DNA of 53,386 bases from the NCBI GenBank assembly GCA_012728835.1, contig JAAYEJ010000080.1:1-53386 (forward strand), given 5' to 3'. This DNA comes from Candidatus Brocadiaceae bacterium (GTDB lineage Bacteria; Planctomycetota; Brocadiia; SM23-32). The notes beneath the pieces are model-generated. The model made no database searches. It saw nothing but the letters and a program-made list of their open reading frames with translations, and was not told the origin of the DNA. Numbering within the stretch: position 1 is the first letter of the stretch; each line of letters opens with the position of its first letter. Below are positions 1-53,386 of this stretch, one piece after another. The translations under genes and the position numbers were made by a program.

Positions 1-420
1 CGGCGTGAACCGTCCGTGCAAGTGGAGGGCCGCGCTCCGTCGCGGCCGGGGATGGCAGGCAGCCGGTGATTGCAGGAGCGGGCACGACGGAGCGTGCCCC
101 TCCAACGGCGTGAACCGTTCGTGCAAGTGGAGGGCCGCGCTCCGTCGCGGCCGGGGATGGCGAGCGGCCGGTGATTGCAGGAGCGGGCACGACGGAGCGT
201 GCCCCTCCAACGGCGTGAACCGTGCGTGCAAGTGGAGGGCCGCGCTCCGTCGCGGCCGGGGATGGCGAGCGGCCGGTGATTGCAGGAGCGGGCACGACGG
301 AGCGTGCCCCTCCAACGGCGTGAACCGGGCGTGCAAGTGGAGGGCCGCGCTCCGTCGCGGCCGGGGATGGCGAGCGGCCGGTCATTGCGAGAGCGGGCAC
401 GACGGAGCGTGCCCCTCCAG
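1..420. repeat. Four tandem copies of a 105-bp GC-rich repeat
   Basis: Copies begin at 1, 106, 211 and 316, an exact 105-bp period with only a few substitutions. Each unit holds two near-inverse arms: one reads ggagggccgcgctccgtcg, and the other, about 60 bp on, reads cgacggagcgtgcccctcc. A single unit could therefore fold into a long imperfect hairpin. Because 105 is a multiple of 3 the array stays open in one frame, but the resulting peptide is basic and repetitive and has no credible start, so I do not call it coding. The array reaches the left window edge, so the true copy number is unknown. Confidence 0.93.
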
Positions 421-461
421 CGGGGTCCCGGGCGTCGTGCGCACGCGCCCCCCCCGTCTTG

Positions 462-491
462 TTGCCGGCGGTACCCGGCGGCTGCTATACT
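462..491 (+). promoter_or_regulatory. Sigma70-like promoter of the O-antigen ligase gene
   Basis: A ttgccg -35 box (462-467), an 18-nt spacer and a tatact -10 box (486-491) end 18 bp before the proposed ATG at 510. This leaves a very short leader. It lies just after the 105-bp repeat array. Confidence 0.55.
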
Positions 492-509
492 CCTGCGAAC
501 GTGTACGCC

Positions 510-2729
510 ATGAAGAAACCGTCCGCCGCCCGATTGTGCTATCTTCTTCTGCTGGCCTGCTTTCCGGCCAGCATGCTGCCGGTGATCTGGCTGTCGCCGG
601 CCATGCACGACTGGATGGCCGCGCACGCACGTCGGCTGTACGACGCCCTGTGGCACATCTACCCCTTCCTGCCGTCCTGGCCGCAGTACTTCGCCTTGCA
701 GACGCTGGCGGCGGCCCTGCTGATCTGCGCCGCCGTCCGCCGGCCGAGGCCGCACGAGGCGTCGGAGGCCGCCCGCCCGCGGCCGCCCCTGCTGTTCCCC
801 GCGCTGGTGGCCGGCTACGCGGCATGGGCCGGCCTGTCCTGCTTCTGGTCGGCATGGCCCTACGGCACCCGCGCCTACTTCATCCGGGAACTGCCCTTCT
901 ACGTTCTCTGCATCGCCGCTTACTTCCTGTGCGGCCGGCCGGGTCGGTGGCGGACGGTTGCGCGGGTCTTCGTCGTATGCGCCGTGGCCGAGGCCGCGCT
1001 GCAGACGGTCATCATCGTCGCCTCCTATCTGGGCGGCGGGGTCGAGCCGCCGGCGGGCCGTGCCCTGACGCTCCGCTACGTCTTCCTCAAGCGCGCCATC
1101 TTCTACAGCAACTGCAACTTCGGCTCCGCGCTCCTCCTGACGGCGGGCCTGACGGCCATCGGGCTGGCCGCCGGACGCGTGTCGGCCGAACGCCCCCGTG
1201 CCCGACAGGCCGCTCTGCTCGCGGCCGGCACGGCGGCCGTCCTGGCGGTTCTGGGGTTCGTCTTCCTGACGGCCGGGTCGCTGGCCGGCCTGATCGCGGC
1301 GGCCGTCGGCGGGGCCGCCTACCTGGCCTGCTTCCTGCCCCGGCGCGCGCAGCAGCGGCTGGCCGCACTCGTCGTCGTCCTCGGCCTCGGGGCCGCCGTC
1401 GCCCTGCTGGCATCGGACCGCCTGTGGACGGGCACCGCCCGGGCGCTGCTCTCTCCGCACCGCACGACGCATCTGCGGGTCATCGACTGGATGGCGGCCG
1501 GGCGGATGTTCGCCCGCAGGCCGGTCCACGGCTGGGGCATGGGCACGTTCCCCGCCGTCCATGCGCGCTTCTTCCCGCCGCTGGCCCGCGAGCTGCCCTT
1601 TTTGAAGGACATCCAGACGACGCACCCGCACAACGAGTTCGCGCGGATCGCGGCCGAACAGGGCGCGGTGGGACTCGGCCTCTACCTGGCGATCCTGGCC
1701 TGCGCGCTGACGGTCGCCTTCCGCGCCCTGCGGACGCGTCCCCTGCGCGAGCGCCTCCCGGGATACGCGCTCTGGGCCGGCTCGCTCACGTTCATCGTGC
1801 AGAGCGCCTTCGGCAAGGCGCCCATGAACTGGAGCTTCGCCGCGAACCAGTGGCTCCTGCTCGGCGTGCTGGCCTCGGCCCGCCACTGGCGGACGGAACC
1901 GGCCCCGGCGCCCGCGGCCGGGCAGGCGCCGCGCACCGTGGCGGGATGGATCGCCCTGCTGGCGGTGGCCGCCGGCGTGGGCTGGTTCTGGTGGGAGTGG
2001 GCGCTCGGCGGCTACGCGGCGATGGTCTCCTACCACCAGGCCCACATCGCGCACAGGCGCCTGCACGAGAAGGACGGACAGGAGAAGCGCTTCGCCGAGT
2101 TCGTGGCCGCGGTGGACGCCAGCCGGCCGCGCTTCCTGTGGCCCGACCAGATCATCAACGCCGACTACACGGCCGGGTGGTTCCTGACCAGTCAGGAGCG
2201 GTGGGCGGAGGCCCGCGACAGGCTTCAGGAGGTCCAGCGCACCGTGCCCGAGTTCCAGAAGACCCGCCTGCTGCTGGCCGAATGCCACCTGAACCTGGGC
2301 CGGGCGGACGCCGCACGGGCGGAACTGGCCGAGTACATCGCCCGTGCCCCGCACGACATGGCGGGCTACGACCTGCTGGCCCGCGTCGACCCGGCGGAGG
2401 CAACGCGCGCGCTCGAAGCGCACGTCCTGCCCCGGCTCTCGCTCCGGCGCCACTGGATCATCCGGGACATCCCCGAGACCGACGAAGTGCACCGCCTGCT
2501 GAACCTGTACGTCCAGATGGGGCACGCGGCCGCCGCCCGCGAGCTGATGAACCGCGTCCAGCGCTTCCAGCGGGAGGACCTGGGACGGGGCACGTACGAG
2601 GCGGCCGACGAGGTCCGGGCGCTGGAAGCCCGCTACGACACGGCGGACCGCCCCGCGCTGGCCGCCCGCCTGCGGCGGATGTTCCCCGAAATCTGGCCCG
2701 ACGACGCGCCCGCCGGCACGGACCGCTGA
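510..2729 (+). CDS. O-antigen ligase / Wzy-type membrane polymerase with TPR-like tail
   Basis: A 739-residue membrane protein of the Wzy_C (O-antigen ligase/polymerase) superfamily, expected to join or polymerise lipid-linked glycans at the outer face of the inner membrane. Residues 1 to about 510 carry many hydrophobic helices. The signature loop HPHNEFARIAAEQGAVG, with H374-N375-E376, is the typical periplasmic catalytic motif. Residues about 540-739 are soluble, with alternating Leu/Ala helices like TPRs, as in many WaaL-like proteins of this group. The ATG at 510 (MKKPSAAR) is preferred over an upstream in-frame ATG at 459 because a positively charged N-terminus leads straight into the first helix and the promoter -10 box lies between the two. 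The gene stands alone and ends 27 bp from the convergent spoVG. Confidence 0.85.
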   Translation: MKKPSAARLCYLLLLACFPASMLPVIWLSPAMHDWMAAHARRLYDALWHIYPFLPSWPQYFALQTLAAALLICAAVRRPRPHEASEAARPRPPLLFPALVAGYAAWAGLSCFWSAWPYGTRAYFIRELPFYVLCIAAYFLCGRPGRWRTVARVFVVCAVAEAALQTVIIVASYLGGGVEPPAGRALTLRYVFLKRAIFYSNCNFGSALLLTAGLTAIGLAAGRVSAERPRARQAALLAAGTAAVLAVLGFVFLTAGSLAGLIAAAVGGAAYLACFLPRRAQQRLAALVVVLGLGAAVALLASDRLWTGTARALLSPHRTTHLRVIDWMAAGRMFARRPVHGWGMGTFPAVHARFFPPLARELPFLKDIQTTHPHNEFARIAAEQGAVGLGLYLAILACALTVAFRALRTRPLRERLPGYALWAGSLTFIVQSAFGKAPMNWSFAANQWLLLGVLASARHWRTEPAPAPAAGQAPRTVAGWIALLAVAAGVGWFWWEWALGGYAAMVSYHQAHIAHRRLHEKDGQEKRFAEFVAAVDASRPRFLWPDQIINADYTAGWFLTSQERWAEARDRLQEVQRTVPEFQKTRLLLAECHLNLGRADAARAELAEYIARAPHDMAGYDLLARVDPAEATRALEAHVLPRLSLRRHWIIRDIPETDEVHRLLNLYVQMGHAAAARELMNRVQRFQREDLGRGTYEAADEVRALEARYDTADRPALAARLRRMFPEIWPDDAPAGTDR

Positions 2730-2756
2730 ACGGCCCCGACGCGGACTCCCGGACGC

Positions 2757-3464
2757 TCAGAGGATGCCCTCGCCGAACCCGCCCCGCTTCCTGTCCGCGC
2801 GGGACCGCGGTCGCGACGGACTCCCGGCGCTGGGGCTCTCTGCGGGGGCCTCTTCGGGCTCCTCGTCCGGCTCGGGCTCGGGCTCGGGCTCGCGAACGGC
2901 CGATTCGTCGTCCGGTTCGAGATCCCCGGCGCACGGCGCCGGTTCGTCCGACACGGCGGCCGAGGGCGGATCGTCCTCGAAGACGTCCAGGACCGGGCGG
3001 GCCGCTTCCTCCTCGGGCTCCTCCCAGGGGCTCTCGTCGGTCTCCTCCGGCGACTCGTCCACCTCGTCGGAGAGAGGCTCCTCGTCGAGGGTCTCGTCCC
3101 GCGCCCCCGCCACGACGTCCCGGTAGGCGGCCAGAACGGTCTCCTGGAGCGTCTCCCGACACGGGGTGTTGATGGGGTGGGCGACGTCGACGTGCGACTT
3201 CTCGGTAGCCTTGTCGGCCCTGTCCTGGCCGAGGCGCTTGCCGCATTCCCCGCAGAACGCGGCCCGCAGCTCGTTCTTGCCGCCGCACCCCGGGCAGTTG
3301 TCCGTAAGCTTCCGGCTGGGCATGGCCACGAACAGGCCCTTGCGCCCTTCGATCACTCGCAGGTCATGGACGACGAAATCCCCGTCGATGGTGATGCTGC
3401 AAAAGGCCCGCAGCCGGTCGGACCGATTGCGCATCAGCTTCACGCGCACCTCAGTGATATTCAA
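2757..3464 (-). CDS. spoVG: SpoVG-family RNA/DNA-binding regulator with inserted zinc ribbon and acidic tail
   Basis: A 235-residue protein. Residues 1-50 (NITEVRVKL ... VVHDLRVIEGRKGLFVAMPSRK) and 92-115 (VDVAHPINTPCRETLQ) are the two halves of classical SpoVG, a small nucleic-acid-binding regulator usually about 90-100 residues long. Between them is a zinc ribbon with C57, C60, C71 and C74 (CPGC-X10-CGEC). Beyond residue 120 the chain is almost wholly acidic with an EPEPEPEP run, then a short basic end (DRKRGG). The start is TTG at 3464, after a ggaagggg Shine-Dalgarno. That TTG overlaps the TGA stop of ispE (shared TTGA), so translation is probably coupled. In Bacillus spoVG also lies near ispE. 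Zinc binding by the insertion is inferred from the cysteine spacing. Confidence 0.88.
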   Translation of the reverse strand: MNITEVRVKLMRNRSDRLRAFCSITIDGDFVVHDLRVIEGRKGLFVAMPSRKLTDNCPGCGGKNELRAAFCGECGKRLGQDRADKATEKSHVDVAHPINTPCRETLQETVLAAYRDVVAGARDETLDEEPLSDEVDESPEETDESPWEEPEEEAARPVLDVFEDDPPSAAVSDEPAPCAGDLEPDDESAVREPEPEPEPDEEPEEAPAESPSAGSPSRPRSRADRKRGGFGEGIL

Positions 3465-4402
3465 CGATGTCCCCTTCCGCAGGTCAGCGACAGAATGGAG
3501 CCGTTCCAGGCAGGCATGCTGCGCACCGCATGGCAGGGCGTGCCCAGTGCGGTGGTGAGCCGGTTTGCCGTATGCACGGCCTCGCTCTCCCCCCCGGCGA
3601 CGACCAGAAAGGCGGAACCGCTGCCCGTCAACATCGCGCCTCGGCGGCGGTCGCCCTCGCCGGCCTCGCTCAGTCTCTCCCACAGTTGCCGTAGTTCCGT
3701 CTGCAGCGCCAACGCCGTTTCCTGCAGGTCATTGCGCAGCGAAGCCGCCAGCAGAACGGCGTTCCCTGTTCGCAGGGCCTCCAGTACATTCTTACGCGCC
3801 TGCGCGCAGTCTGTCAAGCCGTGCCGCCAGCACGCGTAGACCCGGCCCGTGGCGCTGTGGCAGGCGGGCGTCACCAGAACGTAGTGCATCGGCGCCGGGC
3901 ACTCCAGCGGCGTCACCCGTTCGCCACGGCCCTCGCAGAGCGCGGTGCCTCCCCGGACGAAGAACGGGATGTCCGAGCCCAGCTCCCCCGCCAGGCCCTC
4001 CAGGGCGTCGACGGAGAGCCCCAGCCCCCACAGATGCGACAGGGCCAACAGCGTGACCGCGCAGTCCGAACTGCCTCCCCCCAGCCCGCCCCCGATGGGG
4101 ATGCGCTTGCGGAGCCGGATCTCGGCCCCCCGCCGCACGCCACAGCGGGCCTGCAGGGCCCGGGCCGCCCGCACGACCAGGTTCTCGTCCGCCTCGCCCA
4201 GGCCGGGGTGGTCGCAGGAGAGCACAACGTCGGCGTCCGCCCGGGGTGCGAACTCGACCTCGTCGCACAGGCTCACGGCCTGCATCACGGTGCGTATCTC
4301 GTGATAGCCGTCCGGGCGGCGCCCGAGCACCTCCAGGTACACGTTCACTTTGGCCGGCGCGTGCACACGCAGCGTGCGCCCGCCCGGGAGGCGCTCACTC
4401 AT
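3461..4402 (-). CDS. ispE: 4-diphosphocytidyl-2-C-methyl-D-erythritol kinase
   Basis: A 313-residue GHMP-family kinase of the non-mevalonate (MEP) isoprenoid pathway; it phosphorylates the 2-hydroxyl of CDP-methylerythritol with ATP. Visible signatures are the N-terminal HAPAKVNVYLEVLGRRPDGYH (substrate/catalytic Lys18), the glycine-rich phosphate loop PIGGGLGGGSSD (residues 102-113), GSDIPFF, and the C-terminal GSGSAFL motif. Length matches the family. The ATG at 4402 overlaps the end of rsmD by 8 bp, and its own stop overlaps the start of spoVG, so it is translated inside a tightly coupled operon. Confidence 0.96.
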   Translation of the reverse strand: MSERLPGGRTLRVHAPAKVNVYLEVLGRRPDGYHEIRTVMQAVSLCDEVEFAPRADADVVLSCDHPGLGEADENLVVRAARALQARCGVRRGAEIRLRKRIPIGGGLGGGSSDCAVTLLALSHLWGLGLSVDALEGLAGELGSDIPFFVRGGTALCEGRGERVTPLECPAPMHYVLVTPACHSATGRVYACWRHGLTDCAQARKNVLEALRTGNAVLLAASLRNDLQETALALQTELRQLWERLSEAGEGDRRRGAMLTGSGSAFLVVAGGESEAVHTANRLTTALGTPCHAVRSMPAWNGSILSLTCGRGHR

Positions 4403-4985
4403 CCGCCGCCTCCTGCGACACTTCCAGGAACGTGAGCTGGCTGTGGCCGTAGACGCGGCGGTCCCACTCCGCGAAGCGCTCGCTCGGCCACCCGGCGGGT
4501 TCCATCGGCCGATGGTGGAGCGCGAGCACCGCCGTCGGGCGGATCCAACCGCCCACCAGCGCCTCCAGCACGCCGAAGAGCCGCCGGCGGCCCGCTTCCT
4601 CGTCCACCAGCGCATACGGCGGATCGACAAGCACGATGTCCGCCGGCACCCCCTCGATCCGATACGGCAGAGGGCTCAACGCCAGCGCATCCGCGCGCAC
4701 GATCTCGCAGCGGTCCGTCATGCGGCACCGTTCGGCATTGCGGCCGATCAGCCTGACCAGCGCGCCGTCCTGCTCGACGAACACGCAACTCCGCGCCCCC
4801 CGGCTGAGCGCCTCCAGGCCAAGCGCGCCGCTGCCGCTGAAGAGGTCCAGTACCCGGGCGTCTTCGAGCAGGTGGCGCAGAATCGCGAAAAGGGGCTCCT
4901 TGACGCGGTCCAGCATCGGCCGAAGCGCCGGGTCGGGAAGGGACTGCAGCCTTGTGGCACGCGCCGTGCCGGCGATGATCCTCAC
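4395..4985 (-). CDS. rsmD: 16S rRNA (guanine966-N2)-methyltransferase RsmD
   Basis: A 196-residue Rossmann-fold methyltransferase that methylates G966 of 16S rRNA during 30S assembly. The N-terminus (RIIAGTARATRLQ), the SAM-binding DLFSGSGALG (residues 47-56) and the catalytic DPPY (121-124) are the standard RsmD signatures, and the length is typical. The start is GTG at 4985: it overlaps the TGA stop of lpxI in a GTGA junction and gives the canonical N-terminus directly. It sits between lpxI and ispE in the operon. Confidence 0.94.
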   Translation of the reverse strand: MRIIAGTARATRLQSLPDPALRPMLDRVKEPLFAILRHLLEDARVLDLFSGSGALGLEALSRGARSCVFVEQDGALVRLIGRNAERCRMTDRCEIVRADALALSPLPYRIEGVPADIVLVDPPYALVDEEAGRRRLFGVLEALVGGWIRPTAVLALHHRPMEPAGWPSERFAEWDRRVYGHSQLTFLEVSQEAADE

Positions 4986-5851
4986 TGGCCGACCTCCTCG
5001 ATCTCGCGGGGCCCGACGGCGATGATGCAGACGCCCGCCCGATCGCCGCGGGCGGCAACCTCGGCCGCGTCCAGGAGGATGGTCCGCCCGGCCTCGATGG
5101 CGAGCACGGCCACGCCGGACCGTTCGAGCACGTCCACCGTGTCCGGCCCGATCGAGGGGATGTCGAAGCGGTCGTCGTGGCCTTCCTTGGCCACCTTGAC
5201 GGCGACCGCTCCCTTGCGGGCCAGCGTCCCGCCGCGTTCGAGCGTCGCGTCGGTGCCGTCGATGCCCTCCACGGCGATCACCGCGCATTCCTTCACGACG
5301 ATGCACTGGCCGATCTGCATGGCGGCGATCTGCTTGACCAGGGGCCAGCCGTAGCGGATGTCGGCCCACTGGGCGCGCGTGGGGGCGCGGCGCGTGACGG
5401 GGCCGGGGCTGGACAGCAGGTCGGGGCAGCACTCCGGCACACTGCGCACGCGAATGCCTTCCCGCTCGAACTCATCCACCAGGGCGCCCAGGATCGTGTG
5501 GTCGCCCTTGCTGGCCAGCCGGCTGTACCACATCTTCACGCTGCGCCAGTCCGGCAGCAGGGCGGCCTTGCACCCGAACATCCGCCCCTTGCGGATCGAG
5601 CCGCACAGGAGCATCTCGCGGGCACCGCACCTGCGCAGGATCGCAATCCAGCGCCCCAGCTTGGCCAGCCCGGTCCAGTAGGTCTCGTCGGCGGCCGCCT
5701 CCAGCGCTGCGTCCGCCTCCCCCTCGATGCCGATGGCCACGACGCGCACGCCCCTGGCGCGCAACGACTCGGCCACGCGCAGCGGCAGCAGCCCGCCCCC
5801 GCACAGGATGCCCATGCACCGGCTCGACCCGCTGTCCTGCGCCTCGCCCAT
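4982..5851 (-). CDS. lpxI: UDP-2,3-diacylglucosamine pyrophosphatase LpxI
   Basis: A 289-residue LpxI-family protein, the alternative to LpxH in lipid A synthesis, that splits UDP-2,3-diacylglucosamine to lipid X and UMP at the membrane surface. The N-terminus shows the GILCGGGLLPLRVAESLR glycine loop. The C-terminal part carries the conserved AVEGIDGTDATLERGG, KVAKEGHDDRFDIPSIG and IEAGRTILLD blocks typical of LpxI. The ATG at 5851 is 3 bp after the proA stop. Its presence supports a lipid A-containing outer membrane. Confidence 0.93.
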   Translation of the reverse strand: MGEAQDSGSSRCMGILCGGGLLPLRVAESLRARGVRVVAIGIEGEADAALEAAADETYWTGLAKLGRWIAILRRCGAREMLLCGSIRKGRMFGCKAALLPDWRSVKMWYSRLASKGDHTILGALVDEFEREGIRVRSVPECCPDLLSSPGPVTRRAPTRAQWADIRYGWPLVKQIAAMQIGQCIVVKECAVIAVEGIDGTDATLERGGTLARKGAVAVKVAKEGHDDRFDIPSIGPDTVDVLERSGVAVLAIEAGRTILLDAAEVAARGDRAGVCIIAVGPREIEEVGQ

Positions 5852-5854
5852 CGC

Positions 5855-7111
5855 TCAGGTCCTCAACTGGCCGCGGCCCGTGACGCGCCACTTGTAGGTG
5901 GTCAGTTCCTCCAGCGCCATCGGACCGCGTGCGTGGAGCTTGTCGGTGCTGATGCCGATCTCGGCGCCCAGGCCCATCTGCTCGCCGTCGTTGAAGCGCG
6001 TGGTGGTGTTGACGAACACGGCCGCCGAGTCCACTTCGTCGACGAACCGGCGCGCGCTGTCCAGATCGCGCGTCACGATCGCATCGCTGTGGTGGGAGCC
6101 GTAGCGGTTGATGTGCTCGATCGCCTCCCGGACGTTCCGCACGATGCGCACCGAGAGGACCAGGTCCAGGTACTCGGCCGTCCAGTCCTCCACCGTGGCC
6201 CGCTTCATGCCCGGGAACCTGCCGCAGCACTCCTCGCACCCGCGCAGTTCCACCCCTTCGCGTTCGAAGACGGGCCGCATCTTCGTCCAGAACGCCTCGG
6301 CGATGTCCTGGTGGACCAGGAGCGTCTCCATGGCATTGCAGACGCCCGGGCGCTGGCACTTGGCGTTGTGGCAGATCGAGACGGCCATGTCCAGGTCCGC
6401 GCCGGCGTCCACGTAGGTGTGGCAGACCCCCTCGTAGTGCTTGATGACGGGGATGGTCGAGTTCTCGACCACCATGCGGATCAGCCCCTTGCCGCCGCGG
6501 GGGATGACCAGGTCCACGCAGGCATCGGCGTGCAGGAGTTCGGCCACGACCGCGCGGTCGGGCGTCTGGACCATCTGGGCGGCCGCCGGGTCGATGCCCG
6601 ATTCCTCGCAGGCGCGGGCGATCAGGTTGTGGATGGCCACGTTCGAATGGATGGCCTCCTTTCCCCCGCGCAGGATGACGGCGTTTCCGCTCTTCAGGCA
6701 GAGCGCCGCGGCGTCGGCCGTCACGTTGGGGCGCGATTCGTAGATCATGCAGATCACGCCGATCGGCACGCGCACCTTGTCCACGGTCAGCCCGTTGGGC
6801 AGCGTCCATCCGTCGATGATCCGCCCGACCGGGTCGCGCAGGGCGGCCACCTTTCGGACGGCGGCGGCCATGGCCTCGATGCGCGAGTCGGACAGATCCA
6901 GCCGGTCGAGCATGGCCGCCGAGAGGCCGGCGTCGCGGCCGGCCTGCAGGTCCTTCGCGTTGGCGGCCTTCAGTCCCCCGCGCTCCTCGAGCAGGAGGCA
7001 CGCCAGGCGCTCGAGCACGGCGTCCTTCTCGGCCGTCGTCGCCCGGGCCACCGAGGCCGAGGCCGCCCGGGCCGCCTGAGTCAGTCCATTCACGTAGGCC
7101 GCGATATCCAT
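5855..7111 (-). CDS. proA: Glutamate-5-semialdehyde dehydrogenase (gamma-glutamyl phosphate reductase)
   Basis: A 418-residue cytoplasmic NADPH-dependent dehydrogenase of proline biosynthesis; it reduces gamma-glutamyl phosphate to the semialdehyde. Family blocks are clear: VPIGVICMIYESRPNVT, SGNAVILRGGKEA, VIPRGGKGLI, VIKHYEGVCHTYVD and the catalytic cysteine in RPGVCNAMETLLV (Cys258). Length is normal. The ATG at 7111 follows a gagg element about 10 bp upstream. No proB lies in the window. Confidence 0.96.
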   Translation of the reverse strand: MDIAAYVNGLTQAARAASASVARATTAEKDAVLERLACLLLEERGGLKAANAKDLQAGRDAGLSAAMLDRLDLSDSRIEAMAAAVRKVAALRDPVGRIIDGWTLPNGLTVDKVRVPIGVICMIYESRPNVTADAAALCLKSGNAVILRGGKEAIHSNVAIHNLIARACEESGIDPAAAQMVQTPDRAVVAELLHADACVDLVIPRGGKGLIRMVVENSTIPVIKHYEGVCHTYVDAGADLDMAVSICHNAKCQRPGVCNAMETLLVHQDIAEAFWTKMRPVFEREGVELRGCEECCGRFPGMKRATVEDWTAEYLDLVLSVRIVRNVREAIEHINRYGSHHSDAIVTRDLDSARRFVDEVDSAAVFVNTTTRFNDGEQMGLGAEIGISTDKLHARGPMALEELTTYKWRVTGRGQLRT

Positions 7112-7158
7112 CGGTCTCGTACCTCACATCCTCGGGGGCCGGCCGCGGCCCCGGCGCC

Positions 7159-7614
7159 TCACGCACGCCGGCGCCGGAGCGCAGCCGCGATATTCGCCGC
7201 GGCGAACGTGAACCCGGCCAGGACGAACGCCGCCCCCGGCAGAGCCAGGGGCAGGTGTTGCCACGTCAGAACGGTCCGCCAGGCCGGCCTCGGGCGCTCG
7301 GGGGCGCGGACGGGCGTGGGCCCGGCCGGCAGGTCGTCGAACTCCATCACCTGTTCGCCCGGCGCCACGAAGCCCAGGTCCACCCGGGCCACCGCCTCGA
7401 TGGCCTCGGGCGAATTCATCAGGGCGTCCCGTTCGGCCTGGGCCAGGCGCACTTCGTGCTCCAGTTGCAGCAGCCTCTCCTCCAGCCGGGCCTGCCGCGC
7501 CAGCATGCCGTCCAGCACGCGCCCGCCCCGGGCAAGGACCGCGCCGAAGAATGCCGCCACGACGGTCGTCACCAGCACCGGCAGCCAGAACGTCCTGGCC
7601 GAGAAGACACCCAT
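7159..7614 (-). CDS. FtsB/DivIC-like septum formation initiator protein
   Basis: A 151-residue protein with an N-terminal transmembrane helix (residues about 9-30), then a coiled coil rich in Leu/Glu/Arg (35-65, LEERLLQLEHEVRLAQAERDA), then ALMNSPEAIEAVARVDLGFVAPGEQV, the usual FtsB/DivIC block. This family links FtsL and FtsQ in the divisome. The tail after residue 118 has a second hydrophobic segment (ALPGAAFVLAGFTFAAANIAAA) and ends RRRR, which ordinary FtsB lacks. The ATG at 7614 follows gggaggg. It is the first gene of the operon that continues into proA, lpxI, rsmD, ispE and spoVG. Confidence 0.75.
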   Translation of the reverse strand: MGVFSARTFWLPVLVTTVVAAFFGAVLARGGRVLDGMLARQARLEERLLQLEHEVRLAQAERDALMNSPEAIEAVARVDLGFVAPGEQVMEFDDLPAGPTPVRAPERPRPAWRTVLTWQHLPLALPGAAFVLAGFTFAAANIAAALRRRRA

Positions 7615-7649
7615 CCGTCCCTCCCGATCGGGCACACGCTCGCCCGCAC

Positions 7650-7679
7650 ATGATACACTGCAACCGAAGCCGGCGCGAA
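7650..7679 (-). promoter_or_regulatory. Weak candidate promoter of the ftsB-proA-lpxI-rsmD-ispE-spoVG operon
   Basis: On the minus strand a tatcat -10 box (7650-7655) lies 36 bp before the ATG at 7614, with only a weak ttcgcg match at -35 (18-nt spacer). It faces away from the strong psd promoter. Confidence 0.35.
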
Positions 7680-7713
7680 GGACTGGCCGATGCGGGCCCC
7701 CGGGGCCGGCGAT

Positions 7714-7742
7714 TTGACAGCCCGCCCGCCATGTGGAATACT
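7714..7742 (+). promoter_or_regulatory. Strong sigma70-like promoter of psd
   Basis: A perfect ttgaca -35 box (7714-7719), a 17-nt spacer and an aatact -10 box (7737-7742), 43 bp before the ATG of psd. One of the clearest promoters in the window. Confidence 0.75.
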
Positions 7743-7785
7743 GCCTGACATCCTCCAAGCAGCCTCTCGCACGATCGGCGGACCC

Positions 7786-8478
7786 ATGCGCATCCCCCTG
7801 GCCCGATACGGCACCGGCACCCTGCTGACGGGCACCGCGCTGCTGGCCGCCGCGGCCGCCGCGGGGCTCTGGCTCTTCCCGCCGCTCGCCGTCGTCGCCG
7901 CGATCCTGTGGCTCTGGATGCTCTGGTTCTTCCGCGATCCGGAACGGAACGCCCGCTGTGGCCCGGAGGACCTGCTCAGCCCGGCCGACGGGACCGTGCG
8001 CGACGTCGAGGAGGTGGACGCGCCGGGCTTCCTCGACGGGAGGGCGGTCCGGATCGGCGTCTTCATGTCCGTCTTCAACGTGCATGTGAACCGCTCGCCG
8101 GCCGACGCGGGCGTCGGCTGGATCAGCTACCACCCGGGCGCATTCCACGACGCGCGCGACCGCCGGGCCTGCCGGAACGAACACAACCTGATCGGGCTCC
8201 AGCTCGCCGGCGGACGCCGCATCCTCGTCAACCAGATTGCGGGCAGGATCGCCCGGCGCATCGTCTGCGAGCCCCAGGTGGGCGCGCAACTGGCGCGCGG
8301 GCAGCGCCTGGGCATGATCAAGTTCGGCAGCCGCGTGGAACTCTACCTCCCGCTGGCGGACGCCTACCGGGTCGCCGTGCGTCCGGGCGACCGCGTGAAG
8401 GCCGGGCTCACCGTCCTGGCCTCCCGCCCCACCGAGCCGCTCGACGACCCCGCAGCCCCGTCCACCGAAACCACATGA
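7786..8478 (+). CDS. psd: Phosphatidylserine decarboxylase proenzyme (short, archaetidylserine-type)
   Basis: A 230-residue PSD-A type proenzyme that makes phosphatidylethanolamine. There is an N-terminal membrane anchor (residues 10-48), then DPERN, LLSPADGTV, FNVHVNR, YHPGAFHDA and NEHN, all standard family blocks. The self-cleavage site is KFGSRVE, with Gly181-Ser182; cleavage makes the pyruvoyl group on the alpha chain, and the FGS form replaces the LGST of the long enterobacterial enzyme. The ATG at 7786 begins MRIPLARYG. Its TGA overlaps the next gene's ATG (ATGA), so the two are translationally coupled. Confidence 0.93.
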   Translation: MRIPLARYGTGTLLTGTALLAAAAAAGLWLFPPLAVVAAILWLWMLWFFRDPERNARCGPEDLLSPADGTVRDVEEVDAPGFLDGRAVRIGVFMSVFNVHVNRSPADAGVGWISYHPGAFHDARDRRACRNEHNLIGLQLAGGRRILVNQIAGRIARRIVCEPQVGAQLARGQRLGMIKFGSRVELYLPLADAYRVAVRPGDRVKAGLTVLASRPTEPLDDPAAPSTETT

Positions 8479-11400
8479 CCGGCCGCCACCGACCTCCGGC
8501 GATACGCGCAGCCCTGCTGGCGCTGGCCGTTGTGTCCATCGCCCCGGCCGCCGCCGACCCCATCCTGGACGCCGCGTTCCGAACCGCGCAATCCCTGTCG
8601 GACCCCTACGCCCGGTGCCGGTCCATCCTCACCGCCGCCCGGGGCTTTGCCGACGCCGGCTTGACGGACCGGGCACTGGAGGCCGTGGCAGCCGCCGAGC
8701 GCGCCTCCGCCGAGACGCCGCTGGCCCGCCAGGCGCTGCTCGAGACGGCCGAAACCTGCGCCCGCTCCGGACTGCACGCCCGCGCGGCCGAGATCGCCGC
8801 CGCCATGGCCTACCTGCCGGACGCCGTGCACGTGCACTGCCTCAGCGCCCGCGAACTGCTGGAATCCGCGGACACCGCAGGCGCCCTCCGCGCGCTCGAC
8901 GCCGCCCGCCTCAGGGCCGCCGAGATGACCGCCCCGGGCGACGCCGCCAGAGCACTTGTCCGCATCGCAGACGTCTACAGCCTGGCCGGACGGCCCGCAG
9001 ACTGGGAGGCGGCCATCCGCGCGGCCGCCGAGGCGGCCCGTGCGGCCGACAGCCCCCTGGCCCGGGCCGTGCTGCTGGAATGGGCCGCCGACGCCTGCCT
9101 GGCCGCCTCGCGGCCCGATGCCGCCCTGACGATCGCCCGGACCGTCGAGGACGCGCAGTCCCGCGCCCCGCTCCTGGTCAGGATCGCGGCCGGCACCGAC
9201 GACCCGGCCGAGGCCGACCGCATCCTCACCGAGGCCCTGGCCGCCGCCGGCACGCTCGCCGATCCGCACAACCGCGCGATGGCGGCCCTGACCGTTGCCG
9301 ACGCGGCCGCGCGGCCCCAGGTGGCCGACGCCGCGCGTGCGGAGGCGCTCCGCGCGCTCCCGGCCATCGCGGATGAACTGCGCGCCGCCAGCGTCCGCGA
9401 CCGGCTGGCCCCGCTGCTGGCGGCCGCCGGGCGGCCGGACGAGGCGATCGCACTGCTCACGCAGACGCCGGACCCCCGCCGGCGCAACGAGCAGATGCTC
9501 CGGCTCGCCCTCGCCCACAGCGAGGCCGGACGCTATGCCGAGGCCGTCCGTTGCGCCGGCGAACTGGACGCCGAGACGCTCCGAACGGCCGGCCCCGCGG
9601 GCCCGGACGGCCTTGCGCTCGCCTTCGCTCGCGCCTGGGGGGAGCCGCCGAATCCGGCCCGGATCGACGGCCTCCGGCCCGATGCGCTCCGCGATGCGGT
9701 GCTCTCGCAGTATGCGCGGGATCTCTCCGGAAGAGGCGAGTGCGACGCGGCCCTGGACCTGACGCAGGCGATCGGCGACGCGATCCGACGCGACGCCGCC
9801 CTGCTGGCGGTCGGCCGCGCCGCGCTGACCTCCGCGACCTCGGGCACCGCCCTTGCACCCGCCCGGCGTGCCCTGGAGCGGATCGCCGGCCTGCCCGAGC
9901 GCCTGATGCTCTCCACGGCGCTCGCCGGCCGAATGGTCGCGCTGGGACGGACCGAGGAGGCGCGCGGCACGCTGGCGGCCGTCGCCGCCCGCAGCGCCGA
10001 ACTCCCGCCCGCCGTTCGCTCCGAGGTGCTCGGGGAGGCGGCGCTGACGTTCGACCGGCTCGGCGACCGGCGGGCGGCGCACGACGCCGCCGTCGGCGCC
10101 GTCGCCGCCGCCCTCGACGTCTCCTGCGCCAGTTGCCGCGACGACGTCATCGGCGATCTGTTCGGCCAGATGTCCGGCCCGGACTACGCGGACCTGGCGC
10201 TGGCGGCCGCCGGGCAGGTCCGGTCGCCGGGCGTGCGGGCGGCGAACCTCCTGCGCATGATCCAACTCGGCGGCGGCCTGGGCGAGGACCAGGCCGAGCG
10301 CCTGCTGCGCAGCGCCCTCCCGGCCGCCATCGGCGCGGAGTCGCCGACGAACCGCGTGGACTATCTCGTTCGAATCGCCGAGCATTATCGGCGCGCCGGC
10401 CTGGAGGTCACGCCGGCCGAACGGCAGGCCCTGCGCCGGGCGGCTCCCGCCCCGGCCGCCGGGCCGACGACGGCGCGACTGCACCCCCATCCGGAATCCG
10501 CCCCCGGCGCCGTGCGTCTGGTCTACTTCGACCGCCCGGGCTGCCCGGAGTGTCTGCGCGTGAAGGCGCTCTTCGAGGACCTGCGGCGCCTGCACCCGGA
10601 CGTGGCGATCGAGGCGTTCGACCTGGGCCTGTCGGAGTCTGCGGCGGTGCTGAACGCGGCCATCTGCGAGGGCCTGGGAGTGCCCCGCGAACAGCGCTTC
10701 GTGGCCCCGTCGGTGTTCTCCTCGCGGGGGGGCCTGGTCGGGTCGGAGATCACGCTCTCGGCCCTGTCCGAGCTGGCCCACGACGGGCGGGGCCTGCCGT
10801 CGCCGATCGAGGCCTTCGGGCAGCCGGACGACGGCCGCGCCGTGATCGAGGAGACCTACGGCGACCTCGGCGTCGTCCTGATCGTCTCGGCCGCGCTGGC
10901 GGACGGTTTCAACCCCTGTGCGTTCACGGTCATTATCTTCTTCCTGTCCTACCTGGCCCACGTGGGCCGCGGACGCCGCCAGATCGTGCAGGTCGGCGCC
11001 GTCTACACGGCGGCCGTGTTCGTGACCTACCTGGGCATCGGGGTGGCCCTGTTGGGTGCGGCGCAGGCTGCGGACGCGTGGTCCGGGCCGATTCACGCCG
11101 TCATGGCGGCGCTGGCACTCACCGCCGCGGCGCTGAGCCTTCGGGACGGCGTGCGCTGCCTGCGGGGGCACGCGACGGATCTGACGCTGTCGCTTCCGGA
11201 GGGCATCCGCAGCCGGATCCGCCTGACGATCTCCCGCCGGACGCGCATGGGTCTGACGCTGGCGGCGACGGCGACGCTGGGGGCGGTCGTGGCGCTGCTG
11301 GAGTTCCCGTGCACGGGCTGGGTCTACCTGCCGATCGTCATCGCGCTGCGGCACATGCCGCAGGCCCGGTGGGGAGCCTTCGGATGGCTGGTGCTCTACA

Positions 11401-11570
11401 ACGTGATCTTCATCCTGCCGCTGGTCGTCGTCTTCACGGCCGTCGTGTTCGGGCTCACGTCCGAGCGGCTCACCGCGCTCTTCCGCCGGCACCTGGCGCT
11501 GACGAAGTTCGGCCTGGCGGCCGTCTTCGCCGGCCTGGCCGCCTACCTGGTCACGCAGGCGATGGGCTGA
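8475..11570 (+). CDS. Large fusion: secreted TPR-like region, CPEC glutaredoxin-like domain, DsbD/CcdA-like membrane domain
   Basis: A 1031-residue protein. A signal sequence (about 1-27, ending IAPAAADPI) precedes a long Ala/Arg/Glu helical repeat region (about 30-660) in which short TPR/SEL1-like units recur (ALRALDAARLRAAEM, ADRILTEALAAAGTLAD). Residues about 680-770 form a thioredoxin/glutaredoxin-like fold with VYFDRPGCPECLRV, redox pair Cys690/Cys693. The C-terminal 230 residues are a polytopic membrane domain with DGFNPCAFTVIIFFLSYLA (Cys815) and LEFPCTGW (Cys946), the paired membrane cysteines of DsbD/CcdA transporters. It should pass electrons across the inner membrane to periplasmic thiols. 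Its start overlaps psd by 4 bp. The in-frame fusion of the three parts is seen; the electron path is inferred from DsbD. Confidence 0.8.
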   Translation: MTGRHRPPAIRAALLALAVVSIAPAAADPILDAAFRTAQSLSDPYARCRSILTAARGFADAGLTDRALEAVAAAERASAETPLARQALLETAETCARSGLHARAAEIAAAMAYLPDAVHVHCLSARELLESADTAGALRALDAARLRAAEMTAPGDAARALVRIADVYSLAGRPADWEAAIRAAAEAARAADSPLARAVLLEWAADACLAASRPDAALTIARTVEDAQSRAPLLVRIAAGTDDPAEADRILTEALAAAGTLADPHNRAMAALTVADAAARPQVADAARAEALRALPAIADELRAASVRDRLAPLLAAAGRPDEAIALLTQTPDPRRRNEQMLRLALAHSEAGRYAEAVRCAGELDAETLRTAGPAGPDGLALAFARAWGEPPNPARIDGLRPDALRDAVLSQYARDLSGRGECDAALDLTQAIGDAIRRDAALLAVGRAALTSATSGTALAPARRALERIAGLPERLMLSTALAGRMVALGRTEEARGTLAAVAARSAELPPAVRSEVLGEAALTFDRLGDRRAAHDAAVGAVAAALDVSCASCRDDVIGDLFGQMSGPDYADLALAAAGQVRSPGVRAANLLRMIQLGGGLGEDQAERLLRSALPAAIGAESPTNRVDYLVRIAEHYRRAGLEVTPAERQALRRAAPAPAAGPTTARLHPHPESAPGAVRLVYFDRPGCPECLRVKALFEDLRRLHPDVAIEAFDLGLSESAAVLNAAICEGLGVPREQRFVAPSVFSSRGGLVGSEITLSALSELAHDGRGLPSPIEAFGQPDDGRAVIEETYGDLGVVLIVSAALADGFNPCAFTVIIFFLSYLAHVGRGRRQIVQVGAVYTAAVFVTYLGIGVALLGAAQAADAWSGPIHAVMAALALTAAALSLRDGVRCLRGHATDLTLSLPEGIRSRIRLTISRRTRMGLTLAATATLGAVVALLEFPCTGWVYLPIVIALRHMPQARWGAFGWLVLYNVIFILPLVVVFTAVVFGLTSERLTALFRRHLALTKFGLAAVFAGLAAYLVTQAMG

Positions 11571-11576
11571 ATGCGC

Positions 11577-11945
11577 TCAGAGCACCTCCTCTTCCGAGCG
11601 CCGCACCAGAAGGCCGTCCTGGAACTCGAAGGAGTACCGCGTGATCCGCTTCCTCTGCGACCGCCAGCCGAGCAGGAAGATCACGCCCAGCTCGGAACGC
11701 ACCGTCCGCTCGTAGACGTACGTGAGCACCTCGCGCCCGTCGTCGAAACGTACCCGCTGATCGGGCGCCCCGAACGCACGCACCACGTCGTCCACACTGG
11801 TCGTGCCCTCCTGGAGCACCACCAGCCGCTCGGTGGCCACGGCCCCGCCCCGCTCGGCCACGGTGCGCTCGCGGACGACCAGGCACCCCGTCGTCGCCAG
11901 CAGAACCACGCACGCCGCACACACCAGCCTCGCCGTTCCTCGCAT
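11577..11945 (-). CDS. Small BamE/SmpA-like lipoprotein (copy 2)
   Basis: A 122-residue protein with a lipoprotein signal ending at LLATTGC. The mature part (VLQEGTTSVDDVVRAFGAP, FDDGREVLTYVY) has the G-x-T-xx-(E/D)V-xx-x-G-P and (V/W)-x-Y pattern of the SmpA/OmlA/BamE fold, suggesting an outer- or inner-membrane anchored small domain. The ATG at 11945 is chosen over the GTG one codon upstream because ggagg lies 7 bp before it. It is a paralogue of the gene just upstream (11968-12375), sharing FDDGREVLTYVY and GLLVRR. It ends 6 bp from the convergent fusion gene. Confidence 0.72.
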   Translation of the reverse strand: MRGTARLVCAACVVLLATTGCLVVRERTVAERGGAVATERLVVLQEGTTSVDDVVRAFGAPDQRVRFDDGREVLTYVYERTVRSELGVIFLLGWRSQRKRITRYSFEFQDGLLVRRSEEEVL

Positions 11946-11967
11946 CACAATCCCTCCATGCGGGCGA

Positions 11968-12375
11968 TCACGCGGACTCGTCCGTTCCGGGCCCTGTGGA
12001 GACCGCCACCTCCTCTTGCTCCCACCGGCGCACCAGCAGCCCGTTCCGGAACTCGAAGTAGTAGTGCGTCTCCCGCCTCGTCTCAGACGTCCAGCCGATC
12101 ACGAACATGAACCGCTTCTTCACGCGCACGGTCCGCCCGTAGACGTAGGTGAGCACCTCGCGTCCGTCGTCGAACCTCTCGCGCCGGTCCGGACTGCCGA
12201 ACGCCCCCACAACCTCCTCGACGGTGGTCACGCCCTCCTGAAGGGCGGCGGTCCGGTCGGCCGCCAGGACGGTGCCCTGCACGTTCGATACCGACCACTG
12301 GCGCCCGTAGTGGCACCCGGCGGCCGCCACGAGGACGACGCACGCCAGCCCTGCAAGACCCCATGCTCTCTTCAT
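11968..12375 (-). CDS. Small BamE/SmpA-like lipoprotein (copy 1)
   Basis: A 135-residue lipoprotein with lipobox VAAAGC after a Lys/Arg-led signal. The mature region repeats the pattern of its downstream neighbour: ALQEGVTTVEEVVGAFGSPDRRERF, then DDGREVLTYVYGRTVR and FEFRNGLLVRRWEQEE. The two clearly arose by tandem duplication. The ATG at 12375 has ggagg 7 bp upstream. BamE-like folds act in outer-membrane assembly or as general small lipoproteins; the exact role here cannot be read from sequence. The 140 bp before it (12376-12515) hold no gene. Confidence 0.72.
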   Translation of the reverse strand: MKRAWGLAGLACVVLVAAAGCHYGRQWSVSNVQGTVLAADRTAALQEGVTTVEEVVGAFGSPDRRERFDDGREVLTYVYGRTVRVKKRFMFVIGWTSETRRETHYYFEFRNGLLVRRWEQEEVAVSTGPGTDESA

Positions 12376-12515
12376 CCCCGAGCCTCCGCAAATGGTCCGT
12401 TCCGTCTCTGCACCGATCTCACTCTATCACGCCTCCGGCGCCCGTCAAGCCCCCAAATCCGCCCCTCGGACGCCGCCAGCATAGCGGACATCGCGCCGGA
12501 TTCAAGCAAGCTCGA

Positions 12516-13547
12516 TCAACGGTACCGCGTCAGGGAAACGAGCAGCACCAGGAACAGCGGGCCGCCGATCATGGCCGTCAGCACGCCGACGGGCAGTTCG
12601 GACGGCGCGAACGCGGAGCGGGCGACCGTGTCGGCGGCAGCCAGGAAGAGGCCGCCTCCGAAGAACGACAGAGACAGCAACGTGCGGTGGTCCGGCCCGA
12701 ACAGGCCGCGCACCAGGTGCGGCACGATGAGTCCCACGAATCCGATGGGGCCCGCCACGGACACGACGGCCGCCGTCAGCACCGAGCCGACCAGGAAGGC
12801 CCGCGCCTGGAGGGCCGCCACGTCCACCCCGCGCCCCGCCGCCACCTCCTCCCCCATGCTGAGCTGATTGAGCGGTCCGGCCAGGTCCATCAGGAAGGCC
12901 ACGCCCGGCACCAGCAGGGGCAGGATCGCCGCCACGCTGCCGAACCCGTGCACGCTGAGCCCGCCCATGAGCCAGCGGTCGGCCACGACCAGCTTCTGCG
13001 GCTCGGCGGCGAAGCGCACGAACATCGTCAGCGCCGAGCAGATCATCCCCAGCGTGACGCCGGCCAGGAGCAGCTTCAGCGGCGCGAACGCCTCGCGCCG
13101 GCGCGCCAGGACATAGATGATGCCCACGATGGCCATCGCCCCGAGCAGGGCGAAGAACTGCACGGGCGTCAGCGGCCCGATGGACGGCCCGCGCACGCCG
13201 AGCGCGATGGCCGTCACCGCGCCCAGCCCCCCGCCGGCCGACACGCCCAGCGTGTGCGGAGTGGCCAGCGGGTTGCGCAGAAGCGCCTGGAACACGGCGC
13301 CCGCCACTGCCAGGGCGCCGCCCGCCAGCAGCGCCAGCAGCACGCGCGGCACACGCAGCATCAGGACGACGCTGCGCGCCTCCTCCGAGACGGCCCGGCC
13401 GCGCAGAACGGCCACCACCTCGGACGGCGGGATGGCCATCTGGCCCCAGAAGAGGCACGCCAGGCCCCCGGCAAGCCAGACGACGGCCGCCGCGACGCAC
13501 AACGTCCAGAACCGGCGGGCGGTCAGGTAGCCGTCAGGTCGCCTCAT
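12516..13547 (-). CDS. FecCD/BtuC-family ABC transporter permease, probable cobalamin importer
   Basis: A 343-residue polytopic permease with about ten hydrophobic helices. It shows the FecCD family blocks: LRVPRVLLALLAGGALAVAG near residues 65-85, QALLRNPLATPHTLGVSAGGG, and the cytoplasmic coupling region GPIGFVGLIVPHLVRGLFGPDH. The family imports cobalamin, haem or siderophores. The ATG at 13547 lies inside the end of the ATPase gene (14-bp overlap). Placement in an operon led by a cobalamin riboswitch makes B12 or another corrinoid the likely substrate. It is the last gene of that operon. Confidence 0.88.
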   Translation of the reverse strand: MRRPDGYLTARRFWTLCVAAAVVWLAGGLACLFWGQMAIPPSEVVAVLRGRAVSEEARSVVLMLRVPRVLLALLAGGALAVAGAVFQALLRNPLATPHTLGVSAGGGLGAVTAIALGVRGPSIGPLTPVQFFALLGAMAIVGIIYVLARRREAFAPLKLLLAGVTLGMICSALTMFVRFAAEPQKLVVADRWLMGGLSVHGFGSVAAILPLLVPGVAFLMDLAGPLNQLSMGEEVAAGRGVDVAALQARAFLVGSVLTAAVVSVAGPIGFVGLIVPHLVRGLFGPDHRTLLSLSFFGGGLFLAAADTVARSAFAPSELPVGVLTAMIGGPLFLVLLVSLTRYR

Positions 13548-14337
13548 GCGCCGCCCTCCCGGGGACGATGGCCATGGGGCCGGACGTGATCGGGTTGTCC
13601 ACGATCCGCACGTCGGCGCCGTACGCATCCGAGAGCAGGCGCGCGTCCATCACCTCGGCCGGGCGGCCGGCCCGCGCCACCCGCCCCTGCTTGAGCAGCA
13701 CCAGACGGTCGCAGAACTGGCTCGCCGCGTTCAGGTCGTGCGTGACCGTTACGACGGCGATGCCGGAACGCGAGAGCCGCCAGAGCAGGTCGAACACGTC
13801 CGAGCGGTGGTGGATGTCCAGCGCGGCCGTCGGCTCGTCCAGCAGCATGGCGGCCGGCTCCTGCGCCAGCACGCTGGCGATGAGCACGCGCTGCTTCTCG
13901 CCGCCCGAGAGCGTGGCGAACACCCGGGCTGCCAGCGACTCCGTGTCGGTCTGCACGAGCGCCCGCTCGACGACGTCCACGTCGTGCTCGCCAGGGAAGC
14001 CGAACGCCCCCAGGTGCGGGTAGCGGCCCATCGCCACCACCTCCCGCACGCGGAAGTGGAAGGACGTCTCGGGGCTCTGCGGCAAGAAGGCGAGCCGGCG
14101 CGCAAGCTGCCGGCGGCCGAGCGTGCCGATCGGGCGGCCCTCCAGAAGCACCTCCCCGCCGTGCGGCACCAGGATGCCGCTCAGCAGCCGCAGGAGGGTG
14201 CTCTTGCCCGACCCGTTCGGGCCCACGATGCCCACGACCTCGCCGGCCGAAACGGCCAGCGAGACGCCGTCGAGCCGGAACCCGTTGCCCCGGTAGCGGA
14301 AGCGGCAGTCACGGGCCTCCAGGATGGACGCGTTCAC
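13534..14337 (-). CDS. ABC transporter ATPase, BtuD/FecE-like
   Basis: A 267-residue nucleotide-binding subunit with Walker A GPNGSGKST (39-47), signature LSGGEKQ (143-149), Walker B AMLLDEPT (163-170) and the switch histidine in THD. It powers import through the neighbouring FecCD-type permease. Its ATG overlaps the stop of the substrate-binding protein in an ATGA junction. A C-terminal extension of about 30 residues beyond the usual core (IVDNPITSGPMAIVPGR) overlaps the permease start. Confidence 0.93.
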   Translation of the reverse strand: MNASILEARDCRFRYRGNGFRLDGVSLAVSAGEVVGIVGPNGSGKSTLLRLLSGILVPHGGEVLLEGRPIGTLGRRQLARRLAFLPQSPETSFHFRVREVVAMGRYPHLGAFGFPGEHDVDVVERALVQTDTESLAARVFATLSGGEKQRVLIASVLAQEPAAMLLDEPTAALDIHHRSDVFDLLWRLSRSGIAVVTVTHDLNAASQFCDRLVLLKQGRVARAGRPAEVMDARLLSDAYGADVRIVDNPITSGPMAIVPGRAAHEAT

Positions 14338-15236
14338 GGGCCGGCCCCCCCGTGCAGGAACTCGACCAGACGCTCGGCCAGCTCGACCACCCGCGGCCCG
14401 GGGATCATGGCGTAGGTCGCCTCAATGGCGTAGACGCGCCCGTCGCGCACCGCGGGCAGCGACGGCAGGCCCGCCCACAGGGCGCGCGCCTCGCGCAGAA
14501 GGGCCTCCGCGTCGCCGCCCTCCCCGTGCAGTTCCACGACCACCGCCGGCCCGCGGGCCAGCAGCATCTCCTTGCTGACCGGGCCGTAGCTCTGCGGCAG
14601 ATCGGCCACGACGTTCACGCCGCCGGCCAACCCGATCAGATCGTCCAGGAACCCGCCCGGCCCGACGGCCTGCAGTCCGTTGAGGGCGCCCGGCTCGCGC
14701 GCAGTGACCAGCAGCACGGAGACCGGCGGGCGGCCGGCCACACGCGCGCGCACGGCGTCCAGACGCGCCTGGATGTCCGCGCACAGCCGCTCGGCGCCCG
14801 CCCGCGAGTCCAGCACCTCGCCCAGCCGCCGGGCCTCGGTCAGGATCGACTCCAGCCCCACGATGTCCAGCGACAGCAGCGCGATGCCGTTGTGCCCGGC
14901 GAACCGCTGCAGGTCCTCCGCCCTCCCCTGGGTGACGATCAGATCGGGGCGCAGCGACAGGATCGCCTCGTAGTTGGGGTCGAAGAACCCGCCGCACAGA
15001 GGCCGGCTCAACGCCTCCGGCGGGTGCATGGTGTGCGCGCTGACGCCGACCACGCGGTCCCCCGCACCGATGGCGAAGGCCAGTTCGACGACGGCGGGCG
15101 ACATGCAGACGATGCGCCGGTCGCCGCCGTCCGACGCGTCCCGCGAGGGCGCAAGCCTCTGCAGCCGCACGGCCAGCATCCACGCGCCCGCCAGCAGGAC
15201 GAGGGCCGCCGCCGTTCGCAACACCTGGTTTCTCAT
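14334..15236 (-). CDS. BtuF-like periplasmic corrinoid-binding protein
   Basis: A 300-residue class III substrate-binding protein (BtuF/TroA-like fold). An N-terminal hydrophobic helix (residues 8-24) has no lipobox, so it may stay as a membrane anchor. Then come RRIVCMSPAVVELAFAIGAG, VVGVSAHTMHPPEAL, NYEAILSLRPDLIVTQG and a long backbone helix, the usual order of this family. It should bind corrinoid in the periplasm and deliver it to the permease. The ATG at 15236 is used; the stop overlaps the ATPase start. Confidence 0.88.
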   Translation of the reverse strand: MRNQVLRTAAALVLLAGAWMLAVRLQRLAPSRDASDGGDRRIVCMSPAVVELAFAIGAGDRVVGVSAHTMHPPEALSRPLCGGFFDPNYEAILSLRPDLIVTQGRAEDLQRFAGHNGIALLSLDIVGLESILTEARRLGEVLDSRAGAERLCADIQARLDAVRARVAGRPPVSVLLVTAREPGALNGLQAVGPGGFLDDLIGLAGGVNVVADLPQSYGPVSKEMLLARGPAVVVELHGEGGDAEALLREARALWAGLPSLPAVRDGRVYAIEATYAMIPGPRVVELAERLVEFLHGGAGP

Positions 15237-15303
15237 GGTGTCCTCCCTCCCCCCCCCACCGCGCGGCGGGACACGCGGCCGGGGTGGCCGCGCCGCCGGA
15301 TCG

Positions 15304-15711
15304 CTACAGCTGCAGGCCGCTGATGCGCAGCCGTCCGCCTTCGCTCTTCAGGAAAAACGTCCGCGTCAGGGGGTCGCCCTCGGGGCGCGGCCAGGACACG
15401 CGCACGCGCAGGTAACCGCCGTGCCAGCCGGCCTCCTCGAATCGGATCGACTCGGCCTCCTGGAGACGTTCGGCCGTCTCGGCCACCATCTCCTGCACCC
15501 CGGACGCAGCCCCGGCGACCATGTGGGCGGCCACGGTCGTCGGGTCCCCGGCGATCGCCCGGATCACTTCCATCGCCTCCCGGGCGTCCGCCGACTCCCC
15601 GGAGACATGCCGCAGCCCGCGCCCCCCCCCGCCGAGCACGGCCCAGAAGACGGCGACGACGGCCAGACCCGCAAGAACGCCCACGACCATGTGCTTGCGT
15701 CGACGGTCCAT
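15304..15711 (-). CDS. Small single-pass membrane protein of the B12-riboswitch operon
   Basis: A 135-residue protein that I cannot assign. The basic N-terminus (MDRRRKH) leads into one transmembrane helix (about 8-28), then a soluble, presumably periplasmic domain with a helical half (DAREAMEVIRAIAGDPTTVA) and a beta half ending TRTFFLKSEGGRLRISGLQL. The end resembles small NTF2-like lipoprotein domains. The ATG at 15711 lies 3 bp after the pseudopilin stop, so the two are almost certainly co-translated. Its place between pseudopilin and BtuF suggests a part in the same uptake process. Confidence 0.72.
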   Translation of the reverse strand: MDRRRKHMVVGVLAGLAVVAVFWAVLGGGGRGLRHVSGESADAREAMEVIRAIAGDPTTVAAHMVAGAASGVQEMVAETAERLQEAESIRFEEAGWHGGYLRVRVSWPRPEGDPLTRTFFLKSEGGRLRISGLQL

Positions 15712-15714
15712 CGG

Positions 15715-16464
15715 TCACTTCTCCGGATGGAAGTAGATGTCCTCGGAATCGCACAGCACGCCCAGGTTGTTCCCGTTGACCGGCCAGGTGTCCTCATCCG
15801 GAGGCATCGAGGTCACGTGCCCGTCGGCCCAGAGCACGTTGCAGCGCCCTCCGTGCCGGAAGTGGACGTAGAGCGATTCCCAGCCCGGCCAGGCGAGGCA
15901 CTGCGAGGTGGGGTCCAGGAACCAGTTCTCCTCCAGCGGCCCCATCCAGTCGCGGGCCGAGTCGGCGAACAGGATCGTCGTGCTGAACTTGTAGATGGCG
16001 GACTCGTGCTTGCCCTGCCAGCTATAGGCATAGTCGGGGTCCCACCAGTCGCCCTTCTCCTTCAGCTCGGTCAGGTAGTAGTAGTTGTACCCGTAGCCCG
16101 TGCAGGGGCCTTCGGCGCGGGGCATGAAACTGCCGTGGCTGGTGGACGGGCACTGCCAGATGTCCGGGTCCTCGCCGACGTAGAACGACAGATAGCCGGC
16201 CGTGAAGTCGACCTGCTCCGAGGCGCCCGTGAACTTCCCGAAGAACTGGCGGCCATCGGAATCCGCGCAGCCGGGCAGGTAGCCGGCGTGGTTGACGGCG
16301 TATAGCTGCACGGCGGCGCCGATCTGGCGAAGGCGGCTGCGACAGCTCACCGCGCGGGCCTGGTTCATCGCCCGGCCGGCGGCCGGCATGAGCATGCCGG
16401 CCAGGATCGTGATGATGCTGATGACGACCAGAAGCTCCATCAACGTGAACGCTTGCCGGCGCAT
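15715..16464 (-). CDS. Type II/IV pseudopilin with H-X9-DG motif, first gene of the cobalamin-riboswitch operon
   Basis: A 249-residue protein. The class III prepilin signal MRRQAFTLMELLVVISIIT has the F-T-L-x-E cleavage/methylation site, followed by a single long hydrophobic helix. The globular part carries CRSRLRQIGAAVQLYAVNHAGYLPG and, near the end, HGGRCNVLWADGHV, an exact H-X9-D-G motif typical of pseudopilin families abundant in PVC bacteria. It is Cys- and Trp/Tyr-rich (CTGYGYNYYYL). The ATG at 16464 has ggggagg 9 bp upstream; longer frames to 16692 run into the leader and are rejected. A riboswitch lies about 220 bp upstream and the BtuF/D/C genes follow, so it is likely made when B12 is scarce. 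Confidence 0.9.
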   Translation of the reverse strand: MRRQAFTLMELLVVISIITILAGMLMPAAGRAMNQARAVSCRSRLRQIGAAVQLYAVNHAGYLPGCADSDGRQFFGKFTGASEQVDFTAGYLSFYVGEDPDIWQCPSTSHGSFMPRAEGPCTGYGYNYYYLTELKEKGDWWDPDYAYSWQGKHESAIYKFSTTILFADSARDWMGPLEENWFLDPTSQCLAWPGWESLYVHFRHGGRCNVLWADGHVTSMPPDEDTWPVNGNNLGVLCDSEDIYFHPEK

Positions 16465-16689
16465 CGTGCGCCTCCCCTCTCGGGACTCGGAACACCCCGG
16501 GGCAGGCGGACGGCGGGGGGGGCGGGGGCACACGGGCCCACGCCGATCCCCGGCAGGCGGTCGCACGCAGTCGCCGGGCGGCCGGAAAGACGCGCCCGAC
16601 GCTGCGAACGCCGGGCTGCCGCATCGGCCGACAGGTACACGAACACCCTTCGGCCGTGCCGCGCATCTCAGACCCGGAGATTCACAGCA

Positions 16690-16862
16690 CATCTGGCCGG
16701 CGAGTCGGTCTTCTGGCTTCCGGTTCTGCGCTACTTGCCCGGCCTTCCCATCCCCTGCCGGGGACAGTGGCGCTGAGGGGGCGTTCGCTCCCGGTCACAG
16801 CGGCGGGTCCGCAACGGATTCGCACCGTTTTCCCGGGCCCCACGGGGGGCCACTCGCCGACG
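16690..16862 (-). promoter_or_regulatory. Cobalamin (adenosylcobalamin-type) riboswitch
   Basis: Read on the minus strand, all core elements appear in order: cgggaaaacggtgcgaatccg (ggtgcgaatccg at 16815-16826), gcggacccgccgctgtgacc, gccactg (16765-16771) with gggaagg soon after, and the B12 box gaagccagaagaccg (16706-16720). The 5' segment gtcggcgagt pairs with the 3' segment gactcgccgg to close the fold. It precedes the pseudopilin-BtuFDC operon by about 220 nt. I see no clear terminator in that leader, so control may act on translation. Confidence 0.94.
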
Positions 16863-16868
16863 CACCAA

Positions 16869-16898
16869 GGTATAGCACACGGCCCCCCCGGCCGTCAA
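16869..16898 (-). promoter_or_regulatory. Promoter driving the cobalamin riboswitch operon
   Basis: On the minus strand a ttgacg -35 box (16893-16898), an 18-nt spacer and a tatacc -10 box (16869-16874). Initiation about 7 bp on would start the RNA at the first strand of the riboswitch closing stem. It is divergent from the GT2 promoter. Confidence 0.7.
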
Positions 16899-16916
16899 AG
16901 GAACGCGCAACGGGAT

Positions 16917-16946
16917 TTGCGCCCGCCCCGCCCCTTTTCGTATCTT
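16917..16946 (+). promoter_or_regulatory. Candidate promoter of the GT2 gene
   Basis: A ttgcgc -35 box (16917-16922), an 18-nt spacer and a tatctt -10 box (16941-16946), 42 bp before the proposed TTG start. The -35 boxes of this promoter and the divergent riboswitch promoter are only about 18 bp apart. Confidence 0.5.
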
Positions 16947-16988
16947 GATGGCCGTTCCGCAGTTGCCCGCCTTCGAAGGGAGCGACGG

Positions 16989-17987
<999 letters not shown>

Positions 17988-18228
17988 TTCCTGCGGCGTG
18001 CCGACCGCGGGCACCGCTCAGACGCGCGTGTCTTCCATCCTCCGATCGAGCTATGCGAGACCCATCGGCGGAGATGCCCGGTCGCCGGCGGCTCGGAGCC
18101 TGTCCATGAATTGACGCGGGAACGGGCAGCCTCAGTGCCGACAGGTTCCCTCTTGAAGATGCGAGATGACTGGCCTGTCACGGGCGAGTTCCTGGACAGG
18201 CTCCTGGCCGCCAGTGGGGACGAAGACA
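17988..18228. other. Gene-free stretch between GT2 and the pyruvyl transferase-like gene
   Basis: I find no convincing open frame, RNA gene, terminator or complete promoter in these 241 bp. A ttgacg hexamer at 18111-18116 has no good -10 partner. Confidence 0.5.
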
Positions 18229-19344
18229 ATGGGGCGACGACTGCTCCTGGCCGGAGCCTACCACGGACAGAACAAGGGCGACGAACTCGTCTTCGCCGCG
18301 CTCAGGGGGGAGCTTGCGGAGATCTGCCCGGATGCAAGGCTGGACGTGATGTCCACGGATCCCGCCTACTTCGCCGAGCGGTACGGCGTGGACGCCTTCC
18401 AGGCCCGCCGTCCCCTGGCGCTGTGGAAGAAGCTGCGCCTTGCAGATGCCGTGATATTGGGCGGCGGCGGGATCCTCTTCGACGCGGGCTCCCTGGATAC
18501 ACTGCGGGTGGTCGGGCAATCGCAGCTGCTCGTCTGGACCATGCTGACGAGACTGGCCGCGATGCTGGGCAAGCCCGTCCTCTGGTATGAGCTAGGGGTG
18601 GGGCCGCTCAGGTCGTCTCTCGCCGCCGGCCTCGTGAGGACGGCAGCCCGCAGGACGGCAGGCATCGTGCTGCGCGACAGCGAGTCGGCACAGGTCCTCG
18701 GGTCCCTTGGCGTGCGTGACTTCCTTCTCGGGGCCGACCCCGTGTGGAGCGTCCCGCTGCCGAGGGGGTCGCTGCCCCCTGACATGCCCACGGAGTACGA
18801 CCTGGTCGTCGTGCGGCACTGGAAGGGCCTGGAAGACGGGCAGGTGCTCGTGCGTCTGCTCCGAGCTGTAGCGCGCCGTGGACTGCCGGTGGTCGTTACA
18901 GTCACCAATCCCCTCCGGGACCGGGCCTTCGCTTCCCGGCTGTGCGAGTGTGCGGGCCCGGCCGTCCTCTGTCGGCCCCTCGACTCCGGTAGCAGCCCGT
19001 CGGCGCTGGTCGAGATGGTCCGTCGCGCACGGACGGTCTACAGCATGCGCATGCACGCATTGATCGTCGCCGCCCGGCAGGGAGTGCTCTGCGTGGGGCT
19101 CCAGTACCGCACGCCCAAGGTGTGGGCCTGCATGGCGGACATCGGCTGCGGGGAGCAGTGCATCGATCTGGAAGACCCCGCCAGTGCCAGGGCCCTGGAA
19201 GAGCAGGTGGCGGCCGTGGAGGCGCGCGGCGCGGACGAATCCGCGCTGGAGCTTCTGCGCCTTCGCGGCCAGACGGGCCGTGATGAGCTGGCTCGCTTCG
19301 TCCGGCTGGTCGCCGGCGTCAGCGGCGCCGGGACACCCGCATGA
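18229..19344 (+). CDS. Polysaccharide pyruvyl transferase family protein (CsaB/WcaK-like)
   Basis: A 371-residue protein. The N-terminus LLLAGAYHGQNKGDELVFAAL is the family's first Rossmann motif, then ADAVILGGGGILFD, LRDSESAQVLGSLGV, GADPVW and a C-terminal VYSMRMHALIVAARQGV block (R-x-H, the conserved His region). Relatives add pyruvate ketals from PEP to surface sugars such as mannose in teichuronic-type polymers, colanic acid or S-layer anchor glycans. The ATG at 18229 begins MGRRLLLAG; the upstream Shine-Dalgarno is weak. Its 3' end overlaps the convergent GT4 gene by 26 bp. Confidence 0.82.
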   Translation: MGRRLLLAGAYHGQNKGDELVFAALRGELAEICPDARLDVMSTDPAYFAERYGVDAFQARRPLALWKKLRLADAVILGGGGILFDAGSLDTLRVVGQSQLLVWTMLTRLAAMLGKPVLWYELGVGPLRSSLAAGLVRTAARRTAGIVLRDSESAQVLGSLGVRDFLLGADPVWSVPLPRGSLPPDMPTEYDLVVVRHWKGLEDGQVLVRLLRAVARRGLPVVVTVTNPLRDRAFASRLCECAGPAVLCRPLDSGSSPSALVEMVRRARTVYSMRMHALIVAARQGVLCVGLQYRTPKVWACMADIGCGEQCIDLEDPASARALEEQVAAVEARGADESALELLRLRGQTGRDELARFVRLVAGVSGAGTPA

Positions 19345-20491
19345 AGATGTCTTCGTAACGCCGGGCAATGGCGCCCGGGTCATACCGGGCGACATCGACT
19401 CGATTGCGCTCCCCCATTCGTACCGCCAGATCGGGATCGCCGCAGACGGAGGCGGCCGCGCTCGCGATGGCCTCCGGGGAGTTCGTCGGCAGCATGACGG
19501 CATTGCGGCCGTCCACGAGCAAGTCCGTCTGTCCGCCAGTGCTGCTGGCTACTATCGGCAGACCGACAGCCATCGCCTCCTGCAGGCAGATGCCGAAGCC
19601 CTCATGGTCCGACGACAGCACGAATACGTCCGATGCCTTGAGCAAAGCGTACTTTTTTGTCTCGTTCACGTAGCCGGCGAAGATGGTCCTGTCCCGCACG
19701 CCGAGCGAATCCGCCAGTGACTTCAGTCCTTCGAGTTCCGGGCCCGAGCCCACGATGATGGCGCAGTATGCGGCCGGCAGTGCTGGGACCGCTCGCAGGA
19801 TCGCGTCGAGGCGCTTCCGGGGCACAAGACGCCCGACCGACACCATGTAGGTCCTATCGCTGTGCAGGCCCAACTGCTGCCTGAGGACCTCCCTGCCGGG
19901 CAGGCCGGCCACCAGCTGGGGCGGGGAATACGGCAGCGGGACTATGCCCAGGCGTCCGGCCGCCCGCCATTCGTAGTACCTGCACGCCCGGTCGGCGGTG
20001 TCGGACGACTGGGCGACGACCCTGTCGGCCGCGTCCAGTATGCGGCCCACGGCCCAGCGCAGCGGACCGACCCGGTGCGGAGAGAGCCGCTTGCTGGGAT
20101 CGTATATGTCGCCTCCGTGGATGGAAAGCACATTGGGCAGGCGGAGCAGCTTAGATGCCATCAGCCCCAGAGGGCCCGTCGGGATGGCAAAATGGGTATT
20201 GATCACGTCGTAGCGCCTTCGGCGTCCGAGATCGACCACCTCGGCAAGCCCCGTCGCGAGGTAGCCGGCCATCGAGGGAAAGGAGGCGACACGGGGCGAT
20301 GCCCTTCTCACAGTGCGCACGCGAAAGACGTCCACGCCGTCCATGCATTCTCTGCGGGGCAGGTCGCCGTAGGCCGAGGTGACACAGTCCACCGAGTGCC
20401 TCGTCGCCCATTGGCGTGCCAGGGCGTGTGCCGACACACCGCCGCCTCCGCCGATGGGCGGATACTCGTAGTTCAGGACAAGTATGCGCAT
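19319..20491 (-). CDS. Family 4 glycosyltransferase
   Basis: A 390-residue GT-B fold GT4 enzyme, probably retaining and cytoplasmic or membrane-associated. The N-terminal YEYPPIGGGGGVSAHALARQ donor-loop region, INTHFAIPTGPLG, LSIHGGDIYD, VSVGRLVPRKRLDAILRA, AGYVNETKKYALLKASDVFVL and the EX7E-like block SDHEGFGICLQEAMAVGLPIV are all present. It likely adds a sugar in the local surface polysaccharide. The ATG at 20491 starts at MRILVLNYEYPP, the normal GT4 N-terminus; an in-frame ATG 11 codons upstream is possible. Confidence 0.9.
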   Translation of the reverse strand: MRILVLNYEYPPIGGGGGVSAHALARQWATRHSVDCVTSAYGDLPRRECMDGVDVFRVRTVRRASPRVASFPSMAGYLATGLAEVVDLGRRRRYDVINTHFAIPTGPLGLMASKLLRLPNVLSIHGGDIYDPSKRLSPHRVGPLRWAVGRILDAADRVVAQSSDTADRACRYYEWRAAGRLGIVPLPYSPPQLVAGLPGREVLRQQLGLHSDRTYMVSVGRLVPRKRLDAILRAVPALPAAYCAIIVGSGPELEGLKSLADSLGVRDRTIFAGYVNETKKYALLKASDVFVLSSDHEGFGICLQEAMAVGLPIVASSTGGQTDLLVDGRNAVMLPTNSPEAIASAAASVCGDPDLAVRMGERNRVDVARYDPGAIARRYEDIFMRVSRRR

Positions 20492-20700
20492 TGTCAGGAA
20501 CCCACCAGCGGCCTCGGCTCGCATCCGAGTGGATTGGCGCAGAGCGAGGGCGTTATGATAGCATGTCGCCCGGAAGGTTCGCGACCGGCAGACAGCTCTG
20601 ATCGGACCTGGTCTGAGAATCGCACGGCTTGGCGCAATACGCATGCGCCCACGGCACAGGGCAGATGGGCAACGAAGAGCACCCCCGAAGACAGCCGCTG
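20492..20700. other. Divergent intergenic region between GT4 and flippase/GT-C fusion
   Basis: About 210 bp. The only promoter-like site is ttatgata at 20553-20560, which reads tatgat on plus and tatcat on minus, so it could serve either direction; neither has a good -35. An in-frame ATG at 20665 could extend the downstream protein by 12 residues. Confidence 0.35.
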
Positions 20701-23034
20701 ATGCGGATTGCGCGTGCCGTGGTCGGTCTGGCCCTGCTCGCGGTGCTGTTCCACTTCGTCCCTCTGCGCGGCATTGTCGCCGCCGTCGGCAAGGCCCGCG
20801 TGGACTTCCTGCTCGTCGCGGTCGTCATCCCCTTCCTCGGCATCGTCGTTTCGTCCCTGAAGCTCTGGCTGCTTCTGCGAGCTGATGCTCCCGGCGTCGG
20901 GTTTGGGCAGGTTCTGAAGGCGTATTACATTGGCACCTTCTTCAATAACCTGCTGCCCACCAGCATCGGCGGCGACGTAGCGAAGGTGCGTCAGCTGCGG
21001 CTTGACGGCACAAGACTCGCGCACGCCGCGGCGTCGGTCATCGTCGAGCGCGCCACAGGGCTGGCCGTCGTGCTGGCAGCCACGCTGGGGATCTCGCTTG
21101 GGTGGAGCAGGTTCCTGGATCGTCTCGGCCTGGGGCCGGCGCGCTGGGCCCTGGCGGCCGTCAGCGGCGGGTGCTTCATCGCGCTGGCCATCGCCTACGC
21201 CGCATGGCGAGGCGCGGTCAAGGATTGGATGAAGGCACGCCGCGATGGCGCGGTGGTCGGGAAGGCCTACATGCTCATCGAGAGCTTCTACGTCTTCCGC
21301 AATGCCCCAGGCGTGGTCGCTGCCGCCCTCGGGCTGTCGGTCCTCTTCTACCTGATCATCGCGGTGGGCATGGTGCTGGTTGCACGGGCACTCGGGCTCC
21401 GCCTCGGCCCCGGCAGCGCGGCGGGCCTGGCGACGCTGCTGCGGGTGCCGGAGATGCTGCCCGTCTCCCTGGGAGGGCTGGGAGTGCGGGAGGGGACGCT
21501 CACCTACTGCATGTCGCATCTGGGCGCGACGGCCGCACAGGGCGCCGGCATGGCGCTGGTGATGCGCGGGCTGAGTTCCTTGCACTCGGCGGCAGGCGGG
21601 CTGGTGTACGCCGTCAGCGGACGCGTGCGTCGCGCCCACGCGGTGCCCCCCGCTCCGGCCGAGCCGACGGCCCGCAGACGCGCCCTCCGTGTCGCGCTCA
21701 TCGCGCTCATTGTGCTGGTCCTCTTCACCGACGGGCAGGTCGACGGCCAGAACGAACTCTCGCGCATGGCAGCGGTCGACAGCCTGGCGTCCCGCGGCGT
21801 GTGGCACTTGAACGAGTCGCGCTACGCCCAGACCATCGTGGAGCGCGAAGGACGGCAGTCCCGCTACCTCATCGACATGGTCTACAATCGCCGGGATGGG
21901 CGTTTCTACTCATCCAAACCGCCCGTGCTCACGCTGCTCCTGGCGGCCGTGCCGGCCGGCCTTCACGCGCTCGGCGCCCGATTCACGTTCACAGAGCCAA
22001 GCAACGGACTGGCGGTCTTCCTGCTGACATTCCTGGCCATGGGTCTTCCCAGTGCTTGGGCCTTCTACGCACTCCGCCGGAAGGCCGGCGGCTTGCTGGA
22101 GAGCCCTGCAGGGGCAGACGTCGCCGCTCTGCTGGCCTTTGGGGGCACGCTGTTCTTCACCTACTCGACGGCCATTAACCACCACACCCCCACGGCTGCG
22201 GCCATCCTGGCCGCGTTCTTCCTTCTGGGCATGGCCGAGGGCCGTCCCGTCGTCCCTGCCGGGCGTGCCTCTGCCGCCGGCTTCCTGATGGGGCTGGCCG
22301 CCGTCATCGACGTCGGGCACGGTTTCATCTTCTCGGTCATGTTCGGACTCTACATCTTGTTCTGCCTGCGCTCCTGGCGGACCGCCGTCTTCTACGGCCT
22401 GGGCGCCCTGCCGCCCCTGGCGCTGCACTGCGCCATTCAGTACAGCCTCTGGGGCAGCATACTCCCTGTGCAGATGTTGCACGGCACGAAGGACTACCCC
22501 TTCAGCTACTGGACCCACAGGACAGAGTCCGACGCCTGGCATATTCCGCGCAGCGACTACTGGCTCCTCACCCTATTCAGCATGCGGGGGCTCTTCGTGC
22601 TCAGCCCCATCCTGCTTTTTGGCGCGGCGGGGCTGGCAGCGGAGCTGCGGGACGCCGCACGGGCTTCCCGCCGCGGGAAGACCGGCGGCCGGCTCGCGCG
22701 GCCGTCGGGAGAAGCCCTGCGCGGGTATGCCGCCCTCTCGGTCTTGATCGGAATGCTGTTCCTGGTCTGGTACTCAGGCTTCCGGACGCCGACCAACTTC
22801 GCCGGGGCGGCATTCGGCTTCCGCTACTACATCGGGTTCACGCCGCTGCTGGCGTGGTACGCCGTGCGCGCATACGGGCGATGGGCCGACAGCCCCCGGT
22901 TCCGCGTGATCTTCTACGCACTCGGCGCGTGGTCGCTGTTCTATGCCTGCCTCGGCACGCGGTTCACCTGGGTGCTCATGGAAGCCGTGCCGCATCCGGC
23001 GGTGCGGATGCTGCTGCCGCTGCGCGGCTTCTGA
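20701..23034 (+). CDS. Fusion of LPG-synthase-type transmembrane domain (YbhN/AglD-like) with a GT-C-like membrane domain
   Basis: A 777-residue polytopic protein in two parts. Residues 1 to about 320 match the lysylphosphatidylglycerol synthase TM / UPF0104 family (AYYIGTFFNNLLPTSIGGDVAKVRQL, SVIVERATGLAVV, PVSLGGLGVREGTLTY), seen in lipid flippases and glycan export. A linker with PPAPAEPTARRR follows. From about 335 on there is a second set of helices with a first loop TDGQVDGQNELSRMAAVDSL and FYSSKPPVLTLLLA, which resembles the acidic-loop start of GT-C glycosyltransferases such as PMT/ArnT. The start at 20701 puts MRIARAVVG directly at helix 1. It probably makes or flips a lipid-linked glycan with the neighbouring enzymes; the specific reaction is not readable. 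Confidence 0.78.
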   Translation: MRIARAVVGLALLAVLFHFVPLRGIVAAVGKARVDFLLVAVVIPFLGIVVSSLKLWLLLRADAPGVGFGQVLKAYYIGTFFNNLLPTSIGGDVAKVRQLRLDGTRLAHAAASVIVERATGLAVVLAATLGISLGWSRFLDRLGLGPARWALAAVSGGCFIALAIAYAAWRGAVKDWMKARRDGAVVGKAYMLIESFYVFRNAPGVVAAALGLSVLFYLIIAVGMVLVARALGLRLGPGSAAGLATLLRVPEMLPVSLGGLGVREGTLTYCMSHLGATAAQGAGMALVMRGLSSLHSAAGGLVYAVSGRVRRAHAVPPAPAEPTARRRALRVALIALIVLVLFTDGQVDGQNELSRMAAVDSLASRGVWHLNESRYAQTIVEREGRQSRYLIDMVYNRRDGRFYSSKPPVLTLLLAAVPAGLHALGARFTFTEPSNGLAVFLLTFLAMGLPSAWAFYALRRKAGGLLESPAGADVAALLAFGGTLFFTYSTAINHHTPTAAAILAAFFLLGMAEGRPVVPAGRASAAGFLMGLAAVIDVGHGFIFSVMFGLYILFCLRSWRTAVFYGLGALPPLALHCAIQYSLWGSILPVQMLHGTKDYPFSYWTHRTESDAWHIPRSDYWLLTLFSMRGLFVLSPILLFGAAGLAAELRDAARASRRGKTGGRLARPSGEALRGYAALSVLIGMLFLVWYSGFRTPTNFAGAAFGFRYYIGFTPLLAWYAVRAYGRWADSPRFRVIFYALGAWSLFYACLGTRFTWVLMEAVPHPAVRMLLPLRGF

Positions 23035-23124
23035 GGGCCCGGACGAAGGAGGCGGGGCCGGGAAGGCACGGGCGGCCGGGGACCGGCGGAATCGACCCGG
23101 CACGCGCACCCCGCACAGAAGAAC

Positions 23125-23166
23125 CGGGGGCGGCCGCCGGGCCCTCGGCCCTGCGCGCCGCCCCCG
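23125..23166. terminator. GC-rich hairpin between convergent genes
   Basis: A perfect 9-bp stem, cgggggcgg (23125-23133) with ccgcccccg (23158-23166), enclosing 24 nt, lies between the 3' ends of the flippase fusion and the HEAT-repeat gene. There is no T-tract on either strand, so it may act as a bidirectional barrier or RNA-stabilising hairpin rather than a classical terminator. Confidence 0.4.
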
Positions 23167-23190
23167 AGGGGTTCGTGTTCGTCTGCCGGC

Positions 23191-25440
23191 CTACTCGGCC
23201 AGTCCGAGCCCTTGCGTGCGGAGCACGGACAGCAGCGTGTCCGCCGGCAGGCCGGCCTGACCGAGCGCTTCGGCAGCCGCCTCACGCAGGCACTGTTCGT
23301 CGGACTGCAGCGCGCCCATGAGCACGTCCACAATGTCGGCCGGGGCCGCCTCTTCCGAACGGCTCAGCACGGCCGCCAGTGCGCGGGCGGCGGCGACCTT
23401 CAGTTCCAGCGCTCCCTGGCCCGCCACAACGGCGGCCAGCCCGTCCAGGCAGCCCGCGTCGCCGAAGCGCGACAGCGCGCAGATGCCCGCCGCCGTCACC
23501 TCGTCGCCGTAGCCGGCCAGCGCCATGACCAGCGCCGGCTGGGCTTCCAGCAGCGGGTAGGCCGTGTTGAGCGGGTCGACGCCGGCCAGGGCCTTGGCCG
23601 CCCTCAGCACGAGCGTCGCTTCCTCCTCGGTGAAGGCCGAACGGCTCTCGGCCTTGACCTGGTCGGCGATCGGCGCCAGCTTCGCCTGGCGCAGGTCGTC
23701 CGGCGACAGGATGCCGGCCAGTCCCTCGACCTTGGTGAGGTCCGCCGAGTCCGCGCCCGGGTCGCACACGACATACAGCGGCGCACCCTTGGTGCGGACG
23801 TCCGCCCGGAGCGTCTGCAGCAGACTCGCGAACCTCCCGGCGTCCACGTTGGCGCTCAGGAACACCACGTCCACGGCGGGCTCCAGCGCGAGCACGGCCT
23901 GGATCTGCGGCACCATGGCTCCCGCCTCGCTCGTGGCCAGGCCCTCGCCGCGCAGAACGGTTGCGAGCTTGTTGCGAAGCTGGAAGTTGTCCATGGCCAC
24001 CAGCGCAGTACGCTCTGCGGCGGCCTGCAGGGCGGCGCCCATGACGTCGATCACGTCGCCGGGCTCCACCTGCTCCGCGTCGGGGCTGGCCGCCACGACC
24101 ACAACGGTGGCGTTGTAGCGCACGTCCTTGTCGCCGGAGGCCAGTGCGGCGCTGAGCGCCTCGGCGCCGGCCGGGCAGAGCGAGGCCGGGCCGGACGCGG
24201 CCAGCTTGTCGCCCAGCGTCCTGACCAGCAGCAGGGCGGCCGCGCCGTCGTTGGCGGCGATCGTCTTCTTCAGGGCCTCGGCCAGCACGGGCGCTTTGAG
24301 CATGCGCAGGGCCACGGGGACCTCGGCCTGGAACTCGGCCAGGCGCTCGGCGGCATCCTGCCGGGTGGCCTCGTCGGTCGGGGCGCCCGTCAGGTCCACG
24401 TCACCGGAGGCGAAGTAATCGCACAGGGCCGTCTGCCGGCTCAGGGAGGCGGCCAGAAGCGCCTGGAGTCCGGCGTCGTCCGGTGCCGCGGCCAGCCCTT
24501 CGAGGGCGGTCTCGGTGGCCATACGCTGGTAGTACAGGTAGTTGGGAACCTCTTCGCAGACGATCCGGCCGGGCAGGTCCTCGCCCTCCGGATTCCACTG
24601 CCAGATGTCGGCCGTCAGACCATAGGTGTAGCCGACCAGGCCCGTCCGCTCGCAGGTGTATGCATCGGCCAGCAGTGCGTATGCCTCGGCCGGGGTTCCC
24701 GGGTCCTGCGTCTCCTCCGCAATCGTCGCGACGGCCTGCCGGGCGGCCTCCCGCAGGTCCGCCGGAGCGGCGGCGTCGCCGGCGGTCGCCAGCAGCGCCG
24801 GGATGGCGCGCTCGTCGCCGATCTGCGCCAGCACGCCGGCCACACGCACCCTCAGCAGGGAGTCGTCCGCATTGCGCAGAGCGCGCACGAGCGGCAGGCA
24901 GGCGTCGCGATGGAGGTTGGAGAGCAGGCTGACGGCCCGAGCGACGGTCCTCTGGTCCTCGGGCTTCTCCAGCGCGAGGAGCCCCACGACGTGCGGCACG
25001 GCGTGGGGGCCGTGGCCGGTCAGCATCACGGCGCCGCGCCGGTAGGCGACGGCCTCCGGAGACTGGAAGTCGGCGAGGATCTCCTCGACGTTCTCGACCG
25101 TGCGCTTTCTCTCCTCCCCGGCGCGCCGCAGGAGCATGAGCAGCTCCCGGACCTGCGGGCCGACCTCTTCGTTGCCGACCATCTCGGCCAGTTCGGCCAG
25201 GTCGGCCGCGTCGCGCATCCGGAGGGCGGCCTGCATCCCCGGCTGGCGGGCCAGCACGTCCTCGAATGCCTCCCTGGCGGCCGTGAATTCGCCCGTCTTG
25301 TACAGGGTCACGCCCTTCTGGAACGTCTGGACGACGTCCGAGCCCTCAGCCTCTTGCGCCAGGGCCGCCGTCGAGAAGACCACCGAAAGGGCAGCAGTCA
25401 CCGCCAATGCCAATCCCCACCGCCTAACGCGTCTGCACAT
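23191..25440 (-). CDS. Secreted HEAT-repeat protein of unknown function
   Basis: A 749-residue exported protein. The signal peptide (1 to about 27) ends STAALAQE. Residues 35-70 look like one TPR (FQKGVTLYKTGEFTAAREAFEDVLA). Residues about 120-230 are HEAT-like (HAVPHVVGLLALEKPEDQR, LLRVRVAGVLAQIGDERAIP), as are the last 200 (AGICALSRFGDAGCLDGLAAV, AAAEALGQAGLPADTLLSVL). In between, VDVVFLSANVDAG, LYVVCDPGADSADLT and EGLAGILSPDDL resemble a receiver-like alpha/beta domain. The start is ATG at 25440 with aaggag 6 bp upstream. It is probably a periplasmic scaffold. It ends near the hairpin at 23125-23166. Confidence 0.72.
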   Translation of the reverse strand: MCRRVRRWGLALAVTAALSVVFSTAALAQEAEGSDVVQTFQKGVTLYKTGEFTAAREAFEDVLARQPGMQAALRMRDAADLAELAEMVGNEEVGPQVRELLMLLRRAGEERKRTVENVEEILADFQSPEAVAYRRGAVMLTGHGPHAVPHVVGLLALEKPEDQRTVARAVSLLSNLHRDACLPLVRALRNADDSLLRVRVAGVLAQIGDERAIPALLATAGDAAAPADLREAARQAVATIAEETQDPGTPAEAYALLADAYTCERTGLVGYTYGLTADIWQWNPEGEDLPGRIVCEEVPNYLYYQRMATETALEGLAAAPDDAGLQALLAASLSRQTALCDYFASGDVDLTGAPTDEATRQDAAERLAEFQAEVPVALRMLKAPVLAEALKKTIAANDGAAALLLVRTLGDKLAASGPASLCPAGAEALSAALASGDKDVRYNATVVVVAASPDAEQVEPGDVIDVMGAALQAAAERTALVAMDNFQLRNKLATVLRGEGLATSEAGAMVPQIQAVLALEPAVDVVFLSANVDAGRFASLLQTLRADVRTKGAPLYVVCDPGADSADLTKVEGLAGILSPDDLRQAKLAPIADQVKAESRSAFTEEEATLVLRAAKALAGVDPLNTAYPLLEAQPALVMALAGYGDEVTAAGICALSRFGDAGCLDGLAAVVAGQGALELKVAAARALAAVLSRSEEAAPADIVDVLMGALQSDEQCLREAAAEALGQAGLPADTLLSVLRTQGLGLAE

Positions 25441-25594
25441 GAATGTCTCCTTATCGTCTGTCAGGCCCCTACGGGACGCCTGCGGACCTTCCGGCGGGGG
25501 CCTACGGCCTCGCGCCGCCGCCCGCCCGTGGATTCGGGTTTCGGTGACTCCTTCACTGTGCTCAACAGCCGGCGCCGGCCGATCGCGATCCGGC

Positions 25595-26902
25595 TCAGCG
25601 CAGGTACTCGCGTTCCGGGCCAACCATGTCGTCAAACGTCTCCCGGCGACGGATCGGGCGCGCCTGCGAGCCGCCGACCAGTACCTCGGCCGCCCGCGGC
25701 CGCGCATTGTAGTTCGAACTCATGGCGAAGCCGTATGCGCCCACGTCGAAGACGGCCAGCAGGTCGCCGCCCTCCAGGCGAGGCAACGCCCTGGCCCGCG
25801 CCAGGAAGTCGCCTGTCTCGCACACGGGCCCGACCACGTCCACGACTTCGGATGTCAAGCCGCCCGGCGCATCGTCCGCCCTCAGAACCGCCGGCATCCC
25901 CTCCGCGCTGCGCACAGGCCAGATTCGATGGAACGCATCGTAGAGCGTCGGCCGAACCAGGTCGTTCATCGCGGCATCGCAGATCAGGAACCGTTTGCCG
26001 GCGCGTGTCTCCTTCCGGTAGATGACGCGGGTCAGCAGCACGGCGCAGCTACCAGCTACGTACCGTCCAGGCTCAATGATGATAACCGGACAACGCGATT
26101 TTTCAAGCCGAGAATCGACCGCCTCCGCGTATTCGCGCGGCCGGGCGGTTTCCTCGCCGGTGTAGGAGATGCAGAACCCGCCGCCCAGGTTCAGGCTGTC
26201 GACGGGCGCGCCGACCGCGCGCAGGCGCTCGATCAGCGGCAGAAGCCTGTCCAGAGCACGCACATACGGCTCCGGCCCCATGATCGGCGAGCCAAGGTGC
26301 ACGTGCACGCCCCGGACGGCCAGGCCCGGCCGACCGGCCGCCTCCCGCACCAGGTCCTCAACGGCATCACTATCTATACCGAACTTCGTACCCTTCTTGC
26401 CAGTGGTCGTCTTCTCGTGCGCCCGGGCGTCCACGTCCGGGTTGACGCGGATGGCCACCGGCGCAGGCCGCCCGACCCGCCGGCCGACCGCCTCGATCAC
26501 CTCCAGCTCGGCCCGCGACTCCACGTTGAACATCAGGATGCCCCGCCGGAGAGCGAACTCGATCTCCTCCTCCGTCTTGCCCACCCCGGCGAAGACGATC
26601 CGCTCGGGCACCCCTCCGGCCGCCAGCACCCGCCGCAGCTCGCCCCCACTGACGACGTCAAATCCGCTGCCTTCGGCGGCCAGAAGGCTCAGGATCGACA
26701 GGTTCGGGCAGGACTTCACGGAGAAGCACACGAGGGCGTTGCGGGCGGCGAACGCGTCGCGAATGGCCCGATAGCGCTCCACCAGGCCCGCGCGGCTGTA
26801 GACGTACAGGGGCGTCCCCCACTGCTCGGCCAGCTCCGCAACGGCCACATCCTCGCAGTGAAGCGCGCCGTCCCGATAATGGAACCACCCTGCATCCGCC
26901 AC
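25595..26902 (-). CDS. lysA: Diaminopimelate decarboxylase
   Basis: A 435-residue PLP enzyme (fold III) that decarboxylates meso-DAP to L-lysine. The PLP lysine is Lys63 in CFSVKSCPNLSIL; HVHLGSPI, LNLGGGFCISY, IIEPGRYVAGS and the C-terminal VGPVCETGD (substrate Cys) and YGFAMSSNYNARPR complete the signature. The start is GTG at 26902: gggagg lies 7 bp upstream and the next residues (ADAGWFHYRDGALHCEDV) match the usual N-terminus. It has its own promoter and no operon partner. Confidence 0.95.
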   Translation of the reverse strand: MADAGWFHYRDGALHCEDVAVAELAEQWGTPLYVYSRAGLVERYRAIRDAFAARNALVCFSVKSCPNLSILSLLAAEGSGFDVVSGGELRRVLAAGGVPERIVFAGVGKTEEEIEFALRRGILMFNVESRAELEVIEAVGRRVGRPAPVAIRVNPDVDARAHEKTTTGKKGTKFGIDSDAVEDLVREAAGRPGLAVRGVHVHLGSPIMGPEPYVRALDRLLPLIERLRAVGAPVDSLNLGGGFCISYTGEETARPREYAEAVDSRLEKSRCPVIIIEPGRYVAGSCAVLLTRVIYRKETRAGKRFLICDAAMNDLVRPTLYDAFHRIWPVRSAEGMPAVLRADDAPGGLTSEVVDVVGPVCETGDFLARARALPRLEGGDLLAVFDVGAYGFAMSSNYNARPRAAEVLVGGSQARPIRRRETFDDMVGPEREYLR

Positions 26903-26951
26903 GCAACGACCTCCCGAAATCCCCTGGGCACGCACATAAACCGGGTGCGCG

Positions 26952-26980
26952 ATGATACATCATCCGCGCGGAGAATCCAA
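26952..26980 (-). promoter_or_regulatory. Promoter of lysA
   Basis: On the minus strand a ttggat -35 box (26975-26980), a 17-nt spacer and a tatcat -10 box (26952-26957). The leader to the GTG start is about 45 nt. Confidence 0.62.
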
Positions 26981-27163
26981 CGTGCCGGAAGGAGATGACA
27001 CGGCCCTGCCCGCAGCATCGCGCTGTTGCCGTATCCTGTCGTCTCTTGTCGTCTCTTGTCGTTTCTTGTCGTTTCTTGTCGTTTCTTGCCGTCTCTTGTC
27101 GCCTCTTGTCGTTTCTTGCCGTTCTCTGCGCCCTCGGCGCCCTCTGCGGTGGGCAATCGGCCG
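26981..27163. other. Spacer between the divergent lysA and hydrolase promoters
   Basis: These 183 bp hold no gene. Half of it is a 10-bp tandem array (27031-27120), followed by ctctgcgccctcggcgccctctgcgg, a short imperfect repeat of ccctctgcg. Confidence 0.7.
27031..27120. repeat. Nine-copy 10-bp tandem array, consensus gtYtcttgtc
   Basis: Nine decamers in exact phase from 27031 to 27120, nearly all pyrimidine on this strand: gtatcctgtc, gtctcttgtc twice, gtttcttgtc twice, gtttcttgcc, gtctcttgtc, gcctcttgtc, gtttcttgcc. The period is close to one helical turn. It lies between the lysA and hydrolase promoters. Confidence 0.93.
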
Positions 27164-27192
27164 TTTGTTTGGCGTACGGCGGCCGGTACAAT
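27164..27192 (+). promoter_or_regulatory. Candidate promoter of the AXE1-like hydrolase
   Basis: A tttgtt -35-like box (27164-27169), a 17-nt spacer and a tacaat -10 box (27187-27192). The leader to the ATG is about 67 nt. Confidence 0.5.
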
Positions 27193-27266
27193 GTACGCGT
27201 GGCCCGGGGCGGCTGCCGTCCCGGGAGCATGCCCGTTTCCTGCCCGCCCGTTCGGAGACTGAACAG

Positions 27267-29249
27267 ATGGAGTCCACTGCGCCCGCCGGCCGGGCCGATC
27301 ATGACATGATGCACCGCTACCTGTTGAGCCTCGTCGACCGTGCCGCCGAACGGTGGCAGGCCGAGTACGAGGCCCGCACGGAGCCCGAGCAGATCGCCGC
27401 CTACCAGGCCGACGCGCGCCGGCGCCTGCTGGAGGTGCTGGGCGGGCTGCCGGAGCGCACGCCGCTGAACGCCCGCACGACCGGCACCATCCGGCGCGAG
27501 GGCTACACGGTCGAGAAGGTCATCCTGGAGAGCCAGCCGGGGTTCGGCGTCACGGGGCTGCTGTTCCTGCCCGACCCGAACCGCTTTCCCCCGCCCTACC
27601 CGGGCGTGGTCGAGCCGGTGGGCCACACGGGCAACGGCAAGGCGCACGGGGAGTATCAGTCGATGGGCGCCCTGTTGGCGCTCAACGGCATGGTCGCGCT
27701 CGTCTACGACGCGATCGACGAATCGGAACGCGTGCAGTACCGCGGCGAGCGCGGCGACTACGACTTCGACATGTGGGGCAGCCACCTGCACGGCACCTAC
27801 GGGCACCAGATGGTCGGCATCGGCAGCATCCTGCTGGGCCGCAACACGGCGCGGCTTGAGATATGGGACACGATGCGGTGCATCGACTATCTGCAGTCGC
27901 GTCCCGAGGTGAACCCGGATCGCATCGGCTGCACGGGCAACAGCGGCGGCGGCATCGTCACCGCCTACGTGGTCGCGCTGGACGACCGGGTGGGCGCGGC
28001 CGCACCGAGCTGCTACGGCAACGCCCTGCCGACGCTGCTGAAGACCCTCGGCCCGCAGGACGCCGAGCACCACACCTATGCCTCGCTGGCGGATGCGCCG
28101 CAGGCGACTGACCTGCTGATGATGCGGGCGCCGGTGCCGATCCTGCTCTGCGCGGGAACGAAGGACTTCTTCCACGTCGACGGCTCCTGGTGGTCCTTCC
28201 GCTGCGCCAAGCGCCTCTACACCCGCCTGGGGTTCGCCGAACGGATGGACATCCTGGAGAACGACGCGCCGCACAACTACAACCGGACGCAGCGCGAGGG
28301 CATCGCCCGCTGGATGGCGCGCTGGCTGCAGGGCGAGGACCGCGTGATCCGGGAGCCCGAACTGGCGCTTCTGACCGACGACGAGGCCCGCTGCACACCC
28401 ACCGGGCAGGTGATGGATCTGCCGGGCGCCCGCTCCGCCTACGACCTGAACGACGAATATGAGCGCGAACTGGCCGCCCGCCGCGTGCAGGCGTGGGCCG
28501 GCCCCGACCGGGCCGAACGGATCGAAGGCGTCCGCCGGCTGCTCGGGATACCGCCGCTCGACAACCTGCCCGTGCCCGAGGTCCGCCAGGGCGAGCAACG
28601 CCGCACCGGCGGCATGCGCGTGCACGATCTCACTCTGCACCCCGAGCCCGGCATCGTGCTGCCGGCCTGCCTGTACGGCCCCGAGGGCGGCCAACCGGCC
28701 GGTCGCGTGGTGCTGTACGTGCACGAAGCCGGCCGTGAGGCCGATGCCGGTGCCGCAGGCCCGATCGAGGCGCTCGTGCGCAAGGGCGCACGCGTGCTGG
28801 CGGTCGAGGTGCGCGGCACGGGCCTGAGCCAGCAGGTGAACCAGAACAAGTGGGGCAAGATCGACCAGGACTGGAAGGACATATCGATCGCCTACTGCCT
28901 GGGCCGCTCCTACGTGGGCATGCGGACGCAGGACGTGCTGGCGGCCGCGCAGTGGGCGGCCGGACAGTTCGGCGGCGAGGCCGTGGACCTGGTGGCGGTC
29001 GGCCACGTGGGCGTGCCGGCGCTGCACGCGGCGGCGTTGAGGCCCGACCTGTTCGCGTCCGTGACGCTGCGCGGGACGCTGGCATCCTGGGCAAGCGTGC
29101 TCGAGCGGCGCGTGACGATCAACCAGTACGGCAACGTGGTGCAGGGAGCGCTGCTCGAATACGACCTGCCGGACCTGGCCGGCACGCTGGGCCGGAAGCT
29201 CACGATCGAGGACCCGCGCGACGCCACGGGGCAGCCGGTCAAGGCGTAA
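27267..29249 (+). CDS. Double-domain alpha/beta hydrolase, acetyl xylan esterase-like
   Basis: A 660-residue protein made of two alpha/beta hydrolase units, similar to acetyl-xylan-esterase/dienelactone-hydrolase-like proteins of PVC bacteria. Unit 1 (about 30-370) has GVTGLLFLPD, the nucleophile in IGCTGNSGGGIV (Ser226), the acid region CAGTKDFFHVDG and the His in ENDAPHNYN, so it looks active. Unit 2 (about 430-660) keeps the fold (VVLYVHEAGREADAGA) but its elbow reads VAVGHVGVPALHAA, lacking the nucleophilic serine, so it is likely a pseudo-enzyme. I see no signal peptide. The ATG at 27267 is chosen because the upstream frame runs through the decamer array. It probably deacylates a carbohydrate; the substrate is unknown. 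Confidence 0.78.
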   Translation: MESTAPAGRADHDMMHRYLLSLVDRAAERWQAEYEARTEPEQIAAYQADARRRLLEVLGGLPERTPLNARTTGTIRREGYTVEKVILESQPGFGVTGLLFLPDPNRFPPPYPGVVEPVGHTGNGKAHGEYQSMGALLALNGMVALVYDAIDESERVQYRGERGDYDFDMWGSHLHGTYGHQMVGIGSILLGRNTARLEIWDTMRCIDYLQSRPEVNPDRIGCTGNSGGGIVTAYVVALDDRVGAAAPSCYGNALPTLLKTLGPQDAEHHTYASLADAPQATDLLMMRAPVPILLCAGTKDFFHVDGSWWSFRCAKRLYTRLGFAERMDILENDAPHNYNRTQREGIARWMARWLQGEDRVIREPELALLTDDEARCTPTGQVMDLPGARSAYDLNDEYERELAARRVQAWAGPDRAERIEGVRRLLGIPPLDNLPVPEVRQGEQRRTGGMRVHDLTLHPEPGIVLPACLYGPEGGQPAGRVVLYVHEAGREADAGAAGPIEALVRKGARVLAVEVRGTGLSQQVNQNKWGKIDQDWKDISIAYCLGRSYVGMRTQDVLAAAQWAAGQFGGEAVDLVAVGHVGVPALHAAALRPDLFASVTLRGTLASWASVLERRVTINQYGNVVQGALLEYDLPDLAGTLGRKLTIEDPRDATGQPVKA

Positions 29250-29267
29250 CCGCCCGCCGCCGGCCCG

Positions 29268-29296
29268 TTGCACGGCCTGCAGGGGACCGATATACT
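29268..29296 (+). promoter_or_regulatory. Promoter of the persulfide dioxygenase / sulfur transport operon
   Basis: A ttgcac -35 box (29268-29273), a 17-nt spacer and a tatact -10 box (29291-29296), 52 bp before the ATG. Confidence 0.68.
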
Positions 29297-29348
29297 GGCC
29301 GGTGACGGTTCGTTTGTACCGCCGGTCTTCAGCCAAGGGGGCAGAAGG

Positions 29349-30767
29349 ATGCTGGTTCAGCAGTTCTTCATCAACGGCATCGCGCATAGCTCGTACCTGC
29401 TGGGCGGGAGCGACACGTGCGCCATCGTGGACCCGAGCCGCGACGTGGACGTCTACATCGAGGCGGCGAAGGCTCTGGGCATGGAGATCACGCACATCCT
29501 GGAGACGCATCTCCACGCGGACTTCATCTCCGGCCACATGGACCTGGCGGAACAGACGGGCGCGCGCATCTACGCGCCGAAGTCGGGCCAGTGCCGGTTC
29601 GATCACGTGGCCCTGGAAGAGGGCGATGAGTTCGAGATCGAGGACCTCAAGCTGTCCGTCCTGGACACGGGCGGGCACACGCCGGAGCACATCTCCTACG
29701 TGGTGCGCGACCGGGCGCGCGGCGAGGAACCCGTCGGCGTCTTCTGCGGCGACACGCTCTTCGTCGGCGACGTCGGCCGCCCCGACCTGTTCCCAGGCAA
29801 GGCGCGGGAACTGGCCTCCCGCCTGTTCGACAACCTGCACGGCAAGCTGCTGAAGCTGCCCGACTTCTGCGAGGTCTACCCCGCCCACGGGGCCGGCTCG
29901 CTGTGCGGTCGCGCCATGGGCGCCAAGCGCACCAGCACCATCGGCTACGAACGCAAGTACAACGCCGCCCTGCAGATACGGGACAAGGAGGAGTTCATCA
30001 CCTCCCTGACGACGGGCATGCCGGACGCGCCCGACCACTTCGCCCGCTGCAGCGCCATGAACGCCGCCGGACCCGCCCTCCTGCGCGCCCTGCCGAAGCT
30101 CGAACCGCTGGACCCCGGCGACTTCGCCCGGCACGCCCGGCGCGCCGGCGTGCAGGTGCTCGACATCCGCCGATACGACGCCTTCGGCGGCCAGCACGTC
30201 CCGGGCGCCTGGCACATCGACCTGGGCGGCAACTTCGCCACGTTCGCCGGGTGGGTGCTCCCCGTGGACGCCGAGATCCTGCTGGTCAGCGACACCGAGC
30301 AGAGGGCCCGCGACGCCGTCGTCTGGCTCCGCCGCGTCGGTCTGGACAAGGTAACGGGCTACCTCAACGGCGGCATGTTCGCATGGGCACGGGCCGGGCT
30401 GCCGACCGAGCACGTCGCCCAGCTCTCCGCGCACGAGCTTCACGAGATGGCCTGTTCGACCGAGCCGATGACCCTGGTGGACGTGCGCTCGCCGGCCGAG
30501 TTCGAGGCGCTGCACATCGAGGGCGCGGTGAACATCCCCGCGCCGGACCTGCGCACCCGGCACAGCGAACTCCCCAAGGACGCCCCCATCGCCCTCACCT
30601 GCAGCACGGGCCACCGCTCGAGCCTGGCCGCCAGCATCCTGCTGCGGAACGGCCACAAGGGCCTGCGGAACGTCGCCGGGGGCATGTCGGGATACAACGC
30701 GGCCGGCTACGCCGGCGAATGCCCCATGTGCGTGGTGCCGCACGGGCCGCACTTCACGGGGCGTTAG
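29349..30767 (+). CDS. CstB-like persulfide dioxygenase fused to a pseudo-rhodanese and an active rhodanese
   Basis: A 472-residue three-domain cytoplasmic protein. Residues 1-245 are a metallo-beta-lactamase fold persulfide dioxygenase: THLHADFISGH (H54, H56, D58 metal ligands), DTGGHTPEH, FCGDTLFVGDVGRPDL and VYPAHGAGSLCG. Residues about 265-360 are a rhodanese fold whose loop reads VSDTEQRAR, with no catalytic Cys. Residues about 370-460 are a complete rhodanese with Cys418 in TCSTGHRSS. This order matches staphylococcal CstB, which oxidises persulfide and yields thiosulfate. The ATG at 29349 follows agaagg. Next to YeeE/YedE and SulP genes it likely detoxifies sulfide/persulfide and feeds thiosulfate/sulfite handling. 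Confidence 0.92.
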   Translation: MLVQQFFINGIAHSSYLLGGSDTCAIVDPSRDVDVYIEAAKALGMEITHILETHLHADFISGHMDLAEQTGARIYAPKSGQCRFDHVALEEGDEFEIEDLKLSVLDTGGHTPEHISYVVRDRARGEEPVGVFCGDTLFVGDVGRPDLFPGKARELASRLFDNLHGKLLKLPDFCEVYPAHGAGSLCGRAMGAKRTSTIGYERKYNAALQIRDKEEFITSLTTGMPDAPDHFARCSAMNAAGPALLRALPKLEPLDPGDFARHARRAGVQVLDIRRYDAFGGQHVPGAWHIDLGGNFATFAGWVLPVDAEILLVSDTEQRARDAVVWLRRVGLDKVTGYLNGGMFAWARAGLPTEHVAQLSAHELHEMACSTEPMTLVDVRSPAEFEALHIEGAVNIPAPDLRTRHSELPKDAPIALTCSTGHRSSLAASILLRNGHKGLRNVAGGMSGYNAAGYAGECPMCVVPHGPHFTGR

Positions 30768-30802
30768 GCGCCGGCACAGGCCGGCACGGGGGGGGGCGGA
30801 CC

Positions 30803-31324
30803 ATGGACTGGCTGACGGTGTCGCAGTGGTCGCCGTATGCGGTGGGCGCCGGGATCGGGCTGCTGAGTTGCCTGACGTTCCTGCTCTCGGACAAGGCGCT
30901 GGGCTGCTCGACGGCGTTCGCGCGCACGAGCGGCATGATCGAGAAGCTGTTCCGGGGCGAGAAGGCGGCCGGCCGGCCCTACTACCGCAAGTTCACGCCC
31001 GAGATCGACTGGGAATGGATGCTCGTCCTGGGCATCATTCTGGGCGCTTTCCTGTCGGCCCGGCTCTCGGGCGAGTTCGAGCTGGAGTGGGTGCCTGAGC
31101 GCTGGAGTTCCGCCTTCGGCGCGGGCACACTGGTGCGGGTCGCCGTCGCCTTCGCCGGCGGCGTCTTTTTGGGGCTCGGCTCGCGCTGGGCCGGCGGTTG
31201 CACCAGCGGGCACGGGATCAGCGGCTCGCTGCAGTTGGCGGTGAGCGGCTGGCTGGCCGTCATCTGCTTCTTCGCGGGCGGCGTGGCCACGGCGATGGTC
31301 CTGTACCACGTCGTGGCCGCCTGA
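30803..31324 (+). CDS. YeeE/YedE family half-transporter, first half (thiosulfate transporter-like)
   Basis: A 173-residue membrane protein with about four helices. It carries LGCSTAFARTSG near residue 35 and the hallmark GGCTSGHGISGSLQLAVSGW near 130, the cysteine motif of YeeE/YedE (TsuA-like) channels that carry thiosulfate. Family members are often split in two; this is one half and the next gene the other. It starts 35 bp after the dioxygenase gene; the gene pair is 14 bp apart. Confidence 0.88.
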   Translation: MDWLTVSQWSPYAVGAGIGLLSCLTFLLSDKALGCSTAFARTSGMIEKLFRGEKAAGRPYYRKFTPEIDWEWMLVLGIILGAFLSARLSGEFELEWVPERWSSAFGAGTLVRVAVAFAGGVFLGLGSRWAGGCTSGHGISGSLQLAVSGWLAVICFFAGGVATAMVLYHVVAA

Positions 31325-31338
31325 CGGGAGGGCGCACC

Positions 31339-31896
31339 ATGCTGATGATCCTCCATAGACTGAAACGCGTCCAGCTCGTCCTCGGGCTCCTGGCCGGCAT
31401 CGCCTTCGGCTTCCTTCTCCAGAAGGGCGGCGTCACCCGCTACGACGTCATCGTCGGCCAGCTCCTCTTCGAGGACTTCACCGTTCTGAAGGTCATGCTC
31501 TCGGCGGTCATCGTGGGCATGGTCGGTGTGCACCTGCTCCGGAGCCTGGGGCTCGCAGAGCTGCACCCCAAGCCGGGATCGCTCGGGGCCACCGCCGTGG
31601 GCGGGCTCCTGTTCGGCCTCGGGTTCGGCCTGCTGGGCTACTGCCCGGGCACGGTGGCGGGGGCGGTCGGCAACGGCCACCTCGACGCGCTCGTCGGCGG
31701 GGTGACCGGCATGCTCGTGGGGACCGGCCTGTTCGCCGTGCTCTACCCGAGGCTCCAGGACGGCATCCTGAAGAAGGGCGACTTCGGCGAGCTGACGATC
31801 CCGCAGTTCCTGAAGGTCAACGCCTGGGCCGTCGTCCTGCCGGCCGTGGGCATCCTGGTGGCCTTGCTGGCGCTCATCGAACGAACGGGCGGATAG
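31339..31896 (+). CDS. YeeE/YedE family half-transporter, second half
   Basis: A 185-residue membrane protein with about four helices. LLGYCPGTVAGAVGNGHLDALVGG is the second cysteine motif of the family, and GFLLQKGGVTRYDVIVGQ is typical of the N-terminal half helix. The strong gggagg is 7 bp before the ATG at 31339. Together with the upstream half it should form one thiosulfate or related sulfur-compound channel. Confidence 0.88.
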   Translation: MLMILHRLKRVQLVLGLLAGIAFGFLLQKGGVTRYDVIVGQLLFEDFTVLKVMLSAVIVGMVGVHLLRSLGLAELHPKPGSLGATAVGGLLFGLGFGLLGYCPGTVAGAVGNGHLDALVGGVTGMLVGTGLFAVLYPRLQDGILKKGDFGELTIPQFLKVNAWAVVLPAVGILVALLALIERTGG

Positions 31897-31926
31897 CCGC
31901 CCCGGCGATGCGTCGAGGACGAATCC

Positions 31927-33678
31927 GTGAAGATCGGCACGCTCCTGCCGGGCGTCGGGCACCTGCGGGGCTACCGTGTGCGCGACCTGCGCGGCGACCT
32001 GTCCGCAGGCGCGGTCGTGGCCGTGATGCTGGTGCCCCAGGGCATGGCCTACGCCGTGCTGGCCGGGCTGCCGCCCGTCATGGGCCTGTATGCCTCCACG
32101 GTCCCCCTGCTGGTCTATGCCCTGTTCGGCAGTTCGCGGCACCTGGCCGTCGGCCCGGTCGCCATCGTGTCCCTGCTGCTGGCGGCACGCTGCGCCCGGC
32201 TGGCCGCCCCGGGCAGCGAGGAGTACATCGGCATCGTGCTGACCACGGCCCTGCTCGTCGGGCTGCTCCAGTTCCTGATGGGCGTGCTGAGGCTGGGCGT
32301 GCTCACGTGCTTCATCTCGCACGCCGTCATGAGCGGCTTCACCTCGGCGGCCGCCATCACGATCCTGCTCAGCCAGGTCAAGCACGTCCTGGGCGTCCCC
32401 CTCGAGCATGACCACGCGGTGCTGCCGCTGCTGGGCGAACTCGTGCCGCGCATCGGCGACTCGCACCTTCTGACGCTGGCGGTGGGCGCGGCCTGCATCG
32501 GGGCCCTGGCCATGCTGAAGCGCACGGCCCGGCGGCTGCCCGCCGCGCTGTTCGTGGTCGTCGGCGCCACGGCGGCGACCTTCGCCCTGCGGCTGGACCG
32601 CGCCGGGCTGGCGATCGTCGGCGATCTGCCGGCCGGGCTGCCCTCGCTGTCCGTGCCGGCCGTGGATCCGGGGCAAGCCGCCGCCCTGCTCACCACGGCG
32701 ATGACCGTCCTGTTCGTCGGGTTCGTGGAGTCCAGCGCGGTCGCCCAGATGGTGGCCGCCAGGGAGGGCTACGATCTGGACCTCAACCAGGAGCTGCGCG
32801 CGCTCGGGCTGGCCAACGTGGCCGCCTCGCTGTTCGGCGGCTACCCGGTCAGCGGCGGCTTCAGCCGCACGGCCGTCAACCACGCGGCCGGCGCGCGCAC
32901 GACCCTGGCCTCGGTCGTCAGCGCCGGGCTGGTGCTGCTGACGCTGCTGTTCCTGACGCCGCTCTTCCACTACCTGCCCAGGGCGGCGCTGGGCGCCGTC
33001 GTCATCGTGGCCGTGGCCCCCCTGATCGACCTGAAGCACGGCCTGTACCTGTTCCGCCTGCGCCCGGCCGACGGCCTGGTGCTGCTGGTCACGTTCCTGG
33101 CCACGCTCCTGGCCGGCGTGCAGACGGGCGTCCTGTCCGGAGTGGCGCTCTCGCTGGCGCTGTTCATCCGGCGCAGCGCCCATCCGCACATGGCGGAACT
33201 CGGCTACCTGCCCACGGAGGGCGTGTTCCGCAACGTCCGGCGCTACCCTTCGGCCCGCCGCTTCCCCGGGGCGCTGATCCTCCGTATCGACGCCTCGCTC
33301 TACTTCGCCAACCAGGCGTTCGTCGAGCGGCACATCCGCCGGCGTCTCGCCGAAGAGGACGGCGTTCGGTTCGTCATCCTGGACATGGCCGGCGTCAACG
33401 ACATGGACGCCGTGGCGGTGGACGCCCTGGAGACGCTGATGCGGGACTACCAGGAGCAGGGCATCCGGTTCCTGTTCGCCGAGGCGAAGGGCCCCGTGCG
33501 GGACCTGCTCTCACGGGCGGGCTGGCCGGAGCGCTACGGCCCCGAGGCGATGCCGCACTCGATCGAGCACGCCCTCCGCACCGCCGGCGTCGACGCGCAC
33601 TCCCCGCCGGCGCGCACGCACACACGGACGGGCACGGACGCACACGGGCCACAGAGCCCGCGCGGCATGCCATCCTGA
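31927..33678 (+). CDS. SulP family anion permease with STAS domain
   Basis: A 583-residue SLC26/SulP protein. The membrane domain (about 20-400) begins GDLSAGAVVAVMLVPQGMAYAVLAGLPPV, the SulP signature, and keeps GGYPVSGGFSRTAVNHAAGA, the conserved transport-site loop. The C-terminal STAS domain (about 430-550) contains LRIDASLYFANQ and VILDMAGVNDMDAVAVDAL; the canonical D-S-x-G serine is absent (AVA in its place), which may limit phosphorylation. It likely carries sulfate or another anion as part of the sulfur cassette. The start is GTG at 31927. The last residues (ARTHTRTGTDAHG) are encoded by a short copy of a decamer repeat. Confidence 0.9.
   Translation: MKIGTLLPGVGHLRGYRVRDLRGDLSAGAVVAVMLVPQGMAYAVLAGLPPVMGLYASTVPLLVYALFGSSRHLAVGPVAIVSLLLAARCARLAAPGSEEYIGIVLTTALLVGLLQFLMGVLRLGVLTCFISHAVMSGFTSAAAITILLSQVKHVLGVPLEHDHAVLPLLGELVPRIGDSHLLTLAVGAACIGALAMLKRTARRLPAALFVVVGATAATFALRLDRAGLAIVGDLPAGLPSLSVPAVDPGQAAALLTTAMTVLFVGFVESSAVAQMVAAREGYDLDLNQELRALGLANVAASLFGGYPVSGGFSRTAVNHAAGARTTLASVVSAGLVLLTLLFLTPLFHYLPRAALGAVVIVAVAPLIDLKHGLYLFRLRPADGLVLLVTFLATLLAGVQTGVLSGVALSLALFIRRSAHPHMAELGYLPTEGVFRNVRRYPSARRFPGALILRIDASLYFANQAFVERHIRRRLAEEDGVRFVILDMAGVNDMDAVAVDALETLMRDYQEQGIRFLFAEAKGPVRDLLSRAGWPERYGPEAMPHSIEHALRTAGVDAHSPPARTHTRTGTDAHGPQSPRGMPS
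33610..33650. repeat. Short reverse copy of the gtccgtgt decamer array
   Basis: cacacggacg, ggcacggacg and cacacgggcc form three decamers that are the reverse complement of the 46300-46480 array. They are translated as the C-terminal tail of the SulP protein and lie 70 bp before the next promoter. Confidence 0.55.
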
Positions 33679-33722
33679 GGGGCCGCCCGTGCGCGTCCCT
33701 GTGCGGCACCGCCCCCTGCCAC

Positions 33723-33752
33723 TTGAGCCGCCGGGCCACGGTCGGTTATAGT
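33723..33752 (+). promoter_or_regulatory. Promoter of the small two-helix membrane protein
   Basis: A ttgagc -35 box (33723-33728), an 18-nt spacer and a tatagt -10 box (33747-33752), 57 bp before the ATG at 33810. Confidence 0.55.
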
Positions 33753-33809
33753 CCCTGCCAACGAACGAGGAGAGACAACATCTCCGTCGAACCGAAGTGG
33801 GGAACCGAC

Positions 33810-34172
33810 ATGGTGGAAGAAGTCTCGTTCAGCCTGAAGGAAGCCGCCCACGTGGCCCGCCGCTCGCGCAACGTGTTCGTCGGCTCCATGTTCCTCTGCT
33901 GCGTTCTGGCGCTGTTCGTGACGCAGGTGCAGGACCGGCCCCTGGGGGAGTTCCCCAGTGTCCACGCCGTCCTCGGCGCGTTCCTGCTCTGGGCGCTCGC
34001 GGCCGCCGCCTACGCGTTCCACGCCGCCCGGTGCGCCTATGGACGCATCGTCCAGCGCATGGAACGCGTGCTGGCCGACGACGAGGCGCGGGCGCAGATG
34101 CTCGTCCGCCGCGTCAAGGCCCGCCTGTCGCCGGACGCGACCGCCCCCGGTCAGGACGCCTCGCCCTGCTGA
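33810..34172 (+). CDS. Small two-helix membrane protein of unknown function
   Basis: A 120-residue protein I do not recognise. It has an amphipathic N-terminus (VSFSLKEAAHVARRS), two hydrophobic segments (about 23-43 and 52-75) and a charged helical tail (RMERVLADDEARAQMLVRRVKARL). The tail and both termini are probably cytoplasmic. The ATG at 33810 has gggg about 7 bp upstream. Its 3' end overlaps the convergent EFR1 gene by 22 bp. Confidence 0.65.
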   Translation: MVEEVSFSLKEAAHVARRSRNVFVGSMFLCCVLALFVTQVQDRPLGEFPSVHAVLGAFLLWALAAAAYAFHAARCAYGRIVQRMERVLADDEARAQMLVRRVKARLSPDATAPGQDASPC

Positions 34173-34975
34173 TCGCCTTGCGGCGGCCGCCTGGGCGGCC
34201 GCACGGCCATGTCCGACACGGCGCAGTCGGGGTGGTGGTAGCGCACCTGGCGTTCGGTCCGCCCCCGGTACTGCACCGCCTGCTGCGGGCACCAGTGGAA
34301 GCAGGCGTAGCACTGCTCGCAATGCCCCAGCCAGTGCGGACGGCCGGCGACCATCTCGATGTTGCCGACCGGGCAAATGCGCGCACAAACGCCGCAGCCG
34401 TTGCACTTCTCATCGGCGCCGAACGCCCGATCGCCGCGCGCCGCCGTGCGGCGGAACACCGGGTAGGCCACCCGGCCCGCCAGACGCCAGAACGCCTTGC
34501 CGTTCCGGACCGCCCCACGCGGGGCCGCCCTCAACTCGCGGGCGATGACGGCCAGGCGCTCCTCGGCCGCCCGCAGCACGGGCTCCTGCTTCTCCGGCGG
34601 CGGCGCCCCGCCCAGGGGCGGGTAGTTGTCGGGCATGCGCACGCCGAACGACGCCGCCAGCCGCAGCCCGCGCCGGCGCAGCAGTCCCTGCGTCATCCCG
34701 GGCGCCCGGCCGGGGTCGCCTCCGTAGGTGAGCACGGCGAATGCGTAGGCGTCCTCGACGGCCGGCAGCCGCTCGATGAAGCGCTCGACGATCGGCGGCA
34801 CGCCCCAGGCATAGACGGGGAAGACGAGCCCGATCCGGTCGGCCGGCCGCACGTGCACGGCCTCGCCCTCGACGGCGGCGATGGGGACGAGTTCGGAGTC
34901 CGGAAACGCGCCGGCGACGACGCGCGCGGCACGCAGCGAATTCCCCGTGCCCGAGAACCAGAATACCCGTGTCAT
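34151..34975 (-). CDS. EFR1-family flavodoxin-ferredoxin protein
   Basis: A 274-residue cytoplasmic electron-transfer protein. The N-terminal flavodoxin-like domain starts VFWFSGTGNSLRAAR, with the FMN-phosphate loop, and has LVFPVYAWGVPPIVERFI. The C-terminal domain holds two 4Fe-4S clusters: CNGCGVCARICP and CEQCYACFHWCP. This combination defines the EFR1 family (flavodoxin with ferredoxin), whose partner is generally unknown. The ATG at 34975 follows ggaggcggg. It is monocistronic and convergent with the preceding membrane protein. Confidence 0.9.
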   Translation of the reverse strand: MTRVFWFSGTGNSLRAARVVAGAFPDSELVPIAAVEGEAVHVRPADRIGLVFPVYAWGVPPIVERFIERLPAVEDAYAFAVLTYGGDPGRAPGMTQGLLRRRGLRLAASFGVRMPDNYPPLGGAPPPEKQEPVLRAAEERLAVIARELRAAPRGAVRNGKAFWRLAGRVAYPVFRRTAARGDRAFGADEKCNGCGVCARICPVGNIEMVAGRPHWLGHCEQCYACFHWCPQQAVQYRGRTERQVRYHHPDCAVSDMAVRPPRRPPQGDQQGEAS

Positions 34976-35094
34976 CGACGCCCGCCTCCGTTGCGTGTTG
35001 GTGTGTCCCGCCACCGCCCGGCCGATGAGCGTACGCCCGCACGCCCCGGGTTTCAACGCCCGAAGTCGGCCCGGCACGGACAGACGCCGGCCGG

Positions 35095-35100
35095 TATAAT
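35095..35100 (+). promoter_or_regulatory. Perfect tataat -10 box of the ceramidase-like gene
   Basis: A consensus tataat at 35095-35100 in an otherwise GC-rich stretch, 84 bp before the ATG at 35185. No good -35 box is seen 16-18 bp upstream, so an activator may be needed. Confidence 0.45.
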
Positions 35101-35184
35101 GCGTGTTCCCACTGACTTGCGGGGCGCCGGCCCGGTCGGACGCGTCGGCTCCCCGCGCCACACACGCGGCGATGGGATCGAACG

Positions 35185-36708
35185 ATGAACGAACTGAAGA
35201 TCGGCTGGGCGGCGCGCGATGTCTCCACCGAGGAGCCCGTCAACATCCCCGGGCAGTTCCACATGCGCATCTCCCGGGGCATCATGGACCCGATCACGGT
35301 CAGCGCGCTGGTGATCGACAACGGCGCGGACCTGGTCGCCTTCGTCTCGGTCGACTGCGTCGTCATCCGGTCCGGCCTGCTGGACGAGGTCCGCGCGGCC
35401 GTGCACGCGCGCAATCCCGAGGTGCCCGTGCAGAAGATACTCATGGGCGCCACGCACACGCACTGCGGGGCCAGCCACTACGCCGACGCGGCCCCGGGGT
35501 CCGCCGCCAACATCTCCACGGCCATGCTCGGCCAGGTGCCGCACGACGGCGTGGAGGTCGCTTCGAGCGACCAGTACCGCCATTTCCTTGCCGCCTGCAC
35601 GGCCGACGCCGTCTGCGAGGCCTATGAGTGCCGCGCGCCGGGCGGCATCGCCTACGGCTACGGATACGCCGTCGTCTCGCACAGCCGGCGTGTCGTCTAC
35701 TTCGACGACCTCTCGAAGCGCCCGGGGGCCGCCCGGAACTCCACGCACGGCCTCAACGGGCACGCCGCCATGTACGGCAACACGAACGACCCCCAGTTCA
35801 GCCACTACGAGGCGGGCGCCGATCACTTCATCAACCTGCTCTACACGTTCGATGCCGACGGCCGGCTCACCGGCGCGATCATCAACGTCCCCGCGCCCTC
35901 CCAGAACTCGGAGAACGAGTACAGGCTCTCGGCCGACTACTGGCACGACGTGCGCACGGCCGTGCGCGCGCGCCACGGCGACATCTTCCTGCTGCCCCAG
36001 TGCGCGGCGGCCGGCGATCTGTCGCCCCGCATCCTGCATTACAGGCAGGCGCAGGCCCGCCGCTTCCGGCTCAAATACTGCACCGATCAGACGGAACTCG
36101 CCGCGCGGAAGGACATCGCGGAACGGATCGCCGGTGCGTTCGACGAGGTGCTGGACTGGGCCCGAAAGGACATCAAGACGGCGCTGCCCGTCTCGCACGT
36201 CGTGGATACGGTCGGCCTGTCGCGGCGGCTCATCACCGATGATGAGCGCGAATACGCCCGGCAGGGACTGGAGGAACTGAACCGCAAACCGTTCAAGACG
36301 GACGGCACGCCCGAAGAACGCCTCCACGCCAACTCCATCCTCGTGGCGGGCCGCAACCGGTTCGCGCGCGTCCTGGACCGTTACGAAACGCAGGAGGCGC
36401 AGCCGAAGCTGCCCATGGAGCTGCACGTGCTGCGCATCGGGGACGTGGCGTTCGCATCGAACAGGTTCGAACTCTACATGGACTACCAGCACCGCATGCA
36501 GGCGCGGAGCCCGTTCGAGCAGACGTTCATCATCCAGCTCGCCGCCCAGCCGGGCAACGACGGCGGCACCTACCTGTGCACCGAACGCGGCGCGTGGGGC
36601 CGGGGCTACAGCGCCAGCATGTTCTGCAACCTCGTCTCGCCGCAGGGAGGCCAGGAACTGGTGGAGGAGACGGTCAGGCGGCTCGAGGAACTGCACTCCT
36701 CCGGGTGA
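35185..36708 (+). CDS. Neutral/alkaline ceramidase-like hydrolase
   Basis: A 507-residue protein similar to the N-terminal catalytic domain of neutral/alkaline non-lysosomal ceramidases. N-terminal GWAARDVSTEEPVNIPGQ, MGATHTHCG near residue 92 (metal-binding His pair) and LPQCAAAGDLSPRILHY agree with this family, which is common as paralogues in PVC bacteria. It has no signal peptide and no C-terminal immunoglobulin-like domain, so it is shorter than secreted ceramidases. Substrate may not be ceramide. The ATG at 35185 gives MNELKIGWAARD. It ends 7 bp from the convergent hydrolase-ACT gene. Confidence 0.78.
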   Translation: MNELKIGWAARDVSTEEPVNIPGQFHMRISRGIMDPITVSALVIDNGADLVAFVSVDCVVIRSGLLDEVRAAVHARNPEVPVQKILMGATHTHCGASHYADAAPGSAANISTAMLGQVPHDGVEVASSDQYRHFLAACTADAVCEAYECRAPGGIAYGYGYAVVSHSRRVVYFDDLSKRPGAARNSTHGLNGHAAMYGNTNDPQFSHYEAGADHFINLLYTFDADGRLTGAIINVPAPSQNSENEYRLSADYWHDVRTAVRARHGDIFLLPQCAAAGDLSPRILHYRQAQARRFRLKYCTDQTELAARKDIAERIAGAFDEVLDWARKDIKTALPVSHVVDTVGLSRRLITDDEREYARQGLEELNRKPFKTDGTPEERLHANSILVAGRNRFARVLDRYETQEAQPKLPMELHVLRIGDVAFASNRFELYMDYQHRMQARSPFEQTFIIQLAAQPGNDGGTYLCTERGAWGRGYSASMFCNLVSPQGGQELVEETVRRLEELHSSG

Positions 36709-36715
36709 GACCAGG

Positions 36716-37870
36716 TCAGCGGCGTTCCGCGGCGAGGGCGCGCAGGGCGGCCATGGCGGCCTCGGCCGAGTCGGCCGGCACGAACAGATGGTCGTGGTGG
36801 CAGCCGGCCAGCGGGTTGACGCTGATGCCGACGGCGGCGAGCCTGTCCAGGACGGCAGCCAGGAACCCGACGGCCTCCAGGCTCGAATGCACGCCGAGCG
36901 TGATCATGCGCGAGGGGAACGCGCAGTCGAACCCGAGGCCCTCCGCAGCCCGCCGCGGCAGAATGACGGTCACGCCCTCGGACTCGCGGACCATGCCCAC
37001 CGCATCGGCCGGCAGGCTGGCAAGCCGCGCAGGCGGAACCGTGCAGAAGACGAACTCGCCCGGCTCCAGACGCGGCGCCATGCCCGCCAGGAGCCTCCCG
37101 AGGTCGGTCTCGCCCGGCATGTGTTCGCTCCTCCGTGCGATGGCCGGCCATGCCCGCGCCGCCTCTGCGCAGATGCGGGCGACCTCGGCCGGCCGCTCGT
37201 GCGGCAGATAGTGACCGGAACTCGGGAGCCAGACGGCACGGACTCCGGGGTTCTCCGGGACGCTCAGCAGCCGCTCGGCGGCGTCCGTCCGCCCCATCTG
37301 GCCGAAGACCTGCACGACGGGCATGCGGGCGGCGCGGAGGGCAGCGAGCCCGTCGAAGCACTCGACCGACTCCCACAGCACCGGGGCCGCGTTCGGCGGC
37401 AGGCGCGCCCACGTCCGGTCGTGCTTGCGGCGGATGCGGTCGACGGCCGCCGGGTCCAGCGTGCCGAAGGCCCTCTGCCCGGCGAACGTCTCGGCGGCCG
37501 CCTGCGGGGTCGTCCATCCCTCGAGCAGGACCAGCCCCGCAACGCGATCCGAGCAAGCGGCCAGGTGGAGCGCCACGATGCCGCCCAGGCTGTGCCCCAC
37601 CAGCGCCACGCGGTCGAGCGCCAGGTGGTCGAGCAGCGCCACGACGTCACCGGCCAGGTGCTGCAGTGTGAACGGCGCCGGGGGCACGGCGCTCTCGCCG
37701 TGCCCGCGAAAGTCCATGCACAGGCCCGCGAAGCCGTCCGGCAGCCGCCGGAGCACCTCGCCCCAGTCCGCCGAATCGCAGCCGGCGCCGTGGAGGAACA
37801 GGACCGGAACGCCGGCCTGGCCCTCGGCCGAGTGGAACATCCGCCCCCAGGGCCTGCCGAGGAAGGGCAT
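36716..37870 (-). CDS. Alpha/beta hydrolase fused in frame to a COG3602-type ACT-like domain
   Basis: A 384-residue protein. Residues 1-250 are an alpha/beta hydrolase with HGAGCDSADW, DFRGHGES and nucleophile ALVGHSLGG (Ser94), and a catalytic His probably in SSGHYLPH. From Met251 (MPGETDLGRLLAGMAPRLEPG) to the end is a complete 134-residue ACT-like protein (FVFCTVPPARL, ITLGVHSSLEAVGFLAAVLDRLA, GCHHDHLFVPA), usually a stand-alone family thought to bind small ligands such as amino acids. The start is ATG 37870 with ggagg 7 bp upstream. It is the last gene of a five-gene operon, 28 bp after the EMC3-like gene. Confidence 0.85.
   Translation of the reverse strand: MPFLGRPWGRMFHSAEGQAGVPVLFLHGAGCDSADWGEVLRRLPDGFAGLCMDFRGHGESAVPPAPFTLQHLAGDVVALLDHLALDRVALVGHSLGGIVALHLAACSDRVAGLVLLEGWTTPQAAAETFAGQRAFGTLDPAAVDRIRRKHDRTWARLPPNAAPVLWESVECFDGLAALRAARMPVVQVFGQMGRTDAAERLLSVPENPGVRAVWLPSSGHYLPHERPAEVARICAEAARAWPAIARRSEHMPGETDLGRLLAGMAPRLEPGEFVFCTVPPARLASLPADAVGMVRESEGVTVILPRRAAEGLGFDCAFPSRMITLGVHSSLEAVGFLAAVLDRLAAVGISVNPLAGCHHDHLFVPADSAEAAMAALRALAAERR
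37118..37134 (-). promoter_or_regulatory. Internal Shine-Dalgarno and ATG at the ACT-domain junction
   Basis: On the minus strand ggaggag (37128-37134) lies 7 bp before an in-frame ATG (37118-37120) exactly where the ACT-like domain begins. It could start a separate 134-residue ACT protein from the same message. Confidence 0.55.
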
Positions 37871-37898
37871 GGCGGCGCCTCCGCAGCGCGGGCGCGCG

Positions 37899-38783
37899 TC
37901 AGCAGATGCGCAGCACCGGGCGCAGGATGAAGGCAAAGGGGATCGCCAGCAGCAGGTAGCCGATCAGCCACGCGTCCAGCGTGAAGAGCGCCTGGCCGGC
38001 GTACGGCCCGAAGACGGTCCATCGGCCGATTGTCCACTCGGGCACCCGCACGTTCCAGTCGCCGATCAGGCCGAAGGGCCGGTACTTGTGTTCGGACAGA
38101 ACATACTCGAACACCTCCTCCGGCGCGCTGCCATAGGCGGTGAACGGGCCGACGTAGCGCCGGCCGTCGGCGCGCAGCTCGTGCTCCACGATCCGGCCGC
38201 CCGCGCGTATGCGCAGCCGGTAGGGCTCCGGACGCTTCTGCGCGCTGAGCGCCCAGCCCGCCACCCCGGCCACGGGCGGGTCGTCCTCGACGATCCGGCG
38301 GATGAGGCCGCCGTCGACCGTCAGGCCCTCTTCCGGCGGCATGAGGTGCACGTAGCCGCCCAGGGCCTCGGGCGGGAAGTACATCTTCAGCTCGACCCCC
38401 TGCCACGGGTCGGGCACGCGGTAGGCGATGCGCCCGAAGGCCCAGACGGCCAGCAGCGCCACCGGCACGATGGAGGCCAGGAGCGGCCAGCCTTCCTGCC
38501 GGGCGGCCTTGAGGCCGATCTCGCGGATGGTCAGGCGATGGCGGTTGCGCGCTTCCCTGTCGCGGGCCTTCTTCGCCTGGCGGAGGAGCTGCTTCTGGCG
38601 CTTCTTGTCCTGCTTGCAGCGGCGCAGCAGGTCCTGGTTCGTCGTGAAGACGCGCACCACCGTCAGCACGAGCCCGGTGCCGAACGCCACGACGATCAGG
38701 GCCGCGTCGCGCGGGAAGTGCAGGAGCCAGCCGAGCAGCAGGTCGGCCACGGCGAGGCAGGCGTTGTTGAGTGCGTCAAGCAT
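37899..38783 (-). CDS. EMC3/TMCO1 (DUF106)-like Oxa1-superfamily membrane protein
   Basis: A 294-residue protein. The first helix lies about 22-45 (ALIVVAFGTGLVLTVVRV), then a strongly basic coiled coil (LLRRCKQDKKRQKQLLRQAK, 53-85), another helix about 100-117, a soluble domain of roughly 145 residues, and a C-terminal helix (LDAWLIGYLLLAIPFAFIL). Helix-basic coiled coil-helix is the hallmark of EMC3/TMCO1/DUF106 relatives of YidC/Oxa1 insertases. The large extracytoplasmic domain with PEEALGGYVHLMPPEEG is unusual. The ATG at 38783 overlaps the end of the upstream phosphotransferase gene by 8 bp. It may assist membrane insertion of operon products (inference). Confidence 0.65.
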   Translation of the reverse strand: MLDALNNACLAVADLLLGWLLHFPRDAALIVVAFGTGLVLTVVRVFTTNQDLLRRCKQDKKRQKQLLRQAKKARDREARNRHRLTIREIGLKAARQEGWPLLASIVPVALLAVWAFGRIAYRVPDPWQGVELKMYFPPEALGGYVHLMPPEEGLTVDGGLIRRIVEDDPPVAGVAGWALSAQKRPEPYRLRIRAGGRIVEHELRADGRRYVGPFTAYGSAPEEVFEYVLSEHKYRPFGLIGDWNVRVPEWTIGRWTVFGPYAGQALFTLDAWLIGYLLLAIPFAFILRPVLRIC

Positions 38784-41511
38784 GGTCGGCTCCCCCGATC
38801 AGGGTCACGCGGCCGCGGTCGCCATCGACGCGCACGCGTGCGCCGTCGGCGATGATGGCGGTGGCATCCGGGCAGGCGACGGCGGGTATGCCGAAGTCGC
38901 GTGCCGTGATGGCGCCGTGGGACAGCACGCCGCCGCGCTCCACGACCAGGCCGCGGATGCGCGTGAAGAGCGCCGTCCATGCCGGGTCCGTCGATGGGCA
39001 GACCAGGATGCAGTCGGCGGGCAGTTCGCCGGCCTCGGACGGATGCCGCACGATGGCCACCGTGCCGTCGACGACGCCGGCCGAGAGCGGCACGGCCTCC
39101 AGCTCGGTCGCGCCCTCGAGGTGCCTCGGCAGGCCGAGCGAATCGAGCGCGGCCGAATCGATCGCATCCGGCAGGTCCAGCTTCTGTTGACTCTGCCAGC
39201 GTCTCTTTCGGGCCTCGATCGCGCGGACCAGTTCGTCGCGCTCGGCCTCGAACCGCGCCAGTTCGTCCAGGTGGAGGAAGAAGACGCCCCCCCCGATCCG
39301 GAAGCGCTCCCCGAGCGCAACGCACACGCTGCGGATCAGCTCGTAGCCCATCATCAGGTAGTGCTTGCCGATCTCGCGGTAAGGAAGGAGTTCCTGCGCC
39401 TCGCGGGCCAGCGACTCGACCTCCTCGCGGAAGCAGCTCCCGCCGCACTCCTTCAGCAGGCGGGGCAGGTCGGCCATGGCCTCCTTGCGTGCGGCGGCCG
39501 CACGGCGGTGCCGCTCCTCGGGGGATTCGCCCGGCGCGGTCTCGAACGGCGGCGGCGCCTCGCGGTAGCGCGGGTTGGCCAGCTCCATCTCGCCGACGGC
39601 CCGGTGGCCGTACAGGTCCAGGAACCTCGCCGCGTCCGCTTCGCCGGCGGCCACCTGCCATTGCAGGGCGTTCTGCTCCACGGTCACGTTGCCGTCCAGG
39701 CCGCTGGTGAGCACGTTGGCCATCCTCTGGCCTTCCACCGGCCCGAGCAGTTGCTCCAACCGCTGCTGAAGCTCCGCACGCGCGATGCCGCCGAAGTAGC
39801 CGGGCTTGAGCGACTCGTCGCCGAACTCGTCCATCACCCTCGCGATCCGGTCATGCAGTTCACGCACCAGGCCGTCGGCGTCCAGAAAGGAGAGGTCCTG
39901 CCGGCGCTTCTCCTCAACGTAGTCCAGGTACGGCGGCAGCGCCGCGTCCTCGAAGTGCCGCACCGCGTTGCGCCGGGCCCGCGCCGTCAGGGACCGCGAA
40001 CGGAACATGCCCCAGAGCGTGCCCGGCAGGCGCAGGAGGAACTTCTGGTCGGCGCGCGCGGCGTCGAACTGCGTGGGCGCCGACTCCACCAGGCTGGGGT
40101 CCTTCAACAGGTCGTCGGGGTCGTAGCGCACGGGCAGGCCGGCCCAGAACTGCTCGGCCGCCCGCTCCGGATCGGTGTAGATCCGCCCGCAGATCAGCTC
40201 CAGGAAGCCCTCCTCGCGCACGCGGCGGCTAAGCCGGTACCCGAGGTCCTGGTACATCCGCCCGTAGCCGCCGTCGCCGCGCATGAAGCCGCGCACGATG
40301 TCCCACGTGAGCGGCCGGGGCGCGGACAGCGTCTCGGACAGGTTGTGGACGATCCAGACGCGGTGGCCGCCGTCCAGGCTCGCGCGCAGCCGCTCGATCT
40401 CCTCCAGGCGTCCGCGCTCCACGTCGCGCGCGACGTCCAGCCCGCGCACGGGGCGCGCCTGCAGCAGCGCGAACCCGCCCTCGTCGATCCCCCATTCGAG
40501 GTCCACCGGGTGGCCGAAGTAGTCCTCGACCCTCCGGGCGATCGCCGCCAGCTCGGCAAGCTGCGGGTCGGTGAGCGAGGCCCCGTCGGCACGCGCGCAC
40601 GGGTCTTCGCCCTGGAAGGACAGCCCGAGCATGGCGCTCTGCTTGCGCCCGACGGAACGCTGCTTGATCTCGAAGGTCCCGGCGTCCAGCACGAAGCGGT
40701 CCGGTTCGACGTCGCCGCTGACGATGGACTCGCCGAGGCCGTAGGAGCTCTCGATCACCATCTCGCCGGCGTCGGGACGCACCGGGTTGGCCGTGAAGGC
40801 GATGCCGGAGACGCGGCTGTCGAACATGGACTGCACGGTGACGGCCGTGCCCTCCAAGTGCTCCAGTCCATGCGCCCTGCGGTAGACGATGGCCTGCTCG
40901 TTGTGCCAGGAGTCGAAGACCGCCTCGATGCACTCGCGCAGTGCGTCCCAGGGCGTGCGGGGAAACGCCCGGCCCGTGCGCTCCTCGTAGAGGGCCGTCC
41001 ATGCCTCGGCGCGACGGCGGTCGTCGGTGTCGCCGGCCGCCGCGAAGTCGTCCGGGGGGATGTCGGCCACCGTGGCGGCGAACTGGCGCACGAAGCCGGC
41101 GTAGACCTGCCAGAAGCGGTCGGCATCCGGCACCTGGTCGGCCAGCCCGCGATGCAGGCCGCAGTTCAGGATCGTGTCCATCATGCCGGGCATCGACTGC
41201 GCGGCGCCCGAGCGCACCGAGACGAGCAGCGGCCGCGCGCCGGCGCCGAAGGGCCGGCCCACCGTGTCCTGGAGTCGCTCCAGGTACTGGCGCACGCCCT
41301 CCTCGAGCCCCTCCGGCCAGCGCCGTTCATTCTGGTGGAAGTGCCGGCAGCAGGCGACGCTGATGGTGAACCCGGGGGGCACCGGCAGGCCGGCGGCGCT
41401 CATGGCCGCCAGGCTGGCGCCCTTGCCGCCCAGCAGGTCCTTGCGCGAGGGGTCGCCCTCGGCCTCACCGCGGCCGAAGAAGTAGATCATCCTGTCTTGC
41501 GTCCCGGTCAC
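38776..41511 (-). CDS. PEP-synthase / rifampicin phosphotransferase-like enzyme
   Basis: A 911-residue protein. The N-terminal ATP-grasp domain (about 10-355) matches pyruvate, phosphate dikinase/PEP synthase: LGGKGASLAAMSAAGLPVPPGF, VSVRSGAAQSMPGMMDT, GIAFTANPV, VDLEWGIDEGGFALLQARPV. A mainly helical middle region (about 380-800) follows, then a phosphohistidine swivelling domain with VERGGVLSHGAITARDFGIPA (His865). It lacks the C-terminal PEP/pyruvate-binding barrel of true PPDK and PEP synthase; this layout is that of rifampicin phosphotransferases and allied ATP-dependent phosphotransferases of unknown substrate. The start is GTG at 41511, overlapping the PQQ gene stop (GTGA); an in-frame ATG seven codons on is possible. 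Confidence 0.85.
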   Translation of the reverse strand: MTGTQDRMIYFFGRGEAEGDPSRKDLLGGKGASLAAMSAAGLPVPPGFTISVACCRHFHQNERRWPEGLEEGVRQYLERLQDTVGRPFGAGARPLLVSVRSGAAQSMPGMMDTILNCGLHRGLADQVPDADRFWQVYAGFVRQFAATVADIPPDDFAAAGDTDDRRRAEAWTALYEERTGRAFPRTPWDALRECIEAVFDSWHNEQAIVYRRAHGLEHLEGTAVTVQSMFDSRVSGIAFTANPVRPDAGEMVIESSYGLGESIVSGDVEPDRFVLDAGTFEIKQRSVGRKQSAMLGLSFQGEDPCARADGASLTDPQLAELAAIARRVEDYFGHPVDLEWGIDEGGFALLQARPVRGLDVARDVERGRLEEIERLRASLDGGHRVWIVHNLSETLSAPRPLTWDIVRGFMRGDGGYGRMYQDLGYRLSRRVREEGFLELICGRIYTDPERAAEQFWAGLPVRYDPDDLLKDPSLVESAPTQFDAARADQKFLLRLPGTLWGMFRSRSLTARARRNAVRHFEDAALPPYLDYVEEKRRQDLSFLDADGLVRELHDRIARVMDEFGDESLKPGYFGGIARAELQQRLEQLLGPVEGQRMANVLTSGLDGNVTVEQNALQWQVAAGEADAARFLDLYGHRAVGEMELANPRYREAPPPFETAPGESPEERHRRAAAARKEAMADLPRLLKECGGSCFREEVESLAREAQELLPYREIGKHYLMMGYELIRSVCVALGERFRIGGGVFFLHLDELARFEAERDELVRAIEARKRRWQSQQKLDLPDAIDSAALDSLGLPRHLEGATELEAVPLSAGVVDGTVAIVRHPSEAGELPADCILVCPSTDPAWTALFTRIRGLVVERGGVLSHGAITARDFGIPAVACPDATAIIADGARVRVDGDRGRVTLIGGADHA

Positions 41512-44168
41512 TCTTGCGCCTCAGGTTTCAGGCAGACGAGCCCGCGCCGCAGCGTCGGGAACAGCACGTGCGACTCGATCACCACGGCGGGGGCCAGCAC
41601 GTCGCCCATCCACCGCGTCAATGACCAGCGTTCGCTGCCGGCCTGCGGGGCGTTCAGATTCCAGCGCCGCAGGTCGTCCGCGGTGAAATACAGCAGTTCG
41701 TCATGCGTCAGCACGGGCGGCAGCCCGGCCAGTGCGCCCTCGACGCCCGCCAACACCTCGCCCTGGTACGGATCCACCAGATGGATGCGGCCGTCGTCGG
41801 TCACGCACGCCAGCCGGACGTCGTTGAACGCCAGCCGGGCGGAGACCGCGCCGCACGGCACCCGCAGCGCCTGCGAGTCGCCCGTCGGATCCAGGCCGGC
41901 CAGACCGTCCTCGAGCCCGACCCAGACCCGTCCGGCCGCGAAGACCGGCCCGGTGCGGGGCGGAGTCTCCAACGACTGCGTCCAGAGCCGTTCGCCGCTC
42001 AGGGCATCCAGCGCCAGGACGCTGCCCGGCGCCGATGCCGCCACGAACAGGAGGTCGTCGAGCAGGAACGGCAGGCCGACGACAGGGCCCGCGCGGACGC
42101 TCCAGAGCCCCGGCGGCGTGCCGTCCGAGGAGATCGACAGGCAGGAGAGGCCCTCGGCGACGTCCGCGATGAAAAGCCGGTCCGGTGTGATGAAGAAACG
42201 GCCGGACGCGTCGCCGCTGACGGGCCGCGCCCAGAGTTCGGTCCCCGTCTCAGCGTTCAGGCAGTGGAGCGCGCGCCCCTGGTCGCCGGGCTCGCCGTCG
42301 ACGAAGAACACCCGATCGGCCGTCGCGGCGGCCGAGACGACAACGGCGTTGGCCGCCGGCGCGAACCACGCGCGCGTGGGGCGGCCGCCGGGGTCCTCCC
42401 CGTAGTCGAACCGGGCCAGGCCGTGCTGCCCGCCGTCGGTCAGGCCCACGTAGCAGGCGCCCGGCAGCCCGGCCACCGGCGTGCGGCTCTCCAGGGACCG
42501 CGCCACCTCGCCGTCCTCGCCCACGTAGCCGGTCCAGGCAAAGGCCCCGGCGGCCGTGATGACGCTGTCGTCGGTCCAGCCCGAACGGCCCGGCCCGCCC
42601 AGTTCGCCCGCCCAGATGGGCGGCTTGACCTCGGCGCCCGGACGGCCGACGCACATCAGCCCGTTGTTGGTCGTCCCGACGTAGACGTGGCCGCGCGCCA
42701 GCACGGGCGAGCTGCTGGACGGCGAGCCGAGCGAGACCTTCCAGACGGACGTCATCCGCTCCCGGTCCAGCCCGTACAGGACGCCGGCCTCGGTGACGGC
42801 GTAGAGGAGCTTGCGCCCGACGGCGACCGAGCCGGTGATGGGGGAATGCGCGTCGAACGGCCGCCCCACCGCCCCGCCCGTGGCGGCATCCACGCAGTAG
42901 GCGTGGCCGTCGCGCGAGCCGAAGTAGAGCCGGCCGTCGGCCTCGGCGATCGTGCCCAGGACGGTCCGCTCCGTGTCGAACGGCCATTCCACCTCCTGTG
43001 TGGCCAGGTCGATGCACCAGACCTGCCCGCCCTTGCGGATGTGTGCCACGGCGGCGTCGGCCTCCTCGGGCGAGGCGCCCTGGCGGATGAGCGCGGCGCG
43101 CCGGATCTCCCGCACGGCCTCGGCCGTGTTGATGAAGTCCCCGTGCCCCATGCCGACGAACAGCTTCCCGCCGGCGACCGTCGGACTGGAGAAGACCGGA
43201 CACGGCGTCTCGACCCGCCACAGCTCCCGGCCCGTGTCGGCGTCGACGCAGACGACGGCCTGCCCGCCGATGCCGAGCCCGAAGTAGACCCGGCCGTCTT
43301 CGTAGACGGGTGAGGTCTCACAATCGGGGTAATCCTCGCCCTTCAGGTGCCAGAGCACGACGCCCTCGCCGGACCCGTCGCCCTCCAGGTCGAAGCAGTA
43401 CAGCCCGTCGTCGCCCGCGCCGATGAACACCTTGCCGTCGGCGATGCAGGGCGAGGACTCGACGTGGCTGGCCGTGCGGTAGCTCCACAGCTTGACGGCC
43501 CGTCCGCGCGCATTGCTCTGGTCCAGGTCCAGGCAGAAGACGCGGGCGTCGCTGGTGAGGTGGAGGCCCTCCCCCACGACGAGGTACCGGCCCAGGACGG
43601 CCGGCGAGCTGAACGTCGCGCGGTAGCCCTCGGCCGTGAACTCCCAGGCCAGTTCGCCCGTCTCGGCGTCCAGGCAGTTGATCGCACCCTCGGTCGCGAA
43701 GACCCCGGGCCGGGCGCTGGTCGCGTAGACGCGGTTGCCGACGACCGTCGGGGAGGAGTAGTAGGACTTGACGTCGCCCCGGAAGAACCGCCAGACCACG
43801 TTGCCGTGGGCGGGATCCTCGGCCTCGCCGAGCACGGCGCCGCGGCGCTGCGCGCCCCCCCGCCACATGGGCCAGTCGGCACCGGACACGGCGGCCCCCA
43901 CGTCGGCCGCTGCGCCCGGGAAGACGTCCCCCCAGAAGTACACCAGCCCCCAGATGCCCAGCCCGATGCCCAGGCAGGCGAACTTCTGCGCCCAGAGCAA
44001 CTGGAGGAACCGCTTGATGGCCGACGGCCGCAGCAGCGCCAGCAGCGTCGTGCCCAGCGCCACCAGGATGCCGGGCAGGATCGCCATGAGCGCCTGCAGA
44101 GGCCCGACCAGAACCGGCACCACGCCCAACGGCAGCAGGCCGTCCAGACCCATCGCACCCGTCAGCAC
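41508..44168 (-). CDS. Membrane-anchored PQQ/Pqq-like beta-propeller protein
   Basis: An 886-residue protein. The N-terminus has two or three membrane helices (about residues 10-45 and 60-80, FACLGIGLGIWGLVYFWGDVF), then a long extracytoplasmic beta-propeller region of Pqq-like units: WRGGAQRRGAV, CLDAETGELAWEFTAEG, VCVDADTGRELWRVET, YCVDAATGG, GTTNNGLMCV, CLNAETGTELWARPV, LALDALSGERLWTQS. Tryptophan-docking motifs A-x-x-G-x-x-x-W recur, but cofactor ligands for PQQ catalysis are not obvious, so it is likely a binding scaffold. Of three possible starts (GTG 44171, GTG 44168, ATG 44153) I prefer GTG 44168, 7 bp after ggagg. It is 20 bp downstream of the FG-GAP gene. Confidence 0.85.
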   Translation of the reverse strand: MLTGAMGLDGLLPLGVVPVLVGPLQALMAILPGILVALGTTLLALLRPSAIKRFLQLLWAQKFACLGIGLGIWGLVYFWGDVFPGAAADVGAAVSGADWPMWRGGAQRRGAVLGEAEDPAHGNVVWRFFRGDVKSYYSSPTVVGNRVYATSARPGVFATEGAINCLDAETGELAWEFTAEGYRATFSSPAVLGRYLVVGEGLHLTSDARVFCLDLDQSNARGRAVKLWSYRTASHVESSPCIADGKVFIGAGDDGLYCFDLEGDGSGEGVVLWHLKGEDYPDCETSPVYEDGRVYFGLGIGGQAVVCVDADTGRELWRVETPCPVFSSPTVAGGKLFVGMGHGDFINTAEAVREIRRAALIRQGASPEEADAAVAHIRKGGQVWCIDLATQEVEWPFDTERTVLGTIAEADGRLYFGSRDGHAYCVDAATGGAVGRPFDAHSPITGSVAVGRKLLYAVTEAGVLYGLDRERMTSVWKVSLGSPSSSSPVLARGHVYVGTTNNGLMCVGRPGAEVKPPIWAGELGGPGRSGWTDDSVITAAGAFAWTGYVGEDGEVARSLESRTPVAGLPGACYVGLTDGGQHGLARFDYGEDPGGRPTRAWFAPAANAVVVSAAATADRVFFVDGEPGDQGRALHCLNAETGTELWARPVSGDASGRFFITPDRLFIADVAEGLSCLSISSDGTPPGLWSVRAGPVVGLPFLLDDLLFVAASAPGSVLALDALSGERLWTQSLETPPRTGPVFAAGRVWVGLEDGLAGLDPTGDSQALRVPCGAVSARLAFNDVRLACVTDDGRIHLVDPYQGEVLAGVEGALAGLPPVLTHDELLYFTADDLRRWNLNAPQAGSERWSLTRWMGDVLAPAVVIESHVLFPTLRRGLVCLKPEAQE

Positions 44169-44188
44169 CACGTACCCTCCGGCAGGCG

Positions 44189-46069
44189 TCAGTCGTCCAC
44201 TCCCAGCAGCACGTGCTGCGGCTCCTCGCCCGGGATCACTTCCACCGTCATGCTGCGCCCGGCGCCGTCCGGCGCGCGCCACTCCAGGAGCACGTCGCCG
44301 GCCTCTGCCTCGGGCACGCCCCAGAGCGCCGGGGCGGCGCCCTGGCGCAGCACGTGCGTGCCCAGCACTCGGGGCGGTTCGCCCACCGTCGCCGTCACGC
44401 TCAGAGGCCCGGCGTGGGCGGCCTTCGGGGACAGGCCCGCCGTCACGGCCATGGCGAAGTCCAGGTCCACGCGGCGCGGGAACATCCACAGGTCGCCGCC
44501 GGTCAACGCCAGGACCATGTCCAGCGCCCCGTCGCCGTTGAAGTCGCCCAGGCATCCCGCCTGCTGCCCGCCGGCGGCGGCCGGCAGCAGATTCTGGACG
44601 TCCAGGTCCAGGTCGCGGGCATGGCCGAAGCTGCGGTAGCCGCGGTTGAAGAAGAGCTGCGGCGCCATCTGCGCCCCATAGAGCACCAGCAGGTCCAGCC
44701 GCCCGTCGTTGTTGACGTCGCCCGTCTGGGCGTAGGTCGCGCCGGGCTTGGCGATGTACTCCACCTCGCCGGACTGGTGCAGCAGGTCCACGAACCGGCC
44801 GGCGCCCAGGTTGTGGAAGAGCCGGTTGCGCCGGTCGCCCGGCACGAAGACGTCGGGCAGGCCGTCGGCGTCGTAGTCGCCGATGCACGCCCCGTGCCGG
44901 CCCTCCCCGACGACCACCCCGGCGGCCTCCGGCGCGCCGAAGACCGGGCCGCCCGTCCCCTTGTAGAACAGGCTGCCGCCCTCGAAAAGCTGGAGAACGT
45001 CGGGCCGGGCGTCGCCGTCGAAGTCGGCCGTCAGGCAGGCGCCCGGGGCACCCAGCCCGTCGCCGGGCCAGTCGCCCTCGGCCAGCGGCGCCGAGGCGAC
45101 GCCGCCGGCAACGTCCACCGTCAGCAGGCGGGGCATCCCGGAGACCGCCGCGACGACCCGCGGGCCGTCGGCGGTTCCCACCACGTCCAGGCTCAGGCAG
45201 TCGGCCAGCGCGTCGGCGCCTTCCAGCGCCTTCCGGCTGAAGACCCCGTCCCCGCCCTGCACGTGCAGGCTCAGAGTCCCGCCGCTCCAGCTGAGCAGGT
45301 CCACGATCCCGTCGCCGGTCAGATCGGCCCAGACGTGCTGCCGGGACGCGCCGGCCAGCCCTCGGGCGGCCGTGACGTCCTCCATCGCCGCGCCGCCGAA
45401 GCGGTAGAGGCGGTCGCCTTCGTCGGACGCCAGGAACAGCTCGGTGCCACCCGCCGCTCCGGTCGTGTTCACCGCTTCCAGGGCGTGAACGGCCCCGGCG
45501 ACCCGGCCGAACCTCGTCTCGGGCTGCCAGACGGCGCCGGCCGTGACGGGCACGGCCGCGTTGTCGTTCTCAAGGATGTAGCGGACGCAGCGCAGGAGCA
45601 TGTCGGTCGATCCGGCCCAGCAGCCGAGCAGCCGGGCGTCGATCCGCTCCATGTCCCACGATCCCTCCCACTCGGCCAGGACGACCCACTTGCCGGCCAC
45701 GTGCAGGTATCCGAGCCGCTCGCCGCCTCCGCCGCCTTCGGTGATGAACGCGCCGATGAACAGCAGCGCCTCGCGCTGCCCGCCGGCGATCCAGCCCATC
45801 ACCTCCCGGCTCGGAGCGGCCAGCGCCTCGCCCATGGCCATGAACTCCACCGTGACGGAATCGCCCTCGTAATCGCCCTTGACGACCTCCTTGACCTGCG
45901 CGAGGCCGGTGCCCTCCTCGTTCGCGTCGGCAAACTCGACCCGGAGGACCACGTCCGACTGCTCCACCAGGTCCACCGGCGTGAACGTCGGGTCGATGAA
46001 GCCCCGGGCGGTCGTCGCCGAGGCCGTCAGGAGCGCGAGAATCGCAACAAACCCCATCGTCCTTTTCAC
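44189..46069 (-). CDS. Secreted FG-GAP/VCBS calcium-binding repeat protein
   Basis: A 626-residue exported protein. The start is GTG at 46069 with ggagg 7 bp upstream; it gives MKRTMGFVAILALL as a signal peptide. Residues about 20-150 form an N-terminal domain (VDLVEQSDVVLRVEF, KEVVKGDYEGDSVTVEFM). Then FG-GAP/VCBS propeller blades carry calcium-type loops: DLTGDGIVD, DFDGDARPD, DYDADGLPD, DVNNDGRLD, DFNGDGALD. The last 80 residues are a beta-rich domain ending HVLLGVDD. Such proteins act as extracellular or periplasmic binding/adhesion modules. It is the first gene of the operon, behind a strong promoter and a structured leader. Confidence 0.88.
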   Translation of the reverse strand: MKRTMGFVAILALLTASATTARGFIDPTFTPVDLVEQSDVVLRVEFADANEEGTGLAQVKEVVKGDYEGDSVTVEFMAMGEALAAPSREVMGWIAGGQREALLFIGAFITEGGGGGERLGYLHVAGKWVVLAEWEGSWDMERIDARLLGCWAGSTDMLLRCVRYILENDNAAVPVTAGAVWQPETRFGRVAGAVHALEAVNTTGAAGGTELFLASDEGDRLYRFGGAAMEDVTAARGLAGASRQHVWADLTGDGIVDLLSWSGGTLSLHVQGGDGVFSRKALEGADALADCLSLDVVGTADGPRVVAAVSGMPRLLTVDVAGGVASAPLAEGDWPGDGLGAPGACLTADFDGDARPDVLQLFEGGSLFYKGTGGPVFGAPEAAGVVVGEGRHGACIGDYDADGLPDVFVPGDRRNRLFHNLGAGRFVDLLHQSGEVEYIAKPGATYAQTGDVNNDGRLDLLVLYGAQMAPQLFFNRGYRSFGHARDLDLDVQNLLPAAAGGQQAGCLGDFNGDGALDMVLALTGGDLWMFPRRVDLDFAMAVTAGLSPKAAHAGPLSVTATVGEPPRVLGTHVLRQGAAPALWGVPEAEAGDVLLEWRAPDGAGRSMTVEVIPGEEPQHVLLGVDD

Positions 46070-46139
46070 TGCCTGTCCTCCCAAATACCCCGCTGACTGC
46101 ACGTCTCTGCACAATGTAGGGACAACACGAGGCCGGGTG

Positions 46140-46236
46140 CCGCAGCCGCCTGCTCACACAGAACGACGGTGCCGGCACGTCCCCTGCGGGGAGGTTCCCG
46201 GGCTCTGCGCCGGTCGGAAGCCTCACGACTGTGGCA
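46140..46236 (-). promoter_or_regulatory. Candidate structured 5' leader (riboswitch-like) of the FG-GAP operon
   Basis: Starting near the predicted transcript start, the minus-strand RNA reads gccacagtcgtgaggcttcc gaccggcgcagagcc and on. Pairings visible are cacag with ctgtg (closing), gtcg with cgac, ccggc with gccgg, and tccccgcagggga as a tight hairpin. The single-stranded core cggcgcagagcc resembles the conserved gacgcaaagcc of c-di-GMP-I (GEMM) riboswitches, but the ggcaaacc element of that class is not evident, so class and ligand are uncertain. Confidence 0.4.
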
Positions 46237-46238
46237 AA

Positions 46239-46248
46239 CACAATTGTG
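46239..46248. promoter_or_regulatory. Perfect palindrome cacaattgtg overlapping a -10 box
   Basis: A 10-bp perfect palindrome over the minus-strand -10 (cacaat, 46243-46248). It could be an operator for a small dimeric regulator. Confidence 0.4.
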
Positions 46249-46271
46249 CCCCAGCAGAGGCGCCGTGTCAA
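46243..46271 (-). promoter_or_regulatory. Promoter of the FG-GAP operon
   Basis: On the minus strand a perfect ttgaca -35 box (46266-46271), a 17-nt spacer and a cacaat -10 box (46243-46248). RNA would start about 46236, at the foot of the structured leader. Confidence 0.7.
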
Positions 46272-46299
46272 GCTCGCCCGACGCCCGCCCGCCGCGCCG

Positions 46300-46480
46300 C
46301 GTCCGTGTTCCGTCCGTGTTCCTCTGTGCCCGTCCGTGTTCGTCCGCGCCGGCCCGCGCCGGCCCGTGTCCGTCCGTGCCGGCCCGTGCAGGTCCGTGTT
46401 GGGTCCGTGTCCGTCCGTGTCCGTCCGTGTTCGTCCGTGTCCGTCCGTGTCCGTCCGTGTTCGTCCGTGCCGGTCCGTGT
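46300..46480. repeat. 10-bp tandem array, consensus gtccgtgtYc
   Basis: About 18 decamers, regular at 46401-46480 (ccgtccgtgt / tcgtccgtgt) and more diverged at 46300-46400 (cgtccgtgtt, cgtccgcgcc, ggcccgtgtc). It fills most of the 225 bp between the two divergent promoters. Confidence 0.92.
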
Positions 46481-46496
46481 CCCCCGGCTGCCCCCT

Positions 46497-46525
46497 TGCA
46501 TCCCCGGGGGGGCATGGTGTAGATT
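46497..46525 (+). promoter_or_regulatory. Promoter of the FHA-sensor kinase operon
   Basis: A ttgcat -35 box (46497-46502), a 17-nt spacer and a tagatt -10 box (46520-46525), about 70 bp before the ATG. Confidence 0.6.
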
Positions 46526-46595
46526 CGCCTGCAGACGAGGGGGAATCGTCGGCCCTCGCGCCGCCTGCCGTCCGTCACGAGGTCGAGTCCGAACC

Positions 46596-47605
46596 ATGTC
46601 CGGCGCCACAGTCCAGGACGGCTTGGGCTTCCACGTCGAGGTCACCGGCCCGGAGCAGGAGGGCTACCTCTACGAGGTGGGACCGAACGGGCTGCTGGTG
46701 GGCCGGTCCTCCGCGTGCGACGTGGTGTTTGAGGGCCGCGAGGTCTCCCGGCGCCACGCCTACTTCTACCTCGCCGGCGACGCCTGCTGCATCAAGGACC
46801 TGACCTCGAAGAACGGCACGTTCGTCAACGGCCAGCGGACCCGGCAGGCGCAGTTGCGCGACGGCGACGTGGCCACCCTGGGCGGCAACCGGCTCATCGT
46901 GCGCCTCCAGCCGTCGTCCGCGTCCCCGCGCTCATCCCCCCGGTCCGGCTCCCGTCAGCCTCCGCCCCTCGAGCAGGGCCAGCAACTGGCCCTGGCGGCC
47001 CTGGTCACCGGCGCTCTGGCCTACCTGCACTGGGCATTCGGCCTCGGCGGGGCCGTGCTGGCCCTCGTCAGCCTCTGGGAGGCGCGCGGCCGGCCCGCCC
47101 GCGGCGCCCGGGCCCTGGCCGTCGGCGCGCTGGCGCTCGGCCTGTGCGGAGGCGTCGTGAACGCCTGGTTCGCCGAGGTCGCCCCCCGCGTCCGGTCCCG
47201 GCTGGAGGAGGAGGCCCGGATCGAGTGCGGACGCCGGCTGGCGGCGATCGCCGAGACCGTCTCGGCCTATCGGGACGCCCACGCGGGCGCCCTTCCGGAG
47301 CGCCTCGAGGTGCTGGTGGACCGGGGCCTGCTGCGGCCGGCGGACCTGGAGTGCCCCGGGCGGCGCCTCAGCGGCCGCGGGCCGGCGCGCTACGTGTTCC
47401 TGACGCCGAAGGACGGCCACCTGGCCCGGGCCGGCGACGTGATCCTGGCCGACGGCGACCTGTCCTACCACCAGGGCCGCGGCGGCTGGATCGTGCGGGG
47501 GGACGGCCGGCTCGAATGGCTGGAGAGCGACCTGTTCGCGGACGTCCTGGCGCGTGCCTTCGCGGCCCGCCGGGGGCCGCCCGCCGATCCGGAGGCCCCG
47601 GAACC

Positions 47606-47609
<4 letters not shown>
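46596..47609 (+). CDS. FHA-domain membrane protein
   Basis: A 337-residue protein. The N-terminal FHA domain (about 12-105) has LLVGRSSACDVVF, VSRRHAYF and LTSKNGTFVNG, the phosphothreonine-binding residues (Arg, Ser, Arg-His, Asn-Gly). A Ser/Pro/Arg linker follows (SSASPRSSPRSGSRQPPP), then two transmembrane helices (about 128-150 and 167-185), and a C-terminal extracytoplasmic domain with a helix (IECGRRLAAIAETVSAYRDA) and a small beta part, like a pseudopilin-type globular tail (AGALPERLEVLVDRGLLRP). The stop overlaps the kinase start (ATGA), so the FHA protein and sensor kinase are probably made together and may work as a phospho-dependent pair. Confidence 0.85.
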
Positions 47610-49153
<1,544 letters not shown>

Positions 49154-49159
<6 letters not shown>

Positions 49160-49771
49160 CCGCCCGCACTCGCCCAGGACCGCCGCCAGGGCCTCCGCCC
49201 GGATCGCCCCCTCGCGGAGCACCTCCAACCCCCCCGCCGCGATGCGCACAACCGTGGACGGGAGCCCGATGCGCGCCGCACCGCCGTCCAGCACGGCCCC
49301 GATCCGGCCGTCGAACTCCGCCAGCAGGTCCTCGGCGTTCCGGGCCGGCGGCGCCCCCGGCGCGTTCGCGCTCGGGGCCGCCACCGGCACGCCCACCAGC
49401 GCCAGCATCTCCCGCGTGACCCTGCAGTCCGGGCACCGCAGGCCGATCGTCCCCGATCCCCCGCGCCCCGGCACCACGATCGTGAGCGCCCCCGGCCAGA
49501 ACGCCTTCACCAGCGCGTCGGCCCCCTCGTCGAACCGCCCCCAGGCCCGCGCGGCGGCCGCATCCGGCACCAGGCACGCGAACTCCTTGCCCTCCGGCCG
49601 CCGCTTCAGCCGCGCCAGCTCCGCCACGGCCGCGGCGTCGTCCGCCCGCACGCCCAGCCCGTAGACGGTGTCCGTGGGGAACGCAACGATCGCGCCCTCA
49701 CGCAGCAGTTGCGCGGCGCGCCGAATACCCTCCCGGTCCTCAGCATCCAGGCGTTCCGTCTTCACGGCCAC
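49154..49771 (-). CDS. L-threonylcarbamoyladenylate synthase (Sua5/YciO/YrdC family)
   Basis: A 205-residue enzyme of tRNA t6A37 synthesis that makes threonylcarbamoyl-AMP from Thr, bicarbonate and ATP. Visible: VAFPTDTVYGLGVRADD, KRRPEGKEFACLVPD, PGALTIVVPG, GLRCPD, PVAAPSANAPG and GLPSTVVRI. Length fits TsaC, with no Sua5 C-terminal domain. The start is GTG at 49771, 8 bp after gagg; a second in-frame GTG at 49765 is also possible, and no ATG suits. Its stop overlaps that of the convergent kinase. Confidence 0.93.
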
Positions 49772-49899
49772 ACGGGCGTCCTCATTGCAGGCGAGCGGGC
49801 TTTGGTATACGCTAAGCGGGAGGGACGCCGGCATGCAAGCGGCGGCCGGCGCAGGATGTCCGAAACGAGGCGGCGCCCCCCCCCGGAGCGGAGTCGACG

Positions 49900-51501
49900 A
49901 TGGTGCGGAACTGGAAGGACCGCTGCGCCCTGGTCGCCGGAGCGGCGGCGCTGGGCGCCGTGGCCGTCCTGGCCGTGCGGCCGCACGCCCAGGGGGCCGG
50001 CGAGCCGCGCGAGGTCCGGGCGGCGGCCGCCGCCGACGGCTTCTATCCCGGCTCGCCCGACCGGCTGCGGCGCACGGTCGAGACGATGCTCCGCGACACA
50101 CCGCCCGAGACGCCCGAGAACGTCCGCGCCCTGGAACCCAGGGCCCTGCTCGTGCCCCACGCCGGCTACCGCTACAGCGGCGCCACGGCCGCCCGCGCCT
50201 ACCGGCTCCTGCAGGGCCGCGAACGGCCGGACCGCGTCATCCTGCTGGGCCCCCCGCACACCGAGCGCCTGGAGGTCCCGTGCAGCATCGCCGGCTTCGA
50301 GGCCTACGAGACGCCGCTCGGCCGCGTGCCCTTGGACGCCGCAGCGCGCCGGGCGCTGACCGCGCACGAGGTCTTCGGCACCACCCGCCGCCCGCACCTG
50401 CGCGAGCATGCCCTGGAGGTGCAACTGCCCTTCCTGCAGGTCCTCTGGCCCGAGCCGCCGCCGATCGTGCCCATCCTGGTCGGCCGGCTCGGCCCCGCCC
50501 AGAGCCGGGCGGCCGCCGCCGCGCTGGCGCAGATCATCACCGAACGCACCCTGATCGTCGTCAGCACCGATTTCACACACTACGGCGCACGGTTCGGCTT
50601 CGCCCCCTTCGGCACGCGCCCGGACGAGGCGCGCAAGGAACAGATCCGCGAGCTGGACATGGGCGCCGTCGGCCGGGCCCGGGCGCTGGACGCCGCAGGA
50701 TTCCTCGACTACACCGCCGCCGAGGCCCCCACCGTCTGCGGAAGCGACGCCGTCGGCGTGCTCCTGAACCTGTTCGCGCGGTGCGAGGGATGCCGGCCCG
50801 TCTTCCTGCAATGGGCGAACTCCGGCGACGTGACGGGCGGCTACAACGACTGCGTCAGCTACGTCGCCATGGCGTTCTACGCGCCGCCCGGGCCGCTGCG
50901 GCTCGTCCCCGACGCCCCCCCGCCGGGCCAGGAGCCGGCCCCGCTGGCCGACGACGACCGCCGCGCCCTCCTGCACCTGGCCCGCACGGCGATCGACCAG
51001 GCCGTGCGCGAGCGGCGTCTGCGCCCGCCCGAACCGGCAGCCCCCTCCGAGGCGCTGCGCCGCCCGGGCGCCGCCTTCGTCACGCTCACGCGGGACGGGC
51101 AACTGCGCGGCTGCATCGGCCACGTCGAGGCGGATGGCCCCCTGTGCGACTGCGTGGCCCGGATGGCCGTCCTGGCCGCCCTCCGCGACCCGCGCTTCCG
51201 CCCGGTCGCCCCCGACGAACTCGACGAACTGCGGATCGAGATCAGCGTGCTGACGCCGCTGACGCGCCTCCGGGACGTCGCCGACCTCCGCGTCGGGCGG
51301 GACGGCCTGGTCGTGGAGCGGAGGCCGGCACGCGGGCTGCTGCTGCCCCAGGTCGCCTCCGAGCACGGCTGGGACGCCCGGGAGTTCCTCCGCCAGACCT
51401 GCGCCAAGGCGGGCCTGCCCGAGGACGCGTGGCAGGACGCCGACGTGACCATCTACCGTTTTCAGGCCGAGGTCTTCAGCGAGGACCAGTTCGAACCCTG
51501 A
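49900..51501 (+). CDS. MEMO1-AMMECR1 fusion (AmmeMemoRadiSam system proteins B and A)
   Basis: A 533-residue protein. A signal/anchor helix (about 9-28) precedes the MEMO1 domain (about 45-320): [12 protein letters not shown] (H87), [11 protein letters not shown] (H120), [12 protein letters not shown] and [11 protein letters not shown] (C280) align with the His-His-Cys metal-binding residues of human MEMO1 (H49, H81, C244). The AMMECR1 domain follows (about 340-525): [13 protein letters not shown] (Cys405), [28 protein letters not shown]. These two, plus a radical SAM enzyme, form the AmmeMemoRadiSam system; no radical SAM gene is in the window. The ATG at 49900 has a ggag about 7 bp upstream. 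Confidence 0.93.
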
Positions 51502-51526
51502 CACAAAGAAGGACAGGAACGCCGCC

Positions 51527-52264
51527 ATGAACGATCCGATTCGAGTCACCGTCTGGAACGAGGCCCGCCACGAGAAGACCAGCGAGGCCGTGCGCACGGT
51601 CTATCCGGATGGCATCCACGCCGCCATCGCCGAGTTCCTCAACGCCGCCCCGGGCATCGAGGCCCGCACCGCCACGCTCGACGAGCCCGAGCACGGCCTC
51701 ACCGACGACGTCCTGGCGAAGACCGACGTGCTCACCTGGTGGGCGCACATGGCCCACGGAGAGGTCTCCGACGCCGTCGTCGAACGCGTCCGCCGGCGCG
51801 TGCTGGACGGCATGGGCCTGCTCTGCCTCCACTCGGCACACTTCTCGAAGATCTTCATACGCATGATGGGCACCACGTGCTCGCTGAAATGGCGCGAGGC
51901 GGGCGAGAAGGAACGCCTCTGGGTCGTGCAGCCGGGGCACCCCATCGCGGCCGGCCTGGGCGAATACATCGAGCTGCCCCACACGGAGATGTACGGCGAG
52001 TTGTTCGACGTCCCCCCGCCGGACGACCTGGTGATGGTCAGTTGGTTCGCCGGCGGCGAGGTCTTCCGCAGTTGCTGCTGCTGGCACCGCGGCGCCGGCA
52101 AGGTGGTCTACTTCCGCCCCGGACACGAGACGTTCCCGATCTTCCGGAACGCCGCCATCCAGCAGGTCATCACCAACGCCGTGCGCTGGCTCGCCCCGTC
52201 CGGATGCCGCGTCACGCCGCGCGTCGTCAACGTCAAGGAACCGATCGAGCCGCTGGGCCGCTGA
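51527..52264 (+). CDS. ThuA-domain protein
   Basis: A 245-residue class I glutamine amidotransferase-like ThuA protein, common in PVC and Bacteroidota and associated with sugar utilisation. [75 protein letters not shown] and [13 protein letters not shown] are typical. The usual amidotransferase catalytic Cys is replaced within LCLHSAH, so the chemistry is not that of an amidotransferase. It starts 25 bp after the MEMO1-AMMECR1 gene. Confidence 0.88.
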
Positions 52265-52304
52265 GCGGCGCCCGCACAGGAACTCGCCCCGAAGGAGGCC
52301 CGCC

Positions 52305-53294
52305 ATGGCCGATGAGTTCGCAAGCAGCCGATATGACCGTATGTCCTTCCGCCGTTGCGGCCGCTCCGGCCTGAGGCTCCCCGCCATCTCGCTGGGCTGC
52401 TGGCACAACTTCGGCGACGTCGACGACCAGGGCGAGGCGCGCGCAATGCTCCACCGCGCCTTCGACCTGGGCATCACCCACTTCGACCTGGCCAACAACT
52501 ACGGCCCGCCGCCCGGCTCGGCCGAACGCAACGTGGGCCGCATCCTCCGCCAGGACTTCGCCGCCCACCGCGACGAACTGATCATCTCCACCAAGGCCGG
52601 CTACCTCATGTGGCCGGGGCCGTACGGCGACTGGGGCTCGCGCAAGTACCTCCTGGCCAGCCTCGACCAGTCGCTCAAGCGCCTGCAGCTCGACTACGTC
52701 GACATCTTCTACTCCCACCGGCCCGACCCGGCCACCCCCATCGAGGAGACCATGGGGGCGCTCGAACAGGCCGTCCGACAGGGCAAGGCCCTTTACGCGG
52801 GCATCAGCTCCTACCGGGGCGCCGCCACCGCCCACGCCCACCGCATCCTCGCCGACGCGGGCGTGGCGCTCACCATCCACCAGCCCAGCTACTCCATGAT
52901 GAACCGCTGGGTCGAGACCGACCTGCTGGACACCACGGGCGCGCTCGGCATCGGCGTCATCGCCTTCTGCCCGCTCGCCCAGGGCGTCCTGACGAGCAGG
53001 TACCTCAACGGCATCCCCGCCGACTCGCGCGCCGGCAAGCCCACCGGCATGCTCAAGCCCGAAAGCCTCACCGAGGAGAAGCTCTCGCGAGTGCGCGGCC
53101 TGAACGTCCTGGCCGAGCAGCGCGGCCAGACCCTGGCGCAGATGGCCCTGGCCTGGGTGCTGCGCGACGCGCGCGTGACGAGCGCCCTCGTCGGCGCCAG
53201 CCGCGTGAGCCAGATCGAGGAGAACGTGAAGGCCCTGGAAGGCCCGGCCTTGAGCCCGAAAGAGCTGGAGACCATCGAGTCCATCCTGGCCTGA
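52305..53294 (+). CDS. Aldo/keto reductase, YghZ (L-glyceraldehyde 3-phosphate reductase)-like
   Basis: A 329-residue NADPH-dependent AKR barrel. The tetrad regions are visible: FDLANNYGPPPGSAE (Asp, Tyr), IISTKAGY (Lys) and FYSHRPDP (His). The cofactor loop reads VGASRVSQIEENVKAL. It closely resembles YghZ (SLGCWHNFGD, GPYGDWGSRKYLLASLDQSL, SYSMMNRW). A clean ggagg is 6 bp before the ATG. It lies 40 bp after the ThuA gene, so it is probably co-expressed with it in carbohydrate metabolism. Confidence 0.93.
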   Translation: MADEFASSRYDRMSFRRCGRSGLRLPAISLGCWHNFGDVDDQGEARAMLHRAFDLGITHFDLANNYGPPPGSAERNVGRILRQDFAAHRDELIISTKAGYLMWPGPYGDWGSRKYLLASLDQSLKRLQLDYVDIFYSHRPDPATPIEETMGALEQAVRQGKALYAGISSYRGAATAHAHRILADAGVALTIHQPSYSMMNRWVETDLLDTTGALGIGVIAFCPLAQGVLTSRYLNGIPADSRAGKPTGMLKPESLTEEKLSRVRGLNVLAEQRGQTLAQMALAWVLRDARVTSALVGASRVSQIEENVKALEGPALSPKELETIESILA

Positions 53295-53340
53295 TCGTCA
53301 TCCGAACCGAGGACCGGCTCTGCAATCGCACAACCGTAGC

Positions 53341-53386
53341 GCCGGCGTCTCGCCGGCTGTGGGGTGGGCATCTTGCCCACCCCACG
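53341..53386. repeat. Two adjacent palindromic repeats at the right edge
   Basis: gccggcg-tct-cgccggc (53341-53357) and a perfect 12-bp stem gtggggtgggca-tct-tgcccaccccac (53359-53385). Both have 3-nt tct loops. This type of hairpin is dispersed in PVC-like genomes; no T-tract follows, so it is not a classical terminator. It runs to the window edge. Confidence 0.85.

Follow-up and report, generated by a model that had tools for sequence, protein, structure and literature searches.

The comparative and structural evidence presented here confirms that a TPR array, a thioredoxin-fold domain and a DsbD/CcdA-like membrane core form a genuine fusion in a Candidatus Brocadiaceae bacterium. The window, meaning the whole stretch of DNA analysed, comprises the 53,386 nucleotides of contig JAAYEJ010000080.1 (GCA_012728835.1), forward strand; the fusion gene (P0001) occupies positions 8475..11570 on the + strand, as do all features given below, and encodes 1031 aa. 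We consider it likely that the protein works as a DsbD/CcdA-type conduit for thiol reductant across the membrane, with the TPR solenoid serving as a dock for its partners. Electrons from cytoplasmic thioredoxin would reach the membrane core at C815/C946 and pass from there to the periplasmic thioredoxin-fold domain (C690/C693), which would in turn reduce putative envelope proteins docked on the large solenoid in the periplasm; C551/C554, a pair within the array placed like the outer thioredoxin domain of relatives or the nDsbD of DsbD, might add a further redox step. The overall path would run from cytoplasmic thioredoxin through the core and the thioredoxin domain to the TPR arm or the partners it holds.

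The reading frame has no internal stops, and the original prediction of repeats, a CPEC domain and a DsbD-like core within one 1031-residue protein is borne out by the profile match and by the predicted model (mean pLDDT 87.7 for the whole protein). Separate genes, or a frameshift or assembly error joining them, are ruled out because complete homologues exist that are open through all regions: P0003, of 1062 aa, and P0005, of 1094 aa with an uncertain start. By eye, residues 1-27 (8475..8555) resemble a signal peptide, with a basic start, a hydrophobic stretch and APAAA-D; hydropathy marks residues 7-28 as hydrophobic, and the model places a helix at 8-21 with flanks of low pLDDT.

The core (residues 784-1030; 10824..11564) has six membrane crossings as read from the model and forms the C-terminal end of the protein. 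Compared with DsbD by hhalign, it gave a probability of 97.2% (E 1.4e-9, 214 columns) with the membrane cysteines aligned, while reversed DsbD and an unrelated FecCD-like permease, run as controls, gave no match; against E. coli DsbD alone the result was weaker (56% probability). C815 (G-F-N-P-C-A-F; 10917..10919) aligns with the T-P-C of DsbD and C946 (E-F-P-C-T-G; 11310..11312) with its S-P-C-T. C690, C693, P745 and C815 are invariant in the 42 rows of alignment A4 and also in alignment A5, and C946 is invariant in all 41 rows that reach it (A5). The predicted retention of both membrane cysteines in a DsbD-like core therefore stands. Homology of the core, together with two conserved membrane cysteines each preceded by proline, places the protein in the DsbD/CcdA superfamily, and the profile comparison indicates that the core is a remote relative of these proteins: it reaches no Pfam or NCBIfam cut-off, P0001 does not match PF02683 (DsbD_TM) at E 1, and just two of the 41 core relatives do so at E 0.01. 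Charge distribution in P0001 and four homologues predicts positive loops inside and the N-terminus outside. In a structure search with a model extending beyond the core, the matches listed were filled by thioredoxin domains, and CcdA was not among them.

The thioredoxin domain (residues 680-771; 10512..10787) precedes the core. Its predicted thioredoxin/glutaredoxin fold superposes on 9bxs_E with a Z score of 10.3 and an rmsd of 1.8 over 80 aligned residues. It contains the active-site motif C690-P-E-C693 (10542..10553), whose cysteines are invariant in 42/42 rows of A4 and 41/41 of A5, and P745 (10707..10709), invariant in both alignments, which we take to be the thioredoxin cis-proline position. 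Fold, CxxC and cis-proline together identify a thioredoxin fold, in agreement with the redox role first assigned to the CPEC domain.

Residues 28-656 (8556..10442) are modelled as a TPR solenoid of 36 helices. The helical repeat domain originally proposed is upheld by the profiles and the structure prediction, but its length is about 629 residues rather than 650. P0001 alone stays below the Pfam cut-offs (TPR_16, E 0.025), whereas TPR_12 is matched in three of the five TPR-group members (best 4.1e-13) and the array with its relatives matches consensus-TPR proteins among solved structures at 1.3e-24; a TPR profile and a solenoid of helix pairs thus coincide. The region is entirely helical in the model, so an immunoglobulin-fold nDsbD domain is absent from the N-terminus. 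TPR domains are usually protein-docking scaffolds, and recruitment of substrates by these repeats, as first suggested, is plausible. The idea that the TPR tail is a decayed thioredoxin domain was rejected (hhalign probability 2.2% against 99.2% for the positive control), the model being helical there. Nor did the array show any relationship to the stretch preceding the thioredoxin domain in L124 (0.3%).

Of eight further genomes in the bacterium's Planctomycetota family, four encode TPR-bearing homologues, two of which are complete. A contig search with P0001 as query found nothing, while one with the core alignment returned 309 relatives, for the best 80 of which the preceding modules were surveyed. 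By CxxC pattern, a single thioredoxin domain precedes the core in 57 of these 80 loci (at least one being ended by a contig edge), and 19 encode a tandem thioredoxin-thioredoxin-core protein. DUF1573-thioredoxin-core proteins (L047, L051, L130) likewise carry an N-terminal module before the thioredoxin domain and core, but a different one; weaker DUF1573 matches, under the cut-off, occur in L127, L128 and L129. Among the core relatives, including ten N-terminal regions from outside the family that were submitted to Pfam, the front module thus varies (thioredoxin, DUF1573, DUF4175/DUF4159 or TPR), while the core is kept and, as a rule, the thioredoxin domain too; the function of the outer module can therefore be put to the test. 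In a quick tree the TPR group falls within a 28-row set (SH-aLRT 99) of 19 tandem-thioredoxin, five TPR and four single rows, and two changes are required to account for the TPR rows; the tree marks the row of the window protein as unusual in composition and L053 (G008) as long-branched. The group thus appears, on this quick tree, to belong to a core clade mostly with two thioredoxin domains in tandem. The spacing from outer to inner cysteine pair outside the membrane is 114-141 residues in the tandem proteins against 134-139 in the TPR proteins; in the former the outer pair sits in a thioredoxin fold, in the latter in an unrelated array of TPR helices.

That outer pair in the fusion protein is C551-A-S-C554 (10125..10136), at the start of the TPR helix 552-565. 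Four cysteines had been counted as relevant, but six are conserved (551/554, 690/693, 815, 946); C551-x-S-C554 was absent from the earlier list. The C-x-S-C motif is kept in all five TPR-bearing proteins at 20-44% identity, and its two columns are the only all-cysteine columns when the TPR parts of the five are aligned. None of 20,000 residue shuffles gave an all-cysteine column, in a test that ignores the relatedness of the five sequences, all of which come from one Planctomycetota family. Redox CxxC motifs sit at helix starts, and C551/C554, at a helix N-terminus, may provide a further redox step. The reading that we weigh most seriously against this is that the array is a scaffold or dock only, C551/C554 forming a disulfide with a structural role or helping to bind a metal, and the thioredoxin domain alone delivering electrons. 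We regard this as quite possible: it accords with the usual role of TPR domains, with how often one thioredoxin domain alone precedes the core and with the unlikeness of the TPR tail to an outer thioredoxin domain, but it leaves aside that no cysteine pair other than C-x-S-C is shared by all five TPR proteins and that this pair lies at a helix start; a metal site would require additional ligands, yet no other cysteine column is invariant. More tentatively, and with some doubt, a TPR solenoid with a redox-active C-x-S-C may have replaced the outer thioredoxin domain and do the job of nDsbD, both gripping partners and handing over electrons. If true, such an arm would be a new coupling of partner docking to thiol delivery and, in one family of uncultured Planctomycetota, an arm with its own cysteine pair may be the delivery end of the chain.

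The conduit that we favour resembles E. coli DsbD (b4136) in its homologous core with two aligned membrane cysteines, its periplasmic thioredoxin-fold domain and a second periplasmic domain, not of thioredoxin type, that bears a cysteine pair. It had been assumed that DsbD joins two thioredoxin-like domains; according to PMC7347389, the N-domain of the E. coli protein is immunoglobulin-like and its core crosses the membrane eight times. The fusion protein differs in having six crossings, as read from the model, a thioredoxin domain that precedes the core instead of following it, and a TPR array in place of the immunoglobulin-fold nDsbD, and it falls short of the PF02683 cut-off. Its six-helix core with two cysteines is also like CcdA, as described for Scalindua in PMC4222556. 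The periplasmic part of the fusion protein, of about 780 residues, sets it apart from CcdA. To our knowledge, CcdA carries no large periplasmic domains. YbbN is cytoplasmic and has no membrane core. It nevertheless unites a thioredoxin-like domain and an atypical TPR motif in one protein (title cited in PMC7084401). Fusion of further modules to a DsbD-like core has precedents, namely TsoB (NF045694), a rhodanese/DsbD fusion-like selenoprotein (PMC13188914) that, unlike the fusion protein, has a rhodanese module and selenocysteine, and a putative DsbC-DsbD fusion of Magnetospirillum gryphiswaldense (PMC7676999), in which the delivery domain on DsbD is DsbC, not TPR. NF045694 is matched by only two of 41 core members (best E 0.0041). 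Katzen et al. reportedly proposed in 2002 that domain fusion broadens the range of substrates open to DsbD. No TPR-DsbD fusion is named in the titles and abstract openings listed by searches of the open-licence literature, or described in the accessible parts of PMC5403849, PMC4222556, PMC13095759, PMC13188914, PMC7347389, PMC7084401, PMC7676999 and PMC9803151.

The genome also encodes a canonical DsbD, two loci other than that of the fusion gene matching PF02683; the fusion protein is therefore not needed as a general conduit and is probably a specialised second one. Alternatively, the protein might be a dedicated apocytochrome c reductase in which apocytochrome c is held by the array, a role played in other bacteria by the TPR protein CcmI, and its haem-binding cysteines are kept reduced by the thioredoxin domain. 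ResB is encoded in the genome next to a CcsA-like frame (by eye), so that cytochrome c synthesis by system II is likely, but the fusion gene sits with psd and not with cytochrome genes, and the canonical DsbD could meet the same need; we regard this role as unlikely.

The fusion gene overlaps by four bases (ATGA) the upstream psd gene (7690..8478; 262 aa; Pfam PS_Dcarbxylase, 2.7e-36), which encodes phosphatidylserine decarboxylase. This overlap, originally read as translational coupling, is present in three genomes (G000, G001 and G003) and probably in a fourth (G005) but absent from a fifth (G004), and the link between membrane lipid and redox control drawn from it is positional only and unproven. 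In G005 the ORF downstream of psd begins like a signal peptide, shows a weak TPR likeness (E 8e-6 at best, composition adjustment off) and runs off the contig; of four references, P0003 and P0005 gave alignment scores above those of all 200 shuffles, and P0001 and P0004 did not, consistent with a psd-overlapping homologue spread over two contigs. One could imagine the protein working in a lipid or envelope-stress module linked to psd, for instance by shielding Psd or its partners from oxidation. The psd overlap in G000, G001 and G003, and probably in G005, where a search upstream revealed neither proA- nor lpxI-like genes, would fit, as would the pssA-like gene (by eye) that comes after psd in the three class relatives read (G010, G011, G012). 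We give this little credence: G004 has the fusion protein without an adjoining psd, which was not found in that genome (85% complete), and proA- and lpxI-like genes are also conserved near psd in G000, G001 and G003 (confirmed by tblastn in G001 and G003), so that adjacency there may be simply inherited. We know of no biochemical link between psd function and a thiol-redox protein.

It is very improbable that the core is an ArsG-like efflux permease or another transporter with an accessory thioredoxin domain, even though 29 of 41 core relatives match the NCBIfam ArsG model NF040495 (E <= 0.01, best 3.7e-7), since the window protein, at 12 bits, lies below the model's cut-off of 200 bits, the two invariant membrane cysteines align with the DsbD pair, and thioredoxin-like CxxC regions recur before the core.

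As the original prediction had proposed, all regions of the fusion, from the TPR array through the thioredoxin-like domain to the DsbD-like membrane core, lie in one 1031-residue protein: the frame at 8475-11570 (+) is open over 1031 codons. It starts within the stop codon (ATGA) of psd, the phosphatidylserine decarboxylase gene (7690..8478, +), and occurs once in its own genome, a 96.9% complete assembly of 3.07 Mb in 82 contigs. Its cysteines stand at 48, 95, 122, 208, 360, 423, 551, 554, 690, 693, 731, 815, 895 and 946. Searched alone, the protein gave Pfam matches under the cut-off (glutaredoxin, E 0.023; TPR_16, 0.025), none in the membrane part, and no NCBIfam match above cut-off. Directly past the gene, on the opposite strand, are two adjoining, alike small lipoprotein-like genes, BamE-like by eye (11577-11948 and 11968-12375, both -).

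Compared profile to profile, 41 cores match 15 DsbD cores over 214 columns (probability 97.2%, E 1.4e-9), with N-P-C(815) lying over the DsbD T-P-C and P-C(946)-T over S-P-C-T; the core profile matched neither reversed DsbD nor a permease from the window. Against E. coli DsbD alone the match is at E 1.1e-4 (56%), and PF02683, the Pfam DsbD_TM model, recognises 2 of the 41 cores at E 0.01. Given the profile match and the few PF02683 matches, the core is therefore, judged by sequence, a remote relative in the DsbD/CcdA superfamily, outside the curated family. The thioredoxin-plus-core family is widespread and nearly invisible to PF02683, and merits a model of its own. A weak likeness to the NCBIfam ArsG family is seen in 29 of the 41 relatives. 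As counted on the predicted model, the core has six crossings, helices 784-811 and 814-830 being taken as a single kinked one; on this reading, loop charge in five proteins places the loop after the C815 helix and the TM3-TM4 and TM5-TM6 loops inside and the N-terminal domains outside.

AlphaFold2 models the whole protein with a mean pLDDT of 87.7 (pTM 0.65) and residues 676-1031 by themselves with 89.9 (pTM 0.80). The 36 helices modelled across residues 28-656 resemble TPR and other helical solenoids among solved structures (best 1w3b, Z 15.2, rmsd 19.5, 373 residues), helical repeats generally scoring high. We assign the array to TPR because its five-row profile matches designed consensus TPRs (1.3e-24) and TPR_12 is matched in three of the five TPR-bearing members. 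Residues 680-771 adopt a predicted thioredoxin fold (Z 10.3, rmsd 1.8, 80 aligned).

Whole-protein matches occur in 6 of 58 genomes, all of the window's own family (its own genome, G001, G003, G004, G005 and G008), two homologues being cut by contig ends (G003 at the 3' end, G005 at the 5' end). The core profile matches 7 of 75 genomes at class level, every one from this family (G002 just weakly), and 55 of 392 at phylum level (E 0.001), many weakly. Five of the six proteins, the window's included, carry the TPR part; G008 has a tandem pair of thioredoxin-like regions in its place. At 1e-8 the TPR alignment finds 6 of 39 genomes, the five TPR-bearing ones and, weakly (4.5e-10), G011, which has no core match.

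Residues 551 and 554 are the only invariant cysteine columns among the five TPR-bearing proteins, and serine 553 is likewise invariant. They fall in a 265-column stretch common to all five, in which 17 columns are invariant and pairs share 20-44% identity; none of 20,000 within-row shuffles, which ignore kinship, produced an all-cysteine column. In the model C551 directly precedes helix 552-565. The pair lies 139 residues from the thioredoxin CxxC in the window protein and 134-139 in the other TPR proteins; the two CxxC motifs of tandem-thioredoxin relatives are 114-141 residues apart. The TPR tail has no detectable kinship with the outer thioredoxin domain of those relatives (probability 2.2%).

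Among the best 80 of 309 core relatives, of which at least one (L064) is cut by a contig end, the CxxC pattern gives 4 TPR fusions, 19 tandem thioredoxin-like proteins and 57 single ones. In a quick tree of 69 cores the TPR group joins G008 (support 99), and both are nested in a 28-row set (19 tandem, 5 TPR, 4 single; support 99), separate from 41 single-domain rows, chiefly Omnitrophota and Elusimicrobiota. On the simplest reading, which is not proven, the TPR array replaced an outer thioredoxin domain; the tree requires two changes for TPR and has a long branch at the G008 row. Additional N-terminal modules appear in 7 of 10 regions put to Pfam. In six, from several phyla, a DUF1573 module stands ahead of the thioredoxin domain and the DsbD-like core (L047:4846-5649, L051:190-759, L130:1892-2314; under cut-off in L127, L128 and L129). 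The 1290-aa L124 protein (L124:2907-6776, -) matches DUF4175 and DUF4159 and, past a long region with no assignment, has a thioredoxin-like domain and the same core.

The psd and fusion genes are likely part of one operon. They overlap and adjoin in the window's genome, G001 and G003, where proA- and lpxI-like genes beyond psd (named by eye) are also conserved. In G005 the two are on different contigs; the stretch upstream of psd yielded neither a proA- nor an lpxI-like gene, and after psd an ORF that begins like a signal peptide and weakly resembles TPR sequence runs to the contig end. Four of nine family genomes have psd; it was not found in the TPR-bearing G004 or in G002, G006, G007 and G008, each less than 90% complete. 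In four genomes read outside the family, a pssA-like gene comes next after psd in G010, G011 and G012 (in G012 at one of two psd copies), and G009 has a gene resembling neither pssA nor the fusion gene (all by eye).

In E. coli DsbD, as PMC7347389 describes it, electrons pass from thioredoxin through the membrane core and cDsbD to nDsbD, a hub with an immunoglobulin fold, and on to periplasmic proteins. The fusion protein has comparable elements, but in a different order; by analogy, electrons would flow in the DsbD direction and the TPR array would take the hub position of nDsbD. The window's genome also encodes a canonical DsbD (619-codon frame, E 2.8e-45) and ResB, adjoined by a CcsA-like frame (by eye); the TPR protein is thus probably a specialised second conduit. 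Since CcmI, a TPR protein, is thought to hold apocytochrome c in other systems (PMC7676999), apocytochrome c may be a concrete candidate partner class. Elsewhere in this genome (L136, on contig C12), a permease, a small CPKC glutaredoxin-like protein and a CcdA-like frame lie near one another in what looks by eye like a thiol or metalloid cluster.
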